Of a stretch of 64,000 bases of DNA, positions 1 through 64,000 are shown in pieces. The stretch's first letter is position 1. Every line of letters starts with the position of its first letter. The notes beneath the pieces were generated by a model. It was not told the origin of the DNA, did no database searches, and saw only the letters and a list, made by a program, of their open reading frames with translations. This DNA comes from Alphaproteobacteria bacterium. Lineage in GTDB: Bacteria > Pseudomonadota > Alphaproteobacteria > UBA9219 > RFNS01. The translations under genes and the position numbers were made by a program. The stretch spans positions 124,001-188,000 of the forward strand of contig WGMR01000006.1 of the NCBI GenBank assembly GCA_016124955.1. The letters run 5' to 3'.

Positions 1-295
1 CATAGATCGCATAATTGATGCAGGCGCCGACGGCGTTTGCCGCCACGAACTTCGCCCACTGCCGCAATGCGGGATCGGTCGAAGGAATATCGCGGAAGGT
101 CAGCGCGCGGTTGAGCGCCCAGGTTACGAAGGAAGCCGAGAAGAAGGAAAGTACGCGCCCGAAATAAGGCCCGGCACCCAGCAGTTCGGTCACCACCCAA
201 AGCGCGGCCATATCGGCGAACATGCCGATCGCACCGCAACCGGTAAATGTAGCGAACTGCCGCAAGGTTTGGTGGCGCAGCAGCTTACCGATCAT
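1..295 (-). CDS. GtrA family membrane protein (partial, 3' end outside window)
   Basis: Reading the minus strand from ATG at 295 gives MIGKLLRHQTLRQFATFTGC, followed by hydrophobic stretches and a conserved-looking segment near the window edge (KFVAANAVGACINYAIY). This matches the first half of GtrA/PF04138 proteins, four-helix membrane proteins thought to move or flip undecaprenyl-linked sugars made by a partner GT2 enzyme. The start lies inside the 3' end of that GT2 gene (11-bp overlap), so the two are probably co-translated. The frame is open to base 1 and the C-terminal half is not visible. Confidence 0.85.
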   Translation of the reverse strand, partial: MIGKLLRHQTLRQFATFTGCGAIGMFADMAALWVVTELLGAGPYFGRVLSFFSASFVTWALNRALTFRDIPSTDPALRQWAKFVAANAVGACINYAIY

Positions 296-1247
296 CACGT
301 GCGCCGGGTGCGGGAACGTTCAGATAACGCATGCGCTTCATTTCCATTCTGCCGCGCGTGACGGTATCGAGGATCATGCCGCAAGCAAGGCTAAGGAAGG
401 CCATGATCATCAGCCCGGTCGATAAAATCGCCGTCGGCATGCGGGGCACGAGGCCGGTTTCAAGGAATTCAACCACAATCGGCGCCGCAAGCACGACCGA
501 GATAAAGGCAAATAGCGCCGCCAGCAGGCCGAAGAATATCAGAGGCTTTTCTTCCTTCACCAGCACAATGATGGTCCAGAGGATACGGAACCCGTCGCGG
601 AAGGTGCTGAGCTTGCTGGCCGAACCGACGGGCCGTTCCTTGTACGGCGTCGGTATTTCTGCGATCGGCATGCGCAATTCAAGCGCATGGACGGTAAATT
701 CGGTTTCCGTTTCAAAACCGGCCGCGAGCGCGGGAAAGGATTTAACAAAACGGCGCGAAAATATGCGATAGCCCGAAAGCATATCCTTGAAGCGGTTACC
801 GAAAATCCAGGCGACCATGCCCGTCAGCATCACATTGCCGAAACGGTGGCCGGGGCGATAAGCTTTTTGTCCGCCCGCGGCGCGCGCACCGTTGACCATA
901 TCGAGCTGCCCTTCGACCAGCGTCTCGACCATGCGCGGCGCCGAGGCCGGGTCATATGTATCGTCGCCATCCACCAGAACATAAATATCGGCTTCGACAT
1001 CGGCGAACATGCGACGCACCACATTGCCCTTGCCGCGCAGGCTTTCCGCCCGCACAACCGCGCCGGCGGCGCGGGCCAGTTCGGCCGTGCGATCGGTCGA
1101 GTTATTGTCATAGACATAAACGGTGGCCGAAGGCAGCGCGCGGCGGAAATCATCCACCACCTTGCCGATGGCGGCTTCTTCGTTATGGCACGGCACCAGA
1201 ACGGCGATGCGGAGGTGGGAAGGAAGGCGGACGGCGGGGTCTGTCAT
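285..1247 (-). CDS. GT2 polyprenyl-phosphate glycosyltransferase (GtrB/DPM1-like)
   Basis: 320 residues. The N-terminal two thirds is a GT-A domain: IAVLVPCHNEEAAIGKVV near residue 14, DNNSTDRT near 48 and the metal-binding VLVDGDDTYDP near 90. Two hydrophobic segments follow at about 236-260 and 272-295, the arrangement of GtrB/DPM1-type enzymes that load a sugar onto a polyprenyl phosphate at the inner face of the cytoplasmic membrane. The overlapping downstream GtrA gene supports a lipid-carrier sugar step for surface glycan decoration. The sugar cannot be read from sequence. The start at 1247 gives the full GT-A N-terminus; its Shine-Dalgarno is weak. Confidence 0.85.
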   Translation of the reverse strand: MTDPAVRLPSHLRIAVLVPCHNEEAAIGKVVDDFRRALPSATVYVYDNNSTDRTAELARAAGAVVRAESLRGKGNVVRRMFADVEADIYVLVDGDDTYDPASAPRMVETLVEGQLDMVNGARAAGGQKAYRPGHRFGNVMLTGMVAWIFGNRFKDMLSGYRIFSRRFVKSFPALAAGFETETEFTVHALELRMPIAEIPTPYKERPVGSASKLSTFRDGFRILWTIIVLVKEEKPLIFFGLLAALFAFISVVLAAPIVVEFLETGLVPRMPTAILSTGLMIMAFLSLACGMILDTVTRGRMEMKRMRYLNVPAPGARDDR

Positions 1248-1259
1248 GCCGGTAGCCTA

Positions 1260-2903
1260 TCAGAGCTTTTGCACATCGCACAATATGGGGGCTTCGTAGA
1301 GGTTGTCTTCCATATCGCGGCAACTGGCGGGGTCGGCGCGAAGGCCGAAATGCGCCAGCGCGCCGTTCCCGAGATCGACCTGCCAGCGCGGAATAAGCAG
1401 CAGGAACGCGCCGCCCGCCGCCTTGTGCGCTTCAAGCCGCTGGCGGATCACCTTATTGATCCCCTTATCCTCGCCCGGCAGCGCAAAGTTGCTTTCCACG
1501 CGCACAACGGGCATAGCGGGCGGGAAGAAGGTCGCGACATAGCTGTAGGGTTCCTTCCCCGCCATCAAAAGCATGGTGTTTTCCGGGTTTTCCACGGTCG
1601 GTACGGTCACGCGCGCGAAATCGCGGTTCCAGCCTTCAAGCCGGCCCCAATCTCCCGGCTGTACGCTGCAGGCGGCCACAAGCAACAGGCCCATAGCGAG
1701 CAGAGATTTGGTTTTCGGCGCAAGCGGCAACAGCCCGATCGCAAACACGATGCCAAGCGGCGCCAACATTTCAAGCGGCACGAGATAACGATAGATGCCA
1801 AACATCAAAACCCAGAACGCGTAAGCTATCGCAGCAAACCAAAGCACGAAGTGCGCGGGTTGCGGCGGCATGATGATCTGTGCGCTATCACGCCCGCGGC
1901 CTGCGACCAGCGCGATCAGGGCGCAGACAGGCAAAAGCGCGTACAGCATGGGAATGCGCCAATCGCGCCACGGAATTTCGCCAACCAGTTCCGGTGCGGC
2001 GGCGAAGCGGAACGGAAACAGCAACACGTCCCAAAAACCGTAAGGCACGAATTTGATATCGCGCGCGCTGACCGGCGGCGCGAAAGGGGAGCCGAACAGA
2101 TCGTTGAAATAGGGAAAAACCGGGCTGCCGTAATGCACGTATAAAAACCAAGACCATGCGCCGTGCGCAACAACAACCCCGGCGGTGATGCCAAGCCCGC
2201 ATAAGAAGGCCAGTCGGAAACGCCGCAAGAACGGCCCGGAAAACGCGAAGCAGGCGGCCACCAGCGCAACGCAAAACCCCACAGCCGTAAGCTTCAGCCC
2301 CATCGCCAGCCCGGCGGGCAGCCCGCACAGCAAGGCAAGCGGCAGCGCCCGCGCCATGGGCGCATAAAAAAGCCTTTCATGATGCGTCACGACAAGCAGC
2401 AGGGAACCAAGGATGCCGATGCTGGTAATATTATCATTGAAGGTGGTGCCAAGCTGCGCGAGCCCGCCGCCGCCAAGCATACCGAGCAAGGCGAGTGCAG
2501 CAGCGGCCAGCACACGGCGGCGCGGGCTGGGCACCAGCACAAGGCTGTAGGCCAGCAGAAACAACAGAACGGCGTTTAAGCCCTGCGCCGCCCCAAGCGC
2601 AAACCCGACCACCATGCCGGGCAGCGCACGCGCCATCAGATAGAACGGCACATCAAGCAACGGGTTATAGAAAAACGGTGTCTGCGAGGGCAATACATCG
2701 AACCCGTGGCGACCGTTCAGCAACGCATAGGCATTGTACCAATGATAGTTGCGCAGATCCCAGTTGGCATCCTGCCCGAGCGTCAATGCAAGCAGCCCGA
2801 ACAGAACCGGAAAGGCGAACATGAGAAGATTCGCGAGCCGCCGCGCACCGGTACGCGGCGGCGGAAGCAGCGCAAAGACCGGTAAATGTGCGGCACCGGC
2901 CAT
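1260..2903 (-). CDS. Polytopic membrane protein, possible GT-C glycosyltransferase
   Basis: 547 residues with about ten or more hydrophobic segments. A polar loop after the first segment carries an acidic/aromatic stretch (NWDLRNYHWYN, about residues 67-77), and a large non-membrane segment lies near the C-terminus. First extracytoplasmic loops of this kind with an acidic residue occur in GT-C glycosyltransferases (GT87/DUF2029-like). The gene lies 12 bp upstream of the GT2/GtrA pair on the same strand, which suggests a glycan enzyme using a polyprenyl-linked donor. I do not recognise a specific family; the GT-C call is inference from topology and neighbours. Confidence 0.55.
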   Translation of the reverse strand: MAGAAHLPVFALLPPPRTGARRLANLLMFAFPVLFGLLALTLGQDANWDLRNYHWYNAYALLNGRHGFDVLPSQTPFFYNPLLDVPFYLMARALPGMVVGFALGAAQGLNAVLLFLLAYSLVLVPSPRRRVLAAAALALLGMLGGGGLAQLGTTFNDNITSIGILGSLLLVVTHHERLFYAPMARALPLALLCGLPAGLAMGLKLTAVGFCVALVAACFAFSGPFLRRFRLAFLCGLGITAGVVVAHGAWSWFLYVHYGSPVFPYFNDLFGSPFAPPVSARDIKFVPYGFWDVLLFPFRFAAAPELVGEIPWRDWRIPMLYALLPVCALIALVAGRGRDSAQIIMPPQPAHFVLWFAAIAYAFWVLMFGIYRYLVPLEMLAPLGIVFAIGLLPLAPKTKSLLAMGLLLVAACSVQPGDWGRLEGWNRDFARVTVPTVENPENTMLLMAGKEPYSYVATFFPPAMPVVRVESNFALPGEDKGINKVIRQRLEAHKAAGGAFLLLIPRWQVDLGNGALAHFGLRADPASCRDMEDNLYEAPILCDVQKL

Positions 2904-2912
2904 GGAAGGGGC

Positions 2913-3494
2913 TTAGCGCAAAATGCCGCGCAGATGCGCCTGGATATTTTGCTGCATCTGGGTGTTCAGATCCGCCATCATGTTATTGAGCATAACTTTC
3001 CAGGCCGCAGCGCGCTCATACGGTTCGGAATCTTCGGGCAACGTGATAAAACGGGAAACAGATGCGCTGGCATAGCCGCTATAGCCGTCATCCGGCACTT
3101 CGGCATTCACGGCCAGCTCAAGCTTGCCGATCCATTTTTCCGCCTGCTGGCGCTTGAACATGGCATCGAAGCCCTTGTCGCGCGACAATGTCTCGCGCTT
3201 CACTTCGGCCACATTGATCAGCACGGTGGCATAGCCCTTGTAGCCGACGGCCTTGATCCTGTCGCCCACCCATTGCTGCACGGCGTCTTCCAAGGTCGGC
3301 TTCAGCAAATGGCCGATATAGGGCGGCTGTTCCGGCGTCTGCACCGCGTTGCTAACCGTGCTGACGCGCGCGACATTCAGGTCGATTGTGCCGAGCGAGG
3401 AATAATCGAGCTTTTGCGGTGGCGGCGCGGGCGCGGGTTCCGTGGAACAGGCGGCGAGAAGCAGAACGAGCGAAGCGGCGAGAATCTGGCGCAT
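2913..3494 (-). CDS. Predicted lipoprotein of unknown function
   Basis: 193 residues. The N-terminus is a lipoprotein signal, MRQILAASLVLLLAAC, with the lipobox Cys at residue 16, then a Pro/Ala-rich linker. The mature part is a soluble mixed alpha/beta domain without a recognised motif. The start has a good Shine-Dalgarno (GGAG, 6 nt upstream of ATG). It lies 9 bp upstream of the polytopic membrane gene on the same strand. Lipidation and export are clear from sequence; the function is unknown. Confidence 0.75.
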   Translation of the reverse strand: MRQILAASLVLLLAACSTEPAPAPPPQKLDYSSLGTIDLNVARVSTVSNAVQTPEQPPYIGHLLKPTLEDAVQQWVGDRIKAVGYKGYATVLINVAEVKRETLSRDKGFDAMFKRQQAEKWIGKLELAVNAEVPDDGYSGYASASVSRFITLPEDSEPYERAAAWKVMLNNMMADLNTQMQQNIQAHLRGILR

Positions 3495-3562
3495 GGCAAT
3501 CTCCGGGAGGCTGGGCCACCATATTATGCGGCTGCGCCAAACTTACAAGGGATTGCGGCAAT

Positions 3563-4498
3563 TTAAGGGCTGGCGGGGTTATCTGCGTCCGCGAACAGCG
3601 CTGCGCGCTGCGCGGCATCGAAACTGTAGGTGGCATTACAAAACTGGCACGTGATGGTTACGAGGCTGCCTTCCACCATATCTTCGACCGCCTTGCGCCC
3701 GAACATACGCAGCGTGCCGTTGACACGATCGCCGCAATTGCATTTGTGCCTGAGATTATGGGGGTCGAAAACGCGCACGCCGTCTTCATGGAACAGGCGA
3801 AACAAAAGGTCGTTGGCGGCGATGCTGCGTTCGGTCATCTCGCTCACGCTGCACGTGCCCATCAGAAGCATGGCGCGGTGCCAGTCATCTTCTTCCGTGC
3901 TGCCCGGCGGCGGGCGGGGTGCACCGCCTTCGCGCGGGATTTGCTGCAGCATCAGCGCGCCGCCGCGCCATGCGTTATCAGCGCCTTCACTGGCACCCGC
4001 GATGATGCCGGTGGGAATTTGTTCCGACTGGCGGAAATAATACTGCGTGGCTTCGGCAATGGTGCTGCCGCGCAACTCCACGATGCCTTGATAGGTATCG
4101 CGCCCGGGGCGGTTGCCCTGATCGACCGTGAAGGAAAGATAGCCGCGACCGAGCAGGCCGACGCCCGCATCGCCCATCTTCGCCACCGCATCGTGATCGA
4201 ATTGCGCATAGGCGCGCACATCCCCTTCGCTGCTGACATCGACGACGAGCAGCGTGACCGGCCCGTCTCCCTTCGATTGCAGCGTGAATTTGCCGACATA
4301 TTTAAGCGCAAAAGCGAGCGCGACCGCCACGGCGGTGGTTTCGGCCAGAAGCCGCGCAACCGGCATGGGGTAGGCATGCTTTTTCAGGATGGCATCGAGC
4401 GCAGGACCAAGACGAACGAGGCGGCCGCGCAGATGGCTGCTTTCGATCTGGAACGGCTGCACAAGGTCGTCGGCCATATTTGATACGACGGATGGCAT
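3563..4498 (-). CDS. hslO: Redox-regulated chaperone Hsp33
   Basis: 311 residues. The N-terminal Hsp33 fold begins with DLVQPFQIE, and the C-terminal zinc switch is visible as CNC (HKCNCGDRV, about residue 237) and CQFC (about 270), the CxC...CxxC arrangement whose oxidation releases zinc and turns on holdase activity in the cytoplasm. Length is close to the family norm of about 290-300. A second in-frame ATG at 4477 (MADDLVQPF) is a plausible alternative start. The DUF2125 gene starts divergently at 4611, and a CtrA-like element with one mismatch, TTAG-N7-TTAA, sits at 4523-4537. Confidence 0.93.
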   Translation of the reverse strand: MPSVVSNMADDLVQPFQIESSHLRGRLVRLGPALDAILKKHAYPMPVARLLAETTAVAVALAFALKYVGKFTLQSKGDGPVTLLVVDVSSEGDVRAYAQFDHDAVAKMGDAGVGLLGRGYLSFTVDQGNRPGRDTYQGIVELRGSTIAEATQYYFRQSEQIPTGIIAGASEGADNAWRGGALMLQQIPREGGAPRPPPGSTEEDDWHRAMLLMGTCSVSEMTERSIAANDLLFRLFHEDGVRVFDPHNLRHKCNCGDRVNGTLRMFGRKAVEDMVEGSLVTITCQFCNATYSFDAAQRAALFADADNPASP

Positions 4499-4610
4499 GC
4501 GGTAATTGTAACCGTATGAAAGTTAGACTTGAGTTAACGACGGGAAACAGCCGGTATTATAGTTTTTTCCAACCTTGCACCGCAAGCCAAAGCATTGCAC
4601 TCTGGCCAGC

Positions 4611-5528
4611 ATGGCCAAGAAATTTATGCCTTTCCTCATTAAAACCGCCTGCGCGGTCGCTTTGGCATGGACTTGCCTGTGGTTTGCCGCCGCACATGTA
4701 AGCGAGAACGCGGTCGCCGATTTCGCGCTGCGCGAAGCGCGCGCCGGCAATACCGTATCCTATGAAATAACCGGTAAAAGCGGGTTCCCGTGGCGCGTAA
4801 CTTTCAACCTCGCCAATGTCACCTGGCACAACGGGCGCGGCTTCGATCTTGAAAGCGAAACGTTGCAGATCGGCGTTTCGCCGTGGAACTGGTGGCGCTT
4901 CCGCGTCACGTCAGACAAGCCGCTGACACTGGCCGCGCCGTTGCTTGGCAATGCCGTCGTTATCAAGGCCCATGCCGGCAGCCTCGGTTTCCTGCTCGAT
5001 CTTTCGGACGCAGCGGCATGGCAACCGGCGCTTGCGCGCGGCAACGGGCTACGGCTTGAACTTGCAGCCACCGCCTTGACCTTTCCCGGCGGCGGCATAC
5101 CCGGCGGCGCTATCGAACGGCTCGCGCTCGCGTTGCATTTCACCGGCGGCCTGCCGCGCGGCGCGGCCGCCGAGCTTGGGGCGTGGCGCGACAATGGCGG
5201 AACCATCGAAATTGAAAGCATCGCGCTTGAACGCGGCGCGCTGCGCTTGCTGGCGGACGGCACTATCGCACTTGACCGCAACCTGCAGCCGGAAGGCGCG
5301 TTGGGGAGCAAGATCACGGGTTTTCAGGAAGCGGTTGACGATCTTGTAGCGGGCGGCACGATGGACCGCACGCTGGGCGGCGTCGTGAAAGGCGCACTGC
5401 TGCTGTTCAGCAAACCGGATAAGGAAACCGGCATGCAAACGGTTGACGCCCCGATCACGGTGCAGAACCGCTCGCTTTACATCGGGCCGATAGCGGTGCT
5501 GAAGCTGCCCGAACTGCAATGGCCCTAG
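4611..5528 (+). CDS. DUF2125 family membrane-anchored protein
   Basis: 305 residues from ATG 4611 (MAKKFMPFLIKTACAVALAW), where a hydrophobic N-terminal anchor or signal of about residues 7-28 begins; an upstream in-frame ATG at 4575 would put 12 unlikely residues before it. The rest is a beta-rich extracytoplasmic domain with W-rich patches (SPWNWWRF, about residue 93), as in alphaproteobacterial DUF2125 proteins. These resemble AsmA-like lipid-transport folds, but no activity is established. Probably periplasmic. The next gene runs convergently with a 9-bp gap. Confidence 0.75.
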   Translation: MAKKFMPFLIKTACAVALAWTCLWFAAAHVSENAVADFALREARAGNTVSYEITGKSGFPWRVTFNLANVTWHNGRGFDLESETLQIGVSPWNWWRFRVTSDKPLTLAAPLLGNAVVIKAHAGSLGFLLDLSDAAAWQPALARGNGLRLELAATALTFPGGGIPGGAIERLALALHFTGGLPRGAAAELGAWRDNGGTIEIESIALERGALRLLADGTIALDRNLQPEGALGSKITGFQEAVDDLVAGGTMDRTLGGVVKGALLLFSKPDKETGMQTVDAPITVQNRSLYIGPIAVLKLPELQWP

Positions 5529-5537
5529 AAAAACCCG

Positions 5538-6131
5538 TTAGGTGACGGCGGGCGCGGCGGCAAGAATGCGGCGGCGCAGCAGCAGCGTAATCACCATGCC
5601 AACCTCGAACACAATGATATAAGCGCAGCTGAATACGGTCGCGAAGTTATAATTTTCGATGGCCATGATGGCGAGTATGTATTTTATGGCACAAAGCAAA
5701 TATGTAAGCGCCGCTTCTTCCTGCGGCTTGCTCCATGATTTGCGGAAAGTCGGCGCGTAGGAAACGATATCGACGATAAAGATAAGAATGAGCGCGCCGG
5801 TCGGGTCATCGGTCAGATACCAGAGCGGCAGCGCCATCAACCCGATGACAAGGCACACCCAATCGCTGCGCGTGATGTTCTTTTCGCCCCTGAACAGGGC
5901 CAGCACGCACACGATGCCGCAGCAAATAAAAGTGATGCCCATCGTCCAGGCACCCGGCCCCGCGCCTTCCAGGAATTGCGCGATCACGACGATCAGCGCG
6001 TTGAGCGACCACATACCCCATGAAAATACATGCGGCTTGCACGTCCCGCGCGCGATGCCGAAAAAATAGGGCACATAGCTGGCAATGCCCGTAATGACGG
6101 CGGCCAGACCCAGCGTTTCCTTAAGGTCCAT
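5538..6131 (-). CDS. PQ-loop/SWEET-like seven-helix membrane protein
   Basis: 197 residues with about seven transmembrane helices. Two related halves are visible: one opening with GIASYVPYFFGIARGTCKPH (about residue 16) and a second with DIVSYAPTFRKSWSKPQEEA (about 120). The repeat motif (SYxPxF...KP) resembles the PQ-loop of SWEET, SemiSWEET and related carriers. It starts 10 bp after tyrC on the same strand, so it may share that transcript. A transport role for a small metabolite is inference; no substrate can be read. Confidence 0.5.
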   Translation of the reverse strand: MDLKETLGLAAVITGIASYVPYFFGIARGTCKPHVFSWGMWSLNALIVVIAQFLEGAGPGAWTMGITFICCGIVCVLALFRGEKNITRSDWVCLVIGLMALPLWYLTDDPTGALILIFIVDIVSYAPTFRKSWSKPQEEAALTYLLCAIKYILAIMAIENYNFATVFSCAYIIVFEVGMVITLLLRRRILAAAPAVT

Positions 6132-6141
6132 GAGGAGCCGC

Positions 6142-7062
6142 CTATTTGCCGGGCTTCAGTTTCTGGTCTTCCGGCACATGCTGTTTTGCGTCCACAATAC
6201 CGCGGCGGATCGCGCGCGTGCGCGTGAACAGATTGAAAAGCTTGTCGCCCTCGCCATGGCGGATCGCGCGTTGCAGCGCGGTCAGATCCTCGCTGAAGCG
6301 CTGGATCATTTCCAGCACCGCTTCGCGGTTGTTGAGAAACACATCGCGCCACATGGTCGGGTCACTGGCGGCTATGCGCGTGAAATCGCGGAAACCGCTG
6401 GCAGAATAACGGATCACTTCGGTTTTGATATCGTCGGCCAGATCGGTCGCCGTACCCACGATAGTGTAGGCGATCAGATGCGGCAGATGCGAGGTGATGG
6501 CGAACACCTTGTCATGGTGCACGGCTTCCATGGCCTCGACCGTCGCGCCGCAGCGCGCCCACATTTCCGTTACCTTCTCCACCGCCGCCTTGTCCGTGCC
6601 CGGCGGCGGCGTAAGGATGCAATAACGCCCTTCGAACAGTTCCGCGAACCCGGCATCGGGACCCGAATTTTCCGTACCCGCAATCGGGTGCGCCGGCACG
6701 AAATGCACGCCCTTCGGAAGATGCGGCGCAACATCGCGGATCACCGATTGCTTGGTCGAACCCGTATCCACCACTATCGCACCCGGCTTCAGCGCCTGCG
6801 CGATATCGGCCGCAACCGCACCCATGGCGCTGACCGGCACGCCAAGCACAACAAGATCGGCATCGCGCACGGCTTCGGCATTGCTGCCCGTTACATGGTC
6901 GCCTAAACCGCGGGCGCGGGCGCGCTCCACATGATCCGGGTTTGCGTCGCCGATGGTTATGGTGCCGGCCATACCGTGCTTACGCAGCCCAAGCGCCAGC
7001 GAAGAGCCGATCAGACCGATGCCGACAAGCGCGACCTTGTTAAACAGCGACTGGTTCGGCAT
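6142..7062 (-). CDS. tyrC: Prephenate/arogenate dehydrogenase (TyrA/TyrC family)
   Basis: 306 residues. The N-terminal Rossmann fold shows VALVGIGLIGSSLALGLR; the prephenate-dehydrogenase helical domain carries HPIAGTENSGPDAG (about residue 125) and SHLPHLIAY (about 190). It catalyses NAD(P)-dependent oxidative decarboxylation toward tyrosine in the cytoplasm. The ATG at 7062 is preceded by AGGA at 6-7 nt and is preferred over a longer frame starting at 7095. It overlaps the hisC end by 23 bp, so hisC and tyrC look co-translated, and an upstream chorismate mutase completes an aromatic block. Prephenate versus arogenate preference is not readable. Confidence 0.93.
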   Translation of the reverse strand: MPNQSLFNKVALVGIGLIGSSLALGLRKHGMAGTITIGDANPDHVERARARGLGDHVTGSNAEAVRDADLVVLGVPVSAMGAVAADIAQALKPGAIVVDTGSTKQSVIRDVAPHLPKGVHFVPAHPIAGTENSGPDAGFAELFEGRYCILTPPPGTDKAAVEKVTEMWARCGATVEAMEAVHHDKVFAITSHLPHLIAYTIVGTATDLADDIKTEVIRYSASGFRDFTRIAASDPTMWRDVFLNNREAVLEMIQRFSEDLTALQRAIRHGEGDKLFNLFTRTRAIRRGIVDAKQHVPEDQKLKPGK

Positions 7063-8149
7063 GGCTTTCCTGTTCAAGGAACTGGTTGATCGCACCCATA
7101 AGCTTTTTCATCTGGTCTTCGAGCCCGATTGTGATGCGCACATGGGAAGCGAGTTTATAACCGTTCATGGGACGAATTTGTATTTTCTGCGCGGCAAGGT
7201 GTTTAAGCAGCGCCCCGGCGCGTTCGGGGCTGCCGAAATCCACGAGCACAAAATTGCACACGCTCGGGCACACCTTGATGCTGTTGCGCGCCGAAAGTTC
7301 ACGCACCAACCAATCGCGCCACTGTGCGTTATGCGCAACCGAACGGCGGATAAAATCCTTATCCTGCAGTGCGGCGATGGCGGCGGCGGCGGCGGGCATG
7401 GCGATATTGAAGGGCTGCCGCAGCTTGCCAAGCACATCGATGATGTTTTTCTGACCATAAGCCCAGCCGACACGCAGCCCGCCAAGCCCGAATATTTTCG
7501 AGAAGGTGCGCAGCACGACAACATTCGGGTGCTTGCGCGCAAGCGCGATGCCGTCGCTATAATCCGCAGCCGTGACATATTCCGTATAGGCGGCATCGAG
7601 CGCCAACACCACATGCGGCGGAACAGCCGCATGCAAGCGCTCAACTTCGGTCGCCGTAATATAGGAACCCGTGGGGTTGTTCGGGTTGGCAAGAAAGATA
7701 ACTTTCGTGCGCGGCGTGATCGCGGCGATCATGGCATCGACATCGGTGCGCAGATCGTGTTCGGGCGCCGCCACGGGCGTGGCCGAAGCCGCCCGCGCCG
7801 CAACCGGGTAAACCCCGAAGCCATACTGGCTGTACAAAACCTCGTCGCCCTGCCCGGCATAGCCGCGCGCGATCTGAAGGATAAGATCGTCCGAGCCCGT
7901 ACCGCAAACAATGTTGTCCGCTTCCAGGCCATGTGCCTCCGCAAGCGCATGACGCAAATCGCAGTAGGCGATATCGGGGTAGCAATGCAGCTTGGCAGCC
8001 GCCGCGTTGTAGGCTTCGATCGCTTTCGGGCTGGGGCCAAACGCGCCTTCGTTGAAAGAAAGGCGGATTGCGCCCTCTTCCTTGCATGCAAGATTGATGC
8101 TGTAGGGCTTAAGGTTCTCTACGAATTCCAGCGCCTTTGGTCCGACCAC
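7040..8149 (-). CDS. hisC: Histidinol-phosphate/aromatic aminotransferase
   Basis: A fold-type I PLP enzyme. Motifs: FNEGAFGPSP near the N-terminus, FLANPNNPTGSYI mid-protein, and the PLP lysine in RTFSKIFGLGGLRVGWAYG. The open frame extends upstream to 8254, but that part overlaps the chorismate mutase end and looks non-coding. I prefer GTG at 8149: GGAG sits exactly 6 nt upstream, giving 369 residues, the usual HisC length; ATG 8245 is the alternative. Lying between chorismate mutase and tyrC, it probably also transaminates aromatic keto acids, as known for such HisC proteins. Confidence 0.88.
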   Translation of the reverse strand: MVGPKALEFVENLKPYSINLACKEEGAIRLSFNEGAFGPSPKAIEAYNAAAAKLHCYPDIAYCDLRHALAEAHGLEADNIVCGTGSDDLILQIARGYAGQGDEVLYSQYGFGVYPVAARAASATPVAAPEHDLRTDVDAMIAAITPRTKVIFLANPNNPTGSYITATEVERLHAAVPPHVVLALDAAYTEYVTAADYSDGIALARKHPNVVVLRTFSKIFGLGGLRVGWAYGQKNIIDVLGKLRQPFNIAMPAAAAAIAALQDKDFIRRSVAHNAQWRDWLVRELSARNSIKVCPSVCNFVLVDFGSPERAGALLKHLAAQKIQIRPMNGYKLASHVRITIGLEDQMKKLMGAINQFLEQESHAEPVAV

Positions 8150-8184
8150 TTCCTGCTCCGCGCGTCTTTCGACGGGTCCTGTTC

Positions 8185-8201
8185 GGGGCGATAACCGCCC
8201 C
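8185..8201 (-). other. GC hairpin between chorismate mutase and hisC
   Basis: A perfect inverted repeat, GGGGCG-ATAAC-CGCCCC, lies in the short spacer after the chorismate mutase stop and before the preferred hisC start. No T-run follows, so it may be an mRNA stability or processing element rather than a terminator. Confidence 0.4.
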
Positions 8202-8219
8202 CTTGGTTGTTTTCCGGGG

Positions 8220-9059
8220 TTATGTCCGCCCGACGGGCATAGCATAGCCGCCAATCACTGTCAGGTCAGCATCGGCGATACCGAGCGCGCCCGCTAATTT
8301 GTGCAGCCGAGCATCGGCGGCATCGAACAGCCCGCGGCAAGTAAGTAAATATGCGGTTTTGCGGCCTTTTTTATGGGTTAAGACCCCGTCCAACGCCAGC
8401 CCGCAACGTTTTGCAGCCGCCCGCACGGCAGCCATCGCGTGCGCCGATACCACAACAACAAGCGTACGATCCTTCCCCGTCGGGCCACAAACAAGCCGGC
8501 TGATAAAAAGCGCGCCGCGTGTATCGCCGCGCGCATTGGTTTTCATCCCTGCCACGTAAGGCAGCCCCATATAGACCTTAAGGTCCCTGTGCCGCGTCAG
8601 CAACGTCCACCACGGCGTCCGCTCCCCCTGCTGCGGCAAGGGAACCATCGCGACCGTCGCCTTGTGCGCCGCCACCGCGCCAATCGCAGCCGCCGCGCTC
8701 GGGACCGCGCGCAACGGCACAGAGCTGCCGAAGAAATCGCGCGCGCTATCCCACAGGCTGCGCGCGTTGTCAGGTTCCGTCACCGCGATCGTGAAACGCT
8801 GTTCCTGCAAGGTGAAGGCCGGGATCATTTCCCGCCAAAGCCTGACGATCAGTTCGGCAGGCAGATAGCCGCGCGGACGGCGCAGCAGATCGCGTATCAT
8901 GGTGACTTCGCGGGCAGGGCGTATATGCACCGCCTTCGTATCCTTTTGGGCGCGCACTTTGTGTATGACGGCGGCGCGGCGTACCAGCGTGGCGTGCAAT
9001 TCGGCATCGATCTTATCGATTTGCGCGCGCAGCTGCTTCAATTTGGGTTTATCGCTCAT
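8220..9059 (-). CDS. Chorismate mutase (AroQ domain) with C-terminal dehydratase-like region
   Basis: 279 residues from ATG 9059 (MSDKPKLKQLRAQIDKIDAE). The first 90 residues are an AroQ helical domain: RAQIDKIDAEL, then KDTKAVHIRPAREVTMIRDL and AELIVRLWREMI, which places the substrate-binding Arg/Lys residues. The remaining ~180 residues resemble a degenerate prephenate-dehydratase/periplasmic-binding fold (ITVAxTE-like RFTIAVTEPDNA, then VAMVPLP), without the Thr-Arg-Phe dehydratase signature that I could identify. Followed by hisC and tyrC, so the cluster runs from chorismate toward tyrosine. The C-terminal assignment is inference. Confidence 0.8.
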   Translation of the reverse strand: MSDKPKLKQLRAQIDKIDAELHATLVRRAAVIHKVRAQKDTKAVHIRPAREVTMIRDLLRRPRGYLPAELIVRLWREMIPAFTLQEQRFTIAVTEPDNARSLWDSARDFFGSSVPLRAVPSAAAAIGAVAAHKATVAMVPLPQQGERTPWWTLLTRHRDLKVYMGLPYVAGMKTNARGDTRGALFISRLVCGPTGKDRTLVVVVSAHAMAAVRAAAKRCGLALDGVLTHKKGRKTAYLLTCRGLFDAADARLHKLAGALGIADADLTVIGGYAMPVGRT

Positions 9060-9127
9060 GTTTTTGATGTAGCGGAAAAGGCAGGTATTGCCTAGGCCCA
9101 AGCGCCCGGAACGGCACGTTTTGCGGC

Positions 9128-9871
9128 CTAATTGCTGGGAACAGGGCGCGGATGGTGCGCCATATCGGGCAGCGGCAGGCCAAGGGCGGCCTTTTTCTGC
9201 TTGGCGGGGAAAATCGGGGCGTAAAGCTGCTTGCTTGCTTCCACGGCCAGCAGGCCGCCGAAGGTGGGGAGCAGTATCGCGCCCCATTTTTCCCAACCCT
9301 CGGCCGCCGAAAGCAGCAACCGCGATTGCGAAGGCGGCATATAAAGCATGCGCGCCGTGCGTTCCGGCACGAAACCGGCATGGCGCAACAGACGCTTGAG
9401 CTGGGACGGGGAATACGGCTCGCCATTGCCGAACGGCGTGCTTTCAGCCCGCGCCCATATGCCGCGCCTGCTTGGCACGATGCACAGCAACCGCCCCTGC
9501 GGCGCCAGCACGCGCCAAAGTTCGCGCAACAGATAGGCGGGGTTGGTTGCGCCTTCGAGCGCGTGCAGCAGCAGGATGTTTTCGATACTGCCGTTCGGCA
9601 GCGGCAACGTATCTTCATCGACCAGACAGGCACAGTTCGCGCCTTCCCGCGGCCAGCCGGCGACGCCCTGCGTCGCGGGCATGAACAAAAGCCGCCGTTC
9701 GGGCGCGGCCTGCATGGCTTGCAGAAGCGGCGTGCCATAGCCGAAAGCCAGCAGGCTGCTGCGGTGCAGATCGGGCCACAGGCGGCCCAGTTGGCGTGCC
9801 AGCAGCCGCGCGGCAACCCTGCCCAGCGGAGAGGCGTAAAATTCCCTTAAATCGACGATATCGCTGTACAT
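9128..9871 (-). CDS. SAM-dependent methyltransferase (class I)
   Basis: 247 residues from ATG 9871, which has the Shine-Dalgarno GGAGGG 3 nt upstream; a longer frame to 9922 is less likely. After a variable N-terminus, LLAFGYGTPLLQAM (about residue 42) stands for motif I, LPLPNGSIENILLLHALEG (about 92) for motif II, and ELWRVLAPQGRLLCIVPSRR (about 125) for motif III of Methyltransf_11 enzymes. The usual GxGxG is degenerate. The same family is common next to gloB in Alphaproteobacteria. Substrate unknown; it lies divergent to gloB. Confidence 0.75.
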   Translation of the reverse strand: MYSDIVDLREFYASPLGRVAARLLARQLGRLWPDLHRSSLLAFGYGTPLLQAMQAAPERRLLFMPATQGVAGWPREGANCACLVDEDTLPLPNGSIENILLLHALEGATNPAYLLRELWRVLAPQGRLLCIVPSRRGIWARAESTPFGNGEPYSPSQLKRLLRHAGFVPERTARMLYMPPSQSRLLLSAAEGWEKWGAILLPTFGGLLAVEASKQLYAPIFPAKQKKAALGLPLPDMAHHPRPVPSN

Positions 9872-9953
9872 CAGCCCTCCGCAGGCCGCTTCTTCCCTGC
9901 CGTTCAGGGCCTTGTATAGCAAATTTTAACGAACAATGGTGGAAACTGCCGCT

Positions 9954-10736
9954 ATGGCTTTTATAACCGAGATTCTCCCGGCATTTGCCGATAACTACAT
10001 CTATCTCGTGGGCGATACCGAGCTTGGCCTTGCCATGGTGGTTGACCCGGGGGACCCGGATGTCGTGCGCAAGGCGTTAAAGAAAAACGATTGGCATCTG
10101 ACCCTTATTCTCAACACCCATCATCATAACGATCATATCGGCGGCAATATCAAACTGAAGCGCGAATACGGCGCGGCGATTATCGCGCCCGACAAGGAAC
10201 GCGCCCGCATCAAGGATATGGATCGCGGCGTGGTACAAGGCGACAGCGTGACCTTTTCCGATATCAAGGCGAAAGTGATCGAAACGCCGGGCCACACATC
10301 GGGCGGCATTGCCTTTTACTTTGCCGGGCTGAACGCGCTATTTTGCGGCGACACGCTTTTCTCGCTCGGGTGCGGGCGACTGTTCGAAGGTTCGCCGAAC
10401 GAGATGTGGCAATCGCTTTGCAAGCTGCGCGAGCTGCCGGACGAAACGCAGGTCTATTGCGGGCACGAATACACCGAAGCCAACGCGCGCTTTGCGCTTA
10501 TGCTCGATGAAGACAACCCCGATCTCAAAGCCCGCATCAGCGATGTGCGCAAGAAGCGCCAGCAAGGCCACGCCACGCTTCCCGTCAGCCTGGCAACCGA
10601 AAAGAAAACCAACCCCTTCCTGCGCGCCGATAACAAAGGCTTCCAGCAGGCGCTTTCCAAAAGCGGCCTTCCGGCCGGGACCGACCCGATCGCGGTGTTT
10701 GCCGCGCTCCGCGCCGCCAAGGACCGTTTCTCCTGA
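9954..10736 (+). CDS. gloB: Hydroxyacylglutathione hydrolase (glyoxalase II)
   Basis: 260 residues from ATG 9954 (MAFITEILPAFADNYIYLV); an in-frame ATG at 9936 adds six residues. The metallo-beta-lactamase core shows THHHNDHIGG (about residue 53), TPGHTSGGIAFY (about 110), GDTLFSLGCGRLFEGSP (about 132) and CGHEYTEANARFA (about 171), the binuclear metal ligands of glyoxalase II. It hydrolyses S-lactoylglutathione in the cytoplasm. The C-terminal LRADNKGFQQAL region matches the glutathione-binding HAGH_C domain. Length is normal. Confidence 0.95.
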   Translation: MAFITEILPAFADNYIYLVGDTELGLAMVVDPGDPDVVRKALKKNDWHLTLILNTHHHNDHIGGNIKLKREYGAAIIAPDKERARIKDMDRGVVQGDSVTFSDIKAKVIETPGHTSGGIAFYFAGLNALFCGDTLFSLGCGRLFEGSPNEMWQSLCKLRELPDETQVYCGHEYTEANARFALMLDEDNPDLKARISDVRKKRQQGHATLPVSLATEKKTNPFLRADNKGFQQALSKSGLPAGTDPIAVFAALRAAKDRFS

Positions 10737-10788
10737 TCCTTCATGGCCCCCGAAGCACGGCTGCCGTCCTTATCGAAAGTCCGAAGGA

Positions 10789-11271
10789 TTAAAGCGCGCG
10801 CAGCAGCATCGCCCGCTGCACAAGAAAAGCCGTATCGGGAAAACCCGCCGTAGCTCCGATATCGGCGGCCGCGACCCATTGCGCTTCCGCCGCATCGCTG
10901 CCCGCACGCACCCGGCCTTTTACCCAATGCGCGGCGATGATGATGGGACAATAATGATATTCCACGCGCTTCCTGGCATCACGCTGGATGATTTCCTTGA
11001 TATCGATGATGGCGAACGGGTCTATGGTGACGCCGGTTTCTTCCCGGGTTTCGCGCTTCGCGGCATCGTAGATGCCCTCCCCCAGCTCGATCGCGCCGCC
11101 GGGCAGCCCCCAAAGCCCCGCATGCGGTTCCTTGGCGCGGCGCACCAGCAGCACATTGTCTTCCTTGAGCACGATAATGATGACCCCGGCCCACGGCCTG
11201 TCGGGATAGCGGGCAGCAGACTGCGCCGCAGGCTTGACCTTCTTGCGCGCCTTGGCGGCCCGCGCGGTCAC
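10789..11271 (-). CDS. Nudix hydrolase
   Basis: 160 residues. The complete Nudix box is GGAIELGEGIYDAAKRETRE followed by ETGV (about residues 72-95), matching Gx5Ex7REUxEExGU. The N-terminus is Lys/Ala-rich. The frame starts with GTG at 11271, whose last two bases overlap the phaB stop (GTGA), which implies coupling to phaB. Nudix enzymes cleave nucleoside diphosphates linked to another moiety; the substrate (for example oxidised nucleotides or ADP-sugars) is not predictable here. Confidence 0.88.
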   Translation of the reverse strand: MTARAAKARKKVKPAAQSAARYPDRPWAGVIIIVLKEDNVLLVRRAKEPHAGLWGLPGGAIELGEGIYDAAKRETREETGVTIDPFAIIDIKEIIQRDARKRVEYHYCPIIIAAHWVKGRVRAGSDAAEAQWVAAADIGATAGFPDTAFLVQRAMLLRAL

Positions 11272-11990
11272 GACATATACATGCCGCCGTTGATGGTCAG
11301 CGTGCTGCCGGTCATGAAGGCAGCCTCCTCGCTGACCAGAAACAGCACAGCCTTGGCGATCTCGTCGGTGTTGCCAAGACGCTTGACGGGAATCCGCGCC
11401 ACAATCGCTTCCAGCACATTGAACGGTACCGCGCGCACCATGTCGGTATCGACGTAGCCGGGTGCGATGGCGTTGACCGTGATGCCCTTGGGCGCACCTT
11501 CAAGCGCCAGCGCCTTGGTAAAGCCGATCACGCCCGCCTTGGCGGCGGAATAGTTGGTCTGGCCGATCTGGCCCGACTGGCCGTTGATCGAACTGATATT
11601 GATGATCCTGCCCCATTTGCGGGCGCGCATGCCTTCGATCACGTTGCGCGACATGTTGAAAAGCGAGGTCAGGTTGGTTTCAAGCACCGCGTGCCATTGT
11701 TCGGGTTCCATCTTGTGCAGGAAACTGTCGCGTGTGATGCCGGCATTGTTGACGAGGATATCGACGGGGCCGAGATCGGCTTCGATCTTGCGCACGCCCT
11801 CGGCGCAGGCTGCGAAATCCGCGACATCGAATTTGCAGGTCGCAATGCCGGTTTTATCGCTCATCGCCTTTGCCGCTTCGTCGTTGCCGTGATAGGTGGC
11901 GGCCACGTTGCAGCCGGCCGCCTTTAGCGCGACCGCGATGGCTTCGCCGATCCCGCGCGTGCCGCCGGTTACGATTGCCGTTCTTGTCAT
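11268..11990 (-). CDS. phaB: Acetoacetyl-CoA reductase
   Basis: 240 residues from ATG 11990 (AGGG just upstream); a longer frame to 12095 runs back into the phaA 3' end and is rejected. It is a short-chain dehydrogenase with TGGTRGIGEAI (NADPH loop), NNAGITRD, Ser of INISSINGQ and YSAAK catalytic motifs, and the C-terminal TGSTLTINGGMYMS typical of PhaB. It reduces acetoacetyl-CoA to (R)-3-hydroxybutyryl-CoA for polyhydroxybutyrate. It lies directly downstream of phaA; no synthase phaC is in the window. Confidence 0.95.
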   Translation of the reverse strand: MTRTAIVTGGTRGIGEAIAVALKAAGCNVAATYHGNDEAAKAMSDKTGIATCKFDVADFAACAEGVRKIEADLGPVDILVNNAGITRDSFLHKMEPEQWHAVLETNLTSLFNMSRNVIEGMRARKWGRIINISSINGQSGQIGQTNYSAAKAGVIGFTKALALEGAPKGITVNAIAPGYVDTDMVRAVPFNVLEAIVARIPVKRLGNTDEIAKAVLFLVSEEAAFMTGSTLTINGGMYMS

Positions 11991-12046
11991 ATCCCTGCCC
12001 CTGTTTTCCCTGTTGTCTGCTTTTTTTGTTTTTCTGTTTCCGTCAA

Positions 12047-13222
12047 TCAATCGCGCGCCACGCACATGGCGATGCCCATGCCGCCGCCGATGCATAAAGT
12101 AGCGAGGCCTTTCTTCGCGTCCCGTTTCTGCATTTCGTGCAAAAGCGTAACAAGCACGCGCGCGCCCGAAGCGCCGATAGGATGACCGAGCGCGATCGCA
12201 CCGCCATTGACGTTCACCCTGGCCGGATCCCAGCCCATTTCCTTGTTGACCGCGAGCGCCTGCGCCGCAAAGGCTTCGTTCGCTTCGATAAGGTCAAGAT
12301 CGTCCGGCTTCCAGCCCGCGCGCGCCAGCGCCGCGCGGCTTGCCGGGATCGGGCCCGTACCCATGATCGCCGGATCGACCCCGGCGGAAGCCCATGCCGC
12401 GATACGGGCCAGCGGCTGCACGCCGCGCTTGCCCGCCTCTTCCTCGCTCATCAACACCATGACGGCTGCGCCGTCATTGATGCCCGAAGCATTGCCCGCC
12501 GTGACCGTGCCATCCTTCTGGAAAGCGGGCTTCAGCTTCGCCATGCCTTCGATGCTTGCGCCGAAGCGGGGGAATTCGTCGGTATCCACGACGATATCGC
12601 CCTTGCGGTCCTTGATAGTGACGGGAACGATTTCATTTTTGAACTTACCGGCCTTGATCGCGGCTTCGGCCTTGTTCTGCGATGACACCGCAAATTCATC
12701 CTGCATTTCGCGCGTCAGTTGCCATTTCTGCGCCACGTTTTCGGCCGTAACACCCATGTGATAGCCGTTGAAGGCATCCCACAGGCCATCCTTGATCATG
12801 GTATCGACCATATCGGTATCGCCCATCTTGACGCCGTTGCGCAGATGGACGCAATGCGGCGACTTGCTCATGCTTTCCATGCCGCCGGCAACCACGACAC
12901 TCTGTTCACCGCTGCCGATCGAAAGGAAACCGTTGGCCACCGCGCGCAGGCCCGAACCACACAGCTGGTTAAGCGAGTATGCGGTTTTTTCAACCGGGAT
13001 ACCGGCTCCCACAGCCGCTTGCCGCGCCGGGCCCTGCCCCATGCCGGCCGCAAGGATCTGCCCCATTACCACTTCGCCCACATCCGCGCCTTGCACCTTG
13101 GCGCTTTCCATAGCGGCCTTGATCACCGGCACAGCCAGCGTATGGGCTGACAGGCTGCTGAGCGAACCGTTGAAGGAGCCGACGGGTGTACGGGCGGCAG
13201 AGGCGATCACGACGTTAGTCAT
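12047..13222 (-). CDS. phaA: Acetyl-CoA C-acetyltransferase (beta-ketothiolase)
   Basis: 391 residues, normal thiolase length. The acylated Cys is in [11 protein letters not shown] (about residue 88), and the C-terminal catalytic motifs [16 protein letters not shown] and [11 protein letters not shown] are present. It condenses two acetyl-CoA to acetoacetyl-CoA. The start [17 protein letters not shown] is preceded by AGGAGCC. phaB begins 57 bp downstream, giving a phaA-phaB-Nudix operon on the minus strand. Its closest relatives are biosynthetic rather than fatty-acid degrading thiolases, judged by neighbours. Confidence 0.95.
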
Positions 13223-13289
13223 TTGGCTGGCTCCTGATGGCTGAAAAGACCGTGTTAACGGGCAAAATAGAATTGTTGTGCGCGGGGCG

Positions 13290-13309
13290 CAAGGCCGGGG
13301 TGAAAACCC
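13290..13309 (-). terminator. Hairpin downstream of chvG
   Basis: The inverted repeat GGCCGGGGT-GAAA-ACCCCG lies about 15-30 bp beyond the chvG stop and before phaA begins. It could end the chvI-chvG transcript. There is no clear U-tract, so it may act with Rho or only stabilise the 3' end. Confidence 0.4.
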
Positions 13310-13321
13310 CGCACAAAGGCA

Positions 13322-15052
13322 TTAGCCGCCTGCCAACGGCAGCTTAACAAAGAATTGCGCGCCGATAATCCCGCCCATATCGTTTTCATTGTTCTCGGCC
13401 CATATCTGGCCACGATGCGCTTCGACGATCTGTTTGGCGATGCTGAGGCCAAGGCCCGAATGGGTGCCGAATTTTTCGCTGCGCGGCCGTTCGGTATAAA
13501 AACGGTTGAAGATATCAGCCAGTTTGTTTTCCGGCATGCCCGGCCCTTGATCGATCACCGTCACGGTCACCGAATGTTCGTCGCGGCGCACATGGACATT
13601 GACCAAACCATCTTTGGGCGAAAACGAAAGCGCGTTATCGATCAGGTTCGAAAATACCTGGGTAAGCCGCCCTTCTATGCCCTTGATTGTCAGCCCGTCC
13701 GGCACGGGCTGCACAAGCTTCACGCCGCTCTGCCCGCGCGTGCCATATAGCGCGGTCACGGCGGAAAGCAGCTTCCCGAGATCAATCGCGGTCATTTCAG
13801 CGCGGCTCAGTTCGGCATCCAGGCGGGACGCGGTCGAAATATCGCTGATCAGCCGGTCAAGCCTGTCAACATCGTCGCGGATCACGGCCATTAGTTTTTG
13901 CTGCTGTTCCGGATCCTTGACGCGCCCGGCGGTTTCGACGGCGCTGCGGAGCGATGTCAGCGGGTTCTTGATTTCATGCGCCACGTCGGCGGCAAAATTC
14001 TCGATCGCGCCGATGCGCTGCACCAGCGCCTGCGTCAAGGCGCGCAGCGCGGCGGAAAGCTCGCCGATCTCATCGGCGCGAGCGCTGAAATCCGGGATTT
14101 CCCGCTGCGAGAGCAATGTGGCGGCGCCGCCAAGGCCGCTGACCTCGGCCTCACGCCGGCGCACGCCCTCAACCGCTTCGGCCAAAAGCTTGACCGGCTG
14201 CGCAATTGTGCGCGCAAGGTAAAGCGAAAGCAGGATGGTGATGAAAAGAACGCCGCAGAAAATGCGAAGCACGTCGATACGCACATTGGCGATGGCATTA
14301 TCAACATTTGCACCGGAACGCGAAACCATCAGCGCGCCAAGCACCTGCTTATAGTGTTGCACCGGCACCGCGACGGTAAGCAACAAATCGCCGTTGTCCT
14401 GCAACCAGACCTGGTTGCGCGTTTCGCCGCGCAGCGCATAGATGACGGCCGGAAACTGTCCCGCTTTCTGGTTATAGGTTTCCATGTAGCGCGGATAGCC
14501 GTGGCGCTTGGGCAAAATGCCGGCCAGCCAGCCTTTGACCGTATCGGCGGCGCGCGAAAGCCAGCCGGTCGAGACGACCTCGTCCACGCTTACGATCTGG
14601 ATACGCCGCCCGGTGCCCGCCAGCACACGGCTGTCGGCAACCATGCTGCCGTCGCTATCGAACAAACGCATGCGCGCATCAGAAGCTTCGACCAGACGCC
14701 GCACCATCTGGCTCGATAATTCGGGGGAAAGCACGCTGCGCTCTTCGTAATCGAGGATCACGGCGCCTTCGCCGAGCGCGTTCGAGAAAATGTGCGCCTC
14801 GACCCCAAGCGATTCGATTTCCGACTGGATCAGGCGTTCTTCATAGCGGCCAAGGTAAAGCAAGCTGCCGACAAGGATCGCAAGCGCGAGGCTGTTAACC
14901 GCAAGGATGCGCAGCGCAAGCGGGGACACACGCCGGCTGCCATCGGGCTGGTGCTGCCATAGCCACCAGCCATGGCGGCGACGTTGTTTGGGGGTCCGAG
15001 CAGCCTTGCTTTCTTCCGCTGGCTTATTCCCGGTAGCGGTATCCAACACCAT
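13322..15052 (-). CDS. chvG: ChvG-type sensor histidine kinase
   Basis: 576 residues. A transmembrane segment at about 44-66 and another near 255-275 bracket a periplasmic stimulus-sensing domain. A HAMP-like region follows ([20 protein letters not shown]), then HisKA with the phospho-acceptor in [20 protein letters not shown] (about residue 355) and HATPase with [18 protein letters not shown] and [10 protein letters not shown]. In rhizobia and Agrobacterium this kinase senses acidic or envelope conditions. The start overlaps the chvI end by 29 bp, and pckA diverges upstream, as in other Alphaproteobacteria. Confidence 0.92.
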
Positions 15053-15728
15053 AAAGCGTTTCTATCTGAGCAAATTCCGGATCGACATCGCGGAACTTCT
15101 TCCGCAGCCTTTTGACATGGCTGTCGATCGTGCGGTCGTCAACATAAATCGATTCGCCGTAGGCGGCATCCATCAGCTGGTCGCGGCTTTTCACATGGCC
15201 GGGGCGTTGCGCCAACGCCTTGACCAACAGGAATTCCGTGACCGTCAGGTCAACTTCCTTGCCCTTCCAGTTGCAGACATGGCGAGCGCCATCGAGCACA
15301 AGGTCGCCGCGCGCGATGACGTTGGCAGGGTCGCTGTCGCCGCCACTGGCGCGCTCCGTTTCACGGCGCAACAGCGCACGGATGCGTTCCAGCAGCAAAC
15401 GCTGGGAAAACGGCTTCTTGATGTAATCGTCCGCCCCCATGCGCAGACCCATGATTTCATCCACCTCCTCGTCTTTCGAGGTGAGAAAGATAACCGGCAT
15501 CGTTCCCGTGGTATTTTGCGCACGCAACTTCTGCAGCAGCTCCATTCCGTTCAGGCGCGGCATTTTGATATCGAGCACGGCAAGGTCCGCCGGGCGCTGG
15601 CTGAGGCCTCGTAGCGCCTCGTCGCCATCATTGAAAGTGTTCACCTCGAACCCTTCCGCCTCAAGCGCCATGCTGACCGAAGTCAGAATGTTGCGGTCAT
15701 CGTCAACAAGAGCGATTCTTTGTGGCAC
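15024..15728 (-). CDS. chvI: ChvI-type OmpR-family response regulator
   Basis: 234 residues starting with GTG at 15728 ([20 protein letters not shown]), which has AGAGGA 7 nt upstream; the open frame runs further upstream without coding character. The receiver has acidic DDD (residues 9-11), phospho-acceptor Asp in [13 protein letters not shown] (about 53) and conserved Lys in KKPFS. The C-terminal winged helix shows [20 protein letters not shown] and [16 protein letters not shown]. Partner of the overlapping ChvG. In relatives ChvI influences pckA, which diverges from it here. Confidence 0.93.
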
Positions 15729-16018
15729 TGCACAATCCTCTTTTTGTTGTTCGGGATGGTTAAGACCTGCTTTTCGGCATGGAAAGCAGGTAACGGCTTG
15801 AAACTTCGAAATTATGGCACAAAAACTGTGTCCTAAAAAAGGAATTAGCGTGGAAAATTCGGGTCGAATAAGCGCGTATTCGCATTTTATTTGGTTAATT
15901 TTTGCATGAAAGTTTTTTGACTCCTCCGGCCGTATGATATAAAGCGCCGGCCAAACAGGGCGACAAAGCCCTGTTTTGGTTAAAAAACAAACGTTCACCG
16001 ACAGTGGGAGAGAACCAA
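15729..16018. promoter_or_regulatory. Divergent chvI / pckA promoter region
   Basis: 290 bp without a gene, AT-rich toward pckA. TTGACT at 15917-15922 and TATAAA at 15938-15943 (15-bp spacer, short) are the best sigma70-like pair for pckA. The -10 region lies between CCGGC (15926-15930) and GCCGG (15946-15950). A second hairpin follows at 15951-15979. The region is where ChvI would be expected to act on both sides, by analogy with rhizobia. Confidence 0.5.
15951..15979 (+). other. Hairpin in the pckA leader
   Basis: The inverted repeat CCAAACAGGGC-gacaaa-GCCCTGTTTTGG (one extra T) forms an 11-bp stem about 40 nt upstream of the pckA ATG, downstream of the likely promoter. It is not followed by a T-run and so is not an ordinary terminator. 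Confidence 0.5.
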
Positions 16019-17662
16019 ATGAGCAAGACTGCGACCAAACTGGCCCAGCCTGCCAATCAGGATACAAAAACCAGCACGCGCAAACAGGATGATCTGAGCA
16101 CGCTCGGGTTCACCGGTCTTACCGCGGTTCACAGCAATCTTCTCCCCGCCGCTCTTTACGAACACGCCCTGCGCAAGGGCGAAGCCGAACTAACCGCCGA
16201 TGGCGCGCTGCGCGCGCTGACCGGTTCGCATACCGGTCGTTCGCCGAACGACAAGTTTATCGTGGAAGACAGCCACACCAAGAATACGATTGATTGGGGC
16301 AAGGTCAACCGCCCGATCAGCGCCGAAACCTTCGACGCCCTGCACAAGCGCATGCTGGCATGGGCCGAAGGCCGCGAGCTTTACACCCAGAACCTGCTGG
16401 CCGGCGCCGACAAGACTTACCGCCTGCAGGTACGCGTCGTGACGCAACATGCCTGGCAAAGCCTGTTTGCCCGCAATATGTTCATCCGTCCGGCCGAAAC
16501 CGAGCTGGCGGAACATGATCCCGAATTCACCGTCATTGACTTCCCCGAGTTCCAGGCCGACCCGGCCCGCGACGGCACCAACAGCGGCACGTTCATCATC
16601 GTGAACTTTGCGCGCAAGCTGGTCCTGATCGGCGGCACCGCCTATGCGGGCGAGATCAAGAAATCGATATTCTCGATCATGAACTACATGCTGCCCGAGC
16701 GCGGCGTGATGCCGATGCACGCATCGGCCAACATCGGCGCCGAAGGCGACGTGGCGATCTTCTTCGGGCTTTCGGGCACCGGCAAGACCACGCTTTCGGC
16801 CGACGGTTCGCGTACGCTGATCGGCGACGACGAACACGGCTGGACCGACCATACCGTGTTCAACTTTGAAGGCGGCTGCTACGCCAAGGCGATCCGCCTG
16901 AACCCGGTGCAGGAGCCGGAAATTTACGCCGCTTCGCGCCGTTTCGGCACCGTGCTCGAAAACGTGGTGATGGACGACGATGCGCGCAAGGTCGATTTCG
17001 ACGATGCGACCTTCGCCGAAAATTCGCGGTCCTGCTACCCGATTGATTTCATCAGCAACGCTTCCGAAACCGGTATCGGCGGCCTGCCGCAGAACATCAT
17101 CATGCTGACCTGCGACGCTTTCGGCGTGCTGCCCCCGATCAGCAAGATGACCGCGGAACAGGCGATGTATCACTTCCTGTCCGGCTATACGGCCCGCGTG
17201 GCCGGCACCGAACGCGGCGTGACCGAGCCGCAGGCGACCTTCTCCGCCTGCTTCGGCGCCCCCTTCATGCCGCGCGCGCCGGGCGTGTACGCCAAGCTGC
17301 TGGGCGAAAAGATCGCCTATCACAAGGTCAATTGCTGGCTCGTGAACACGGGCTGGACCGGCGGCGGTTACGGCGTTGGCGAACGTATGCCCATCAACAT
17401 CACCCGCACGCTCGTGCGCGCCATTTTCAACGGCGCGATGGAGCAGGCCAAGTTTGTTGATGACGGCGTGTTCGGCCTTGCCATTCCGGCCAGCGTGCCC
17501 GGCGTGCCGGCCGATGCGCTGAACCCGCGCGCGGCCTGGTCCGACAAGGCGGCCTACGACAAGAGCGCGGCCCAGGTGGCCAAGCTGTTTGCCGACAACT
17601 TCAAGAAGTTCGAAGCGCAGGTGGACGAAAAGGTCCGTGCCGCCGCGATGAAGGGCGTCTGA
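16019..17662 (+). CDS. pckA: Phosphoenolpyruvate carboxykinase (ATP)
   Basis: 547 residues from ATG 16019, preceded by GGGAGAG; a GTG at 16004 is the only alternative. Signatures: [14 protein letters not shown] (substrate loop), [20 protein letters not shown], the kinase-1a loop [13 protein letters not shown] (about residue 255), LIGDDEHGW (kinase-2/metal) and the C-terminal [15 protein letters not shown]. It converts oxaloacetate and ATP to PEP, the first gluconeogenic step. Divergent from chvI-chvG. A very GC-rich perfect hairpin follows at 17681-17706. Confidence 0.97.
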
Positions 17663-17680
17663 TTCTGCTGTTTTCCGTGT

Positions 17681-17706
17681 CCCGGGCCGGCGGTTGCCGG
17701 CCCGGG
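17681..17706 (+). terminator. Perfect GC-rich hairpin after pckA
   Basis: CCCGGGCCGGC-ggtt-GCCGGCCCGGG is a perfect 11-bp stem with a 4-nt loop, 19 bp after the pckA stop. It lacks a following U-tract, so it may block 3' exonucleases or pause polymerase rather than terminate alone. It separates pckA from the guaB promoter. Confidence 0.55.
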
Positions 17707-17739
17707 AGCGAGAAAAACCGCGCCCGCCCCTGCCTCTAA

Positions 17740-19257
<1,518 letters not shown>

Positions 19258-19367
19258 GGCGGGCGCGGCCTTTCGTGAAAAACCTTATCAGGACCCTGGG
19301 CCGTTATGCCCGCCAAAACCCCGCCATACAAACCAGTGCTTCTGCCGAGGCGGGGCGACCTGCGCGC

Positions 19368-20525
19368 TTAAAAGGGACACGGGAATGATGACGGCGTGTC
19401 CCGGTCCACGAAGCGACGCGCCACCGGGTCGGACGATTCCTCGCCGCGCAATATCTTTGCATATTCGGTATATTCCGATTTACCGGTGACAGCGGCCAGC
19501 GCCTCAAGATGCGCTACGGCGGCATAGCGGTACAGTTCCTGCTTCTCTGCCGCGCCTGCCTCGCCTTCGGCGGCGCGTTCCTGGAAGAACAAATAGTACC
19601 GCACGCACATTGCAGCTGCGGTCGAATACAAGAGTTTTTTGTTAAGAACCCGGCCGGTCTCTACAGTGTATTTTTCAGCCGTTTGCACCATAAAGAGAGG
19701 CGATGGCGAGAGCGTTACGAGCTCCAGTTCCGGTGCTGTTCTGCGCACATGGGAAAAATCAAACACGCTGTTAACTTCGCCATCGCGGTGCAAAAGAACG
19801 TTACCGGCATGCATATCGCCATGAATGACAACCGTGCCGTTTTGCGCGACCGATTCCGCGAATGACTTCTTGATATCTTCGATCAGGCTGTTTGTCGCCG
19901 CAAGCGCAGTCACCCTGTGTGCGCTGGTCTCGGCATGCGCCTTGGCAAGCAGGGCATATTCGTAGGCCCTGTCGCTCTCGAGCGGCTTGACATCGTCCTT
20001 GCCGATCATCTTGTCCAGCTTGAAATGCATATCGCCCAGCAAGGCCGCCAGAGACGAGGCATAGCGGGCAACAAAACCTTCCTTATCGCCTTCGATCAGC
20101 GCATCGTTAATGATTTCATGCGATGTTTCACTGCCGGGAATCCACGTCATAATCTGGTAGCCGATAATTTTATCCGAACCGAAAACCGGCATATCGCCTT
20201 CGGCAAAGCTCTTGCTTTCGATCAGCCACGGAACCTGCACGCCGTTCGCAAAACGGATTTTCTGCTGTTTGATGGTCTGCAGCGATTTCACTTCGGTATC
20301 GAAGATTTCCCGCACATAAGGGTTGGTCGTTTCCCGACTGATCTTGATCACCACCATTTCACCGGAGGAAGATTGCGCAAGATATGTGACGCCGTATCTG
20401 CCTTGCCCCAGATAACCCAGAATCTGGTAGCCGCTCAGACCAAGCCGGTCCTGAACGAGCCCGCTAAGCTCTCTTTGTTCATCAGGAGAAAGAAACTTTT
20501 TAACTTTGAAAAATGCGCTAGACAT
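19368..20525 (-). CDS. Kinase-fold phosphotransferase with ePK-like glycine loop (kinase 1)
   Basis: 385 residues. The N-lobe carries a protein-kinase-like glycine loop, LGYLGQGRYGVTYLAQ (about residue 37), and the ATP lysine in VVIKISRE (about 60). The C-lobe has an APH-type catalytic loop, HGDMHAGNVLLH (about residue 236), and a metal motif, VFDFSHV, in place of DFG. The fold belongs to the protein-kinase/APH superfamily; the substrate (protein, small molecule or antibiotic) cannot be told. It is 36 bp downstream of a second kinase on the same strand. No transmembrane or sensor domain is visible. Confidence 0.6.
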   Translation of the reverse strand: MSSAFFKVKKFLSPDEQRELSGLVQDRLGLSGYQILGYLGQGRYGVTYLAQSSSGEMVVIKISRETTNPYVREIFDTEVKSLQTIKQQKIRFANGVQVPWLIESKSFAEGDMPVFGSDKIIGYQIMTWIPGSETSHEIINDALIEGDKEGFVARYASSLAALLGDMHFKLDKMIGKDDVKPLESDRAYEYALLAKAHAETSAHRVTALAATNSLIEDIKKSFAESVAQNGTVVIHGDMHAGNVLLHRDGEVNSVFDFSHVRRTAPELELVTLSPSPLFMVQTAEKYTVETGRVLNKKLLYSTAAAMCVRYYLFFQERAAEGEAGAAEKQELYRYAAVAHLEALAAVTGKSEYTEYAKILRGEESSDPVARRFVDRDTPSSFPCPF

Positions 20526-20561
20526 ACCGTATCCAAAGAAATGAGCTATACCGAGAATGCC

Positions 20562-21806
20562 TTAAAGCCGCGGGTAACCGTGAGCCACGCGCAACCTGTT
20601 TACAACCGGCCGCATGCCTTCCATGCCGTGGCGGTTCAGGCATATTTCCATCATTTCAATGGCCGACTGGCGGCGCAGTATGAACCTGTCATACTTGTCC
20701 GGGTCTGTGGTCATCTTCAGGTGGTCCTGGGCTTTGATGCTTTCCTGCATCCAGTGATAGGCGTTGGCAGCAGCGGCGGCATAAACAAGCCTGTGATCAA
20801 GCTTTCTGCCCGACGCATCTTCATAGCGCCTGATGGCATACTGAAGCACGCTTCCCACGGCCCCAAGGTGCGCAAGTTCGAATTCCGCCAGGGTGTGGCG
20901 CGGTTGGCCCCAATCGATCACGGCGGTCACATCCGTCTTGTTGCCATTGCCGCCAAGCATCAGGTTCGCGAGATTGGCGTCGCCATGCGCCAGCACATAT
21001 CTGCTTTTCAAAATCGGCAACAGGCCGCCAAGATTGATGATGTTGCGGAAAAATTCGTTCCATCCGGCCCTTCTGAAACCGGACAGGATTTCCCGGCTGC
21101 AAACCTTCATAACCGTTTCCACATCCGTGCTGGAAGCGCCCAGCGATGCATCACATCGCGTTAAATCGGCAGGCCCGCCCGGTTTCCCGAGCATGTTTTG
21201 GGTTTGTTTGAACAGAAACTCTTCTGCGGGCCTCACCTTGGCGATCATCTTCGGCTTATTCCAGCGCCAACGATACCGCCTGACTATCTTGTCGGTCGAT
21301 CTGTGCAGTATTGCCAGAACATCGCCAATATTTTGCCCAAGTCTCTGTTTTTCATGCGCTTCCAGTTCATAGTCAATTCTACGCGAATTGGTGGAAGCGC
21401 CGGGCAAAAGCTCCATCGTGTTCCATGCGAAAAAGTCGCGGCCGCCTGCTGCCGATATCTTTTTACGCCTGCCGTCATCGGAAAATTTGCCATGCGCAAG
21501 AGGCGCAGGAATGCCCACCCCGGAATTTGTCAGTTCGCCCACGACCGGCTGGAGCGTATCAAACACCTCCATCTCACGGTCATAGTCACCGTGGCGCTGA
21601 TGCCCTTCCGGATACCAGACATGAAGCTTGATGAGTTTGCCATCGAGCGCGCCGCCGCGAAGCCGGAAAACGCTGCCGGAGCCGCCGGCCGCCAGGAAGC
21701 TATCGACCACGACATCCTGGCCGATCGCGCCTTCTTCGCGCAGCAACGTTGTCAGTTCGGAAAGTTGCGCTTCCGAATATGTAAACTTGCTTGACTCGTC
21801 AGACAT
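20562..21806 (-). CDS. APH-like phosphotransferase (kinase 2)
   Basis: 414 residues from ATG 21806 (GGGA upstream). Features are FLAAGGSGSVFRLRGG (glycine loop, about residue 37), LIKLHVW (ATP lysine), the catalytic HGDANLANLMLGG (about residue 298) and VIDWGQPRH (metal Asp), all in the right order for aminoglycoside-phosphotransferase/choline-kinase-like enzymes. It is longer than APH enzymes (about 270) owing to a central insertion. It is upstream of kinase 1 and divergent from the adenosine-deaminase-like gene. Substrate unknown; sequence similarity to kinase 1 outside the motifs is low by eye. Confidence 0.6.
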   Translation of the reverse strand: MSDESSKFTYSEAQLSELTTLLREEGAIGQDVVVDSFLAAGGSGSVFRLRGGALDGKLIKLHVWYPEGHQRHGDYDREMEVFDTLQPVVGELTNSGVGIPAPLAHGKFSDDGRRKKISAAGGRDFFAWNTMELLPGASTNSRRIDYELEAHEKQRLGQNIGDVLAILHRSTDKIVRRYRWRWNKPKMIAKVRPAEEFLFKQTQNMLGKPGGPADLTRCDASLGASSTDVETVMKVCSREILSGFRRAGWNEFFRNIINLGGLLPILKSRYVLAHGDANLANLMLGGNGNKTDVTAVIDWGQPRHTLAEFELAHLGAVGSVLQYAIRRYEDASGRKLDHRLVYAAAAANAYHWMQESIKAQDHLKMTTDPDKYDRFILRRQSAIEMMEICLNRHGMEGMRPVVNRLRVAHGYPRL

Positions 21807-22126
21807 ATGCGTCCCGGCCCATATACGGGCAAATATCAATTCCAGAAATCATCGCAGGTAATGCTGGCCCCAGAATTACCGTTTCATTGTGCGTGCTGTT
21901 TAATATATCATGCGAAAAACGCAAGTAATTTGTGTCATTTCTAGTTAACACAGCAAAAGTAACGGCCGGGCAAACAGGGCTCGGATCGTCGTTACCTTTT
22001 TTTTGTCCGCGTGAGAGGGAAATGCATATTTATAGCTAGCGAAAGGATTTTAACCGTTGTTCCATATGGGCCAAATAAGCGATAATGCATTGATATTCAT
22101 AGTTAACCGGATTCGTGGTTTTTATT
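21807..22126. promoter_or_regulatory. AT-rich divergent region between kinase 2 and the deaminase
   Basis: 320 bp with no open frame that looks coding. Toward the deaminase, TTGTTC (22057-22062), 18 bp and GATAAT (22081-22086) form a plausible promoter about 34 bp before its ATG. Toward kinase 2 the AT-rich stretch near 21895-21935, with TATATT read on the minus strand, is a likely promoter, but no clear -35 box is evident. No riboswitch-like structure was recognised. Confidence 0.4.
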
Positions 22127-23479
22127 ATGTCGCTATTGCCCAAGGCCGATATGCACGTTCATTTGAACGCTGTGTGGACGGTCGATCTTCTTGAAAGATT
22201 TCTTTTCGAAAACAGGGACGCGCTAGAAGCCATTCCCGAAAGCGAACGCAGCCGCGAAGACTGGCGCGCGCTATCCAAGCTAAAAGCCGCAGCGGTTCTT
22301 GTTGAAGCCCTGAAGCTACGCGGCGACGAGCAATGGTCGGGCAGGCCGGATTTCCGTGCATTTCTCATAGACGTTATTGAAAAGGCGGCGGCGGCGCGCG
22401 GCAAGGAAATGCCCGTCGGCCTCAATGACATGAAAACGCACGAGCTATTCCACCAGGTTTACGGCATGGCCGTGGATGCCATCCGCACGCCTGCCAATAT
22501 GGAAGAGCTGACCTTCGATTACCTGCGCCGCGCCCACGAACAAGGCGTGGTCTATACCGAGATCAGCACATCCGCACTTAACAATGTGCGTGCAGACGAC
22601 CCGGATGCAGCGGCGGCTTATGAGAAAAACATGGATGCCATCTGCCGCGCGATCCAGCGGGCAAACAAGAAGTTCGGGATCGAAGCGCGGGTTATTGTCA
22701 CCGACAAGCGTCATTTGGGGCCACGCAAGGCCGCCGAACTGCTCGATATGTGCCTCGATCACCGCAGAAAATCCTGGCTGGCTAAAAAGTATGTCACCGG
22801 CTGGGGCATGGCGGGCGACGAGCATCAGTTCAGCCTGGGCGACTTTGCCGAAACCTTCAAAAAAGCCAAGGCAAGCGGCCTCGGAACCACCGTTCACGTA
22901 GGCGAAGTGCCCAGCACCGACGTTAGTGAAATCAAGCAGGCAATCGAGGTGCTTGGCGTTGACCGCATCGGCCACGGCATAAAGGCGGCAACGGATGAAG
23001 CCACGCTCGAGCTTATTCGCAACAACGGCGTTGCCGTGGAACAATGCCCGACCAGCAATTACCTGTTGGAAGAAGTCATCAACGGCAATCCTTCCGAGCA
23101 CCCGCTCAATCGTTTTCGCAAGGCCGGCTGCGACGTTGTTCTTGGTTCCGACGATCCGGCCCTGCTTTTTCCTTCCGGGCAAAATACCGCGCACGGCATT
23201 GCCGACGAATATGCGCATATTGGGCGTAATCTGGGGCTTAGTGCCAGAGAACGCATAGCGCTTACGCGCAACGCCATCAACCATGCTTTCATCGATAGCC
23301 GTACGCGCAGGAAACTGTTGCGCAAAGTGCACGAACAAGAGCTGGCCTATTACAGATCCAACAAAATGGGCCGTGATTTTAGCCATGGCAGTTCGCGTTT
23401 CTCAAGGCGGGTTGCGGCGCACGTCGCGCATATTCCGACACACAGGAAAAAGGCCGCCCGCGCCGCCTGTCATATGTAA
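22127..23479 (+). CDS. Adenosine deaminase family protein with long insertion
   Basis: 450 residues from ATG 22127; the frame also has a GTG at 22115. Zinc and catalytic motifs of the ADA family are complete: HVHLN (residues 10-14), AGDEHQF (about 228), HVGEVP (about 258; HAGE in classical ADA), VDRIGHG (about 280) and GSDDPALL (about 340). An extra segment of roughly 60 residues lies between the first His motif and YTEIS, making it longer than the typical 330-350. It may deaminate adenosine or a related purine; the substrate is uncertain. Divergent from the two kinases. Confidence 0.72.
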   Translation: MSLLPKADMHVHLNAVWTVDLLERFLFENRDALEAIPESERSREDWRALSKLKAAAVLVEALKLRGDEQWSGRPDFRAFLIDVIEKAAAARGKEMPVGLNDMKTHELFHQVYGMAVDAIRTPANMEELTFDYLRRAHEQGVVYTEISTSALNNVRADDPDAAAAYEKNMDAICRAIQRANKKFGIEARVIVTDKRHLGPRKAAELLDMCLDHRRKSWLAKKYVTGWGMAGDEHQFSLGDFAETFKKAKASGLGTTVHVGEVPSTDVSEIKQAIEVLGVDRIGHGIKAATDEATLELIRNNGVAVEQCPTSNYLLEEVINGNPSEHPLNRFRKAGCDVVLGSDDPALLFPSGQNTAHGIADEYAHIGRNLGLSARERIALTRNAINHAFIDSRTRRKLLRKVHEQELAYYRSNKMGRDFSHGSSRFSRRVAAHVAHIPTHRKKAARAACHM

Positions 23480-23588
23480 TGACGGCTGCCACCAACTAAT
23501 TTGCATTTCCCCTTTCTTTTTGTGCCATATTGCCGGGCCAGCAGCCGGGCGCCGCACATAGCAGCCAAGAAAGACAGTATAAGTTTCC

Positions 23589-24893
23589 ATGAAACCAGCC
23601 GCACATCTGCAAGCCGCTATCGATATCCTTGAAAGCCTGCGCGCCATGCCGCGACCGGCGGACGTAGCCGCGGGCCAGTACTTCCGTACCCACCGTTATA
23701 TCGGCGCAAAAGACCGTTCCACGATATCGACCATGCTGTACGGCGTGATCCGCCATCACGGGCGCATCGGCTGGTGGCTTGCGCATCTGCAAGCGCCCGA
23801 TACCTCGCGCACGCGGCTTCTGACATGGCTGATGACCGTACGCGGCCGCGAAGGCGACAGTATCATGAAGGATTGCAACGGCGAAAAATTTGCCCCCGCC
23901 CCTTGCGACGAAGCCGAACAGAAACTTTTGAAAAACCTGAAGGGTCGCACGGCCGCGCACCCGCATATGCCCGAAGCTACGCAGCATGAATGCCCGGAAT
24001 GGGTTTATGAAAAACTGCATGCACTGTACGGCGATGCCGCCGCGCGGGAACTGGCGGCCCAGATGGAAGAAGCGCCGGTCGATCTGCGGGCCAACCCCGT
24101 CAAGATAACGCGCGAAGAAGCAATAGAAAAACTGAAGGCGCAAGGTATTCCAGCCGTGCCGTGCAAGCTTTCCCCCGTGGGCCTGCGCCTTTCGGCGCGC
24201 ATGCCGCTCGGCAATCTTGATTTGTTCAAGCAAGGCGCGATCGAGGTGCAGGATGAAGGCTCGCAGATCGTCGCGCTCTTGCTCGATGCGAACCCGGGCA
24301 TGCGCGCCGCCGATTTTTGCGCAGGCGCAGGCGGCAAGACGCTGGCCATCGCCGCACAGATGCGGAACAAGGGCCATGTGGTCGCATGCGATGTCGTGGA
24401 TAAAAGGCTGAAGCGCGCGCAGGAACGTTTCCGCCGCGCCGGGTTGCACAACATCAAAACGCAGGATCTGAAGGACGAAAACGACCCGTGGGTCAGAAAA
24501 CATCTGGGCGATTTCGACCGCGTGCTGGTTGACGCGCCATGCACCGGGACCGGCACATGGCGCCGCAACCCGGATGCGCGCTGGGGCCGCGATATTCCCG
24601 CGCTGACGGAATTGCAGGAAAAGCAGGCCCGCATTCTGGCCAGCGCCGCGCGGCTGGTGAAACGGGGCGGCAGGCTGGTTTACGCTACTTGTTCGTTATT
24701 GCGCGAAGAAAACGAGGAACAGATCGAAAAGTTCCTGGCCGCGCATGCCGATTTTGCGCTCATTCCCTATGCCGAGATATGGCCCGATGCGCTTGGGACC
24801 GCGCCGCCGCCCTGCAAGGGCGATTACCTGCGCCTTACCCCGGCGCAACATGGCACCGATGGTTTTTTCTGCGCAGTTCTGGTGAAAAAGTAG
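23589..24893 (+). CDS. RsmB/NOP-family RNA m5C methyltransferase
   Basis: 434 residues. The C-terminal catalytic half shows AADFCAGAGGKTLAIAAQM (SAM motif I, about residue 241), VDAPCTGTGTWRRNPDARW (motif IV Cys, about 316) and YATCSLLREENEEQ (motif VI catalytic Cys, about 363). The N-terminal part resembles the NusB-like helical region and an RNA-binding domain (EVQDEGSQIVALLL). These enzymes methylate C5 of rRNA or tRNA cytidines. The target is probably 16S rRNA as for RsmB, but that is by family only. Confidence 0.88.
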   Translation: MKPAAHLQAAIDILESLRAMPRPADVAAGQYFRTHRYIGAKDRSTISTMLYGVIRHHGRIGWWLAHLQAPDTSRTRLLTWLMTVRGREGDSIMKDCNGEKFAPAPCDEAEQKLLKNLKGRTAAHPHMPEATQHECPEWVYEKLHALYGDAAARELAAQMEEAPVDLRANPVKITREEAIEKLKAQGIPAVPCKLSPVGLRLSARMPLGNLDLFKQGAIEVQDEGSQIVALLLDANPGMRAADFCAGAGGKTLAIAAQMRNKGHVVACDVVDKRLKRAQERFRRAGLHNIKTQDLKDENDPWVRKHLGDFDRVLVDAPCTGTGTWRRNPDARWGRDIPALTELQEKQARILASAARLVKRGGRLVYATCSLLREENEEQIEKFLAAHADFALIPYAEIWPDALGTAPPPCKGDYLRLTPAQHGTDGFFCAVLVKK

Positions 24894-24964
24894 GTTTTCC
24901 CAACTTCACTTGCTCCAGGAGCCGCATGGTTAATGCGCTCCGTTGCGTACAGCCTATATTTATA

Positions 24965-24992
24965 TTGCACTAAATCTGACCGTTGCTATATT
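24965..24992 (+). promoter_or_regulatory. Sigma70-like promoter of the M48 protease gene
   Basis: TTGCAC (24965-24970), a 16-bp spacer and TATATT (24987-24992) lie about 35 bp upstream of the ATG at 25028, giving a short leader. No clear Shine-Dalgarno precedes that ATG. Confidence 0.5.
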
Positions 24993-25027
24993 GCCGTCGC
25001 CGCATAAACTATGGCCACAATTTATTT

Positions 25028-26074
25028 ATGAAAAACTTTTTTCCAGAAGGCTTGTCCGAAACAAGCCATCATATCGGGCTGTTTTCTCTTGCCGCTGCCG
25101 TCATTGTAGGGGTCCATAATCCCGTGGCATTGGCCATGACCATAGCAACAGCCCTTCTTTTCAAGTCTTTCGGAGGCGGGTCGTTTCTAACAAACGAACA
25201 AAGACCTGCGCGTCTGGAAAAATTGAAAGCGGCATACAGCATAGACCCTTCACACAGACTATACGGGAAATTCCGCCAAGTCGTCGCCATGGTTGAGGAA
25301 CTAAGCGAAGCTGCGGGACTGGACGAAAGAAAAACACCCGTTGTTCTATGCGGATACAACGGCATATGGCGATCAAAAATAATTGATGGCTCCATCAGGG
25401 TCATACATGAACCCGGGCTTGCCGCGGTACTTTCCGTCAACGAAGGGTTTCTTGACGAAGACAAATACACCGATGAAGAGCGATACGGAATACTGGCTCA
25501 TGAAATCGGCCACCTGATGAACCGGGATTACAAAAGATTCCCGCCGTTGGAAAATGCCAGAACCTTCACAAACACCTATGTGCGTATCAATTTTTTTCAT
25601 GTTGCGTTTATAAGCGCCTTGTCTCTTTTTTCTTCTGGCTCCGGTACAGCTGCCGCGCCGCTCGCAACATCATTGATGCTGCTGCCATTCCCGTTTGCTT
25701 TGGGCCTGGCACTGATTGTCCCACTTGTTACGAACTTCATCGCCATGCATTACAGGCGGCAAAGGGAGTTTGCCGCAGATAAAGCCGCGGCCAAGCTCAT
25801 AGACAACCCGGTATTGGTTGCCTATGCGCTGGCAAAACACCACACGTCAAAAAGTACGGTTCGGCCGGAAAAAATGACGGCCCTGTGCATGCAGCTATGG
25901 CGCAAAACGTTTTCCACGCATCCGGCGATGGAAGACAGGGTCATAAGATTACTTAAAATGGCCGATGAACAAACCATAGGCCAGAATCTGGACAAGGTCG
26001 GCGAGCTCCATGCTTTTGTAAGAAGCCGCCGCATAGGCAGCATGCCCCGGCAGCTTAGGGCACAGATGTGCTGA
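25028..26074 (+). CDS. M48-family membrane zinc metalloprotease
   Basis: 348 residues from ATG 25028. The catalytic motif LAHEIGHLMNRD (about residue 155) and the third zinc ligand in REFAADKAAAKL (about 245) match M48 peptidases such as HtpX. Hydrophobic helices lie near residues 17-45 and in a pair at about 190-240, so the active site faces the cytoplasm as in HtpX. It is longer than HtpX and diverged outside the motifs. The 3' end overlaps the convergent ald gene by 20 bp. Probably membrane quality control or regulated proteolysis; target unknown. Confidence 0.72.
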   Translation: MKNFFPEGLSETSHHIGLFSLAAAVIVGVHNPVALAMTIATALLFKSFGGGSFLTNEQRPARLEKLKAAYSIDPSHRLYGKFRQVVAMVEELSEAAGLDERKTPVVLCGYNGIWRSKIIDGSIRVIHEPGLAAVLSVNEGFLDEDKYTDEERYGILAHEIGHLMNRDYKRFPPLENARTFTNTYVRINFFHVAFISALSLFSSGSGTAAAPLATSLMLLPFPFALGLALIVPLVTNFIAMHYRRQREFAADKAAAKLIDNPVLVAYALAKHHTSKSTVRPEKMTALCMQLWRKTFSTHPAMEDRVIRLLKMADEQTIGQNLDKVGELHAFVRSRRIGSMPRQLRAQMC

Positions 26075-27182
26075 TGGCTGTTTCCGCATCCACGCAAGCC
26101 AACCCCAATGCACGCGCCACGCCGGCATGGGTGAGCTTGCCGTAGGCCACGTTAAGCCCGTTGCGCAACCCGGCATCTTCAGCCAGCGCCTTGCGCCAAC
26201 CCTTGCCCGCCAGCGCCAGCGTATAGGGCAGCGTGGCGTTATTGAGCGCGAAGGTCGATGTGCGCGCCACACCGCCGGGCATGTTGGCGACGCAATAGTG
26301 GATCACACCATCCACCGTATAGACCGGGTCGGCATGTGTGGTCGGGCGCGCGGTTTCGACACAACCGCCCTGATCGATCGCAACATCGACAATCACGGAG
26401 CCGCGCTGCATGCGCCGCACCATATCGCGCGTCACCAGCTTGGGGGCCGCATCGCCAGGAATAAGCACCGCGCCGATCACAAGATCGGCCGCCAGCACAT
26501 GTGTTTCGATCGATTCGCTCGTTGCATAAACCGTTTGTATGCGGGGACCGAACATGGCGTCCAGCTCAGCGAGACGCGGCAACGAGCGGTCAATCACCTT
26601 GACCCGCGCGCCCATGCCCACGGCGATGGTCACGGCGTTGGTGCCCACAACGCCGCCACCCAGCACAACCACGCGCGCCGGCAGCACGCCCGGCACGCCG
26701 CCAAGCAACACGCCGCGCCCGCCCTGCACTTTTTCAAGGTAATGCGCGCCGGCCTGCACAGCCATACGCCCCGCGACTTCCGACATCGGCGTCAAAAGCG
26801 GCAGGCGACCGGCCTTATCGGTCACGGTTTCATATGCAACGCCCACGCAACCGGATCTAAGCAATGCCTTGGTTTGATCCGGGTCGGGCGCAAGATGCAG
26901 ATAAGTGAATAGCAATTGCCCTTCGCGCAGCATGGCGCATTCCGGCAATTGCGGTTCCTTGACCTTCACGATCATATCGGCTTCGGCAAAAATCTTCTTC
27001 GCGTCCGGCGCGATGACCGCGCCCGCCGTTTTATAATGACTGTCTTCAAAACCGATGGAGGCGCCCGCACCGGCTTCAACCATCACCTTATGGCCCGCCT
27101 GCACCAGCTCGCGCGCCGATGCGGGGGTAAGCCCAACGCGGTATTCATGCACCTTGATTTCCTTCGGCACGCCAACCAGCAT
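26055..27182 (-). CDS. ald: Alanine dehydrogenase
   Basis: 375 residues, normal length. N-terminal [20 protein letters not shown] and [12 protein letters not shown], with the catalytic Lys in MIVKVKEPQ and His in [12 protein letters not shown], followed by the Rossmann loop [14 protein letters not shown] (about residue 170) and [13 protein letters not shown]. It interconverts L-alanine and pyruvate with NAD, releasing ammonia. The ferritin-like gene upstream ends 9 bp before its ATG, so the two are probably co-transcribed. Confidence 0.96.
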
Positions 27183-27191
27183 CGGTTCCCC

Positions 27192-28073
27192 CTATTTTTT
27201 CATGAAGCGAAGCGCCTGCCGCGCCAGAAACGGCATGATCCGTGGCCGCAGCAGGTTCGGGTCATACTGTGCCATGCGCCGGTCGTTTTCGGCAAGACAG
27301 GTTTCAAGGAACAGACGTGGCGTCAGGGAAACCGCGAGCGCATCACCTCCGGCGCTGACAAAATTATCCCCGCTTTTGCCGCCATCGGCGGCCCCGGCCA
27401 GCGACAGGCGGTTAAACGCGCTGATTGCAAGCGCGGCGGCGCAGCGCACGACAAACCACAGCTTGCCGGGCAGCGATTTTTGCGCCCGCGCCCAGGCCAG
27501 CCAGTTCACGAAGAACAGAATGTGCCGCCCTTCTTCATGGATCACGGGTTCAAACACCTCGACCAACGCAGGCGGAAAATAGCCGGAACGGCGCGCCAGT
27601 TCGAACAGGCCGAAGGCGAAGAAACTGTCGAAACATTCGCCATAGCCTGTGCGTATAAAGGCCCATTCCGCGTCGCGCGGCGGCGCATAATCCGGCTCCG
27701 GCGCGAGCTTGATGCCATAAAAACGTAGCATATGTTCGATCACCAGCTTGTGCCGGCCTTCTTCGAAGGCATTGAGCTGCACCGCTTCCTTCAAAAGCGG
27801 GTCCTCCAGACGGTCGGCGAGCGCCTGCACACGGCACGATGCGAAGCCTTCTGTCTGCACCGCGACATCCCAGAACGGCAGCCCCATCAGCCGCACCAGC
27901 GCATCCGGCGCAAGCGCGGGCCAGGCGATGACGGTGGGCTTATAAGCATCGAAGGTATCGAGCAACATACGGCAGAAGCGGCGCTTATGCTCATCGGTGC
28001 CCGGCTTGAAAGGCGCCTGCTCTGTTTGTTTTGTGGCCTTGGCGGCCGGCATGGCGGCTGCGAGATCGTGCAT
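27192..28073 (-). CDS. Ferritin-like di-iron domain protein
   Basis: 293 residues from ATG 28073, preceded by AGGA; the frame continues upstream to a TTG at 28088. Two EExRH-like carboxylate/His motifs are visible: NAFEEGRHKLVIEHM (about residue 105) and IHEEGRHILFFVNWLAW (about 178), the metal-ligand pattern of a helical ferritin-like di-iron protein. Such proteins include oxygenases and rubrerythrin relatives. Its gene lies just upstream of ald. The reaction is unknown; the metal site is inferred from the motifs. Confidence 0.6.
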   Translation of the reverse strand: MHDLAAAMPAAKATKQTEQAPFKPGTDEHKRRFCRMLLDTFDAYKPTVIAWPALAPDALVRLMGLPFWDVAVQTEGFASCRVQALADRLEDPLLKEAVQLNAFEEGRHKLVIEHMLRFYGIKLAPEPDYAPPRDAEWAFIRTGYGECFDSFFAFGLFELARRSGYFPPALVEVFEPVIHEEGRHILFFVNWLAWARAQKSLPGKLWFVVRCAAALAISAFNRLSLAGAADGGKSGDNFVSAGGDALAVSLTPRLFLETCLAENDRRMAQYDPNLLRPRIMPFLARQALRFMKK

Positions 28074-28307
28074 TTTCCTAAAATCCAACCTATCTGTGGC
28101 AACACTTTGCGGCGCGCTCCGGCGAGCGTCAAGACGACTCGGTTTTTACACAAGAAATCTGTGGAAAACTTGGCTTCCGCCCGCCGCTTAGGCCGTAATT
28201 AAGGATTATTTATCGCCTTACCCGTATAGTAAAAATATAGAAAAAAACAGTTTCCGGGGCTTCAAAACCCGGGCGTTATTTTAACCGGTATTTCGAGGCG
28301 GGTTACA

Positions 28308-28529
28308 ATGCGGATTGACGAACTTGAAGGCAAAAGCATCTTCGACAGCCAGGAGCTGAATAACCTCGGCCTCGAAAGTTACGCTTACGTCAAGGCCGTG
28401 CGCGTCGATGGCCAGACATTGCACGCCGTATTCGCCGCCGATGGCACCCCGCTTACGGTCGTCAACGAACGGGCACTGGCCTTCGCCACCATCCTCCAGC
28501 ACGAGCTGGAAGCGGTTTCGGTCCACTAA
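28308..28529 (+). CDS. DUF1150 family small protein
   Basis: 73 residues. The C-terminal half AVFAADGTPLTV...ALAFATILQHELEAVSVH follows the DUF1150 pattern found in Alphaproteobacteria, often near small heat-shock genes. GAGGCG lies about 8 nt before the ATG. No heat-shock gene is adjacent here; ptsN converges from the other side with an 18-bp gap. Function unknown. Confidence 0.7.
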   Translation: MRIDELEGKSIFDSQELNNLGLESYAYVKAVRVDGQTLHAVFAADGTPLTVVNERALAFATILQHELEAVSVH

Positions 28530-28547
28530 AAACCCAGTAATATTCGT

Positions 28548-29012
28548 TTAGGCGGCTGCTTCGGCGGCTTGCTGCGCTTCGGTCAAAAGCCCGAACAGCG
28601 TGGCGTTATCGCGCGCGGCGCGGAAACGTTCGCACATCTTCTGGTCGCGCAGGATGCGCGAAACCTGCGCCAGCGCCTTCAAATGGTCGCCGCCCGCATC
28701 TGTGGGTGCAAGCAGCATGAACACAAGATCGACCGGCTGTTCGTCGATCGCGTCAAACGCGACCGGGGCGGCAAGCCGTGCAAAAAAGCCGTGCACCTGC
28801 TTCAGCCCGGCGACCTTGCCGTGCGGAATGGCAATACCGTGACCAACGCCCGTGGTGCCGAGACGTTCGCGTTCCAGCAATACGTCGAAGATCGCATGGT
28901 CCGTCACCGGGACGACCCCGGCGGCAAGCGCGGAAAGCGCCTGCAGAAGCTGTTTTTTGTCGGCAGCCGCAAGGTTGCAAACGACACTATCCGATGTAAC
29001 GAATTTTTCCAT
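28548..29012 (-). CDS. ptsN: PTS-Ntr EIIA component
   Basis: 154 residues of the EIIA-Ntr/fructose fold. The phosphorylated His is in GVGHGIAIPHGKV (about residue 66), and PVDLVFMLLAPTDAGGDHLKAL follows. PtsN takes phosphate from the nitrogen-PTS relay (EI, HPr) and regulates potassium, nitrogen and envelope functions. It ends the lptC-lptA-lptB-rpoN-hpf-ptsN order, 15 bp after hpf. EI and HPr are in a separate locus at 56.6-58.7 kb. Confidence 0.95.
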   Translation of the reverse strand: MEKFVTSDSVVCNLAAADKKQLLQALSALAAGVVPVTDHAIFDVLLERERLGTTGVGHGIAIPHGKVAGLKQVHGFFARLAAPVAFDAIDEQPVDLVFMLLAPTDAGGDHLKALAQVSRILRDQKMCERFRAARDNATLFGLLTEAQQAAEAAA

Positions 29013-29027
29013 GAGCAGGCCTGTTTA

Positions 29028-29681
29028 TTATTTGTTGATCGCGGTTTTGGCCGCGGGCTTGGTGGCCCCCGATGCGGCGCTCTGGGCGGGTTTGTTGACG
29101 GCAACATTTTGTGAAGGATCGATCCAGCCGATATGCCCGTCCGTGCGGCGGTAGATCATGTTCAACCCGCCATTGGCGCGGTTGCGAAACATCAGCGCCG
29201 GCAGATCGCCAAGATCAAGCCGCATCACGGCTTCGCTGACGGCAAGCGTATCGATCGGCGTTGTCATTTCGGCGACAACGACAGGGTTTTCGGCAATCTC
29301 TTCCTCATGCGTATCCTGATGGCCGTGCAGAACGAATGAGCTGGCGATAATGGCTTCCTGTTCCGCCCTATCCTGCTGCTGTTGCTGGTGATGGTCGCGC
29401 AGCCGGCTTTTATAGCGGCGCAGCCGCGTCGCCATGCGCCCGGCCGCTTCATCGAAAGCGGGGTAAGCATCACCGGAAAGTGCGCTGCTTTGCAGCGTAA
29501 TGCCGCGGCGGGCATGAACCTGAATATCGGCCCGGAACATGTGCGCTTCGCGCGAGAAGGTTACCTGTGCATCAAGCGGGGCATTGAAATACTTGCTGAC
29601 GATCTCGGAAAGACTTTTTTCGACATGTTGGCGAAGCGTATCGCCGACATCAACCTGTTTGCCTTTGACGGACAATTGCAT
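29028..29681 (-). CDS. hpf: Ribosome hibernation promoting factor (long form)
   Basis: 217 residues. The N-terminal S30AE domain MQLSVKGKQVDVGDTLRQHV... is followed by a low-complexity Gln/His-rich linker (about 110-125) and the C-terminal dimerisation domain (EAVMRLDLGDLPALMFRNRA...). Long-form HPF joins two 70S ribosomes into inactive 100S dimers. It sits between rpoN and ptsN, and a consensus-like promoter lies about 110 bp upstream. Confidence 0.93.
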   Translation of the reverse strand: MQLSVKGKQVDVGDTLRQHVEKSLSEIVSKYFNAPLDAQVTFSREAHMFRADIQVHARRGITLQSSALSGDAYPAFDEAAGRMATRLRRYKSRLRDHHQQQQQDRAEQEAIIASSFVLHGHQDTHEEEIAENPVVVAEMTTPIDTLAVSEAVMRLDLGDLPALMFRNRANGGLNMIYRRTDGHIGWIDPSQNVAVNKPAQSAASGATKPAAKTAINK

Positions 29682-29788
29682 GGAGGTTCAATCCTGATGG
29701 TTTAAGGGGCCGTACAGTCAAGGTGCGCCACGAAGAGCGACTTTTCTAAACCGGTATGGACTGCTGCGGCTTCTGGTTCATGGCCGTC

Positions 29789-29818
29789 AGCATAGAAAGC
29801 ATCCCGCAAGGGTGTCAA
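29789..29818 (-). promoter_or_regulatory. Consensus-like sigma70 promoter for hpf
   Basis: On the minus strand, TTGACA (29818-29813), an 18-bp spacer and TATGCT (29794-29789) lie about 108 bp upstream of the hpf ATG at 29681. This is the closest match to the sigma70 consensus that I found in the window, and implies that hpf-ptsN can be expressed independently of rpoN. A palindrome, CATGCC-N10-GGCATG, lies nearby in the gap. Confidence 0.6.
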
Positions 29819-29890
29819 GTTTACCTAACCTGTTGAAATAAAAGTATAATTAAGTCATTCATGCCATTATAACACGGCATGCAAAAGCGG

Positions 29891-31384
29891 TCACGAGGCC
29901 TTTTGCCGGCGCCGTTCGGCCGATGAGCCAAGATGCATGTTTTCCCGGTACTTGGCGACCGTACGGCGCGCCACCGATATGCCTTCCTGCTTCAGCATGG
30001 CCGCAATACGATCGTCCGACAAAATATCGTCCGGCCGCTCGGCTTCGATCAGGGTCTTGATGCGGTGACGCACGGCTTCGGCCGCCACGCTTTCGCCGCC
30101 CTCCGACCCGCCAACGGCGGTGGAGAAGAAATACTTCAATTCGAAAATGCCGCGCGGCGTGGCGATAAACTTGTTGCTGGTCACGCGGCTTACGGTCGAT
30201 TCATGCATTTCGATCGCGGCCGCGACATCGCGCAAGATAAGCGGCTTCAGCTGTGCCACGCCATAGACAAAGAATTTATCCTGCTGGCGCACAATTTCGC
30301 TCGCGACTTTCAAAATCGTGGTCGCACGCTGATGCAGCGCCTTGACCAGCCAGTTCGCCTGCTGCCAACGTTCGCTGATATAGCTTTTGTCTCCCGCCTT
30401 GAGCGAAGAGCCACTGACCTGATTGTAGTAGCGTTCGTTGGCCAGCACGCGCGGTAGCGTTTCGGTGTTTAGCTCGATATGCCAGCCGCCGCCGGGCACG
30501 GCACGCAAGATCACATCCGGCACCACCGGCTGCGCCACGTCATTGACGAAGGCCGTGGCGGGTTTGGGATTGAGCGCGCGAATCTCGGTAACCATATCGG
30601 CAAGATCTGCGGCGTCCACGCCGCAAAGCTTCATCAGCTGCGCCTTGTCGTTCTTCGCGAGCAACCCAAGGTTAGCCAACAATGCTTCCATCGCCGGGTC
30701 CAGCCGGTTTTTTTCGCGCAACTGCAACGCAAGGCATTCCTGCAGCGAGCGGGCAAAAATACCTGGCGGGTCGAACGATTGCAGCTTTTCGATCACGGAT
30801 GCGAACTGCGCTTCGGTCGCCCCCATCTGGGAACGCACGAGGTCAAGATCGGGCGGCAGATAACCTGCCTCGTCCAGCATTTCAATCAGGGCGCTCCCGA
30901 TCATGCGTTCATCGGGTTCGTACAGATCGACATGAACCTGCGAAAGCAGGTGTTCGCGCAGGCTTACGGCGGCAGCCACCGTTTGTTCGAAAGATGTTTC
31001 GCCATCGCTGAATTGCTGGCCGTGACCCTGAATTTGCCCGAGGCTGCTGGCGGCACCATCGGCCGCGTTATGGGCCACGCCGTCAGCCCACGCATCATCG
31101 GCATTATATTCCTTGCCGCTATCGGTATATTCCTGCACCGGCAAATCACCGGTCAATTCCCCGGCCGCAGCGCTTTCGCTTACAACCGGCACATCTTCGG
31201 CCACCGGAAAATCGTCGCCTTCGCCTTCGGCACGTTCAAGCAAGGGGTTGCTATCCAGTTCCGCCGCCACGAATGCGCCAAGCTCAAGGTTCGACATTTG
31301 CAGAAGCTTGATCGCTTGCTGCAGCTGCGGCGTCATGACCAGAGACTGGGATTGACGTATGTCGAGGCGTTGCGTCACGTTCAT
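29891..31384 (-). CDS. rpoN: RNA polymerase sigma-54 factor
   Basis: 497 residues from ATG 31384 (a TTG at 31402 is the other option). Region I is glutamine-rich: QSQSLVMTPQLQQAIKLLQM. Region II is acidic, then the core-binding and DNA-binding domains follow, with the RpoN box ARRTVAKYRE near the C-terminus (about residue 482). It reads -24/-12 promoters with AAA+ activators. Upstream are lptB and the possible regulatory elements at 31436-31510. Confidence 0.96.
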   Translation of the reverse strand: MNVTQRLDIRQSQSLVMTPQLQQAIKLLQMSNLELGAFVAAELDSNPLLERAEGEGDDFPVAEDVPVVSESAAAGELTGDLPVQEYTDSGKEYNADDAWADGVAHNAADGAASSLGQIQGHGQQFSDGETSFEQTVAAAVSLREHLLSQVHVDLYEPDERMIGSALIEMLDEAGYLPPDLDLVRSQMGATEAQFASVIEKLQSFDPPGIFARSLQECLALQLREKNRLDPAMEALLANLGLLAKNDKAQLMKLCGVDAADLADMVTEIRALNPKPATAFVNDVAQPVVPDVILRAVPGGGWHIELNTETLPRVLANERYYNQVSGSSLKAGDKSYISERWQQANWLVKALHQRATTILKVASEIVRQQDKFFVYGVAQLKPLILRDVAAAIEMHESTVSRVTSNKFIATPRGIFELKYFFSTAVGGSEGGESVAAEAVRHRIKTLIEAERPDDILSDDRIAAMLKQEGISVARRTVAKYRENMHLGSSAERRRQKAS

Positions 31385-31435
31385 GCCAACAAGGCTACGC
31401 AACGAAAGTTAAGGCTTCATTGCCGGAGCGAAATT

Positions 31436-31451
31436 TGGCACCGAATTTGCC
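31436..31451 (+). promoter_or_regulatory. Possible sigma-54 (-24/-12) element
   Basis: TGGCACCGAATTTGCC matches TGGCACG-N4-TTGCW at nearly all positions, with GG and GC separated by exactly 10 bp. It points away from rpoN and toward the convergent lptB 3' end, so it would drive an antisense transcript. The reverse complement also has GG-N10-GC with poorer flanks and would read into rpoN. Function unproven. Confidence 0.35.
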
Positions 31452-31495
31452 GAGATAATAAAATCAGGCGTTTTTCCGCTCATTCGTGCGGCCCG

Positions 31496-31510
31496 TTAAC
31501 GGGAATTTAA
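31496..31510. promoter_or_regulatory. CtrA-type box TTAA-N7-TTAA upstream of rpoN
   Basis: TTAA (31496-31499), seven bases and TTAA (31507-31510) reproduce the full CtrA consensus. The left half lies within the palindrome CCCGTTAACGGG. It is 112 bp upstream of the rpoN ATG, in the gap between lptB and rpoN. CtrA control of rpoN is inference. Confidence 0.4.
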
Positions 31511-31538
31511 GGGTTGGCGCAAATACGCGCGCCCAAGC

Positions 31539-32336
31539 CTACATCCTGAATTCTTCGCCCAGATAAACACGCCGCACATCGGCATGGGCCACAATCTCCT
31601 CCGGCAGGCCTTCCATCAGCACCTTGCCGTCATGAATGATATAGGCGCGGTCAACGATTTCCAGCGTGGCGCGTACGTTATGGTCGGTGATTAGCACGCC
31701 TATATTGCGGTCGCGCAATTGGCCGACAAGATCGCGGATATCGGCGAGCGCGATCGGATCGATACCCGCCAGCGGCTCATCGAGCAATATAAAGTGCGGC
31801 TGCGAAGCCAGCGCGCGCGCAATTTCCACGCGCCGCCGCTCGCCGCCCGAAAGCGCGAGCGCGGGCGCACGACGCAGATGGGTGATGCCGAATTCGGCCA
31901 GCAGTTCATCGAGCATTTGTTCGCGCACGTCGCGCTCGGCCGACACAACCTCAAGCACGGCGCGGATATTATCTTCGACCGAAAGCCCGCGGAAGATCGA
32001 GGCTTCCTGCGGCAAATAGCTGAGCCCCATGCGCGCGCGGCGGTACATGGGAAGGCCGGTGACATCGGCGCCATCAAGCATGATCGTGCCGCCATCGGGC
32101 TGCACGAGGCCGGTGAGAATATAAAAGCAGGTGGTCTTGCCCGCGCCGTTAGGCCCGAGCAGCCCAACCACCTCGCCCCGCTGCAAGCTGAGGCTTACAT
32201 CGTGCAGAACCGGGCGTTTTTTGTAGCGCTTGCCGAGATGCGCGGCCGAAAGGCCTGTATCGGGCGCGGCCTGCGCGCGCAGCGCATCCATGGGCGTAGG
32301 CACAGCCTTCAGTATCGTTTTTTTCTTCGGTTTCAT
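31539..32336 (-). CDS. lptB: LPS export ABC transporter ATPase LptB
   Basis: 265 residues with a short Lys/Ala-rich N-terminal extension. It has Walker A GPNGAGKTT, the signature LSGGERRRVEIARAL and Walker B FILLDEPLAGID with an H-loop in LITDHNV, plus the LptB pattern PMYRRARMGLSYLPQEASIF. It powers extraction of LPS by LptFG from the inner membrane. lptA ends 16 bp upstream and lptC lies before that. Confidence 0.96.
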   Translation of the reverse strand: MKPKKKTILKAVPTPMDALRAQAAPDTGLSAAHLGKRYKKRPVLHDVSLSLQRGEVVGLLGPNGAGKTTCFYILTGLVQPDGGTIMLDGADVTGLPMYRRARMGLSYLPQEASIFRGLSVEDNIRAVLEVVSAERDVREQMLDELLAEFGITHLRRAPALALSGGERRRVEIARALASQPHFILLDEPLAGIDPIALADIRDLVGQLRDRNIGVLITDHNVRATLEIVDRAYIIHDGKVLMEGLPEEIVAHADVRRVYLGEEFRM

Positions 32337-32351
32337 GCCTGTTCCTGCCCG

Positions 32352-33176
32352 CTATTTCTTATCCGGTACCAGCAGCGCGCGCACCCGTCCGTCGCCCGCC
32401 TTGCGGCTGCCATTGCTCATGATGCGGCTCAGGCCGGTCGCGAAATCGACTTCCGCCACCGCGCCTTCAAGCTGGCTCTGGCCGCGCGTCACGCGCACGC
32501 CGCCCGACATAATGGCGATATCGCGTCGCATGTCATAGACCGCCTTTTCGCCGCGCGCGACATCGGTTTTGGTGACCACCGTTACATTACCCTGCGCCAG
32601 CATTTGCTCAAGCTCCTGCTTGCCGTTCGGCAATTCAACGAATTGCGCGGTCAGCACATCGGCTTCCACCCGCCTGTCGTTTTGCGAAGCGATGGCGTTA
32701 CCGCGCGCCACCGCCTTGCGCTGCGCTTCCCAGTATTCCAACCGATCACGCGCCGTCACCACCGTGTCGTTGCCCGCGAATTTCAGGCCGCTGCCGGTCA
32801 ACACAGCGACTTTCTGCGTCACATCATAAACCGCACGCTGCCCCCAGGCTTCCTGCCTGGCCGAGGCGATATGCACATTGCCCTCCGCTACCAGCCGCAC
32901 GATTTCATCCTGCCCCTGGGCGTTCTTTTTTTGGTAGGCGAAAAGCTGATCGGCCGTGACCGTAAAATCGCCGCGCACCGCCTTGGCCGCGCCGCGCGCC
33001 GCATACATTTGTTCCGGTTCGTGCCATTCCAGGCTTTCTTCGGCTGTAATCTCGATCGGTGCACCGCCGCCAAGGCCGCCCATCAGGCCGCCCTCACTTT
33101 GCGCCCGCGCAGGTTGAACGGGCGATACAAGAAGGCAGGCGATCAAGGAGACGATCAATCGGTTTGCATAAGACAT
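32352..33176 (-). CDS. lptA: LptA-like periplasmic LPS transport protein
   Basis: 274 residues. The N-terminal signal peptide (VSLIACLLVSPVQPARAQ, about residues 10-27) leads into an OstA/LptA beta-jellyroll domain with repeats such as AVYDVTQKVAVLTG and AVYDMRRDIAIMSG. It forms part of the LPS bridge across the periplasm. It is longer than E. coli LptA (185), as in many alphaproteobacteria. It lies between lptC (2 bp upstream) and lptB (15 bp downstream). Confidence 0.9.
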   Translation of the reverse strand: MSYANRLIVSLIACLLVSPVQPARAQSEGGLMGGLGGGAPIEITAEESLEWHEPEQMYAARGAAKAVRGDFTVTADQLFAYQKKNAQGQDEIVRLVAEGNVHIASARQEAWGQRAVYDVTQKVAVLTGSGLKFAGNDTVVTARDRLEYWEAQRKAVARGNAIASQNDRRVEADVLTAQFVELPNGKQELEQMLAQGNVTVVTKTDVARGEKAVYDMRRDIAIMSGGVRVTRGQSQLEGAVAEVDFATGLSRIMSNGSRKAGDGRVRALLVPDKK

Positions 33177-33178
33177 GG

Positions 33179-33901
33179 TTATTCCGCCGTTTCCGTTTTT
33201 GTTTGCTTGCCGCTCAGCACGGCCTTGCTGCGACCGGTGAAGATAACCGTTTTGCCGCCGTCGAAAACCTTGATCCCGTCGCCCGTGACCGTACCGAAAT
33301 CGCCGCTCAGGCGCACCGGTTTTTCGCTCCAGGCCGTACGGGTGGGAATATCGATATTCAGTTCATACGCGGCAAAGCGGTGGCCGCGGCTGTCGGAGAG
33401 CTGCACGTTGCCGCCGAGCCAGAGCCGCCGCTGTTCCTGATCGAAGCGGCCAATCCGTGCCCGGCCGCGCGTATCCGTGCCGCCTTTCAAACTGATTTCC
33501 GCCTCGAGGTTATCAAGATCGACGACCGCCATGCGGCCCGAAAGCTGCTGCGCGCGCGTGGCCGTGATCACGAAGGGCTGGCCCGCACTGTCGGTGCCGG
33601 TAAAACGCGGCTGTTCCATCGTGACCTTCGGCAGTTCCGCCGGCAATACAACCTTCACTTGCGGCGCATCGACCGGCCAATAAAACACGGCGGCGATTAT
33701 AGAGAGCGCGAGCGCAGGCAGCGCGATGCGCAAAAACCGCACGCGCGTGCTGTGGCCGCGGTCATGTGCGACCGGTTTGCGCGTCTGCTGCCAGCGGCGG
33801 GGTTGCTTGCCGCCGGCCGGCGGCGCGCCAAGCGGCATATCTGTATCATCGGGCAAATCCTGCTCCGGCGGTTTTTGGGTCATGGGCTGTGCGCTCACCA
33901 T
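33179..33901 (-). CDS. lptC: LptC-like LPS export membrane protein
   Basis: 240 residues from ATG 33901; the open frame reaches 34060 but the extra part overlaps rnd antisense-free coding in another frame and is unlikely. A proline-rich N-terminus precedes one membrane helix (FLRIALPALALSIIAAVFYW, about residue 60) and a periplasmic beta-jellyroll domain with AYELNIDIPTRTAWS. LptC receives LPS from LptBFG and passes it to LptA. Stop and lptA ATG are 2 bp apart. The start choice is moderately sure. Confidence 0.85.
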   Translation of the reverse strand: MVSAQPMTQKPPEQDLPDDTDMPLGAPPAGGKQPRRWQQTRKPVAHDRGHSTRVRFLRIALPALALSIIAAVFYWPVDAPQVKVVLPAELPKVTMEQPRFTGTDSAGQPFVITATRAQQLSGRMAVVDLDNLEAEISLKGGTDTRGRARIGRFDQEQRRLWLGGNVQLSDSRGHRFAAYELNIDIPTRTAWSEKPVRLSGDFGTVTGDGIKVFDGGKTVIFTGRSKAVLSGKQTKTETAE

Positions 33902-33914
33902 GGCCGGGCGGTGC

Positions 33915-34550
33915 CTACGACAACGCCATCGGGATGGGGTTATAAGAGAAGATGTCGATATCCTTGAACCCTTCGAGATCAAGCTGCGCACGGTGGCGCA
34001 GGAATTCCATGGCCGCCTTTGCGGCTTCCGTCCTGCCTTCGCGCGCCAGCATTTCATCAAGTTTCTTCCTGATCGCGTGCAGATGCAGCACGTCGGTCGC
34101 GGCGTAGCGTTGTTGATCTTCGCTCAGCTTGTCTGCGCCCCAATCGGAAGTTTGCTGTTCCTTCGACAGTTCGATGCCGAGCAGATCCTTGGTCAGGATC
34201 TTCAGGCTGTGGCGGCTTGAAAAGGTCCGGACCAGCGCCGAGGCGATCTTGGTGCAGTAAACCGGTTGCGTCATCACGCCAAGATAATGCGCAATCGGCA
34301 CGATATCGGCGCGCGCATAATGGAATATCTTCAAGACTTTCTGATCGGTCAGAAGTTTTTTAAGGTTCGGCGCGTCATAGGAACCTTTGGGAAACTGTAC
34401 CAGATGGGCGTTGCCATCACCGGATGAAAGCTGCACCACGCAAAGCCGGTCGCGCGACCAGTTCAGTCCCATGGATTCGGTATCGATCGCGATGCTATCG
34501 CCGAAAGAAAGGCCGGCCGGGATATCGCCCCGGTGCAGAGTAATCGTCAT
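33915..34550 (-). CDS. rnd: Short ribonuclease D (3'-5' exonuclease domain only)
   Basis: 211 residues of DEDDy exonuclease: IAIDTESMGL (Exo I Asp/Glu, about residue 20), KIFHYARADI (Exo II, about 75) and SEDQQRYAATDVLHL (Exo III Tyr/Asp, about 150). The HRDC domain of E. coli RNase D is absent, as in other alphaproteobacterial short forms. It trims tRNA 3' ends or other structured RNA. It lies 13 bp upstream of lptC and is adjacent to a tRNA-Leu gene. Confidence 0.9.
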   Translation of the reverse strand: MTITLHRGDIPAGLSFGDSIAIDTESMGLNWSRDRLCVVQLSSGDGNAHLVQFPKGSYDAPNLKKLLTDQKVLKIFHYARADIVPIAHYLGVMTQPVYCTKIASALVRTFSSRHSLKILTKDLLGIELSKEQQTSDWGADKLSEDQQRYAATDVLHLHAIRKKLDEMLAREGRTEAAKAAMEFLRHRAQLDLEGFKDIDIFSYNPIPMALS

Positions 34551-34575
34551 ATGTTCATGCCCTTACTAATAAGGA

Positions 34576-34662
34576 TGGTGCCCAAGAGAAGACTCGAACT
34601 TCCACGACATTGCTGCCACAGGTACCTGAAACCTGCGCGTCTACCAATTCCGCCACTTGGGC
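34576..34662 (-). tRNA. tRNA-Leu(CAG)
   Basis: The 87-nt cloverleaf reads GCCCAAGTGGCGGAATTGG... on the minus strand. The acceptor stem GCCCAAG/CTTGGGC is perfect, the anticodon stem CAGGT/ACCTG encloses TTCAGGT with anticodon CAG, a type II long variable arm is present, and the T-arm has GTTCGAGTC. The 3' CCA is encoded. The anticodon serves the CUG leucine codon, common in a GC-rich genome. Confidence 0.96.
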
Positions 34663-34720
34663 ATATCCGTTGCCGGATACGGGCTGAACACATCCTGACC
34701 GGTCACCCGGCAGAGGCAAG

Positions 34721-34749
34721 GTCGTAAGGCCCGCCAGCCGCCAAGTCAA
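34721..34749 (-). promoter_or_regulatory. Likely tRNA-Leu promoter
   Basis: TTGACT (34749-34744), a 17-bp spacer and TACGAC (34726-34721) lie about 60 bp upstream of the tRNA 5' end. A leader of roughly 50 nt would be removed by RNase P. Confidence 0.5.
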
Positions 34750-34904
34750 GCCGCGCCGGGATCGCCAGCACATTGATATCTAATAGGGTTTACCGCTCGT
34801 AATTGCCAGTTTTGTTTTTGCGGCCCCGCGCTTGGCGCGCCCGGCAATTGCTGCTAACTTGCTTACTTATCAATTGTTTATCTGGTTTTTTGTGAAAGGC
34901 GACG

Positions 34905-35858
34905 ATGCAACAGATCACCATTTTCGGCGGCACCGGCTTTATCGGACGCTACCTTGTGCGGGAACTGGCCAAAACCGGCATACGCATCCATATCGCCACC
35001 CGGTCGCCCGAACGCGTTCTGCCGCTCAAGCACGCCGGGAATGTCGGACAGATCGTCGCCGTGCCATGCAATCTGCGCGATGACGCTTCGGTCGCCGCCG
35101 CGCTGCGCGGGTCCGACGCCGCGGTCAATCTGACCGGCATCCTGTTCCAGCGCGGGCGCAACAGGTTCAACACCATCCATGCCGACGTGCCGCGCCGCAT
35201 CGCGCGCATAGCGAAGGCTGCGAACGTCAAACGTTTTATCCATGTTTCCGCACTTGGCGCCGACGCGACCAGCAAGTCCGCCTACGCGCGCAGCAAGGCG
35301 GCCGGCGAAGAAGCGGCGAGCGAAGAATTTCCCGGCACGACAGTACTGCGGCCCAGCATTGTGTTCGGGCCCGAAGACGGTTTTTTCAACATGTTCGCCG
35401 GGCTCGCAAAACTGTTTCCTGCCTTGCCGCTGATCGGCGGCGGTAAGACAAAATTCCAGCCGGTTTATGTCGGCGATGTCGCGGACGCCATCATGGCGGC
35501 GCTTTCCCGCACCGAAGCAAGCGGGCAGACCTACGAACTTGGCGGTCCACAAGTTTACAGCTTCAAACAGCTTTTAAAACTGATGCTGGCGGAAACCGGG
35601 CTTGACCGCTGGCTCGTGCCCGCGCCGTTCTGGGCCGCAAAACTGAAGGCGTATTTTCTGCAACTGCTGCCCCGCCCCTTGCTGACACCGGACCAGGTCG
35701 AATTGCTCAAACGCGACAATATAGTCAGCCAAGGCGCGCATAAACTGGCCGATCTGGGCATTACGCCGACGGCGCTTGAGGTTATTCTACCCACCTATAT
35801 GGACCGCTACCGCGCCGGCGGCCGGTTCACCCGCAGGCCGCACCCGAAAGCGGCATGA
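34905..35858 (+). CDS. NDUFA9-like NAD(P)-binding protein (complex I-associated family)
   Basis: 317 residues of an extended/atypical short-chain dehydrogenase. The Rossmann motif ITIFGGTGFIGRYLV is at residue 5, and FIHVSALGADATSKSAYARS holds the conserved SxK region typical of NDUFA9-type relatives rather than a YxxxK active site. The family includes a mitochondrial complex I accessory subunit; bacterial members are common in Alphaproteobacteria and may act on respiratory or quinone functions. AAAGGCGACG precedes the ATG. Confidence 0.8.
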   Translation: MQQITIFGGTGFIGRYLVRELAKTGIRIHIATRSPERVLPLKHAGNVGQIVAVPCNLRDDASVAAALRGSDAAVNLTGILFQRGRNRFNTIHADVPRRIARIAKAANVKRFIHVSALGADATSKSAYARSKAAGEEAASEEFPGTTVLRPSIVFGPEDGFFNMFAGLAKLFPALPLIGGGKTKFQPVYVGDVADAIMAALSRTEASGQTYELGGPQVYSFKQLLKLMLAETGLDRWLVPAPFWAAKLKAYFLQLLPRPLLTPDQVELLKRDNIVSQGAHKLADLGITPTALEVILPTYMDRYRAGGRFTRRPHPKAA

Positions 35859-35894
35859 TTTTGCGCACTCCCGCTTTTGCTGTATTGTATTCCC

Positions 35895-36086
35895 ATGACC
35901 GATAGCCAGCCATCCGACGAAAGCAAGGCCCGCCAGCGCACCTTCATGGAAGACCGCGCCCGCCGCGGGTCCGACCGCAAACAGCGCTGGAAGCTGATGT
36001 GGGTTCTGGTGGCGGTCGCGGCATTCGTGATTGTTGCCTATATACTCTATCTCACCGGCCTGAATTTACCATTTACGTTAATTTAA
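35895..36086 (+). CDS. Small single-pass membrane protein
   Basis: 63 residues from ATG 35895. A charged, basic N-terminal half (RARRGSDRKQRWK) is followed by one hydrophobic helix (LMWVLVAVAAFVIVAYILYL) and a short tail, so the N-terminus is probably cytoplasmic by the positive-inside rule. It is 36 bp after the NDUFA9-like gene and 85 bp before the Hsp70 gene. No family recognised. Confidence 0.55.
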   Translation: MTDSQPSDESKARQRTFMEDRARRGSDRKQRWKLMWVLVAVAAFVIVAYILYLTGLNLPFTLI

Positions 36087-36171
36087 CCGCCGAGCTGTTT
36101 TATCGATAGGCTCGGGCGCATTTGCGTGCGCAAACACCCCGTTTCCTTGATGAATTGATGTACGGTCTGGC

Positions 36172-38718
36172 ATGTATATAGGTATCGACCTTGGCACTTC
36201 CAACAGCGTGATCGCCGGGCTGATCGACGGCGAGGCAACCGTGTTTCGCCCGGTCGATGGCAGCGACATCCTGCCAAGCGTGATTTATTTCGACAAGCGC
36301 GGCCACCGTCTTTACGGTCGCCGCGCCTATGACCAGGCGATGCTCGCACCCGATAGCGTGGCGATGGGCTTCAAGCGGCTGATGGGCACATCGACCCCGA
36401 TCAGCATTCCCGCCACGAATATGAGCCTGACGCCCGAAGAATGCAGCGCCGAGATTATCCGCCAGCTTCTCGGGCAGGCCGCGACGGCCACCGGCGGCGC
36501 GGAAATCGAAGGCGCCGTCATCACCATCCCCGCCGCCTTCAACCAGATGCAATCGGAAGCCACCATGCGCGCCGCGCAGATGGCGGGCTTGCAAAATATC
36601 GAATTGCTGCAAGAACCGGTTGCGGCGGCCATCGCCGCCATGGGCGGCGCGGCCAAGCGTTCGGGCCAGTTTCTGATCTACGATCTCGGCGGCGGTACTT
36701 TCGATCTCGCGCTCGCGCAAAGCTTGCAGGGCGAGGTCAGCATCATCGCCCATCAGGGCATCAATATGCTGGGCGGGCGCGATTTCGACCGCATGCTGGT
36801 GAACGAAGTTGTGCGTCCGTGGCTTGCCGAAAATTTCGATCTGCCTGAAAATTTCCAGCGCGATCCGCAATATCGGCGCCTTGTCCGCATATCCCACCTT
36901 GCCGCCGAAAAGGCCAAGATCGAGCTTTCCAACGCGCCCGAAGCCACCGTTTTTGCATCCGACGAGGAACTGCGCCTGCAGGACGCCAGCGGCACCGATG
37001 TATATCTTGAAGTTTTGGTGACGCGCAAACGCTACGAAGAGCTGATCCGCGAGCCGATCGACCAGACCATCGCGGTCGCGCGGCAGGTGCTGGAGGAAAA
37101 CAACTATACCAACGAAAACATCGACCGCGTTGTGTTCGTGGGCGGGCCTTCGCGCACGCCCCTGGTCCGCGAAATCGTATCGCACGAGCTTGGCATCCCC
37201 ACCGACATGAAGCTCGATCCGCTGACGGCCGTTGCGGTCGGTGCGGCGTGGTATTGCGAAAGCCGCGAATGGAATGCGGAAGGCAAGGTAACCAGCAAGC
37301 CCGTGAAGGCCAGCGTGGATGTCGAAGCCGAAACCGCAATCAACCTGCATTTCGATTACCCGCTGCGAACCGGCAACGATGCAGAAAAACTGAAAGTGCG
37401 CATCACCGGCAGCACCGGCGAAGCCGAACAGATTCAGGTCGAGGGACAAGATGGCTGGGCTTCCGACTTTCTCGAACTCACAGACGGGCTGGTAATCGAT
37501 CTTCCGGTCCGGCAAATGGGTGAAAACCGCTTCGCAATCCGCCTGTTTGACGGGCAGGACCGCCAGCTGGACATGCACGACCATGATTTTACCATCACCC
37601 GCACGGTCGCGACCACCGCCGCGATCCCCGCAAGCCAGACCATCGCGGTCAAGGCGCTGAAGGAACTGCAGGGCGAGAGCAATATTCTGTACCCGCTGGT
37701 GGAAAAGGCCACGATGCTGCCGGCGGAAGGCAAGACAACATTCAAAAGCGCACGCGATTTGCAGGCGGGCGACCCCGCGCATCTGGGCTTCGAGCTGTTT
37801 CAGGTGGAATATCCGGACAAGGTCGAGCTTAATCTTTGTGTCGGCGTGTTTCGTATCGCCGGGGGCGATTTGCCGGAAGGCTATGCCATCAAGGCGGGTG
37901 ACCCGATCGTCTTCAACTGGCGCATGAGCGATAGCGGCCTTCTACAGGCCAGCGTGAGCCTGCCCGGCAGTGCCGGCGGCAAGGGCGGCGGCATCGAACT
38001 GCAAACGCCGCGCTTCTATTCGCCGCAGGCGGGACAGGTCAGCTTCGATAACGACCATGGCCGGAAGTTCGCTGAAGCGCTGATGGGACAGGCGGAAGAG
38101 GAATGCGGCGATATCGCAGCCGCGCTCGGGCCCGATGGCGGCGCGGATCTGGGCGAGTTACGCGCGCGGCTGAAACGCCAGCAGGAGGCGCTAAAAGACG
38201 CGTCAGAGCCCGAAGCGCTACGCAAGGTGTGCGAGGAAATTCGCTTCGTGCGGCAAGATACGGCGCGGCTCGGCAAGCAGCACCGCGCCGCCATGCTGCA
38301 AAGACAGTTGGGCAAGCTGACCATGGTATTCTACCGCGCGGGACGGGCGCACGCCGACGAAAACGAGAAGGCGCGTTTCGAAAACCACGCCAGCAAGACA
38401 CAAAAGGTAATCGACGACACCGAAAACCCGGCGTTCGAGGATGCGGAACGTCATATCGGCGAGATGCGGGAAATTTTCTTCGCCGCCGCGTGGCGCGACC
38501 CGGAATATGTCAAGATGTGGTTCAACCGACTGGCGGGCGAACCTTATTTGTTCCCCGATCAGGAAGAATTCAAGAAAATGATCGCCGAAGGCGGCACGCT
38601 GATGGGCAAGGGCGACATCGAGGGGCTGCGCCCGCTTGTCAGCCGCCTGCTCGATAGCCGCGTCGCGCTTACGGCTTCCGACGCCACGGGCGAACTGGCG
38701 ACCATCGTCAAGGCCTGA
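36172..38718 (+). CDS. Non-canonical Hsp70-family protein
   Basis: 848 residues, against about 640 for DnaK. The actin-like ATPase domain is intact: MYIGIDLGTSNSVIAG (phosphate 1), LIYDLGGGTFDLALA (phosphate 2, about residue 170) and RVVFVGGPSRTPLVREIV (adenosine loop, about 320). A beta-rich region follows (about 400-600), then a long helical C-terminus with a likely coiled coil (RARLKRQQEALKDAS...). No EEVD-like tail was seen and no dnaJ or grpE is adjacent, so the partner is unknown. The initiator lies soon after the small membrane protein. Confidence 0.85.
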   Translation: MYIGIDLGTSNSVIAGLIDGEATVFRPVDGSDILPSVIYFDKRGHRLYGRRAYDQAMLAPDSVAMGFKRLMGTSTPISIPATNMSLTPEECSAEIIRQLLGQAATATGGAEIEGAVITIPAAFNQMQSEATMRAAQMAGLQNIELLQEPVAAAIAAMGGAAKRSGQFLIYDLGGGTFDLALAQSLQGEVSIIAHQGINMLGGRDFDRMLVNEVVRPWLAENFDLPENFQRDPQYRRLVRISHLAAEKAKIELSNAPEATVFASDEELRLQDASGTDVYLEVLVTRKRYEELIREPIDQTIAVARQVLEENNYTNENIDRVVFVGGPSRTPLVREIVSHELGIPTDMKLDPLTAVAVGAAWYCESREWNAEGKVTSKPVKASVDVEAETAINLHFDYPLRTGNDAEKLKVRITGSTGEAEQIQVEGQDGWASDFLELTDGLVIDLPVRQMGENRFAIRLFDGQDRQLDMHDHDFTITRTVATTAAIPASQTIAVKALKELQGESNILYPLVEKATMLPAEGKTTFKSARDLQAGDPAHLGFELFQVEYPDKVELNLCVGVFRIAGGDLPEGYAIKAGDPIVFNWRMSDSGLLQASVSLPGSAGGKGGGIELQTPRFYSPQAGQVSFDNDHGRKFAEALMGQAEEECGDIAAALGPDGGADLGELRARLKRQQEALKDASEPEALRKVCEEIRFVRQDTARLGKQHRAAMLQRQLGKLTMVFYRAGRAHADENEKARFENHASKTQKVIDDTENPAFEDAERHIGEMREIFFAAAWRDPEYVKMWFNRLAGEPYLFPDQEEFKKMIAEGGTLMGKGDIEGLRPLVSRLLDSRVALTASDATGELATIVKA

Positions 38719-38747
38719 GATTTTTTGCCGGAAAATAACGCGGCGGA

Positions 38748-39140
38748 TCAGCCGACGTTCCACGCCTCGTCTTCGTCGTAACGCGCGGGCAGCATGATCA
38801 CGGGAACGGATTCGCACGTGCCTTCGACCGTAACGGGCACCCATGCCGGGCGCCCTTCGATCATGTTGCATTCGTAGCTGGAGCGGAAATGCCCGTCGAT
38901 CTTGACCGTGAACCCGCCGCCCAGTTCGGCCGCCACCGGGTTCAATTGCCGGCCGCAAACCGTGACGGCGGAAGCGCAAACGCCCGGCACATCATTCATG
39001 ATATTCATGCCGCCGGTTGAAATACTGGCGGTGAAATCGGTTGCGTGCGCGGGTTTGATGGGTGTGAGAAAAAGGAGCGTCAGGCTCGCGAAAGCTGCTG
39101 CCGTGCAAAAGGTGCGAAATACGCTGCCCGTTCTCCTCAT
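38748..39140 (-). CDS. Secreted protein of unknown function
   Basis: 130 residues from ATG 39140, which has GAGGG about 6 nt upstream; a longer frame extends to 39206. An N-terminal signal (RTFCTAAAFASLTLLFLTPI, cleavage near AHA-TDF) leads to a small domain with four cysteines (VCASAVTVCGRQ, YECNMIEG, GTCESVP), suggesting disulfides in the periplasm or outside. It converges with the Hsp70 gene and diverges from an unassigned gene at 39381. Function unknown. Confidence 0.6.
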   Translation of the reverse strand: MRRTGSVFRTFCTAAAFASLTLLFLTPIKPAHATDFTASISTGGMNIMNDVPGVCASAVTVCGRQLNPVAAELGGGFTVKIDGHFRSSYECNMIEGRPAWVPVTVEGTCESVPVIMLPARYDEDEAWNVG

Positions 39141-39230
39141 ATGCGGCCCTCGTTGCATCGGCCCGGGCCATGTCTTCAGCCCAAAATCAGTGTCGGGGCC
39201 GATCATTACGCCATCATAACGCCGCAGGTT

Positions 39231-39245
39231 TTAAGGAACGATTAA
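39231..39245. promoter_or_regulatory. CtrA-type box TTAA-N7-TTAA
   Basis: TTAA (39231-39234), GGAACGA and TTAA (39242-39245) match the CtrA consensus exactly. It lies in the divergent gap between the secreted protein gene (start 39140) and the gene at 39381, and could affect either. Confidence 0.4.
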
Positions 39246-39380
39246 GCCTGTTATGCTAGTTTTCCGTTGAAATGGCTTGTTTTTTACCGGGCTTGCCACG
39301 CAGAAAAGCGCGGTTTTAAATCAACTCTTAACGATACTCTGGTTTTCTCATTTCTCTCAGGTTCGGTCAGGAGCAACTGC

Positions 39381-40052
39381 ATGATTTATCTCGATTGGCA
39401 GGATGTCAGCGCCGAGGAAACCGCCCGTCTGATCAGCGAGGTCAACGCGGCCGCTTCCTACAAGCTGCATGAAAGCAAAACGAAGGTCCGCGTTGCGCCG
39501 GTTCCTTTCTATGACGAATATAATTTCTATGGCCTTGCAGATGGCAGCATCGATGGGCCGAACGAGCGCTTCATGCTCTACAAGCCGGGCGATATCGCTC
39601 TGCTGAACTGGACCAACGAGCCCATCTACCAGGTCAACGAAAAAGCGCCGATCAAGCTCGAACGCAAGACCACGATCCCCTACGCCAAGTTTTTCTTCCA
39701 CTATGTGCGCGGCCAGCTCGGTCGCTTTATCATCGTGGAAAAGCCCGAAGAAGTGAAATGGCACAAGATCGCCAAGCCCGAAGAAAAGGCGCAGGTGAAT
39801 GAAAAGCTGATGCCCGTGACCTATAAGGGCATCACCAAGGATAACCTTTATACGCTGACCGCAACGGTCGTGTTCAAGAACGCGCTGTTCCGCACCGACA
39901 TCAAGATCGCGCCGCAGGAAATGGACGTGTACGATGAAGAGACCGCCGAAAGCGAGCATTTTACCATCGGCCAGATGAAGCTTACGAACGAAGAGCTTCT
40001 GCTTGAAGACCTGAACGTGCCGATCGATCCGCCGCCGGGCGAATTCGGCTAA
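39381..40052 (+). CDS. Conserved-looking soluble protein, no family recognised
   Basis: 223 residues from ATG 39381, with a strong AGGAG 8 nt upstream; a longer open frame from 39267 has no such site. The protein is soluble, rich in Lys/Glu and aromatics, with no signal or membrane helix; it ends in an acidic, Pro-rich tail (DLNVPIDPPPGEFG). Codon use is typical of the neighbours. I do not recognise it. Good ribosome binding and composition support that it is expressed. Confidence 0.55.
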   Translation: MIYLDWQDVSAEETARLISEVNAAASYKLHESKTKVRVAPVPFYDEYNFYGLADGSIDGPNERFMLYKPGDIALLNWTNEPIYQVNEKAPIKLERKTTIPYAKFFFHYVRGQLGRFIIVEKPEEVKWHKIAKPEEKAQVNEKLMPVTYKGITKDNLYTLTATVVFKNALFRTDIKIAPQEMDVYDEETAESEHFTIGQMKLTNEELLLEDLNVPIDPPPGEFG

Positions 40053-40104
40053 CCGCCTCCGGAACTACCGAAAATAAGTATCAGCCCCTCAGGAATCGAG
40101 GCAA

Positions 40105-40127
40105 AAAACAGGGTCTAGCTCTGTTTT
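40105..40127. other. Weak inverted repeat
   Basis: AAAACAG-N9-CTGTTTT lies 50 bp after the stop of the 39381 gene. It is A-rich on the left and T-rich on the right and could be a weak, bidirectional terminator. The ACAGGG core resembles the pckA-leader hairpin but with low GC in the stem. Confidence 0.35.
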
Positions 40128-40202
40128 AACCTTGATTCTAACCTGCGCGTCTTTATAGGATCGCCCGATTGCGGCGTGGCCGCGTTTAAACAGTTTTTTG
40201 CT

Positions 40203-40556
40203 ATGACAAAATCTCTTTTCCCGTTCGCCGCAGGTATGTTGACCGGCGGGGCGGCCGCTCTTTCAATCGGCAACATCGCAGCCGCGGTTGTGCTATCCCA
40301 TTGGCTTCTTGGCGCAGCAACCTTGTTCGGCCTTGGCGTGTTAATTGTCGGAGGCCTTTTTCCGGAGTCGCGACGCATTCTTGGCAAACCCGACCCTGTG
40401 ATCGCACCATTTATGCTTGGCTTCGTTATCGGCATGGCCGTCATAGCCGGTTTCATGCAAATGGGCGCACAGAGCACGCCCGTCCTGCCTGTGCGTTCGC
40501 CGGGTCCCTATTATGATGTGATGGTGCCGCGCGGGCCCAACGTCATGCCGGCCTAG
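40203..40556 (+). CDS. Small membrane protein with three hydrophobic segments
   Basis: 117 residues from ATG 40203 (a GTG at 40176 is an alternative). Three hydrophobic segments at about residues 5-22, 23-45 and 66-88 indicate an integral membrane protein. No motif is recognised. Its stop overlaps the convergent trxA end by 4 bp. A Shine-Dalgarno is not obvious. Confidence 0.5.
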
Positions 40557-40879
40557 ATTTCGCCTTCGATCCACTGCTGCAACTGGGTTTTCGGCACGGC
40601 GCCGACCTTGGTCGAGGCAACCTGCCCGCCCTTGAACAGCAAAAGCGTAGGAATGCTGCGAATGCCGAACTTGCTCGGTGTCACCGGGTTTTCATCGACA
40701 TTCATCTTGACGATCTTCACCCGTCCGCCCATTTCGCCCGCCAGTTCCTCGAGCACGGGCCCGATCATTTTGCACGGGCCGCACCATTCCGCCCAGAAAT
40801 CGACCAGAACAGGCCCTTCCGCCTTCAGGACGTCGGTTTCGAAATTGTTGTCGCTTACGGCGCTGGTGGCGTTACCCAT
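40553..40879 (-). CDS. trxA: Thioredoxin
   Basis: 108 residues. The active site is [13 protein letters not shown] (about residue 31), with the cis-Pro in [12 protein letters not shown] (about 75). It is the cytoplasmic dithiol reductase that serves ribonucleotide reductase and others. It lies 56 bp downstream of addA in the addB-addA-trxA order seen across Alphaproteobacteria. Confidence 0.97.
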
Positions 40880-40935
40880 CTGATTCTCCCTTATATGTCG
40901 TTATAAACCCTATATTGGTGCTGCCGGGCGAAAGG

Positions 40936-43900
40936 TCAAGCCGCCGCCGCGGACATTTTGCGGTATTTTTCCGGCACTTCCAGCAGGCACGGCCCGTTTT
41001 CCCCATATGTCCACAGCAGGAAGGTCTTGACCGCCCTGCCGGGGTAAACCTGCGCCAGCAATGCCGCATAATCGGCCAGCTGTTCACGGTATTCTTCCGG
41101 CACGCGATCGAGCGATTGCGGTGGCAGGCGATCGGTTTTGTAATCCACGATCCACACTTCGTTGTCTTGCACGCAGAGCCGGTCGATCCTGCGGTTCACG
41201 AGCCTGCCGCCGCTGCGCCCGGCGATCGGCACTTCCGCCCGGCTGTTCGCGCCGAACAGCGCGGCATGAGCCGGCGCTTCCAGCACCGCCATAACCTCGT
41301 GCGTGATCGTCGCCCGTTCTTCCGCCGTCAGCGCATGCGCGGGTTGCGCCAAAAATTGCGCGGCACGTTCCGCCCGCTGCGCTGCCGGGAAACCGGGCCC
41401 GGTCAAGATTTGCAGCAAGCGATGGACCAGCTTCCCGCGCAGAAAACGCCTTTCGTCCGCGCCCTGCTTGCCGCCAAGCGGGGTGGCGCGCGGTGTGCCG
41501 TCATCGATACTCTCATACCCGCCGGTCTCCGCCGCAACGGCGCGGCTGGCCCATGGCGGTAAAATCGTGGCCGGTGCGGCAGCCTTGCATATGACCTTCG
41601 CTTCCGGCGCCGCGATGCCTTCTGCCCTGCCTTCCGCGAAAGCGATTTCCGGGCGCGCGCCCTCGGCGGTCTTTATCCGCGATGCATAGACTTCCTGGTC
41701 CAGCGGACGCAGCGCGCGGCGCGCAAGATCATGCCACGAAACGGCAGCAGCGGCCTCGCCATCATCGCTTTCATCCTGTTCCTGTTTTTCTTCTTTTTCC
41801 TGTTTGTTGTGCCAGCCATAGATATACAAACGCTCTTCCGCGCGGGTCAGCGCCACGTAAAGCTGGCGGCGGTATTCTTCGAGCTGCTGCACCCGCGCCG
41901 CTTCCCGCAACGCCAGCGCCGCCGCATGCGCTTTCTTCTGCGAAGGCACAAAGCATGGCAGCCCGCCATCATCCAGCAAAATGCGCGGCAATTGCCGCGC
42001 CAGCGGCGGCGCCATCGTGTCGGGCAAAATCACGATGGGCGCTTGCAGGCCCTTCGCGCCGTGCACGGTCATGATCCGGACCTGCCCCTGGCCCTGATCC
42101 TGCTCGCGCTTCAGTTCGCTTTCGGCATGCAGTACGGCATAAACGAAATGCTGTAGCGAGCCCGGCGCGCGGCGCGTGAAATCCTGCGCGGCGTTTAAAA
42201 GCTCATCGAGCGGATCGAGCGCATCCGCGCCCAGCCGTTTCACCATGGCGCGGCGGCCACTTACGGTATCGGCCGGGCACGGTTCATCCAGAATGCCGGC
42301 AAAGAAGGTGTAAACGCTAGTTTGGTCGGCGCGGCCGAGCCAGCCTTCGAGGTAGCCGCGCGCCGCGGCTACCGTGCGGTCACTGCCCGCCAAGGCGCTC
42401 ATTTGCTGCCACAAGCTGCCCTTGCGATCGTGGCACAGCGCAAACAAGGTTTCTTCGCCAAGCCCCAGAAGCGGCCCGCGCAGAACGCATGCAAGGTTTA
42501 GATCATCTTCCGGCAGCAACACGAATTGCGCCAGCGCGAGCATATCGAGCACGCTGATTTGCTCCGCCAGCTTCATGCGGTCCACGCCCGCCACCGGCAC
42601 GCCAAGCGCCTTCAGTTCCCGCACCATGTGTTCGACCAGAGAATCGCGGTGACGCACAAGGATCATGATGTCGCCCGCCTGCATCGCACGCCCGCGCGCG
42701 CCAAGCATTTCTCCGCCAGCGATCCAGCCATGGATGCGACGTGCGATGGTGCGCGCCAGCAAGGCGGGCGGCGGCACATGCCCCCCGCCATCGCCCGCAA
42801 CCGCCCACGGCACGATATCGGCCCGCGCGGCAGTGATGGGCGGCCACACTTCAATCGCGCCGGGCTGGCCGCGCATGCGTGCCGAAACGACGTGCCTTAC
42901 AGGCGTTTGCGAAACGCCCGCGCGCGTTTCCACATCAGCGAACACTGCATCCACCGCATGCAACACGGGGCGGGACGAACGAAACGACGTTTCGAGCGCA
43001 ACTTCTTTGAAATCTTTCTCCGCCGCTGCGGCGCGGGCGACATAGCGTACGCGCTGGGCCGCAAACATGGCCGGGTCGGCGCCCTGGAAGCTGTAGATGG
43101 ATTGTTTTTCATCGCCCACCACAAAGACCGTGCGTGCGGCATTTTCCCGCGCGCCCGCGCCGGAAAAGAATTCGTCCGTTAACGCATTAATGATGGACCA
43201 TTGCGCCGCACCCGTATCCTGCGCCTCATCGACCAGCAAGTGATCAATACCGCCATCAAGCTTGAAAAGCACCCATGCCGCCGCTCCGTCGCGCCCCAAC
43301 AGCGCAACGGTTTTGTCGATCAGATCGGTATAATCAAGCACCGCGTGCAATTCCTTGCGGCGGCGATAGTGCGTCAAAAGCCCTTCTGCCAACGCAACAA
43401 CCGCGCCGGTCGCTTCCAGAATCTCGACCGCCTTCATGGCTTCACGCACCGCTGAAAGCCGTTCAGCCTCCCGCTCCGCGGCAGGCACGAGACTTTGATC
43501 GTCACCTTTGTTCAAAAGTTTCCGCGGCGTGCTTTTGTCTGTCAAAAAAACCTTTGCGTAATTTTCCAGCTGCGCGATCCGCGTCGCTTCGTCGCCGGAA
43601 AGCCAATCGGCTATGACTGCGCCCCAGCCCTTTTGCCTGTCGCTGCCGCCGCCAAGCAGCGCAGCAACCCGCTTCAGCGCCGCGCCGTCGAACGCGGCAT
43701 TTTGCACGGTGGCGCGCGCACAACTTTCAGAAGTTTGGTTTGCTGTAAATCCATGTTTTTCACGGATCGCGGCAACAAGCGCTTCGCCGCCGCCGTACAT
43801 ATCAAGCAGATGAATAAAGTGCGTGCGCCGGCTGATAATTTCCGCCAGCACGGTATCGAAATGCTGGTTGCCGTATTTTTCGGCCAGCAATGCCACGGCA

Positions 43901-44436
43901 CGGCCAAGCGATGTGCCCGGTTCCCGCGCCGCAAGCACCAGAACTTCATCCCGCACCGTCTGCAGCCAAAGCCTTTCCTGCTCATCTTCGATCAGCGTGT
44001 AGTGCGGCGAAACCCCGGCTTCGAGCGGGAAGCGGTGCAATATTTCCTGTGCAAACGCATGGATCGTTTTAATACGCAGCCCGCCGGGGCAATCCAGCAC
44101 GCGCGCAAACAGCCGCCGGGCCGAAGCGCGCGCTGACGCCGGCTGGCGCGCGCCGAACAGCGTGGCCAGCGCATCTTCGAGCGCATCGTCATCAATGACG
44201 GCCCACGCGCCCAGCATGTCGGCGATACGCATCGCCATTTCGGTGGCGGCCGCGCGCGTGAAGGTCAGGCACAAAATGCGTTCGGGCGGCGCGCCCGTCA
44301 GCAAAAGACGCACAAAGCGATCGACCAGAACCTTGGTTTTACCCGAACCGGCCGAAGCCGTGACCCATGCCGAATGTGCCGGGTTTGCGGCGTGCAATTG
44401 CGCGGCTTCGGGCGTGATGGCGGTGCGGACGGTCAT
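40936..44436 (-). CDS. addA: Double-strand break repair helicase-nuclease AddA
   Basis: 1166 residues from ATG 44436, with GGGAGGA upstream; the start overlaps the addB stop (ATGA). UvrD-family helicase: Walker A TASAGSGKTKVLVDRF (about residue 27), the Walker-B region LLVDEAQDTGAAQW, GDEKQSIYSFQGADP, and RIMTVHGAKGLQAPIVILPD (motif V). The C-terminal RecB-like nuclease shows EVWIVDYKTDRLP. With AddB it processes double-strand ends and recognises Chi-like sites for RecA loading. Confidence 0.96.
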   Translation of the reverse strand: MTVRTAITPEAAQLHAANPAHSAWVTASAGSGKTKVLVDRFVRLLLTGAPPERILCLTFTRAAATEMAMRIADMLGAWAVIDDDALEDALATLFGARQPASARASARRLFARVLDCPGGLRIKTIHAFAQEILHRFPLEAGVSPHYTLIEDEQERLWLQTVRDEVLVLAAREPGTSLGRAVALLAEKYGNQHFDTVLAEIISRRTHFIHLLDMYGGGEALVAAIREKHGFTANQTSESCARATVQNAAFDGAALKRVAALLGGGSDRQKGWGAVIADWLSGDEATRIAQLENYAKVFLTDKSTPRKLLNKGDDQSLVPAAEREAERLSAVREAMKAVEILEATGAVVALAEGLLTHYRRRKELHAVLDYTDLIDKTVALLGRDGAAAWVLFKLDGGIDHLLVDEAQDTGAAQWSIINALTDEFFSGAGARENAARTVFVVGDEKQSIYSFQGADPAMFAAQRVRYVARAAAAEKDFKEVALETSFRSSRPVLHAVDAVFADVETRAGVSQTPVRHVVSARMRGQPGAIEVWPPITAARADIVPWAVAGDGGGHVPPPALLARTIARRIHGWIAGGEMLGARGRAMQAGDIMILVRHRDSLVEHMVRELKALGVPVAGVDRMKLAEQISVLDMLALAQFVLLPEDDLNLACVLRGPLLGLGEETLFALCHDRKGSLWQQMSALAGSDRTVAAARGYLEGWLGRADQTSVYTFFAGILDEPCPADTVSGRRAMVKRLGADALDPLDELLNAAQDFTRRAPGSLQHFVYAVLHAESELKREQDQGQGQVRIMTVHGAKGLQAPIVILPDTMAPPLARQLPRILLDDGGLPCFVPSQKKAHAAALALREAARVQQLEEYRRQLYVALTRAEERLYIYGWHNKQEKEEKQEQDESDDGEAAAAVSWHDLARRALRPLDQEVYASRIKTAEGARPEIAFAEGRAEGIAAPEAKVICKAAAPATILPPWASRAVAAETGGYESIDDGTPRATPLGGKQGADERRFLRGKLVHRLLQILTGPGFPAAQRAERAAQFLAQPAHALTAEERATITHEVMAVLEAPAHAALFGANSRAEVPIAGRSGGRLVNRRIDRLCVQDNEVWIVDYKTDRLPPQSLDRVPEEYREQLADYAALLAQVYPGRAVKTFLLWTYGENGPCLLEVPEKYRKMSAAAA

Positions 44437-47402
44437 GCTTCCTCCCCATCCGCAGCAGACCATTCGGCGATACGCGCGAGATGCGCGTAATCATCGTAAT
44501 GCGGGCGGTATTTGGCGACCGGGATCACGTGATAGGGTGCGGTATCGCTGGCATAGGCGGCCACGATTTCTTCCAGCCCCGCGCGCGCTTCATCGATCAA
44601 GGCCCGCGTTTCTTCCGCGCCATAATGGCAGCGCGAACGCGGTGCGCCGCCCGCTTCGTCGGGATAAACATGCCAGTAAGACAGCTCATCCACCCCGCCG
44701 GCCGCAAGCCCCTTGAACGCGCCCGCTTCCGCCATCCAGCCAAGCAAGGCAAGTTGCGGTTCATAGCCGTGCTTCACCTCGTCTTTCGATGGCACGCGCC
44801 CGGTTTTGTAATCGCAAATCGCGTAGCCACCCTGCGTGCGATCGATGCGGTCGGCGCGGCCTTCCAGAAGATATTCCGCGCCGCCCGCCTGAAACGGAAG
44901 CGCGGCTTCGCATTCGCCCGCCGCATAGGCGCGCGTTTGTTGCAGCGCGCATTGTCTTTTCACAAAGGCGCGGGCGATGGCGGCAAAACGCGGCCACCAG
45001 AACGCTTCCACCGCCGGGTAGTTCAGATATTTCTGGTAAGCCCCGCGCCCTGCATCGATCAGCTCCCGTTCCGCTTCCGCCACATTTCTGATGCCGTCGC
45101 GGTGCCGTTCCATGAAGGCATGCAGAATATCGTGGATGAAGCTGCCCTGCTCGGCCGCCGTTGGCGGTGCATCGAGCGGATCGAGCGGCTTAAGCTTCAA
45201 AACGCGTTTTGCATAAAAGCCATAGGGGTTACGCATCAGCAGCCCGATATCCGTTACGGTAAAGCGCATGGGGCGCGCCGCGCGCGGCGGGGAAGGTGCC
45301 GGGCGTTGCATGGGCGCGGGCGGGCCTTCGGGCCGGTCGAGCGCACGCGCGAGCCCGAGCCATTTGTCATCCGCCCCAAGCGCCCCGCCGTCGCGGCCAA
45401 GCGCCTGCACCGTGACGCCAAGGCGCAGCAAAAGCCGCGAAGGCACCGTGGGCGCGCGGCCTTCGCGCGCCGCGCGGGTCACCAGCACATGCGGCATGGC
45501 CGCAAGCTGGGCAAAATCATGCGCGGCATGGCCTGTGCGTTCTTCAGGCGAAGGCAGGCCGAAATCCTGCCGCATCGGACGCGACATCCAGGGATCGAGC
45601 GGTGGAGCGGGCGGCCAGCTTCCCTCGTTCATGCCGCCCAAAATCACCATATCGGCATGCAGAAGCCGCGCTTCCAGCGTGCCCATAATTTGTACGCGCG
45701 GATGCGCGCTTCGTGCGCCGCGCGGCCGCACCACCGCCTGCGTCATCATGGCGCTGAACAACGCCGGGTAATCGCACCCTTTGATGGGTGGAAATTCCGC
45801 GGCGGCTGCCGACCATTCGCTCAGCCAGTCTGCCGCCGCCTTGCCATCGTCGCCCGTCCATAAAATATCGGCCCCGGGCACGCCATCCTTCGCGGCAAGG
45901 CGTTCACAAAGCGCCGTATGGGCCGCAAGCAGCTCATGCAGCCCGCAAGTGCCATGCAGCATGTCCCCAAGGCGCGCGAGGTCAGCGCCAAGCAATTGCG
46001 TAAAGTTTAAAAGGCTTTCTTCGGCCCCGGCATCCTGCAACGCCTGCACGATCGCGCCCGGCCCCGCACCCAGCTTCGGGCCGCGCAGTGCCGTGCGTTC
46101 GATCGCGCGCGCAAACACACGGCATTGTATTCTCGTGTGGCCGCAGGCGGCCAGCGGATGTTTGAGCAGCGCGAGAAAATCCACCGCCCCCGCTTCGCTG
46201 CCGCAACCGGCCAGCACCAGCCGCATGAAGCTGCCGAGCCGCGTGCCGTCGAGCGGCCTGCCGGCGGTATCGTTCGCTTCAATCCCCCAACGGCACAAAC
46301 CCATGCGCACGCGCTCGGCCAGATTGCGGTTCGCGGTCACCAGCGCGACTTGGCGCGACCGGTCTTCAAGCGCTTCGCGGATCGCAAGCGCGATCACGGT
46401 CGCTTCTTCCTGCAAGCTTGCGGCCGTGACCGTTTGCAGCCCTGCAAGCGCTTCGTCCGCATCGAACGGCGCGTCGCGCAGCGCGCGCCAGCCGTCGCTT
46501 ACGGCAGCCGGGCGCAACGTTTCGGCGATAAATTGCGTGCGCGGCGTCGTTGCCGTTTTGCACCCGGGCCACAAATTTACTTGTTCGCGCGCCGCCCCGA
46601 TGACGCCAAGAAGGCGCTTGATGCTTGCTTGCGGGTGCGTATCGCCCGCCGCCTGCCAGCTTTCCCCGTCCATCGCCCGGTCCAGTCCGGGCAGCACGAC
46701 CGTCCCCCGCGGCATATGCGCGATAACCCTCAAAAGCCGTGCGGTTGAGGGCATGGAGCCCGTGGAACCGGCGGCGATCACGGGCCAGGGCGGCGGCGAT
46801 TTTTCCCACGCATCGGCCTGCGCGCGCAGCATGGCAACGCGCCAGGCCATCGGATCGCACATATTTCTTTCGGCAAGGATTTTCGGCCATTCGGCGGTCA
46901 CGATCGCCAAAAACCTTACGACTTCCTGCCAGTGTGCGGCATAATTTTCAGGCACAAGGCGCGCGATCACTGCCGGGTCGTCAATTTCCTCGCGCTGCAT
47001 CTGATCGAGGAGCCCTGCAAGCGCGGCCGCGAGCTGCGCTGCGCGATCGAGCCCAAGCCCACCTTCCCGCTCCATCACAAGCCTTGTGAGCAGCATTTGC
47101 CGTTGCAGCTTCGGCATAGGTTCGGGCAATCCGCCGGCCATGCCCGTTATTTCGGGCGGCAGGCTTTCATCTTCTTCAAGGTCACCGAAGGGCCGGATCG
47201 TGGGCAAAACCGCGGCAGATGCGTCGCTCACTTCAAGAAACTTTTCCGCCAGCACGCGGCAGGCCCGGCGGGTGGGAAGAAAGATACGTGTGTCGCTAAG
47301 TTTTAAAAGATCGCCCCCCGCCTGCGCCACCAGACCTTCGGCAAGGCGCCGCAAAAAATCTTCATGCGCCGGTATGGTGGTGACACGCGGCGCGCCGGTC
47401 AT
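44433..47402 (-). CDS. addB: Double-strand break repair protein AddB
   Basis: 989 residues, alphaproteobacterial AddB type. It begins with ARRVTTIPAHEDFLRRL-like sequence and IFLPTRRACRVLAEKFLE (about residue 41); the inactivated helicase middle is followed by a C-terminal RecB nuclease domain (GGYAICDYKTGRVPS, about 875) that carries the Asp-Lys motif. It pairs with AddA. The ATG at 47402 overlaps the murU-like stop (ATGA), so translation is coupled on both sides. Confidence 0.95.
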   Translation of the reverse strand: MTGAPRVTTIPAHEDFLRRLAEGLVAQAGGDLLKLSDTRIFLPTRRACRVLAEKFLEVSDASAAVLPTIRPFGDLEEDESLPPEITGMAGGLPEPMPKLQRQMLLTRLVMEREGGLGLDRAAQLAAALAGLLDQMQREEIDDPAVIARLVPENYAAHWQEVVRFLAIVTAEWPKILAERNMCDPMAWRVAMLRAQADAWEKSPPPWPVIAAGSTGSMPSTARLLRVIAHMPRGTVVLPGLDRAMDGESWQAAGDTHPQASIKRLLGVIGAAREQVNLWPGCKTATTPRTQFIAETLRPAAVSDGWRALRDAPFDADEALAGLQTVTAASLQEEATVIALAIREALEDRSRQVALVTANRNLAERVRMGLCRWGIEANDTAGRPLDGTRLGSFMRLVLAGCGSEAGAVDFLALLKHPLAACGHTRIQCRVFARAIERTALRGPKLGAGPGAIVQALQDAGAEESLLNFTQLLGADLARLGDMLHGTCGLHELLAAHTALCERLAAKDGVPGADILWTGDDGKAAADWLSEWSAAAAEFPPIKGCDYPALFSAMMTQAVVRPRGARSAHPRVQIMGTLEARLLHADMVILGGMNEGSWPPAPPLDPWMSRPMRQDFGLPSPEERTGHAAHDFAQLAAMPHVLVTRAAREGRAPTVPSRLLLRLGVTVQALGRDGGALGADDKWLGLARALDRPEGPPAPMQRPAPSPPRAARPMRFTVTDIGLLMRNPYGFYAKRVLKLKPLDPLDAPPTAAEQGSFIHDILHAFMERHRDGIRNVAEAERELIDAGRGAYQKYLNYPAVEAFWWPRFAAIARAFVKRQCALQQTRAYAAGECEAALPFQAGGAEYLLEGRADRIDRTQGGYAICDYKTGRVPSKDEVKHGYEPQLALLGWMAEAGAFKGLAAGGVDELSYWHVYPDEAGGAPRSRCHYGAEETRALIDEARAGLEEIVAAYASDTAPYHVIPVAKYRPHYDDYAHLARIAEWSAADGEEA

Positions 47403-48145
47403 GGAAACAGCCAGCCTTCCCCGCTTTCCAGCAGACGGTTTGCTTCCGCAAGGTCTTCGGGCGTGCCAATATGGTAACAGCCCCCTTCATGCACGACACC
47501 ATAAAGCCGCCCGGCGGTTTCAGCGGCATCGAAGATAACGTTATTGGAAAAAGCCTTGTCCTGCACGGTGCGGTACAGTTCGGGCTTTACGATCATGGCC
47601 GATATAAAAACATAAGGTAGCGGCTGCGGCAGCCCGGCGCGCGCGAGCCTGCCATCTTCGAAAAGCGCGAAATCACCTTTTGTGCCGAACCCGCGCGCCT
47701 TTTCCCGTTCCTTGACCAGCAAAAGCACGTCCATCGCCGCCGGATCCCATGCTTGCACAAGCTTTTCAAGCGCGGCAGCGTCGCGGTCCTCACGCGGGTC
47801 TTCCCACGGCAAATCGGCATTGACCACGAACACCGGCTCTTCCCCCAGCCACGCGAGCGCATGCTTGATCCCGCCGCCGGTTTCAAGCGGCGTCGCTTCG
47901 CGTGATAAAACGATCTTGATGTCGTGCCGGGCGGCAAGATGCGCTTCGATCTGGTCGGCCAGATAGCTGATATTCACAACCACCCGCACGACGCCGACCG
48001 CCTTCAGCTTATCGATTGCGCGATCGAGCATGGTGCGCGGCCCGGCGCGCAAAAGCGGCTTCGGGGTCGCCAATGTCAGCGGGCGCATGCGCGTCCCGAT
48101 GCCTGCGGCCAGGACCATCGCGGTATGGGGGATGAACGGGTTCAT
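47399..48145 (-). CDS. MurU-like sugar-1-phosphate nucleotidyltransferase
   Basis: 248 residues. The nucleotidyltransferase signature is AMVLAAGIGTRMRPLTLATP plus KPLL near the N-terminus, then VVNADLPWEDP (metal Asp). Proteins of this type next to AmgK-like kinases make UDP-N-acetylmuramic acid (MurU) or GDP-mannose. Here, with the AmgK-like kinase 24 bp upstream, peptidoglycan recycling by the AmgK-MurU route is likely. The start and substrate are inferred from context. Confidence 0.85.
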   Translation of the reverse strand: MNPFIPHTAMVLAAGIGTRMRPLTLATPKPLLRAGPRTMLDRAIDKLKAVGVVRVVVNISYLADQIEAHLAARHDIKIVLSREATPLETGGGIKHALAWLGEEPVFVVNADLPWEDPREDRDAAALEKLVQAWDPAAMDVLLLVKEREKARGFGTKGDFALFEDGRLARAGLPQPLPYVFISAMIVKPELYRTVQDKAFSNNVIFDAAETAGRLYGVVHEGGCYHIGTPEDLAEANRLLESGEGWLFP

Positions 48146-48169
48146 GGGAAACGGGTAGCAGATTCGGGA

Positions 48170-49150
48170 TCAGAATTCAGGAAAATTCGCCGCAACCCAG
48201 CCTTTAAGCGGGCTTAGCGCGGACCGCGCCAGCCGCGTTTTCATGAATGTCCTTATGCGCGGCACAAAAGCCTTGCGGGGCGATGTTTGCGGCATATCGG
48301 GCGCGCCCAGCATGCCGAGAATGCGCATATGCCGCTGCAGGGACAAAATGGCGCAGGCATCGGCCAGTTGTGCGCCGTCCAGGCCGGGAAAGGCTTGCAG
48401 ATAACGCGCCAGAACGGCTTCGCGCACATCTTCGGGGATATCGCGGCGCACCTGTTCGGTCAGCGAAGCAAGATCGTAGGCGGCGGGGCCGATGCCGGCC
48501 AGTTCAAAATCCAGCAACCCGACAGAAAGCCGGCCTTCGCGGCCCGGGAGGTCCATCAGATTATCGGCCATGAAATCGCGCAGCATCAGCGTTTGCGGCA
48601 GCGCCGCGGGCAGCGCCAGCAGCACGCGCCAAATGGCCGAGAAATCTTCCCGCGCGCCGCCGGATAATGCTGGCGCAAGGTTATCGAGGAAGGGTTGCAG
48701 AAGTTCTATAAAACGTTGCGCATCATAGACGGGTAAATCGATACCCTGCGCGCCGGCGGGCACAAAGGCTTTGTGCAATTCGATCAGCGCATCGGTTGCG
48801 CGCAAAAGAAGGGCGCGCGCATCCGCACCCGCATCGATCATGCGGCCGAAATTCTGTTCGCCGAAATCTTCAAGCAACATAAAGCCGCGCAGGCTGTCGG
48901 CGGCGTAAATGCGCGGCGCCGAAGCGCCGATCCGGCGCAAAAGCGCGGCGATGCGCACAAACATCATGAAATGTTTGTCGGGCGCGGCCTGCATCAGAAT
49001 TGCGGAATGCGTTTGCGCATCTTCCCGGCGTAGCCGCGTATAGCGGCGCTGCGACCAATCGGCCGCAAAGGGCTCAGCCGCGGCCACGGCCCATCCGTTT
49101 TCACGTAAAAACACCTCAAGCGCTTCATTGCCCGCTGCGGCTTCGCTCAT
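48170..49150 (-). CDS. AmgK-like anomeric sugar kinase (APH fold)
   Basis: 326 residues from ATG 49150, which overlaps the tsaE stop (ATGA) and has AGGTGG upstream; an in-frame upstream start at 49180 is less likely. The APH-type fold shows MLLEDFGEQNFGRMI (about residue 85), the catalytic LRDFMADNLMDL (about 190) and LLDFELAGIGPAAYDLASL (about 215). AmgK phosphorylates MurNAc/GlcNAc at C1, feeding MurU in cell-wall recycling. The context with the MurU-like gene supports it. Confidence 0.85.
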   Translation of the reverse strand: MSEAAAGNEALEVFLRENGWAVAAAEPFAADWSQRRYTRLRREDAQTHSAILMQAAPDKHFMMFVRIAALLRRIGASAPRIYAADSLRGFMLLEDFGEQNFGRMIDAGADARALLLRATDALIELHKAFVPAGAQGIDLPVYDAQRFIELLQPFLDNLAPALSGGAREDFSAIWRVLLALPAALPQTLMLRDFMADNLMDLPGREGRLSVGLLDFELAGIGPAAYDLASLTEQVRRDIPEDVREAVLARYLQAFPGLDGAQLADACAILSLQRHMRILGMLGAPDMPQTSPRKAFVPRIRTFMKTRLARSALSPLKGWVAANFPEF

Positions 49151-49620
49151 AAAACCACCTGTTGCAACCGCGCCTGCCACAGCGCATCGCCCGCCAGCTC
49201 GACGCTGTGCTTCCCGTGGGGTGAAAGCGTGAACACAAGATCAAGCCGCGCGCGCGACAGCATGCCGCCTGCACGTTCCGGCCACTCGACCAGCATGATT
49301 CCGCGCCGCGCATCGTCGAAACCGAGCTCGGCCACTTCTTCGGGCCGCTTGATACGATAAAGATCGAAATGCCAGAGCGTGCCCAGCGGCGTTTCGTAAG
49401 TCTGCACAAGCGTAAAGGTGGGCGAAGGCACTTCAAGCGCTTCATCGTCCATCATCACCCGCACAAGGGCGCGCGCGAACGTGGTTTTGCCCACCCCAAG
49501 CGCGCCATGCAGCGCCAAAACATCGCCCGGCTCCAGCAACGGCGCGAGCCGCGCGGCAAGCGTTTCCGTCGCGGCGGGTTTGGGTAAATGCAGGGTCTTG
49601 ATCGGGCTTGGAAGGGCCAT
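49147..49620 (-). CDS. tsaE: tRNA threonylcarbamoyladenosine biosynthesis ATPase TsaE
   Basis: 157 residues from ATG 49620 (a TTG at 49656 would add twelve). The Walker A is HGALGVGKTTFARALV, and SPTFTLVQTYET, LWHFDLYRIK and LVEWPERAGGML are the family's typical sequences. TsaE works with TsaB/TsaD in making t6A37 in tRNA. It lies between the DivL-like gene (53 bp upstream) and the AmgK-like gene. Confidence 0.95.
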   Translation of the reverse strand: MALPSPIKTLHLPKPAATETLAARLAPLLEPGDVLALHGALGVGKTTFARALVRVMMDDEALEVPSPTFTLVQTYETPLGTLWHFDLYRIKRPEEVAELGFDDARRGIMLVEWPERAGGMLSRARLDLVFTLSPHGKHSVELAGDALWQARLQQVVL

Positions 49621-49672
49621 GCGGCCTACAATAAGGCCGGGCCGGGCAAAGCTCAATGCTTCCTGTACGGGC

Positions 49673-52138
49673 TTATTCCGCTGCCAGGCGTCTGTCGGCC
49701 GTCTGCGTTTCCGGCATGCGCACCGGCAGTATGCAGGTGATGGTGGTGCCCTGGTTCAATTGGCTCTTGAGTTCGATCCTGCCGCCATGCAGTTCGACAA
49801 AGCTGCGGACCAGCGCGAGGCCGAGCCCGGCACCGCTTTGCCGCGCTTGCGGATTGGCGCGTTCGAACTTACCCCAAATCCGCTCCTGATCCTGCGACGA
49901 GATGCCGATGCCGTTATCAACCACGTTCAGCGTAACCCATTGTTCCTGTCTGCGGCCCTGCAGCACGATGCGACCGCCCGGCGGGGTGTATTGAATGGCG
50001 TTGCTGACGAGATTGAACAGAACCTGTTTGATGCGTTTTTCATCCACTTCGATACTGCCGACGGCGGCGTCGCAATCGACCACAATTTCCAGAGATTGCT
50101 GCCGCGCGCGCTCGCCGATCAGGTGGCTGACCGCCTGCAAAAGCTGCGAGACCTGCACGCTGCGTCGATCGAGCATCATGCGCCCGGCTTCGATAGTCGC
50201 GAGATCGAGCACGTCGTCGATCAGCGCTTTGAGCCGTTTGCTGCTTTCCATCATGGTGCGTGCATATTCGAGCTGGCGTTCGTTCAGCGTGCCGAAATAC
50301 TGGTTGCTGAGGATTTCCGCGAAACCCGTGATGGTGTTGAGCGGTGTGCGAAGCTGATAGGATACGTTGGCGACAAATTCCGATTTCAGCCGGTCCGCCG
50401 TGGCCAGCGCAGCGTTGCTGGCGCGCAGCGCCTGCTCCACCTTCACCGTGTCGGTTACGTCAAGATAGCTGTTCAGCACCGCGCCATCCGGCAACGGCAC
50501 CGTGGAAAATTCGATCACCGCGCCGTCGGCGCGGTCCAGCCGCCCGGCGCGCGCGGTACGGTCAAGCGTGTAGGAGATCATCTCGCCCTTGAACTTGGCC
50601 CAGTTATCGTAATGGTAGAAGGGCTTCATGCGCTCCAGCAGGTCGCTGATATGCGGCTCGCTCTCCAGATCTTCCTGCGGCATTTTCCAGATGCGCGAAA
50701 AGGCAGGGTTGGAAAGCTTCAGCCGCCCGTCAGAGCCGAACACGGCGATGCCCTCGGCCAGGTTGTCCAGTGTTTCGCGCTGCACGGCGATCAGCGTGTT
50801 GTAGGAAGATTCGAGCGCAAGCTTGTCGGTCACGTCTTCGTGCACGAACATCAGCCCGCCGAACGGGTGCGGCACGGTCACGATACGCAAGGCCGTGCCA
50901 TCCGGCATATGCATCATATCCTCGCGCGGCTCGAGCAGCGAGGTGAACAGAGCGGTGCGTTCGCGCTTATAACGCTGGAAATCGGCATATTCCGGCACGC
51001 GGCGGCGCACACGCAAATCCTCCATGATCTCGCCCAGCGTCGGTTTCGATTGCAGGAAATTCTCGTCATGGTCCCACAGCCGAACATAGGAGCGGTTGTA
51101 AAATTCCAGCCGCTGATCGGAGCCGTAAACCGCGATAGGCGTCGCGAGATTTTCAAGCACTTCGTTGTGCGCCAGCGTATGACGCTGCAACGCTTCGTCT
51201 TTTTCCTCTTCCGCCGTCACGTCGATGGCATAGCCCATGATCTGGCTACGGCTCTCGCCTTCCGGCTCAAGCGCGGCCTTGGTCACCTCTACAAGACGGC
51301 GCTGCCCGTTGACAACAAGATGGTGCCGTTCGGTTTGCGGCTGGCCGGTGCCAAGTGCACGTGAAGCCAGCGCACGCGTGCCGGGCTGAATATTGTGCGG
51401 GAACAGCTCGATCTGCCGTTCGATCACATCTTCGCGTGCGGCATCAACCGCCTGCGCATACATGCTGTTACACCAGACGATCTTGAGATCGTCACCCATG
51501 ATCCAGACCGGAAAGCCGCAGCGATCAAGGATCGAATAGACCTTGCCGGCGTTCGTATGCGCGGTCTTGACCTCGTCACTGGCCTTGTCGAGCCGCGCCT
51601 GGATCTCGCTGTAATCGCGAACCCATACGACATCGAGCGTTTCATCCGGTTTCGCACCGGGCTGACGCACACCGCGCACCGTAACGGGGCGGCCCTTGAC
51701 GCTTATGGTGTTCATCGCGAACGGTTCGCCCGTTTGCTGCAACTGGCGGAACATGGAAAGCAGATCGGCCCCATCGCGCACGGCCTTCACGAGATCATCG
51801 AAATGGTTGAGTTTCTGGATACCGAGCAGCGTATGCGCGCCCGCAGTTTCAAGCAGCAGCCCTTCGGTGTTGAACAGGCAATAGCCGCGATGCTGGGTAT
51901 TGATCACGGCGCGCGAACGGCGGCGCTCTTCCGCCATCCTGTTCATGTCTTCGCGGTCGTTGCCGTAAACGCGGCCAAGCCAGAAAACGAGGCCCGCGAT
52001 CACGGTCGTCAAAACCAGCACGACAAGCAGCGCATTGGTGAACAGCCAAAGCTGCGCGCCCGCACCAACGCCGATCAGCACTGCCACGATATAGAGGGCA
52101 ATGGCCAGACGCGCGATATGGCTTGATAGACCGTGCAT
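49673..52138 (-). CDS. divL: DivL-type PAS kinase with Tyr in place of the phospho-acceptor His
   Basis: 821 residues. Two membrane helices (about 8-30 and 33-54) are followed by several PAS-like domains (for example GFPVWIMGDDLKIVWCNSM near 210 and TPIAVYGSDQRLEFYNRSY near 355), a HisKA domain (about 583-650) and HATPase (LVSNAIQYTPPGG, DNGIGISS, GAGLGLALVRS). In the H box, SHELRTPL is replaced by SYQLRTPL: Tyr594 (codon at 50357-50359) stands where the His should be. This is the hallmark of Caulobacter DivL, which controls CckA/CtrA. It precedes tsaE. Confidence 0.85.
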   Translation of the reverse strand: MHGLSSHIARLAIALYIVAVLIGVGAGAQLWLFTNALLVVLVLTTVIAGLVFWLGRVYGNDREDMNRMAEERRRSRAVINTQHRGYCLFNTEGLLLETAGAHTLLGIQKLNHFDDLVKAVRDGADLLSMFRQLQQTGEPFAMNTISVKGRPVTVRGVRQPGAKPDETLDVVWVRDYSEIQARLDKASDEVKTAHTNAGKVYSILDRCGFPVWIMGDDLKIVWCNSMYAQAVDAAREDVIERQIELFPHNIQPGTRALASRALGTGQPQTERHHLVVNGQRRLVEVTKAALEPEGESRSQIMGYAIDVTAEEEKDEALQRHTLAHNEVLENLATPIAVYGSDQRLEFYNRSYVRLWDHDENFLQSKPTLGEIMEDLRVRRRVPEYADFQRYKRERTALFTSLLEPREDMMHMPDGTALRIVTVPHPFGGLMFVHEDVTDKLALESSYNTLIAVQRETLDNLAEGIAVFGSDGRLKLSNPAFSRIWKMPQEDLESEPHISDLLERMKPFYHYDNWAKFKGEMISYTLDRTARAGRLDRADGAVIEFSTVPLPDGAVLNSYLDVTDTVKVEQALRASNAALATADRLKSEFVANVSYQLRTPLNTITGFAEILSNQYFGTLNERQLEYARTMMESSKRLKALIDDVLDLATIEAGRMMLDRRSVQVSQLLQAVSHLIGERARQQSLEIVVDCDAAVGSIEVDEKRIKQVLFNLVSNAIQYTPPGGRIVLQGRRQEQWVTLNVVDNGIGISSQDQERIWGKFERANPQARQSGAGLGLALVRSFVELHGGRIELKSQLNQGTTITCILPVRMPETQTADRRLAAE

Positions 52139-52421
52139 AAGGGACCCGGGCTAGGCTGTGCAAAACAAGGCACGAAAGCGCGCTCGCACACGCCTCCGTA
52201 CCCTAAGGGGTAGCCCGGCAGTGGTTAAAAGAGTCTTGCAGAATCAGGCCCCGGAACCACTTTTGCCGATTCCATCGGGCACCATGGATAAAACGCTGCG
52301 ATCACGGCAGTTTATACGGTTAACCGCCACGGACATGTTCGTGAAACTATTAATTTTTCCTAAACAACCCGCTTTTTTTGTATTTTACGCTCGATATTTA
52401 AGTAGCAAGGATTTTCAAGAA
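52139..52421. other. Gap between the DivL-like gene and the S49-like gene
   Basis: 283 bp. It becomes AT-rich after 52300, with several TA-rich -10-like hexamers (for example TATTTA near 52394) but no clear -35 box. No gene, riboswitch or terminator was recognised. Confidence 0.35.
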
Positions 52422-53588
52422 ATGACTTTGCAGGCATTAGCCCCGGATAACGCAGTACATCCAGATCCCGCACCCGAAGAAACGGAACAGCCTGCTATCG
52501 CACAGGTCGCAAGCATCGCCATCCATGGCGAGATAGGCGCGCATGTGCGCGCCGGCGGCTTTAAGGAAAGCCTTGCCATCGCCGAAGAGTGCAAAGACCT
52601 GAAAGTTCTGGTGCTGGATTTCGATTCGCCGGGTGGCGATAGCACCACCATGAAGGAAATGGCGTATCTGCTGGAAGAGTTTAAAAAAAGAAACCCCGGA
52701 ATCAAGGTCGTCGCCAAGGTTAAAAACGCCTATTCAGCCGCATTCTGGCTCGCGTCGATCTGCGACCATATCCACATGCATCCCGAAGCGGGTGTGGGCA
52801 GCATCGGCGTTTTTCAAGCCCATTCGAGAAAGCCGGGCGACAATGTCGAAATTATCTCGTCACATGCATCCAAAACCGAACTGGACGAAGGCGAACGCGT
52901 CAGAGCACAAGCCGAAGTAAATGCTCTGCATACCGAATTCCGCGAACATGTATATAAACACCTGTCTGTGCGCGCCGTAGCCAACGGCGCGGCGCCATGG
53001 CCGAGTCTCCGGGACCTGGACGCCATGAATACACGGATTGCTGCGCGCAAAACCGAGGCGCATGCCCTTGCCTACAGGGTTGCCAAAATCATCAACGGCA
53101 AAAGCTGGATCTCACCCGCTCTTTTGCGATTCAAGCTGGTGCGAAACCTGATAACATGGCGCATGAAAGATGTTGAGCTTAACGCCATGACGGGGCTGGT
53201 CGATGAATTGATAAAAGCCGGACGCGAAGCGGAAGCGCGGCATAAAAGGCGGCCATATACCGTCACGCCGGCCGAACTGGCAAAAAAGTTTGAACAAAAA
53301 GTCGAATTTGGCATGACGAGGAACCATCCGCACGGGTTCCATCACCGTCTGCTCTACCAAACGCACACCTTTGACGCGAACGAGGCGCGCGCGCACGGGA
53401 TCGGTGAAAGCGTGGGATACGACGAAGAATTCGCAGGCGTTTTACAGAAAAAGTTTGGCATCACCGAACCCGGCATGCTCAGCATTTCGGGCGGCGACTT
53501 GAATCAGATAGCCATCTTCATCAGTCTGGCAGCCAAGCGCGCACAAAAACTGGTTGCACGCACCAAAGCCGCCTATACGCCAAACTGA
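52422..53588 (+). CDS. S49-like (SppA/ClpP-fold) protein without signal peptide
   Basis: 388 residues from ATG 52422 (an upstream frame reaches 52158, but this start has AAGGA spaced well). The S49 core shows VLVLDFDSPGGDSTTMKE (about residue 63), the candidate nucleophile Ser in KNAYSAAFWLASICDHI (about 101) and AGVGSIGVF (about 125), the same order as SppA and phage head protease relatives. No signal or membrane helix is visible, so it is probably cytoplasmic. A basic C-terminal region of about 200 residues is unlike SppA. Its stop is directly adjacent to the convergent ahcY stop. Confidence 0.62.
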   Translation: MTLQALAPDNAVHPDPAPEETEQPAIAQVASIAIHGEIGAHVRAGGFKESLAIAEECKDLKVLVLDFDSPGGDSTTMKEMAYLLEEFKKRNPGIKVVAKVKNAYSAAFWLASICDHIHMHPEAGVGSIGVFQAHSRKPGDNVEIISSHASKTELDEGERVRAQAEVNALHTEFREHVYKHLSVRAVANGAAPWPSLRDLDAMNTRIAARKTEAHALAYRVAKIINGKSWISPALLRFKLVRNLITWRMKDVELNAMTGLVDELIKAGREAEARHKRRPYTVTPAELAKKFEQKVEFGMTRNHPHGFHHRLLYQTHTFDANEARAHGIGESVGYDEEFAGVLQKKFGITEPGMLSISGGDLNQIAIFISLAAKRAQKLVARTKAAYTPN

Positions 53589-54911
53589 TCAATACCTGTA
53601 CGTATCCGGCTTGTACGGGCCTGCGACGTCAACGCCGATATATTCGGCCTGCTTGGCCGAAAGCTTCGTCAGCTTCGCGCCCAGCTTGTCGAGATGCAGG
53701 CGCGCGACCTTTTCATCCAGCTTCTTGGGCAGCACATAAACCTTCTTTTCGTACTGGCCCGGGTTCTGCCACAGCTCAATTTGCGCCAGCGTCTGGTTCG
53801 TGAACGAAGCGCTCATCACAAAGCTGGGGTGGCCCATGGCGCAACCGAGGTTCACAAGCCGGCCCTTGGCCAGCACGATCAGGCGCTTGCCGTCGGGGAA
53901 CGTCACTTCGTCCACCTGCGGCTTGATTTCGTCCCACTTCATGTTGCTCAGCTGTTCGATCTGGATCTCGTTATCGAAGTGGCCGATGTTGCAAACGATT
54001 GCGCGATCCTTCATCGCCCGCATGTGATCGAGCGTGATAATGTCGGCATTGCCGGTGGCGGTCACGAAAATGTCGGCCTGCGGCGCGGCATCTTCCATCG
54101 TCACGATCTGGTAGCCTTCCATCGCCGCCTGCAACGCGTTGATGGGGTCAACTTCGGTCACCATAACGCGGGCGCCGGCGCTGCGCAGGCTGGCGGCCGA
54201 ACCCTTACCCACATCGCCGTAACCGGCGACGCAAGCGATCTTGCCGGCCAGCATCACGTCGGTGGCGCGGCGGATGCCGTCAACCAGGCTTTCGCGGCAA
54301 CCATACAGGTTGTCGAACTTCGATTTCGTCACGCTGTCGTTCACGTTGAAGGCGGGGATCAGCAGCTTGCCGCGCGCCGCCATTTCAAGCAGGCGGTGCA
54401 CGCCGGTCGTGGTTTCTTCCGAAACACCGCGCACATCCTTCAGCATCGCGGGGTATTTTTCGTGCATATGCTTGGTCAGATCGCCGCCGTCATCCAGCAG
54501 CAAGTTGGGCTTCCAGTCGCCGGGGCCGGTGATGGTCTGTTCGATGCACCACCAGTATTCTTCCTCGGTCATGCCTTTCCAGGCGAACACGGGAATGCCT
54601 GCTGCGGCGATGGCGGCGGCGGCATGGTCCTGCGTCGAAAAGATGTTGCATGAAGACCAGCGCACTTCCGCGCCCAGATGCGTCAGCGTTTCGATCAGCA
54701 CGGCGGTCTGGATCGTCATATGCAGGCAGCCAGTGATGCGCGCACCCTTGAGCGGCTGCTTGCTGCCGTATTCTTCGCGCACCGCCATCAGGCCCGGCAT
54801 TTCGGTTTCGGCGATATCGATTTCCTTGCGCCCCCATGCGGCGAGCGACATGTCGCGCACCTTGCAATCCTGGTTGGCGGGGGCGGTTTTCTGGGCGGTG
54901 GCGGCGGTCAT
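53589..54911 (-). CDS. ahcY: Adenosylhomocysteinase
   Basis: 440 residues from ATG 54911, preceded by GGAG at about 6 nt; an upstream ATG at 54923 lacks such a site. The NAD domain shows [20 protein letters not shown], with [11 protein letters not shown] and FDNEIQIE; the C-terminus ends in PDTYRY. It hydrolyses S-adenosylhomocysteine to adenosine and homocysteine, relieving product inhibition of methyltransferases. In many alphas it neighbours divL and the HPr locus, and both lie within 6 kb here. Confidence 0.97.
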
Positions 54912-54999
54912 GCGTGACTCCATGGTGTAAAGGGTTGCCTGCTTTTAGCGGGTGGGCGCGGCAGGGTCAACCACGGCAAGGCCTGCCGGGGGCCCTGTT

Positions 55000-56601
55000 T
55001 TAGGGCTGCGCGCGCGGGTAGGCCTGCAGGCGCTTTTCCTGCATCAAGGCCTTGAAACGGCTGCGATAAAACTCTGCCTGTTCAGCATCGCCCATAGCCG
55101 CATAGGCATCCGCCAGCGCGCCATAGGCATGAAAGAAGCCCGGGTCCATCTCGATCGCCCGCTGCAATTCGGCAATCGCTTCCGCCAGATGGGCGCGGGC
55201 ACCCGGGCCGCGCAGCAACGCGAGCGCAAGATTATGGTGCGTTTGCGGATAGACATCATACAAGGCGATGGCCTTGCGGTATTGTTCGACCGCGCGGGCG
55301 TAATCGCCGCGTTCTTCATAGGCCATGCCGAGATTGTTATAAACGCGCGCCACGCCGCTTTCATGGCGCAGGATGTGGCTGTAGAAAGTCACGGCATCGC
55401 GCCAGACCGTATTTTGCCGATAGGTGCAAATACCAAGCGTTGCGGCAACCGCAAGCGCGGCTATAACGGCAAAGCTCTGCGCACGCCGCCAACGGCCAAG
55501 CGTAACGGCAACCGCCTCCCCCGCGCCAATCGCAAGCCCCGCAGCGGGCAGGTAAAGCCAATGTTCGAGCACAAGCGCATTGACCGGCAACAGAATACCC
55601 GTGCACGGCGCGTAAGCAGCGCCCGCCCAGAATATTCCCCAACCGAGCGAGCGCGCACCGCGCCCGGCCTTGCCGAAAGCACCGCGCACGAACAATGCGG
55701 ACGCAAGCAGCATGATCGCCGCGCCGCCAAGCACCGGCCCGGCCGCTGCGCTGGCAAAGACCGGGAATTCGCGCTCCATATGCAGCCCCGCGGGCCAGAA
55801 CAGCATTTGCAAATAGGCAGGCAGGGTCGCGAGGAAAGTCCAGACTCGCACAGCCATGTCTTCGCTATAGTGGTTCGGAGTTTTGTAGAAATCCATTCCA
55901 TCAAAATCAAGCAAGGTAAAACGCAGCGCAATATAGATGGCGGCAATGAGCCAAAGCGGCCAGGTTGCAAGCAGCGCCCTGGCACGGCCCGCGCCTTCAT
56001 GCCTGAAGCTCACAACGCTGATCGCAAGCAACGGGAAAATAATCGCGGTTTCCTTGGCGAGCAGCCCGGCGATAAAGCAGACGCAAGCCGGAAGCATGGC
56101 GCGCCGCGCCGGGCCATGCGCCAACACCGCCGCGCCCAGCAAACAGAAAAATGCGTACAGCACGTCGGCGGTCGCGCTCATATACGTCACCGCCTCGGTA
56201 TGCACCGGGTGCACCGCCCACAGCAGCGCGGCCAGAAACGCCGCGACCGGGTTGAACCCGAGCCCGCGCGCGAGCACAAGCAGCAAGCAGGCGTTGGCCG
56301 CATGCAGCATAATATTCAGGAAATGAAAGGCCGGTTCCGACGCGCCCGCGAATTGATAAACCAGCAGATAGAGCGTTATTTGCAGTGGCCTGTAAAAATT
56401 ATCGGTACCGCCGAACCCGGCCGTGCTGGATGTCGTGAAAATATCGCCAAGCGAGTCCCAATTGCGCAAAAAGGCGTTCTTGAGGATCAAAAATTCGTCA
56501 TCAAGCAGAAAGGCGTTGTCATAAACATCGGCGTAAACAGCCATAACGGCCAGCGCCAGCAGCAACAAAGCACCGGAGCCGCGGAGCCAGTTCGCGGCCA
56601 C
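55000..56601 (-). CDS. TMTC-like multi-pass membrane protein with C-terminal TPRs
   Basis: 533 residues. About ten transmembrane helices occupy residues 8-390; the first loop has an Asp-rich segment (AFLLDDEFLILKN), as in GT-C/TMTC O-mannosyltransferases. The last ~110 residues are TPR repeats (YNNLGMAYEERGDYARAVEQ, YRKAIALYDVYPQTHHNLAL). Such proteins glycosylate or bind glycosylated partners; substrate unknown. It starts 3 bp after the ptsI stop on the same strand. Confidence 0.65.
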   Translation of the reverse strand: MAANWLRGSGALLLLALAVMAVYADVYDNAFLLDDEFLILKNAFLRNWDSLGDIFTTSSTAGFGGTDNFYRPLQITLYLLVYQFAGASEPAFHFLNIMLHAANACLLLVLARGLGFNPVAAFLAALLWAVHPVHTEAVTYMSATADVLYAFFCLLGAAVLAHGPARRAMLPACVCFIAGLLAKETAIIFPLLAISVVSFRHEGAGRARALLATWPLWLIAAIYIALRFTLLDFDGMDFYKTPNHYSEDMAVRVWTFLATLPAYLQMLFWPAGLHMEREFPVFASAAAGPVLGGAAIMLLASALFVRGAFGKAGRGARSLGWGIFWAGAAYAPCTGILLPVNALVLEHWLYLPAAGLAIGAGEAVAVTLGRWRRAQSFAVIAALAVAATLGICTYRQNTVWRDAVTFYSHILRHESGVARVYNNLGMAYEERGDYARAVEQYRKAIALYDVYPQTHHNLALALLRGPGARAHLAEAIAELQRAIEMDPGFFHAYGALADAYAAMGDAEQAEFYRSRFKALMQEKRLQAYPRAQP

Positions 56602-56604
56602 CGG

Positions 56605-58410
56605 TTAGCCCGCCTGCTTGGTGTTTTTCTTGAGCTGCCAACCTGTCGGCGTGAACATGCCGCCCTGTTCGACCAGGTGCCTGATTTCCTGTTCATCGGC
56701 CTTGGCCATGATCATACCGGCAAAGCCGCTCGCTTCCGTCAGGCTGAGACCGCGAATGGTGCGCTTGACCTCGGCGATGCGCGAAGGCGCCATCGAAAGT
56801 TCGCGCAAACCAAGCCCCATCAGCAGCGGCACGTAACGCTGGTCGCCCGCCATTTCGCCGCACAGCGAAACCGGTATGCGCGCGCGCAATGCCGCCGTGG
56901 TGGTAAAATGGATTAAGCGCAGCACAGCGGGGTGCAGCGGGTTGTATAAATCCGCCACCTGTTCGTCGCCGCGGTCGATCGCCAGCGTATATTGCGTAAG
57001 ATCGTTGGAGCCGATCGCGAAAAAGTCGCTCACCTGCGCCAGCGCGTCCGCCGCCAGCGCCGCGCCGGGAATTTCGATCATCGCGCCTACAAGCGGCAAT
57101 TTCTCCGGCAATTTGACGCCGCGGCGCTGCAGTTTCTTTGCCACCTGCAGCATATGTTCCTTGACCTGCAGCATCTGCTGCACGGTCGAAACCATGGGCA
57201 CAAGGATGCGCAACGGCCCATGCGCCGCAGCGCGCAGCGCGGCCGCAAGCTGGGTATCAAGCAATTGCGGCTGCTTGAGGCCGAGCCGTATGGCGCGCAG
57301 CCCCAGCGCCGGGTTGGCGCTGATGCCTATGCTGTCGCCCAGCGCGGTCGCAAGCTTTTCGCCGCCGACATCGAGCGTGCGAACGGTCAGCATTCTGCCG
57401 TCCAGCTTGCCGAGCATTTTCTTCAGCGTTTCATACTGTTCGTCTTCGTCCGGTAAATCGGGCCGGTTCATGAACATGAATTCTGTCCGCAGCAGGCCGA
57501 TGCCCTGCGCGCCGGCCGCAAGCGCATTATCAATCTCGCGCGGCAATTCAAGATTGGCGTGCATGCCGATCACGGTGCCGTCCTGCGTTTCGGCCGGAAG
57601 CTTGCGCAAGCTCTTCAATTTTTCCTGTTCGCGATTGCGTTTCGCGAGCTGCTGCCGTGCCTGCTTCAACGTCGCGGCGGTCGGGCGCACCACGACTTCA
57701 CCGCGCCGCCCGTCGATCACGACAATGTCGCCGGTCGATACACCTTGTAAAAGCGCGGCCACGCCCAGCACGGCGGGCAACCCGAGCGCGCGCGCCATGA
57801 TCGCGGCGTGCCCTTCGGCGCCGCCGAGCACGGCGGCAAAGCCGCTTACATGCGTCGGGTCCATCAGCGCGGTATCGGCAGGCGTGATTTCCTCGGTGAT
57901 GATGATGCTGCCATCGGGGATGTTATCGAACGGATTGTATTTCTGTTCGAGCAAGTTGCGGATCAGGCGCGAGCCCACTTCCTGGATATCGGTCACGCGC
58001 GCCGCCAGATAGGCATCGTCCATCGCGCGGAAGCCTTCGCTGATAATGCCGATTTGCCGCTGGATCGCCGCCTCGGCATTGATTTTGTCCTGCTTGATGC
58101 TTTGTTCCACGCCGCGTACAAGCCGGGAGCCCGTCAGCATCGCCAAATGGGCCTCGAGCAGAATGCCCACTTCCTCCGCCGCGTTGGCAGGCAGGCTGGA
58201 GGCTTTATTCTTGAGCTTGGCGATCTGGCGGCGCGATTTTTCCATCGCCGCCTGAAAGCGCATGACCTCTTCATCGGTCTGCCCCGCGGGCACCGAATAT
58301 TCGGGCACCTGCAGGCCGCGCATTTCGATCACATAGGCGGGGCCGATAGCGATGCCCGCGGCAACGCCGATGCCCGTCAGGGTTTTTTCACCGCCCGCTT
58401 TTGTCATCAT
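56605..58410 (-). CDS. ptsI: PTS enzyme I (regulatory PTS)
   Basis: 601 residues without an N-terminal GAF domain. The phosphorylated His is in GGAEGHAAIMARALGLP (about residue 207); the C-terminal PEP-binding barrel has GIGLLRTEFMFMNRPD and FFAIGSNDLTQYTLAIDRG. It takes phosphate from PEP and passes it to HPr. The start ATGATGA overlaps the ptsH stop. No permease genes occur in the window, so a regulatory role is likely. Confidence 0.96.
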   Translation of the reverse strand: MMTKAGGEKTLTGIGVAAGIAIGPAYVIEMRGLQVPEYSVPAGQTDEEVMRFQAAMEKSRRQIAKLKNKASSLPANAAEEVGILLEAHLAMLTGSRLVRGVEQSIKQDKINAEAAIQRQIGIISEGFRAMDDAYLAARVTDIQEVGSRLIRNLLEQKYNPFDNIPDGSIIITEEITPADTALMDPTHVSGFAAVLGGAEGHAAIMARALGLPAVLGVAALLQGVSTGDIVVIDGRRGEVVVRPTAATLKQARQQLAKRNREQEKLKSLRKLPAETQDGTVIGMHANLELPREIDNALAAGAQGIGLLRTEFMFMNRPDLPDEDEQYETLKKMLGKLDGRMLTVRTLDVGGEKLATALGDSIGISANPALGLRAIRLGLKQPQLLDTQLAAALRAAAHGPLRILVPMVSTVQQMLQVKEHMLQVAKKLQRRGVKLPEKLPLVGAMIEIPGAALAADALAQVSDFFAIGSNDLTQYTLAIDRGDEQVADLYNPLHPAVLRLIHFTTTAALRARIPVSLCGEMAGDQRYVPLLMGLGLRELSMAPSRIAEVKRTIRGLSLTEASGFAGMIMAKADEQEIRHLVEQGGMFTPTGWQLKKNTKQAG

Positions 58411-58730
58411 TCTTCATCGAACTTGCGTTTGACCAGATCGACCAGCGCCGTGATCGCCTGCTGCGCTTCCGCGCCTTCGGCGCAAACCTTGAGCGTGGTA
58501 CCGCGCGCCGCCGCCAGCATCATCAACCCCATGATCGAACAGCCGGAAACCCGCACATCGCCCTTGGTGACCTCGATCGTCGCCTTGAAGCCGCCCGCGA
58601 GCTTGACGAACTTCGCCGCCGCGCGCGCATGCAAGCCGCGCTGGTTGGAAACGAGCACCATTTCGCAAAGGCTGCCGCCGGAATGCTGCGCTTCGTCCAT
58701 ATTGCCGGCCCCCGGGGTCACCGCATCCAT
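58407..58730 (-). CDS. ptsH: Phosphocarrier protein HPr
   Basis: 107 residues with an extra N-terminal tail (a shorter start at 58700 is possible). His phosphorylation site: SNQRGLHARAAAKFV; regulatory Ser: VSGCSIMGLMML, the form recognised by HPr kinase, which is encoded nearby at 60096. HPr relays phosphate from EI to EIIA proteins. It follows EIIA-Man by 2 bp and overlaps ptsI. Confidence 0.96.
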   Translation of the reverse strand: MDAVTPGAGNMDEAQHSGGSLCEMVLVSNQRGLHARAAAKFVKLAGGFKATIEVTKGDVRVSGCSIMGLMMLAAARGTTLKVCAEGAEAQQAITALVDLVKRKFDEE

Positions 58731-58732
58731 AT

Positions 58733-59134
58733 TTATGAAGCCTGCAGCAGGGCGGAGGCGACGTTGATGTATTTGCGCCCGGCCTCCTGCGCTTCCTGCA
58801 CCGCATCGGCCAGCGCCTTGCTTTCACGCACCGAAGCAAGCTTGATCAGCATGGGCAAATTGACGCCCGCGATCACCTCAACCTTCGCCTTGCCGAGGAT
58901 CGAGATAGCGAGGTTGCTTGGCGTACCGCCAAACATATCGGTCAGCAGCACAACGCCCTTGCCGCGGTCCACCGCCGCCACCGCCGCCAGCAAATCGGCG
59001 CGGCGCTTTTCCACATCGTCCTGCGGGCCGATATTGATGGCCATCGCCTGTTTCTGCGGGCCGACGACGTGTTCAAGCGCCGCAAGCATTTCGGTGCCGA
59101 GCTTGCCGTGGGTGATAAGTACAATGCCGATCAT
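58733..59134 (-). CDS. PTS EIIA component, mannose family
   Basis: 133 residues. The phosphorylated His is in IVLITHGKLGTEML (residue 10), followed by LLTDMFGGTPSNLA (about 62) of the EIIA-Man fold. No EIIB, EIIC or EIID genes are in the window. In Alphaproteobacteria this stand-alone EIIA is part of the regulatory PTS with HprK and HPr. It lies between rapZ (33 bp upstream) and ptsH. Confidence 0.95.
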   Translation of the reverse strand: MIGIVLITHGKLGTEMLAALEHVVGPQKQAMAINIGPQDDVEKRRADLLAAVAAVDRGKGVVLLTDMFGGTPSNLAISILGKAKVEVIAGVNLPMLIKLASVRESKALADAVQEAQEAGRKYINVASALLQAS

Positions 59135-59167
59135 GCAATACCTTTCGCCTGTTATCCTCGCAGGGGC

Positions 59168-60079
59168 CTAGTCCTTGCCCCGCCGGTCAAGATCGCGGTG
59201 ACCAATACCGACAATATAGCCCTGCGCCGCTATTATAGTACCCAATTGCTCGGCGACCAATACCGAACGATGCCGCCCGCCGGTGCAGCCGACAGCGAGG
59301 GTAAGATAGCTTTTTCCCTCCTGCGCATAGCGTGGCAGCAGTGTGATCAGCCAATCACCGAGGCCGGACAGGAATTTCGCGTAATCCGGGTCCTGCGCGA
59401 TATACTCGGCCACATCGGCATCAAGCCCGGTCATCTGGCGCAGATGCGGTTGCCAGTGCGGATTGTTGAGAAAACGCACATCGAACACGAGGTCGGCTTC
59501 GCGCGGCAATCCGCGGCGATACGCGAAGGATGTGATGAACAGGGAAAGCCCGGAAGCCGCATCGAGCCGGTAATGGCCGACAATCAGCCTCCGCAACTCG
59601 TGGATCGAAAGCAACGAGGTATCGAGCACATGGTCGGCTTCATCGCGCACCTGCCAAAGCATCTCGCGTTCCTGCCTGATGCCGTCGCTTACGGGCCGGT
59701 CAATCGCCAGCGGGTGGCGGCGGCGCGTTTCGGTGAAACGCTGTTGCAGGGCTTCGTCCGAACATTCAAGAAATACAAGTTTCGCGTCCAGCGCGCCGTC
59801 CGCCTGCAATTGCTGGTAGCCGGTCAGCAGCGCGGCCACGGAAAAATCCGGATTGCGCGTATCGACACCGACCGCGAGCGGCATGTGGCTGCGCGCGGTT
59901 TGCTTGACCAAGGCGCCGATCAAACCAAGACGCAGGTTATCCACCGCCTCATAACCCAGATCCTCGAGCGCCTTGAGCGCGGTGGACATACCCGCGCCCG
60001 ACATGCCGGTCACGATCACGACCCTGCGGCGTCCGCCGGTTTCGTCATGGTTGTTGTCGTTCTCGGCGGCCGTGGTCAT
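59168..60079 (-). CDS. rapZ: RNase adapter protein RapZ, with altered Walker A
   Basis: 303 residues from ATG 60079; a frame to 60214 overlaps hprK and is less likely. The family order VVIVTGMSGAG...STALKALEDLGYEAVDNL and the C-terminal GCTGGRHRSV, with HPHLRxM-like residues, are present. In the P-loop the canonical Lys (GKS) is Met31: SGAGMSTAL, codon ATG at 59987-59989. RapZ controls GlmZ/GlmS and RNase E in enterobacteria; alphas lack GlmZ. hprK lies 16 bp upstream. Confidence 0.93.
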   Translation of the reverse strand: MTTAAENDNNHDETGGRRRVVIVTGMSGAGMSTALKALEDLGYEAVDNLRLGLIGALVKQTARSHMPLAVGVDTRNPDFSVAALLTGYQQLQADGALDAKLVFLECSDEALQQRFTETRRRHPLAIDRPVSDGIRQEREMLWQVRDEADHVLDTSLLSIHELRRLIVGHYRLDAASGLSLFITSFAYRRGLPREADLVFDVRFLNNPHWQPHLRQMTGLDADVAEYIAQDPDYAKFLSGLGDWLITLLPRYAQEGKSYLTLAVGCTGGRHRSVLVAEQLGTIIAAQGYIVGIGHRDLDRRGKD

Positions 60080-60095
60080 ATGGTCCGTTCGCGCG

Positions 60096-60560
60096 TTAGG
60101 TGGAGGCGGGCGAGAGTGTTTGCTCGACCAGCGGGCAACAAAGCGCCGTGAAGATCTTGGCCGGGGTGGAAGGATGCAGCGCGCCGAGCCTAATGCGCCT
60201 GACGGGGTGGTCAAGCAGCATCATATTGTCCGGTTCGGGCATGCGTTCGGGCGCGGTATCGTGCGGCAAAAGATCGACCACCAGCGAAAGCGGCGCTTGC
60301 GCGCACAACTTGTCTTCCGGCAATCTCACAATTCCGATGCCATAAATTTCAAGCAACCCGCGCAACGTTTCCGGCGGGCGGGCGATCACATGTTCGCAAT
60401 CCCACAATACATGCACCTGATCGTCAGCCACCAGCCGCGCGCCCTGCCGGATCAGCCGCAGCGCGAGATCGGATTTGCCGATACCCGAAGGGCCGGTCAG
60501 CAAAACGCCCTTGGTATCTATGGTCAGGCAGGTGCCGTGCATCAGGGTCGGGGCTGTCAT
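60096..60560 (-). CDS. hprK: Short HPr kinase/phosphorylase
   Basis: 154 residues, the C-terminal catalytic domain only, as in Alphaproteobacteria. It has HGTCLTI at the start, P-loop GPSGIGKSDLALRLI (about residue 23), the ADD of LVADDQVHV and the signature EIYGIGIVRLP (about 71). It phosphorylates the regulatory Ser of HPr and so links metabolite levels to the regulatory PTS. It is followed by rapZ, EIIA-Man, ptsH and ptsI in the same direction. Confidence 0.93.
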   Translation of the reverse strand: MTAPTLMHGTCLTIDTKGVLLTGPSGIGKSDLALRLIRQGARLVADDQVHVLWDCEHVIARPPETLRGLLEIYGIGIVRLPEDKLCAQAPLSLVVDLLPHDTAPERMPEPDNMMLLDHPVRRIRLGALHPSTPAKIFTALCCPLVEQTLSPAST

Positions 60561-60688
60561 GGGCCAAGGTTAGCACGCCCATGGACATAGACAAACCGGG
60601 CAGGTTTGTGCCGCACATGGGCGCGACGAAAAAAAATTTTATAGTTAAAAATCTATGAATTGGTTGATGAAAGATTAAGCGAAATTAA

Positions 60689-61100
60689 TCAAACCAGCGC
60701 ATCGAGGAGGTAATCGTCCATCTCCTTGCTGGTCTTGATGATCGAGGCATTTGCCTTGTATGCGACCTCGGCCATTTTTATCTGCACGAGCTCGTTTGCC
60801 AGATCCACATTGGGCGTGGCCACGAGCCCATCCGCATTGGCATAGGGCGAAAATGGGTCGGAAGCGGCGTAATAAGCAGGTTCGTAGGCTTGCAGCTCCG
60901 TACGCACACCAAGCCCGCCGCCAGCGCCGTCAGACACGGGCAGCGATATGGCCCGCACGGGCTGATAGCTGCCCGCCGGTTCGCCCGGCGATGCAGGCAA
61001 CCGTCCACGGGCCGATATTGGCAATGTTGTTTGCCGAAGCCTGTATGCGTCTGAACGAGGTTTCGAGCCCGCTCACCGCTATGCTTAACGATGTGTTCAT
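60689..61100 (-). pseudogene. FlgC-like flagellar rod protein gene with a frameshift
   Basis: From ATG 61100 the first frame reads MNTSLSIAVSGLETSFRRIQ followed by ASANNIANI, the N-terminus of axial rod proteins, then runs to an early stop near 60930. A second frame takes over with ARGRLPASPGEPAGSYQPVR and continues to a FlgC-type C-terminus (NVDLANELVQIKMAEVAYKA, ending at 60689). Joined, they give about 136 residues, the length of FlgC. The shift is at GGCCCG after AATATC (near 61010-61020): one extra base would restore it. It may be a real mutation, a programmed frameshift or a sequencing error. Confidence 0.65.
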
Positions 61101-61263
61101 AACTCGGGCCATTTTACACTGTCAGCATTAATGTTTTTGAAAGATTCCCCTGCTTTTTATTGATCATCACGAAACGAGATTCGCCGCAAATCGCTGGTAA
61201 CCATGTTGGCGCGAAATTAACGGGGAATTTAAGAATCACTGGTATCGTCAGGGGAACAGAAAA

Positions 61264-61557
61264 ATGAAAACCAACGACCAACAGACGCAGGTTTTAACCA
61301 TGGCCCAGGAACGCGAACAACGCTCGATGCCGAGCACGGACGATACGCTTGATCGCCTGATCGCCATGACCAACCAGACCAATCTTGTCGCGCTCGACAA
61401 GACGCTGGCCGCGATCCGTCGCGCCTCTTCGGGCTATGCCGCTGCCGCTGCGCGCGTCGGCTCGATCGGCGAACGCATCGTGCGCGCCGCCCACGAAGTT
61501 GGCCTGACGCTGCCGATCGAGCAGCGTATCGCCACCACGATGGAGCAGTATTACTAG
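61264..61557 (+). CDS. Small protein with chemoreceptor-tip-like segment
   Basis: 97 residues, starting at ATG 61264 eight bases after GGGGAAC. The middle, IAMTNQTNLVALDKTLAAIR (about residue 33) and GYAAAAARVGSIGERI, resembles the signalling hairpin tip of chemoreceptors (QTNLLALNAAIEAAR...GFAVVA.EV) without membrane, sensor or methylation parts. A strong terminator follows at 61582. A CtrA-like motif with an 8-bp gap (TTAA-N8-TTAA) is at about 61218-61233. Adjacent to the flagellar pseudogene. Similarity to receptor tips is by eye only. Confidence 0.5.
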   Translation: MKTNDQQTQVLTMAQEREQRSMPSTDDTLDRLIAMTNQTNLVALDKTLAAIRRASSGYAAAAARVGSIGERIVRAAHEVGLTLPIEQRIATTMEQYY

Positions 61558-61581
61558 TTTCCCGGAACAGTTTCCAAACTT

Positions 61582-61616
61582 AAGCCCCGTTTGAGGTAAC
61601 AAGCGGGGCTTTTTTC
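61582..61616 (+). terminator. Rho-independent terminator
   Basis: AAGCCCCG (61582-61589), a 14-nt loop and CGGGGCTT (61604-61611) form an 8-bp stem followed by a run of T, 24 bp after the small gene's stop. It is the clearest intrinsic terminator in the window and also lies before the convergent yhhQ-like gene. Confidence 0.8.
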
Positions 61617-61625
61617 TTGGTTAAA

Positions 61626-62333
61626 TCAGAATTTCATAATCGGCGTCGGCTGCCGATCAAAATGTTCGACCCCTTCAAGCTTCTTGAGTTTGACGACGAA
61701 CAGCGTCGTAAAAGGCACGACAAGGGTTTCATAGGCAATCTTGATAAGCCATGCGGTTATAATCATGGAAACGACCACTTCGGTCGGAACCACGCCAAGA
61801 AATGCTATGCCATAAAAAGCAATGCTGTCGACAAACTGCGCAGCCACCGTTGAAACAACGGCGCGAACCGGAAAATTCCGCGCGGCCGACCGTATCTTCA
61901 TTCGTGACATTACCCATGAATTGGTAAATTCGCACAGCAGGTAGGCCACATAGGATGCAAGCGCAACGCGCGGCAAAGCGCCATGAATTTCCGCAAACGC
62001 TTCCTGCTGCGTATAGTCGGCCGCGGGTGGTAAAAATATAGAAATCTGCGTGAAAGCCAGAAGCATTAAGCAGGAAACGAAGCCCATCCAGATCAACCGC
62101 CGGGTGCGGTTAAACCCGTAAACTTCGGTCAGAATATCGCCGAAAACGCAACTGAGCGGGTAAATCAATATGGATGCGCTAAGCACAAACGGCCCTGCCT
62201 GAAACAGCTTGCCTGCCGTTACCCACGTTATCAGAAGGGCACAAATATATAGGGATCCGACAATCTCTATATAGCGCGGCTGCCATTGCTTGTCGTTACC
62301 GGTTTCTTTCAGGCTTAAATCGCGCTCAAGCAT
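61626..62333 (-). CDS. yhhQ: Queuosine precursor transporter (YhhQ family)
   Basis: 235 residues from ATG 62333, with GGAGG about 7 nt upstream; the frame to 62378 overlaps the neighbouring gene. Six membrane helices; family stretches such as LIYPLSCVFGDILTEVYG (about residue 58), YVAYLLCEFTNSWVMSRMK and VAAQFVDSIAFYGIAFLG are present. It imports queuine/preQ precursors for tRNA queuosine. It ends just beyond the terminator of the preceding gene. Confidence 0.92.
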   Translation of the reverse strand: MLERDLSLKETGNDKQWQPRYIEIVGSLYICALLITWVTAGKLFQAGPFVLSASILIYPLSCVFGDILTEVYGFNRTRRLIWMGFVSCLMLLAFTQISIFLPPAADYTQQEAFAEIHGALPRVALASYVAYLLCEFTNSWVMSRMKIRSAARNFPVRAVVSTVAAQFVDSIAFYGIAFLGVVPTEVVVSMIITAWLIKIAYETLVVPFTTLFVVKLKKLEGVEHFDRQPTPIMKF

Positions 62334-62361
62334 ACCGAGCCTCCAGTTGTGTTTTTTAAGT

Positions 62362-62775
62362 CTAGCCTTTTTGCTCACCCAGCGCCAGAACGCGCTTCCA
62401 CTGCGCGGCCGTTACGGGCGAAACCGAAAGCCTGCCCTGCCGTACCAGCGCCATATCCTTCAGCGCCTTGTCGGCCTTGATCTGCGCCAGCGTGACCGGT
62501 TTCTTCAACGCCCGCACGGGCACCACATCCACCATCACGAACTTGCCTGCCTTGTCGCTTTTGTCGGGATAGGCGGCACGGACGATCTTCATAATGCCCA
62601 CAATCTCCTTCCCTTCGTTGGAATGGTAGAAGAAAGCCTGATCGCCCGGCGTCATCGCGCGCATATTGTTAGCCGCCTGATGGTTGCGCACACCGTCCCA
62701 GCCGCCCTTGCCGTCACGCGCCAGCTCGGCCCACGGATAGACATGCGGTTCCGATTTCATCAGCCAATAGGCCAT
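62362..62775 (-). CDS. EVE-domain protein
   Basis: 137 residues. It has WLMKSEPHVYPWAELARDGK near the start, GWDGVRNHQAANNMRAMTPG and DQAFFYHSNEGKEIVGIMKI, matching the PUA-like EVE domain (thymocyte nuclear protein 1 type), which may bind modified nucleotides. The ATG directly follows the gpsA stop. Function is not established. Confidence 0.93.
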   Translation of the reverse strand: MAYWLMKSEPHVYPWAELARDGKGGWDGVRNHQAANNMRAMTPGDQAFFYHSNEGKEIVGIMKIVRAAYPDKSDKAGKFVMVDVVPVRALKKPVTLAQIKADKALKDMALVRQGRLSVSPVTAAQWKRVLALGEQKG

Positions 62776-63780
62776 CTAGCGCGTTTCCTGCTTGATCGGC
62801 CGTGCCAGCAGCGCGACGATGGTATCGTCCACATCGGCATCGCGGTTCAAAATGGCATCGACCGCAGCGATAATCGGCACATCAACCTTGTGCTTCTTCG
62901 CAAGCTTCACGGCGGCGGCGGCGGTATAGACACCTTCGGCCACCGAGCGGCGCGCGCCCAGAATATCCTTCAGCTTCCTGCCCTGCCCCAGCGCGAAGCC
63001 CAGCGTCATGTTGCGGGATTGCTGCCCCGCGCATGTCAGCACAAGGTCACCGAGCCCGGAAAGCCCCATAAAGGTTTCGGCGCGCCCGCCGCACGCGACG
63101 CCAAGCCGCGCCAGTTCGGCAAGGCCGCGCGTGATGATGGCGGCGCGGCCGTTATCGCCCAGCTTGTGGCCTTCAACAACCCCGCTGGCGATCGCCAGCA
63201 CGTTCTTAACCGCACCGCCGATCTGCACACCAATAACATCGCTTGAAACATAGGGGCGCAGCGTGCGGCTGCCGATAGCCTTGGCCAGCGCGGGGCCGAG
63301 CTTTTTATCCTTGCAGGCCAGCGTCACGGCCGTGGGCATGTTCTTGGCTACTTCGGCCGCAAAGGTCGGCCCGGAAAGCACGGCGATGGGATGCTTGGGC
63401 AGCGTTTTGGTCACGACTTCGCTCATTAAACAAAGCGTTTTCTGCTCGATGCCCTTGGCACAGATGATAAGCGGAATTTTCGGTTTGATTTTTTTCTTCA
63501 GGTCAGCGCACACGACACGCATATGCTGCGCCGGAACCGCCAGCACCAGCGCATCGCATTTCTTGAAATCATCAAAATCGCCGCTGGCGTGAAGGCCGGG
63601 ATCGAGCGGGATTTTGGGCAAAAATACCGGGTTGCGATGCTGCTTGTTGATGGCGGCGATAATATCGGGTTCCCGCGCCCAGATCGTCGCCTGCCGCCCG
63701 GCGCGTATGAGCGAGAGCCCGAGCGCCGTGCCCCATGCGCCCGCGCCGATGATACCAAAATGCGAGAAAGTCGAAGCCAT
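62776..63780 (-). CDS. gpsA: Glycerol-3-phosphate dehydrogenase (NAD(P)+)
   Basis: 334 residues. NAD motif GIIGAGAWGTALGLSLIRAG, conserved LSGPTFAAEVAKNMPTAV (about residue 138) and the catalytic-Lys region IGGAVKNVLAIASGVVEG (about 188). It makes sn-glycerol-3-phosphate for phospholipids. It is followed immediately by the EVE gene. The partial gene at the right edge precedes it on the same strand. Confidence 0.97.
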   Translation of the reverse strand: MASTFSHFGIIGAGAWGTALGLSLIRAGRQATIWAREPDIIAAINKQHRNPVFLPKIPLDPGLHASGDFDDFKKCDALVLAVPAQHMRVVCADLKKKIKPKIPLIICAKGIEQKTLCLMSEVVTKTLPKHPIAVLSGPTFAAEVAKNMPTAVTLACKDKKLGPALAKAIGSRTLRPYVSSDVIGVQIGGAVKNVLAIASGVVEGHKLGDNGRAAIITRGLAELARLGVACGGRAETFMGLSGLGDLVLTCAGQQSRNMTLGFALGQGRKLKDILGARRSVAEGVYTAAAAVKLAKKHKVDVPIIAAVDAILNRDADVDDTIVALLARPIKQETR

Positions 63781-63849
63781 GAAGCGCCTCCTGATGCGGG
63801 GAACACCATAACCATAACGGCCGCCGCAGGGAAGTCCGTGTTTGTCCGC

Positions 63850-64000
63850 CTAGCGCTTGCCGAGATCGAGCCCGGTGATGGAAGTGTTGGTGGGGCCGGG
63901 GCCGGCAAGAATGTTCATGCGGGCAATCAGCTTGTCCACATAGGTGTTGATCATGCCGATGCGGCCTTCGCGGATCAGGGCGCGCACCGGGTCGCCGTTA
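63850..64000 (-). CDS. Unidentified protein (C-terminal 49 residues only)
   Basis: An open frame enters from the right edge and ends with TAG at 63850-63852. The visible tail is [20 protein letters not shown] then [20 protein letters not shown] and ITGLDLGKR. No family is recognised from so little. It precedes gpsA by about 70 bp in the same direction. The upstream part lies outside the window. Confidence 0.5.

Follow-up and report, generated by a model that had tools for sequence, protein, structure and literature searches.

Two APH-fold kinase paralogues and a divergently oriented adenosine-deaminase-family gene between guaB and rsmB in an alphaproteobacterial genome

Results

The locus lies within a stretch of 64,000 nucleotides, hereafter the window, from an Alphaproteobacteria bacterium (assembly GCA_016124955.1, contig WGMR01000006.1, positions 124,001 to 188,000). 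Flanked by guaB on one side and by a gene for an RsmB/F-type methyltransferase (rsmB) on the other, three open reading frames are present at the positions given by an earlier note on this DNA, which had also named both flanking genes correctly. Two of them form a tandem on the minus strand: K1 (19368..20525) encodes an APH-fold, kinase-like protein of 385 amino acids with a Gly-rich loop, VIK, HGDMHAGN and DFS, and K2 (20562..21806), 36 bp upstream of it, encodes an APH-fold protein of 414 amino acids. The third gene (22127..23479, plus strand), divergent from the kinases, encodes an adenosine deaminase (ADA)-family (PF00962) amidohydrolase of 450 amino acids. The start codons of K2 and the ADA-family gene are uncertain; we adopted the ATGs at 21806 and 22127, while the open reading frame listing also offers a TTG at 21839 for K2 (425 amino acids) and a GTG at 22115 for the ADA-family gene (454 amino acids). 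In GC-rich DNA long frames are weak evidence by themselves (the longest at the locus has 458 codons, compared with a mean of 194 and a maximum of 415 in 300 Markov simulations), so it is the domain matches described below that carry the case for real genes.

The divergent intergenic region (21807..22126) measures 320 bp between the two ATGs and is AT-rich, as had been noted, with a GC content of 0.44 in the 500-bp step 21750-22249. Promoter-like sites in this region were no commoner than in shuffled sequence, and an Rfam search of it returned no match.

Both kinases match Pfam APH (PF01636) above its gathering score of 23.2, K1 with 41.2 bits (E = 2e-10) and K2 with 38.5 bits (E = 1.5e-9). In the alignment each retains the Gly-rich loop, the Lys, the Glu, HGDxxxxN and the following Asp, which together with the scores places both in the APH family and bears out the earlier description of a kinase-fold pair with intact catalytic motifs. 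The same description called the two unrelated-looking, and this does not hold: a single BLASTP comparison aligned 272 positions at 21% identity (E = 1e-7), and judged by their sequences the two proteins are distantly related paralogues. In total, three APH matches occur in this genome, namely K1, K2 and one at window positions 48380-49075. K1 and K2, which would stem from an old duplication, most likely phosphorylate small molecules with ATP. The structure model of K2 was useless (pLDDT 40).

Relatives of the kinases were sought at several taxonomic depths. K1 matched 1 of 59 relatives and 1 of 385 class genomes, its own genome both times. K2 likewise matched only its own genome among the 59 relatives, and its own plus six others among the class genomes (7/385); the matches in those six span just 45-95 residues, five over the catalytic region and one (L057) over residues 80-174. 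With a K1/K2 profile, 1 of 398 genomes of the phylum was found at E<=1e-5 and 4 of 33 of the order at 1e-3, three of the latter (G003, G032 and G019) by the catalytic region only. No full-length relative of either kinase was found in plasmids or phages, in peptide-pattern scans of viral contigs or, for K2, in a peptide-pattern scan of genome contigs. Because pattern scans reach close relatives only and the samples represent part of the known diversity, this absence is provisional. Within the samples searched, K1 and K2 make up a family of two with no full-length relatives, a small gap in annotation.

A same-strand pair of APH-like genes in G003 (L098), with a relative in G023, is a look-alike that matches K1 and K2 around the catalytic region only (~92 columns). 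These genes belong to another APH-like family, of ~410-435 amino acids (L098 4330-7230; L130 3089-4324 in G023) that is 37% identical between the two genomes, and its G003 members are neighbouring genes near apt. Separately, an 824-residue frame in G018 (L138 3860-6331), read from its translation, seemingly joins isochorismatase-like, APH-like kinase and dual-specificity-phosphatase-like parts.

We then turn to the ADA-family protein, which matches Pfam A_deaminase (PF00962) with 177.4 bits against a gathering score of 27 (E = 5e-52). This is its sole Pfam match above cut-off, and the gene is the only PF00962 match in its genome. Alignments show that the catalytic and metal-binding set is kept (H10, H12, H257, E260, H283, D342 and D343), placing the protein in the family and agreeing with the earlier claim of a 450-residue ADA-like enzyme with a complete zinc site. 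The structure model, built from five sequences (pLDDT 80, pTM 0.81), is an ADA barrel whose first strand falls at residues 6-12, and its best PDB matches are adenosine and adenine deaminases and their relatives (Z 34-38). The long insertion reported before was likewise recovered: it comprises ~60 residues (about 38-100, encoded by 22238..22426 on the plus strand), has no counterpart that long in 15 other aligned ADAs, and is modelled with moderate confidence (block pLDDT 61-86) as mainly helical, with helices at 43-65, 68-71 and 74-90.

Residue 14, in the motif HVHLN, is Asn. The equivalent residue of mouse ADA, Asp19, binds adenosine through its 5'- and 3'-hydroxyls, as stated in excerpts of PMC12669630; with Asn14 in place of this Asp, the protein lacks a residue expected of an adenosine deaminase in the strict sense. 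On one reading of the locus, the protein is nonetheless an ordinary deaminase of adenosine or adenine that serves purine salvage, accompanied by functionally unrelated kinases. It draws on the best NCBIfam profile, PRK09358 adenosine deaminase (211 bits), and on the top Foldseek match, adenine deaminase 3rys. However, the scores lie under the equivalog cut-offs (199.3 vs 216.55 bits for TIGR01430), and Asn occupies a position that is Glu (HxHxE) in 34 of 43 aligned ADA-family rows and Asp in the mouse enzyme. We regard a plain deaminase as possible, with the balance of evidence leaning away from it.

In the ADA tree, the window protein groups with L003 (HIHANA), L092 (HVHISM, from a Micavibrio MAG) and L058 (HVHING) with support of 97/96, and all four are without an acid at the Asp19 position. 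Long-branch attraction is possibly behind this grouping: L003 and L092 were flagged as long branches, L092 also for odd composition. The tree retained L059 and L084, in which a misread start brought in unrelated leading residues. Two further sequences, L009 (HEHLTA) and L014 (HCHLLG), also have no acid at this position and fall outside the group; loss of the acid is thus not unique to the relatives of the window protein.

The ADA family is patchily distributed, with matches in 11 of 59 relatives at E<=0.001 and in 58 of 385 class genomes at E<=1e-20 (own genome included in both counts), and none exceeds 38% identity among the matches listed once its own copy is set aside. Plasmids (102 records; <=34% identity in the listed records) and phages (8 records) also have matches, all of them over less than 80% of the query, which suggests that the family as such is mobile. 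Pattern scanning detected no relative in viral contigs, and the alignment of the window and L003 proteins, used to scan genome contigs, yielded 4 loci from 105 stretches. The neighbours of ADA relatives were examined at six loci (L003/L086, L087, L088, L090, L091 and L092). As read from translations, they include glycosyltransferase and MlaC-like genes at L086, gpsA at L087, and hydrolase and TrmFO-like genes at L092. An ADA gene beside an AarF/ABC1-type kinase in G013 (L088 6493-8980) was rejected as a counterpart of the window locus, as it represents another ADA branch (HIEG) and another type of kinase. Judged by eye, AarF/ABC1-like kinases are also found in G001, G017 and G018 (L132, L133 and L138).

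The three genes stand out in composition. GC content is 0.60-0.65 ahead of the block, drops to 0.51-0.58 across the genes and is lowest around the divergent gap. With GC values of 0.53-0.56, the three genes rank within the bottom 10 of 48 roughly called window ORFs; their GC3 reaches 0.62-0.65, compared with 0.70-0.76 in most of the others. Two more low-GC genes lie elsewhere in the window, an S49-peptidase-like gene (52158-53588, GC 0.53) and a Vut_1 transporter gene (61626-62378, GC 0.50).

The stretch from the guaB stop to the rsmB start (19258..23588) spans 4.3 kb in the window and is missing where the two genes adjoin in genomes of a sister family (f2). There, the coding ends of guaB and rsmB are separated by 11 bases in G008 and G004, 40 in G012, 130 in G010 and 748 in G006, and in G008 and G012 rsmB is followed, as in the window, by ald and then a gene without a Pfam match. 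The adjacency is known from this sister family only, and the listed relatives include no genome of the same genus. Within the window's own family, G001 and G002 showed no rsmB in the 17-18 kb surrounding guaB, and the contig of G003 ends inside guaB; in family f3, rsmB was found in the ~1.5-kb guaB flanks of 0 of 14 genomes, some of these flanks being cut by contig ends. A second extra gene near the block, for an M48 peptidase (25019-26074, GC about 0.50), sits between rsmB and ald and is missing at that position in G008 and G012.

No scar, flanking tRNA or mobility gene was found around the block (the sole tRNA is at 34.6 kb), and repeats at its edges amounted to short, chance-like matches. 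Given the low GC and GC3 and the interrupted guaB-rsmB neighbourhood, the block appears to have been inserted at this junction in a lineage-specific manner; loss in the relatives would be a less economical, and less probable, explanation. That guaB has an ADA-family gene for a neighbour follows from the block sitting in this junction. The earlier view of the genes as accessory rather than core fits the low GC, the interruption and the absence of K1/K2 relatives from near genomes. Low GC, a lack of close relatives and diverged motifs could also indicate pseudo-enzymes or decaying genes heading for loss, but none of the three frames is interrupted, and both kinases and the deaminase retain their catalytic residues, which makes decay the least probable of the readings considered here and a very improbable one.

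The note had further proposed a linked purine- or nucleoside-signalling or defence module. As a three-gene functional unit, such a module would pair a kinase with the deaminase, the former producing or sensing a phosphorylated nucleotide on which the latter acts. Tight packing, the divergent arrangement and the accessory position are suggestive of such a link, and PADLOC gave one strong defence-profile match, that of the window ADA to the ADA part of the CARF_ADA profile (2e-36). The structural matches of the ADA model include RdrB of RADAR, and Cad1 offers a precedent for an ADA-fold protein acting in defence, according to excerpts of PMC11645235. However, the window protein has no CARF domain, no RdrA-like ATPase was found among the 8 neighbouring genes scanned, and the ADA gene is adjoined by K2 and rsmB in place of the RdrA gene that marks RADAR. 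K1 matches PD-T4-6 (4e-6) and mad6 (1.8e-5) weakly and over residues about 30-91 (the N-lobe) only, and K2 has no defence-kinase match in PADLOC, so neither shows the full-length profile match of the PD-T4-6/MADS defence kinases. The flanking genes are housekeeping genes, and different genes surround the nearest of the ADA relatives that were inspected. The note had also suggested looking for the three-gene neighbourhood in other genomes and took its absence as evidence against a module; the three genes never occurred together in the samples searched, although this is hardly a real test, as K1 and K2 have no full-length relatives in those samples. We consider a functional module unlikely and, with partners absent, reject a defence module; the defence story has nothing at present to build on. 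More doubtful again is an undescribed system in which tandem APH-fold kinases and an Asn-type ADA share one pool of phosphorylated adenine nucleotide, such as a nucleotide deaminase under kinase control that is directed against phage or used for signalling.

Discussion

We favor, with a probability of roughly 0.6, a reading of the block as accessory cargo in the guaB-rsmB junction, consisting of a deaminase of a 5'- or N6-modified adenine nucleoside or nucleotide and two orphan metabolite kinases, with no more than a possible functional link between them. The ADA-family protein most likely acts on an adenine nucleoside or nucleotide, hydrolysing its 6-amino or N6-alkylamino group through the usual metal-activated water. 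Recognition of the 5' position and the ribose would be altered, since Asn replaces the acidic residue through which ADA contacts the ribose hydroxyls. On the most economical reading, the block would serve salvage or detoxification rather than defence, and its genes may act independently of one another. Overall, we see here an accessory block of an ordinary kind, in which one enzyme variant is of mild interest and the two kinases are orphans.

Compared with known systems, K1 and K2 resemble the APH phosphotransferase family (PF01636) in their catalytic motifs and in scoring above the gathering threshold. They differ from it in their length (385 and 414 amino acids) and in having no full-length relatives in the samples, and they score far under the cut-offs of named resistance kinases. 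The window ADA shares with bacterial adenosine and adenine deaminases (3rys, 6n9m and 4gxw) the TIM barrel and the HxH, HxxE, H and DD set. Unlike the bacterial ADAs described by PF00962 and TIGR01430/PRK09358, it has Asn at the Asp19 position, the ~60-residue insertion, a longer C-terminal tail and scores under the equivalog cut-offs.

With the CRISPR CARF-adenosine deaminase Cad1/CAAD the window protein has in common an ADA domain from which the Asp19 acid has been lost: excerpts of PMC12669630 give Gly at this position in TaqCad1, and Cad1 is described there and in parts of PMC11645235 as acting on a phosphorylated adenine nucleotide, ATP. The two differ in that the window protein has no CARF domain, its first barrel strand beginning already at residue 6, and in that the equivalent of Asp296 is kept as D343, whereas it is Asn in TaqCad1 (excerpts of PMC12669630).

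The same fold is found in the N6-methyl-AMP deaminase MAPDA/ADAL (8qch, 6ijm and 6iv5; Z 34-36). Human ADAL (8qch) has the motif HAHLNG, and the window protein, with HVHLN, shares the Asn of this HxHxN motif. The structural alignment gives ~21% identity, and ADAL is not the closest family by sequence. We take human ADAL to be an N6-methyl-AMP-deaminase-type enzyme acting on a phosphorylated adenine nucleotide. By analogy with ADAL and Cad1, both non-acidic at this position and both active on phosphorylated adenine nucleotides, the window ADA may take a substrate modified at the 5' or N6 position. Should Asn-type deaminases prove to use phosphorylated or N6-methylated adenine nucleotides as substrates, their annotation would have to be revised, and they would represent the bacterial equivalents of ADAL/MAPDA in function.
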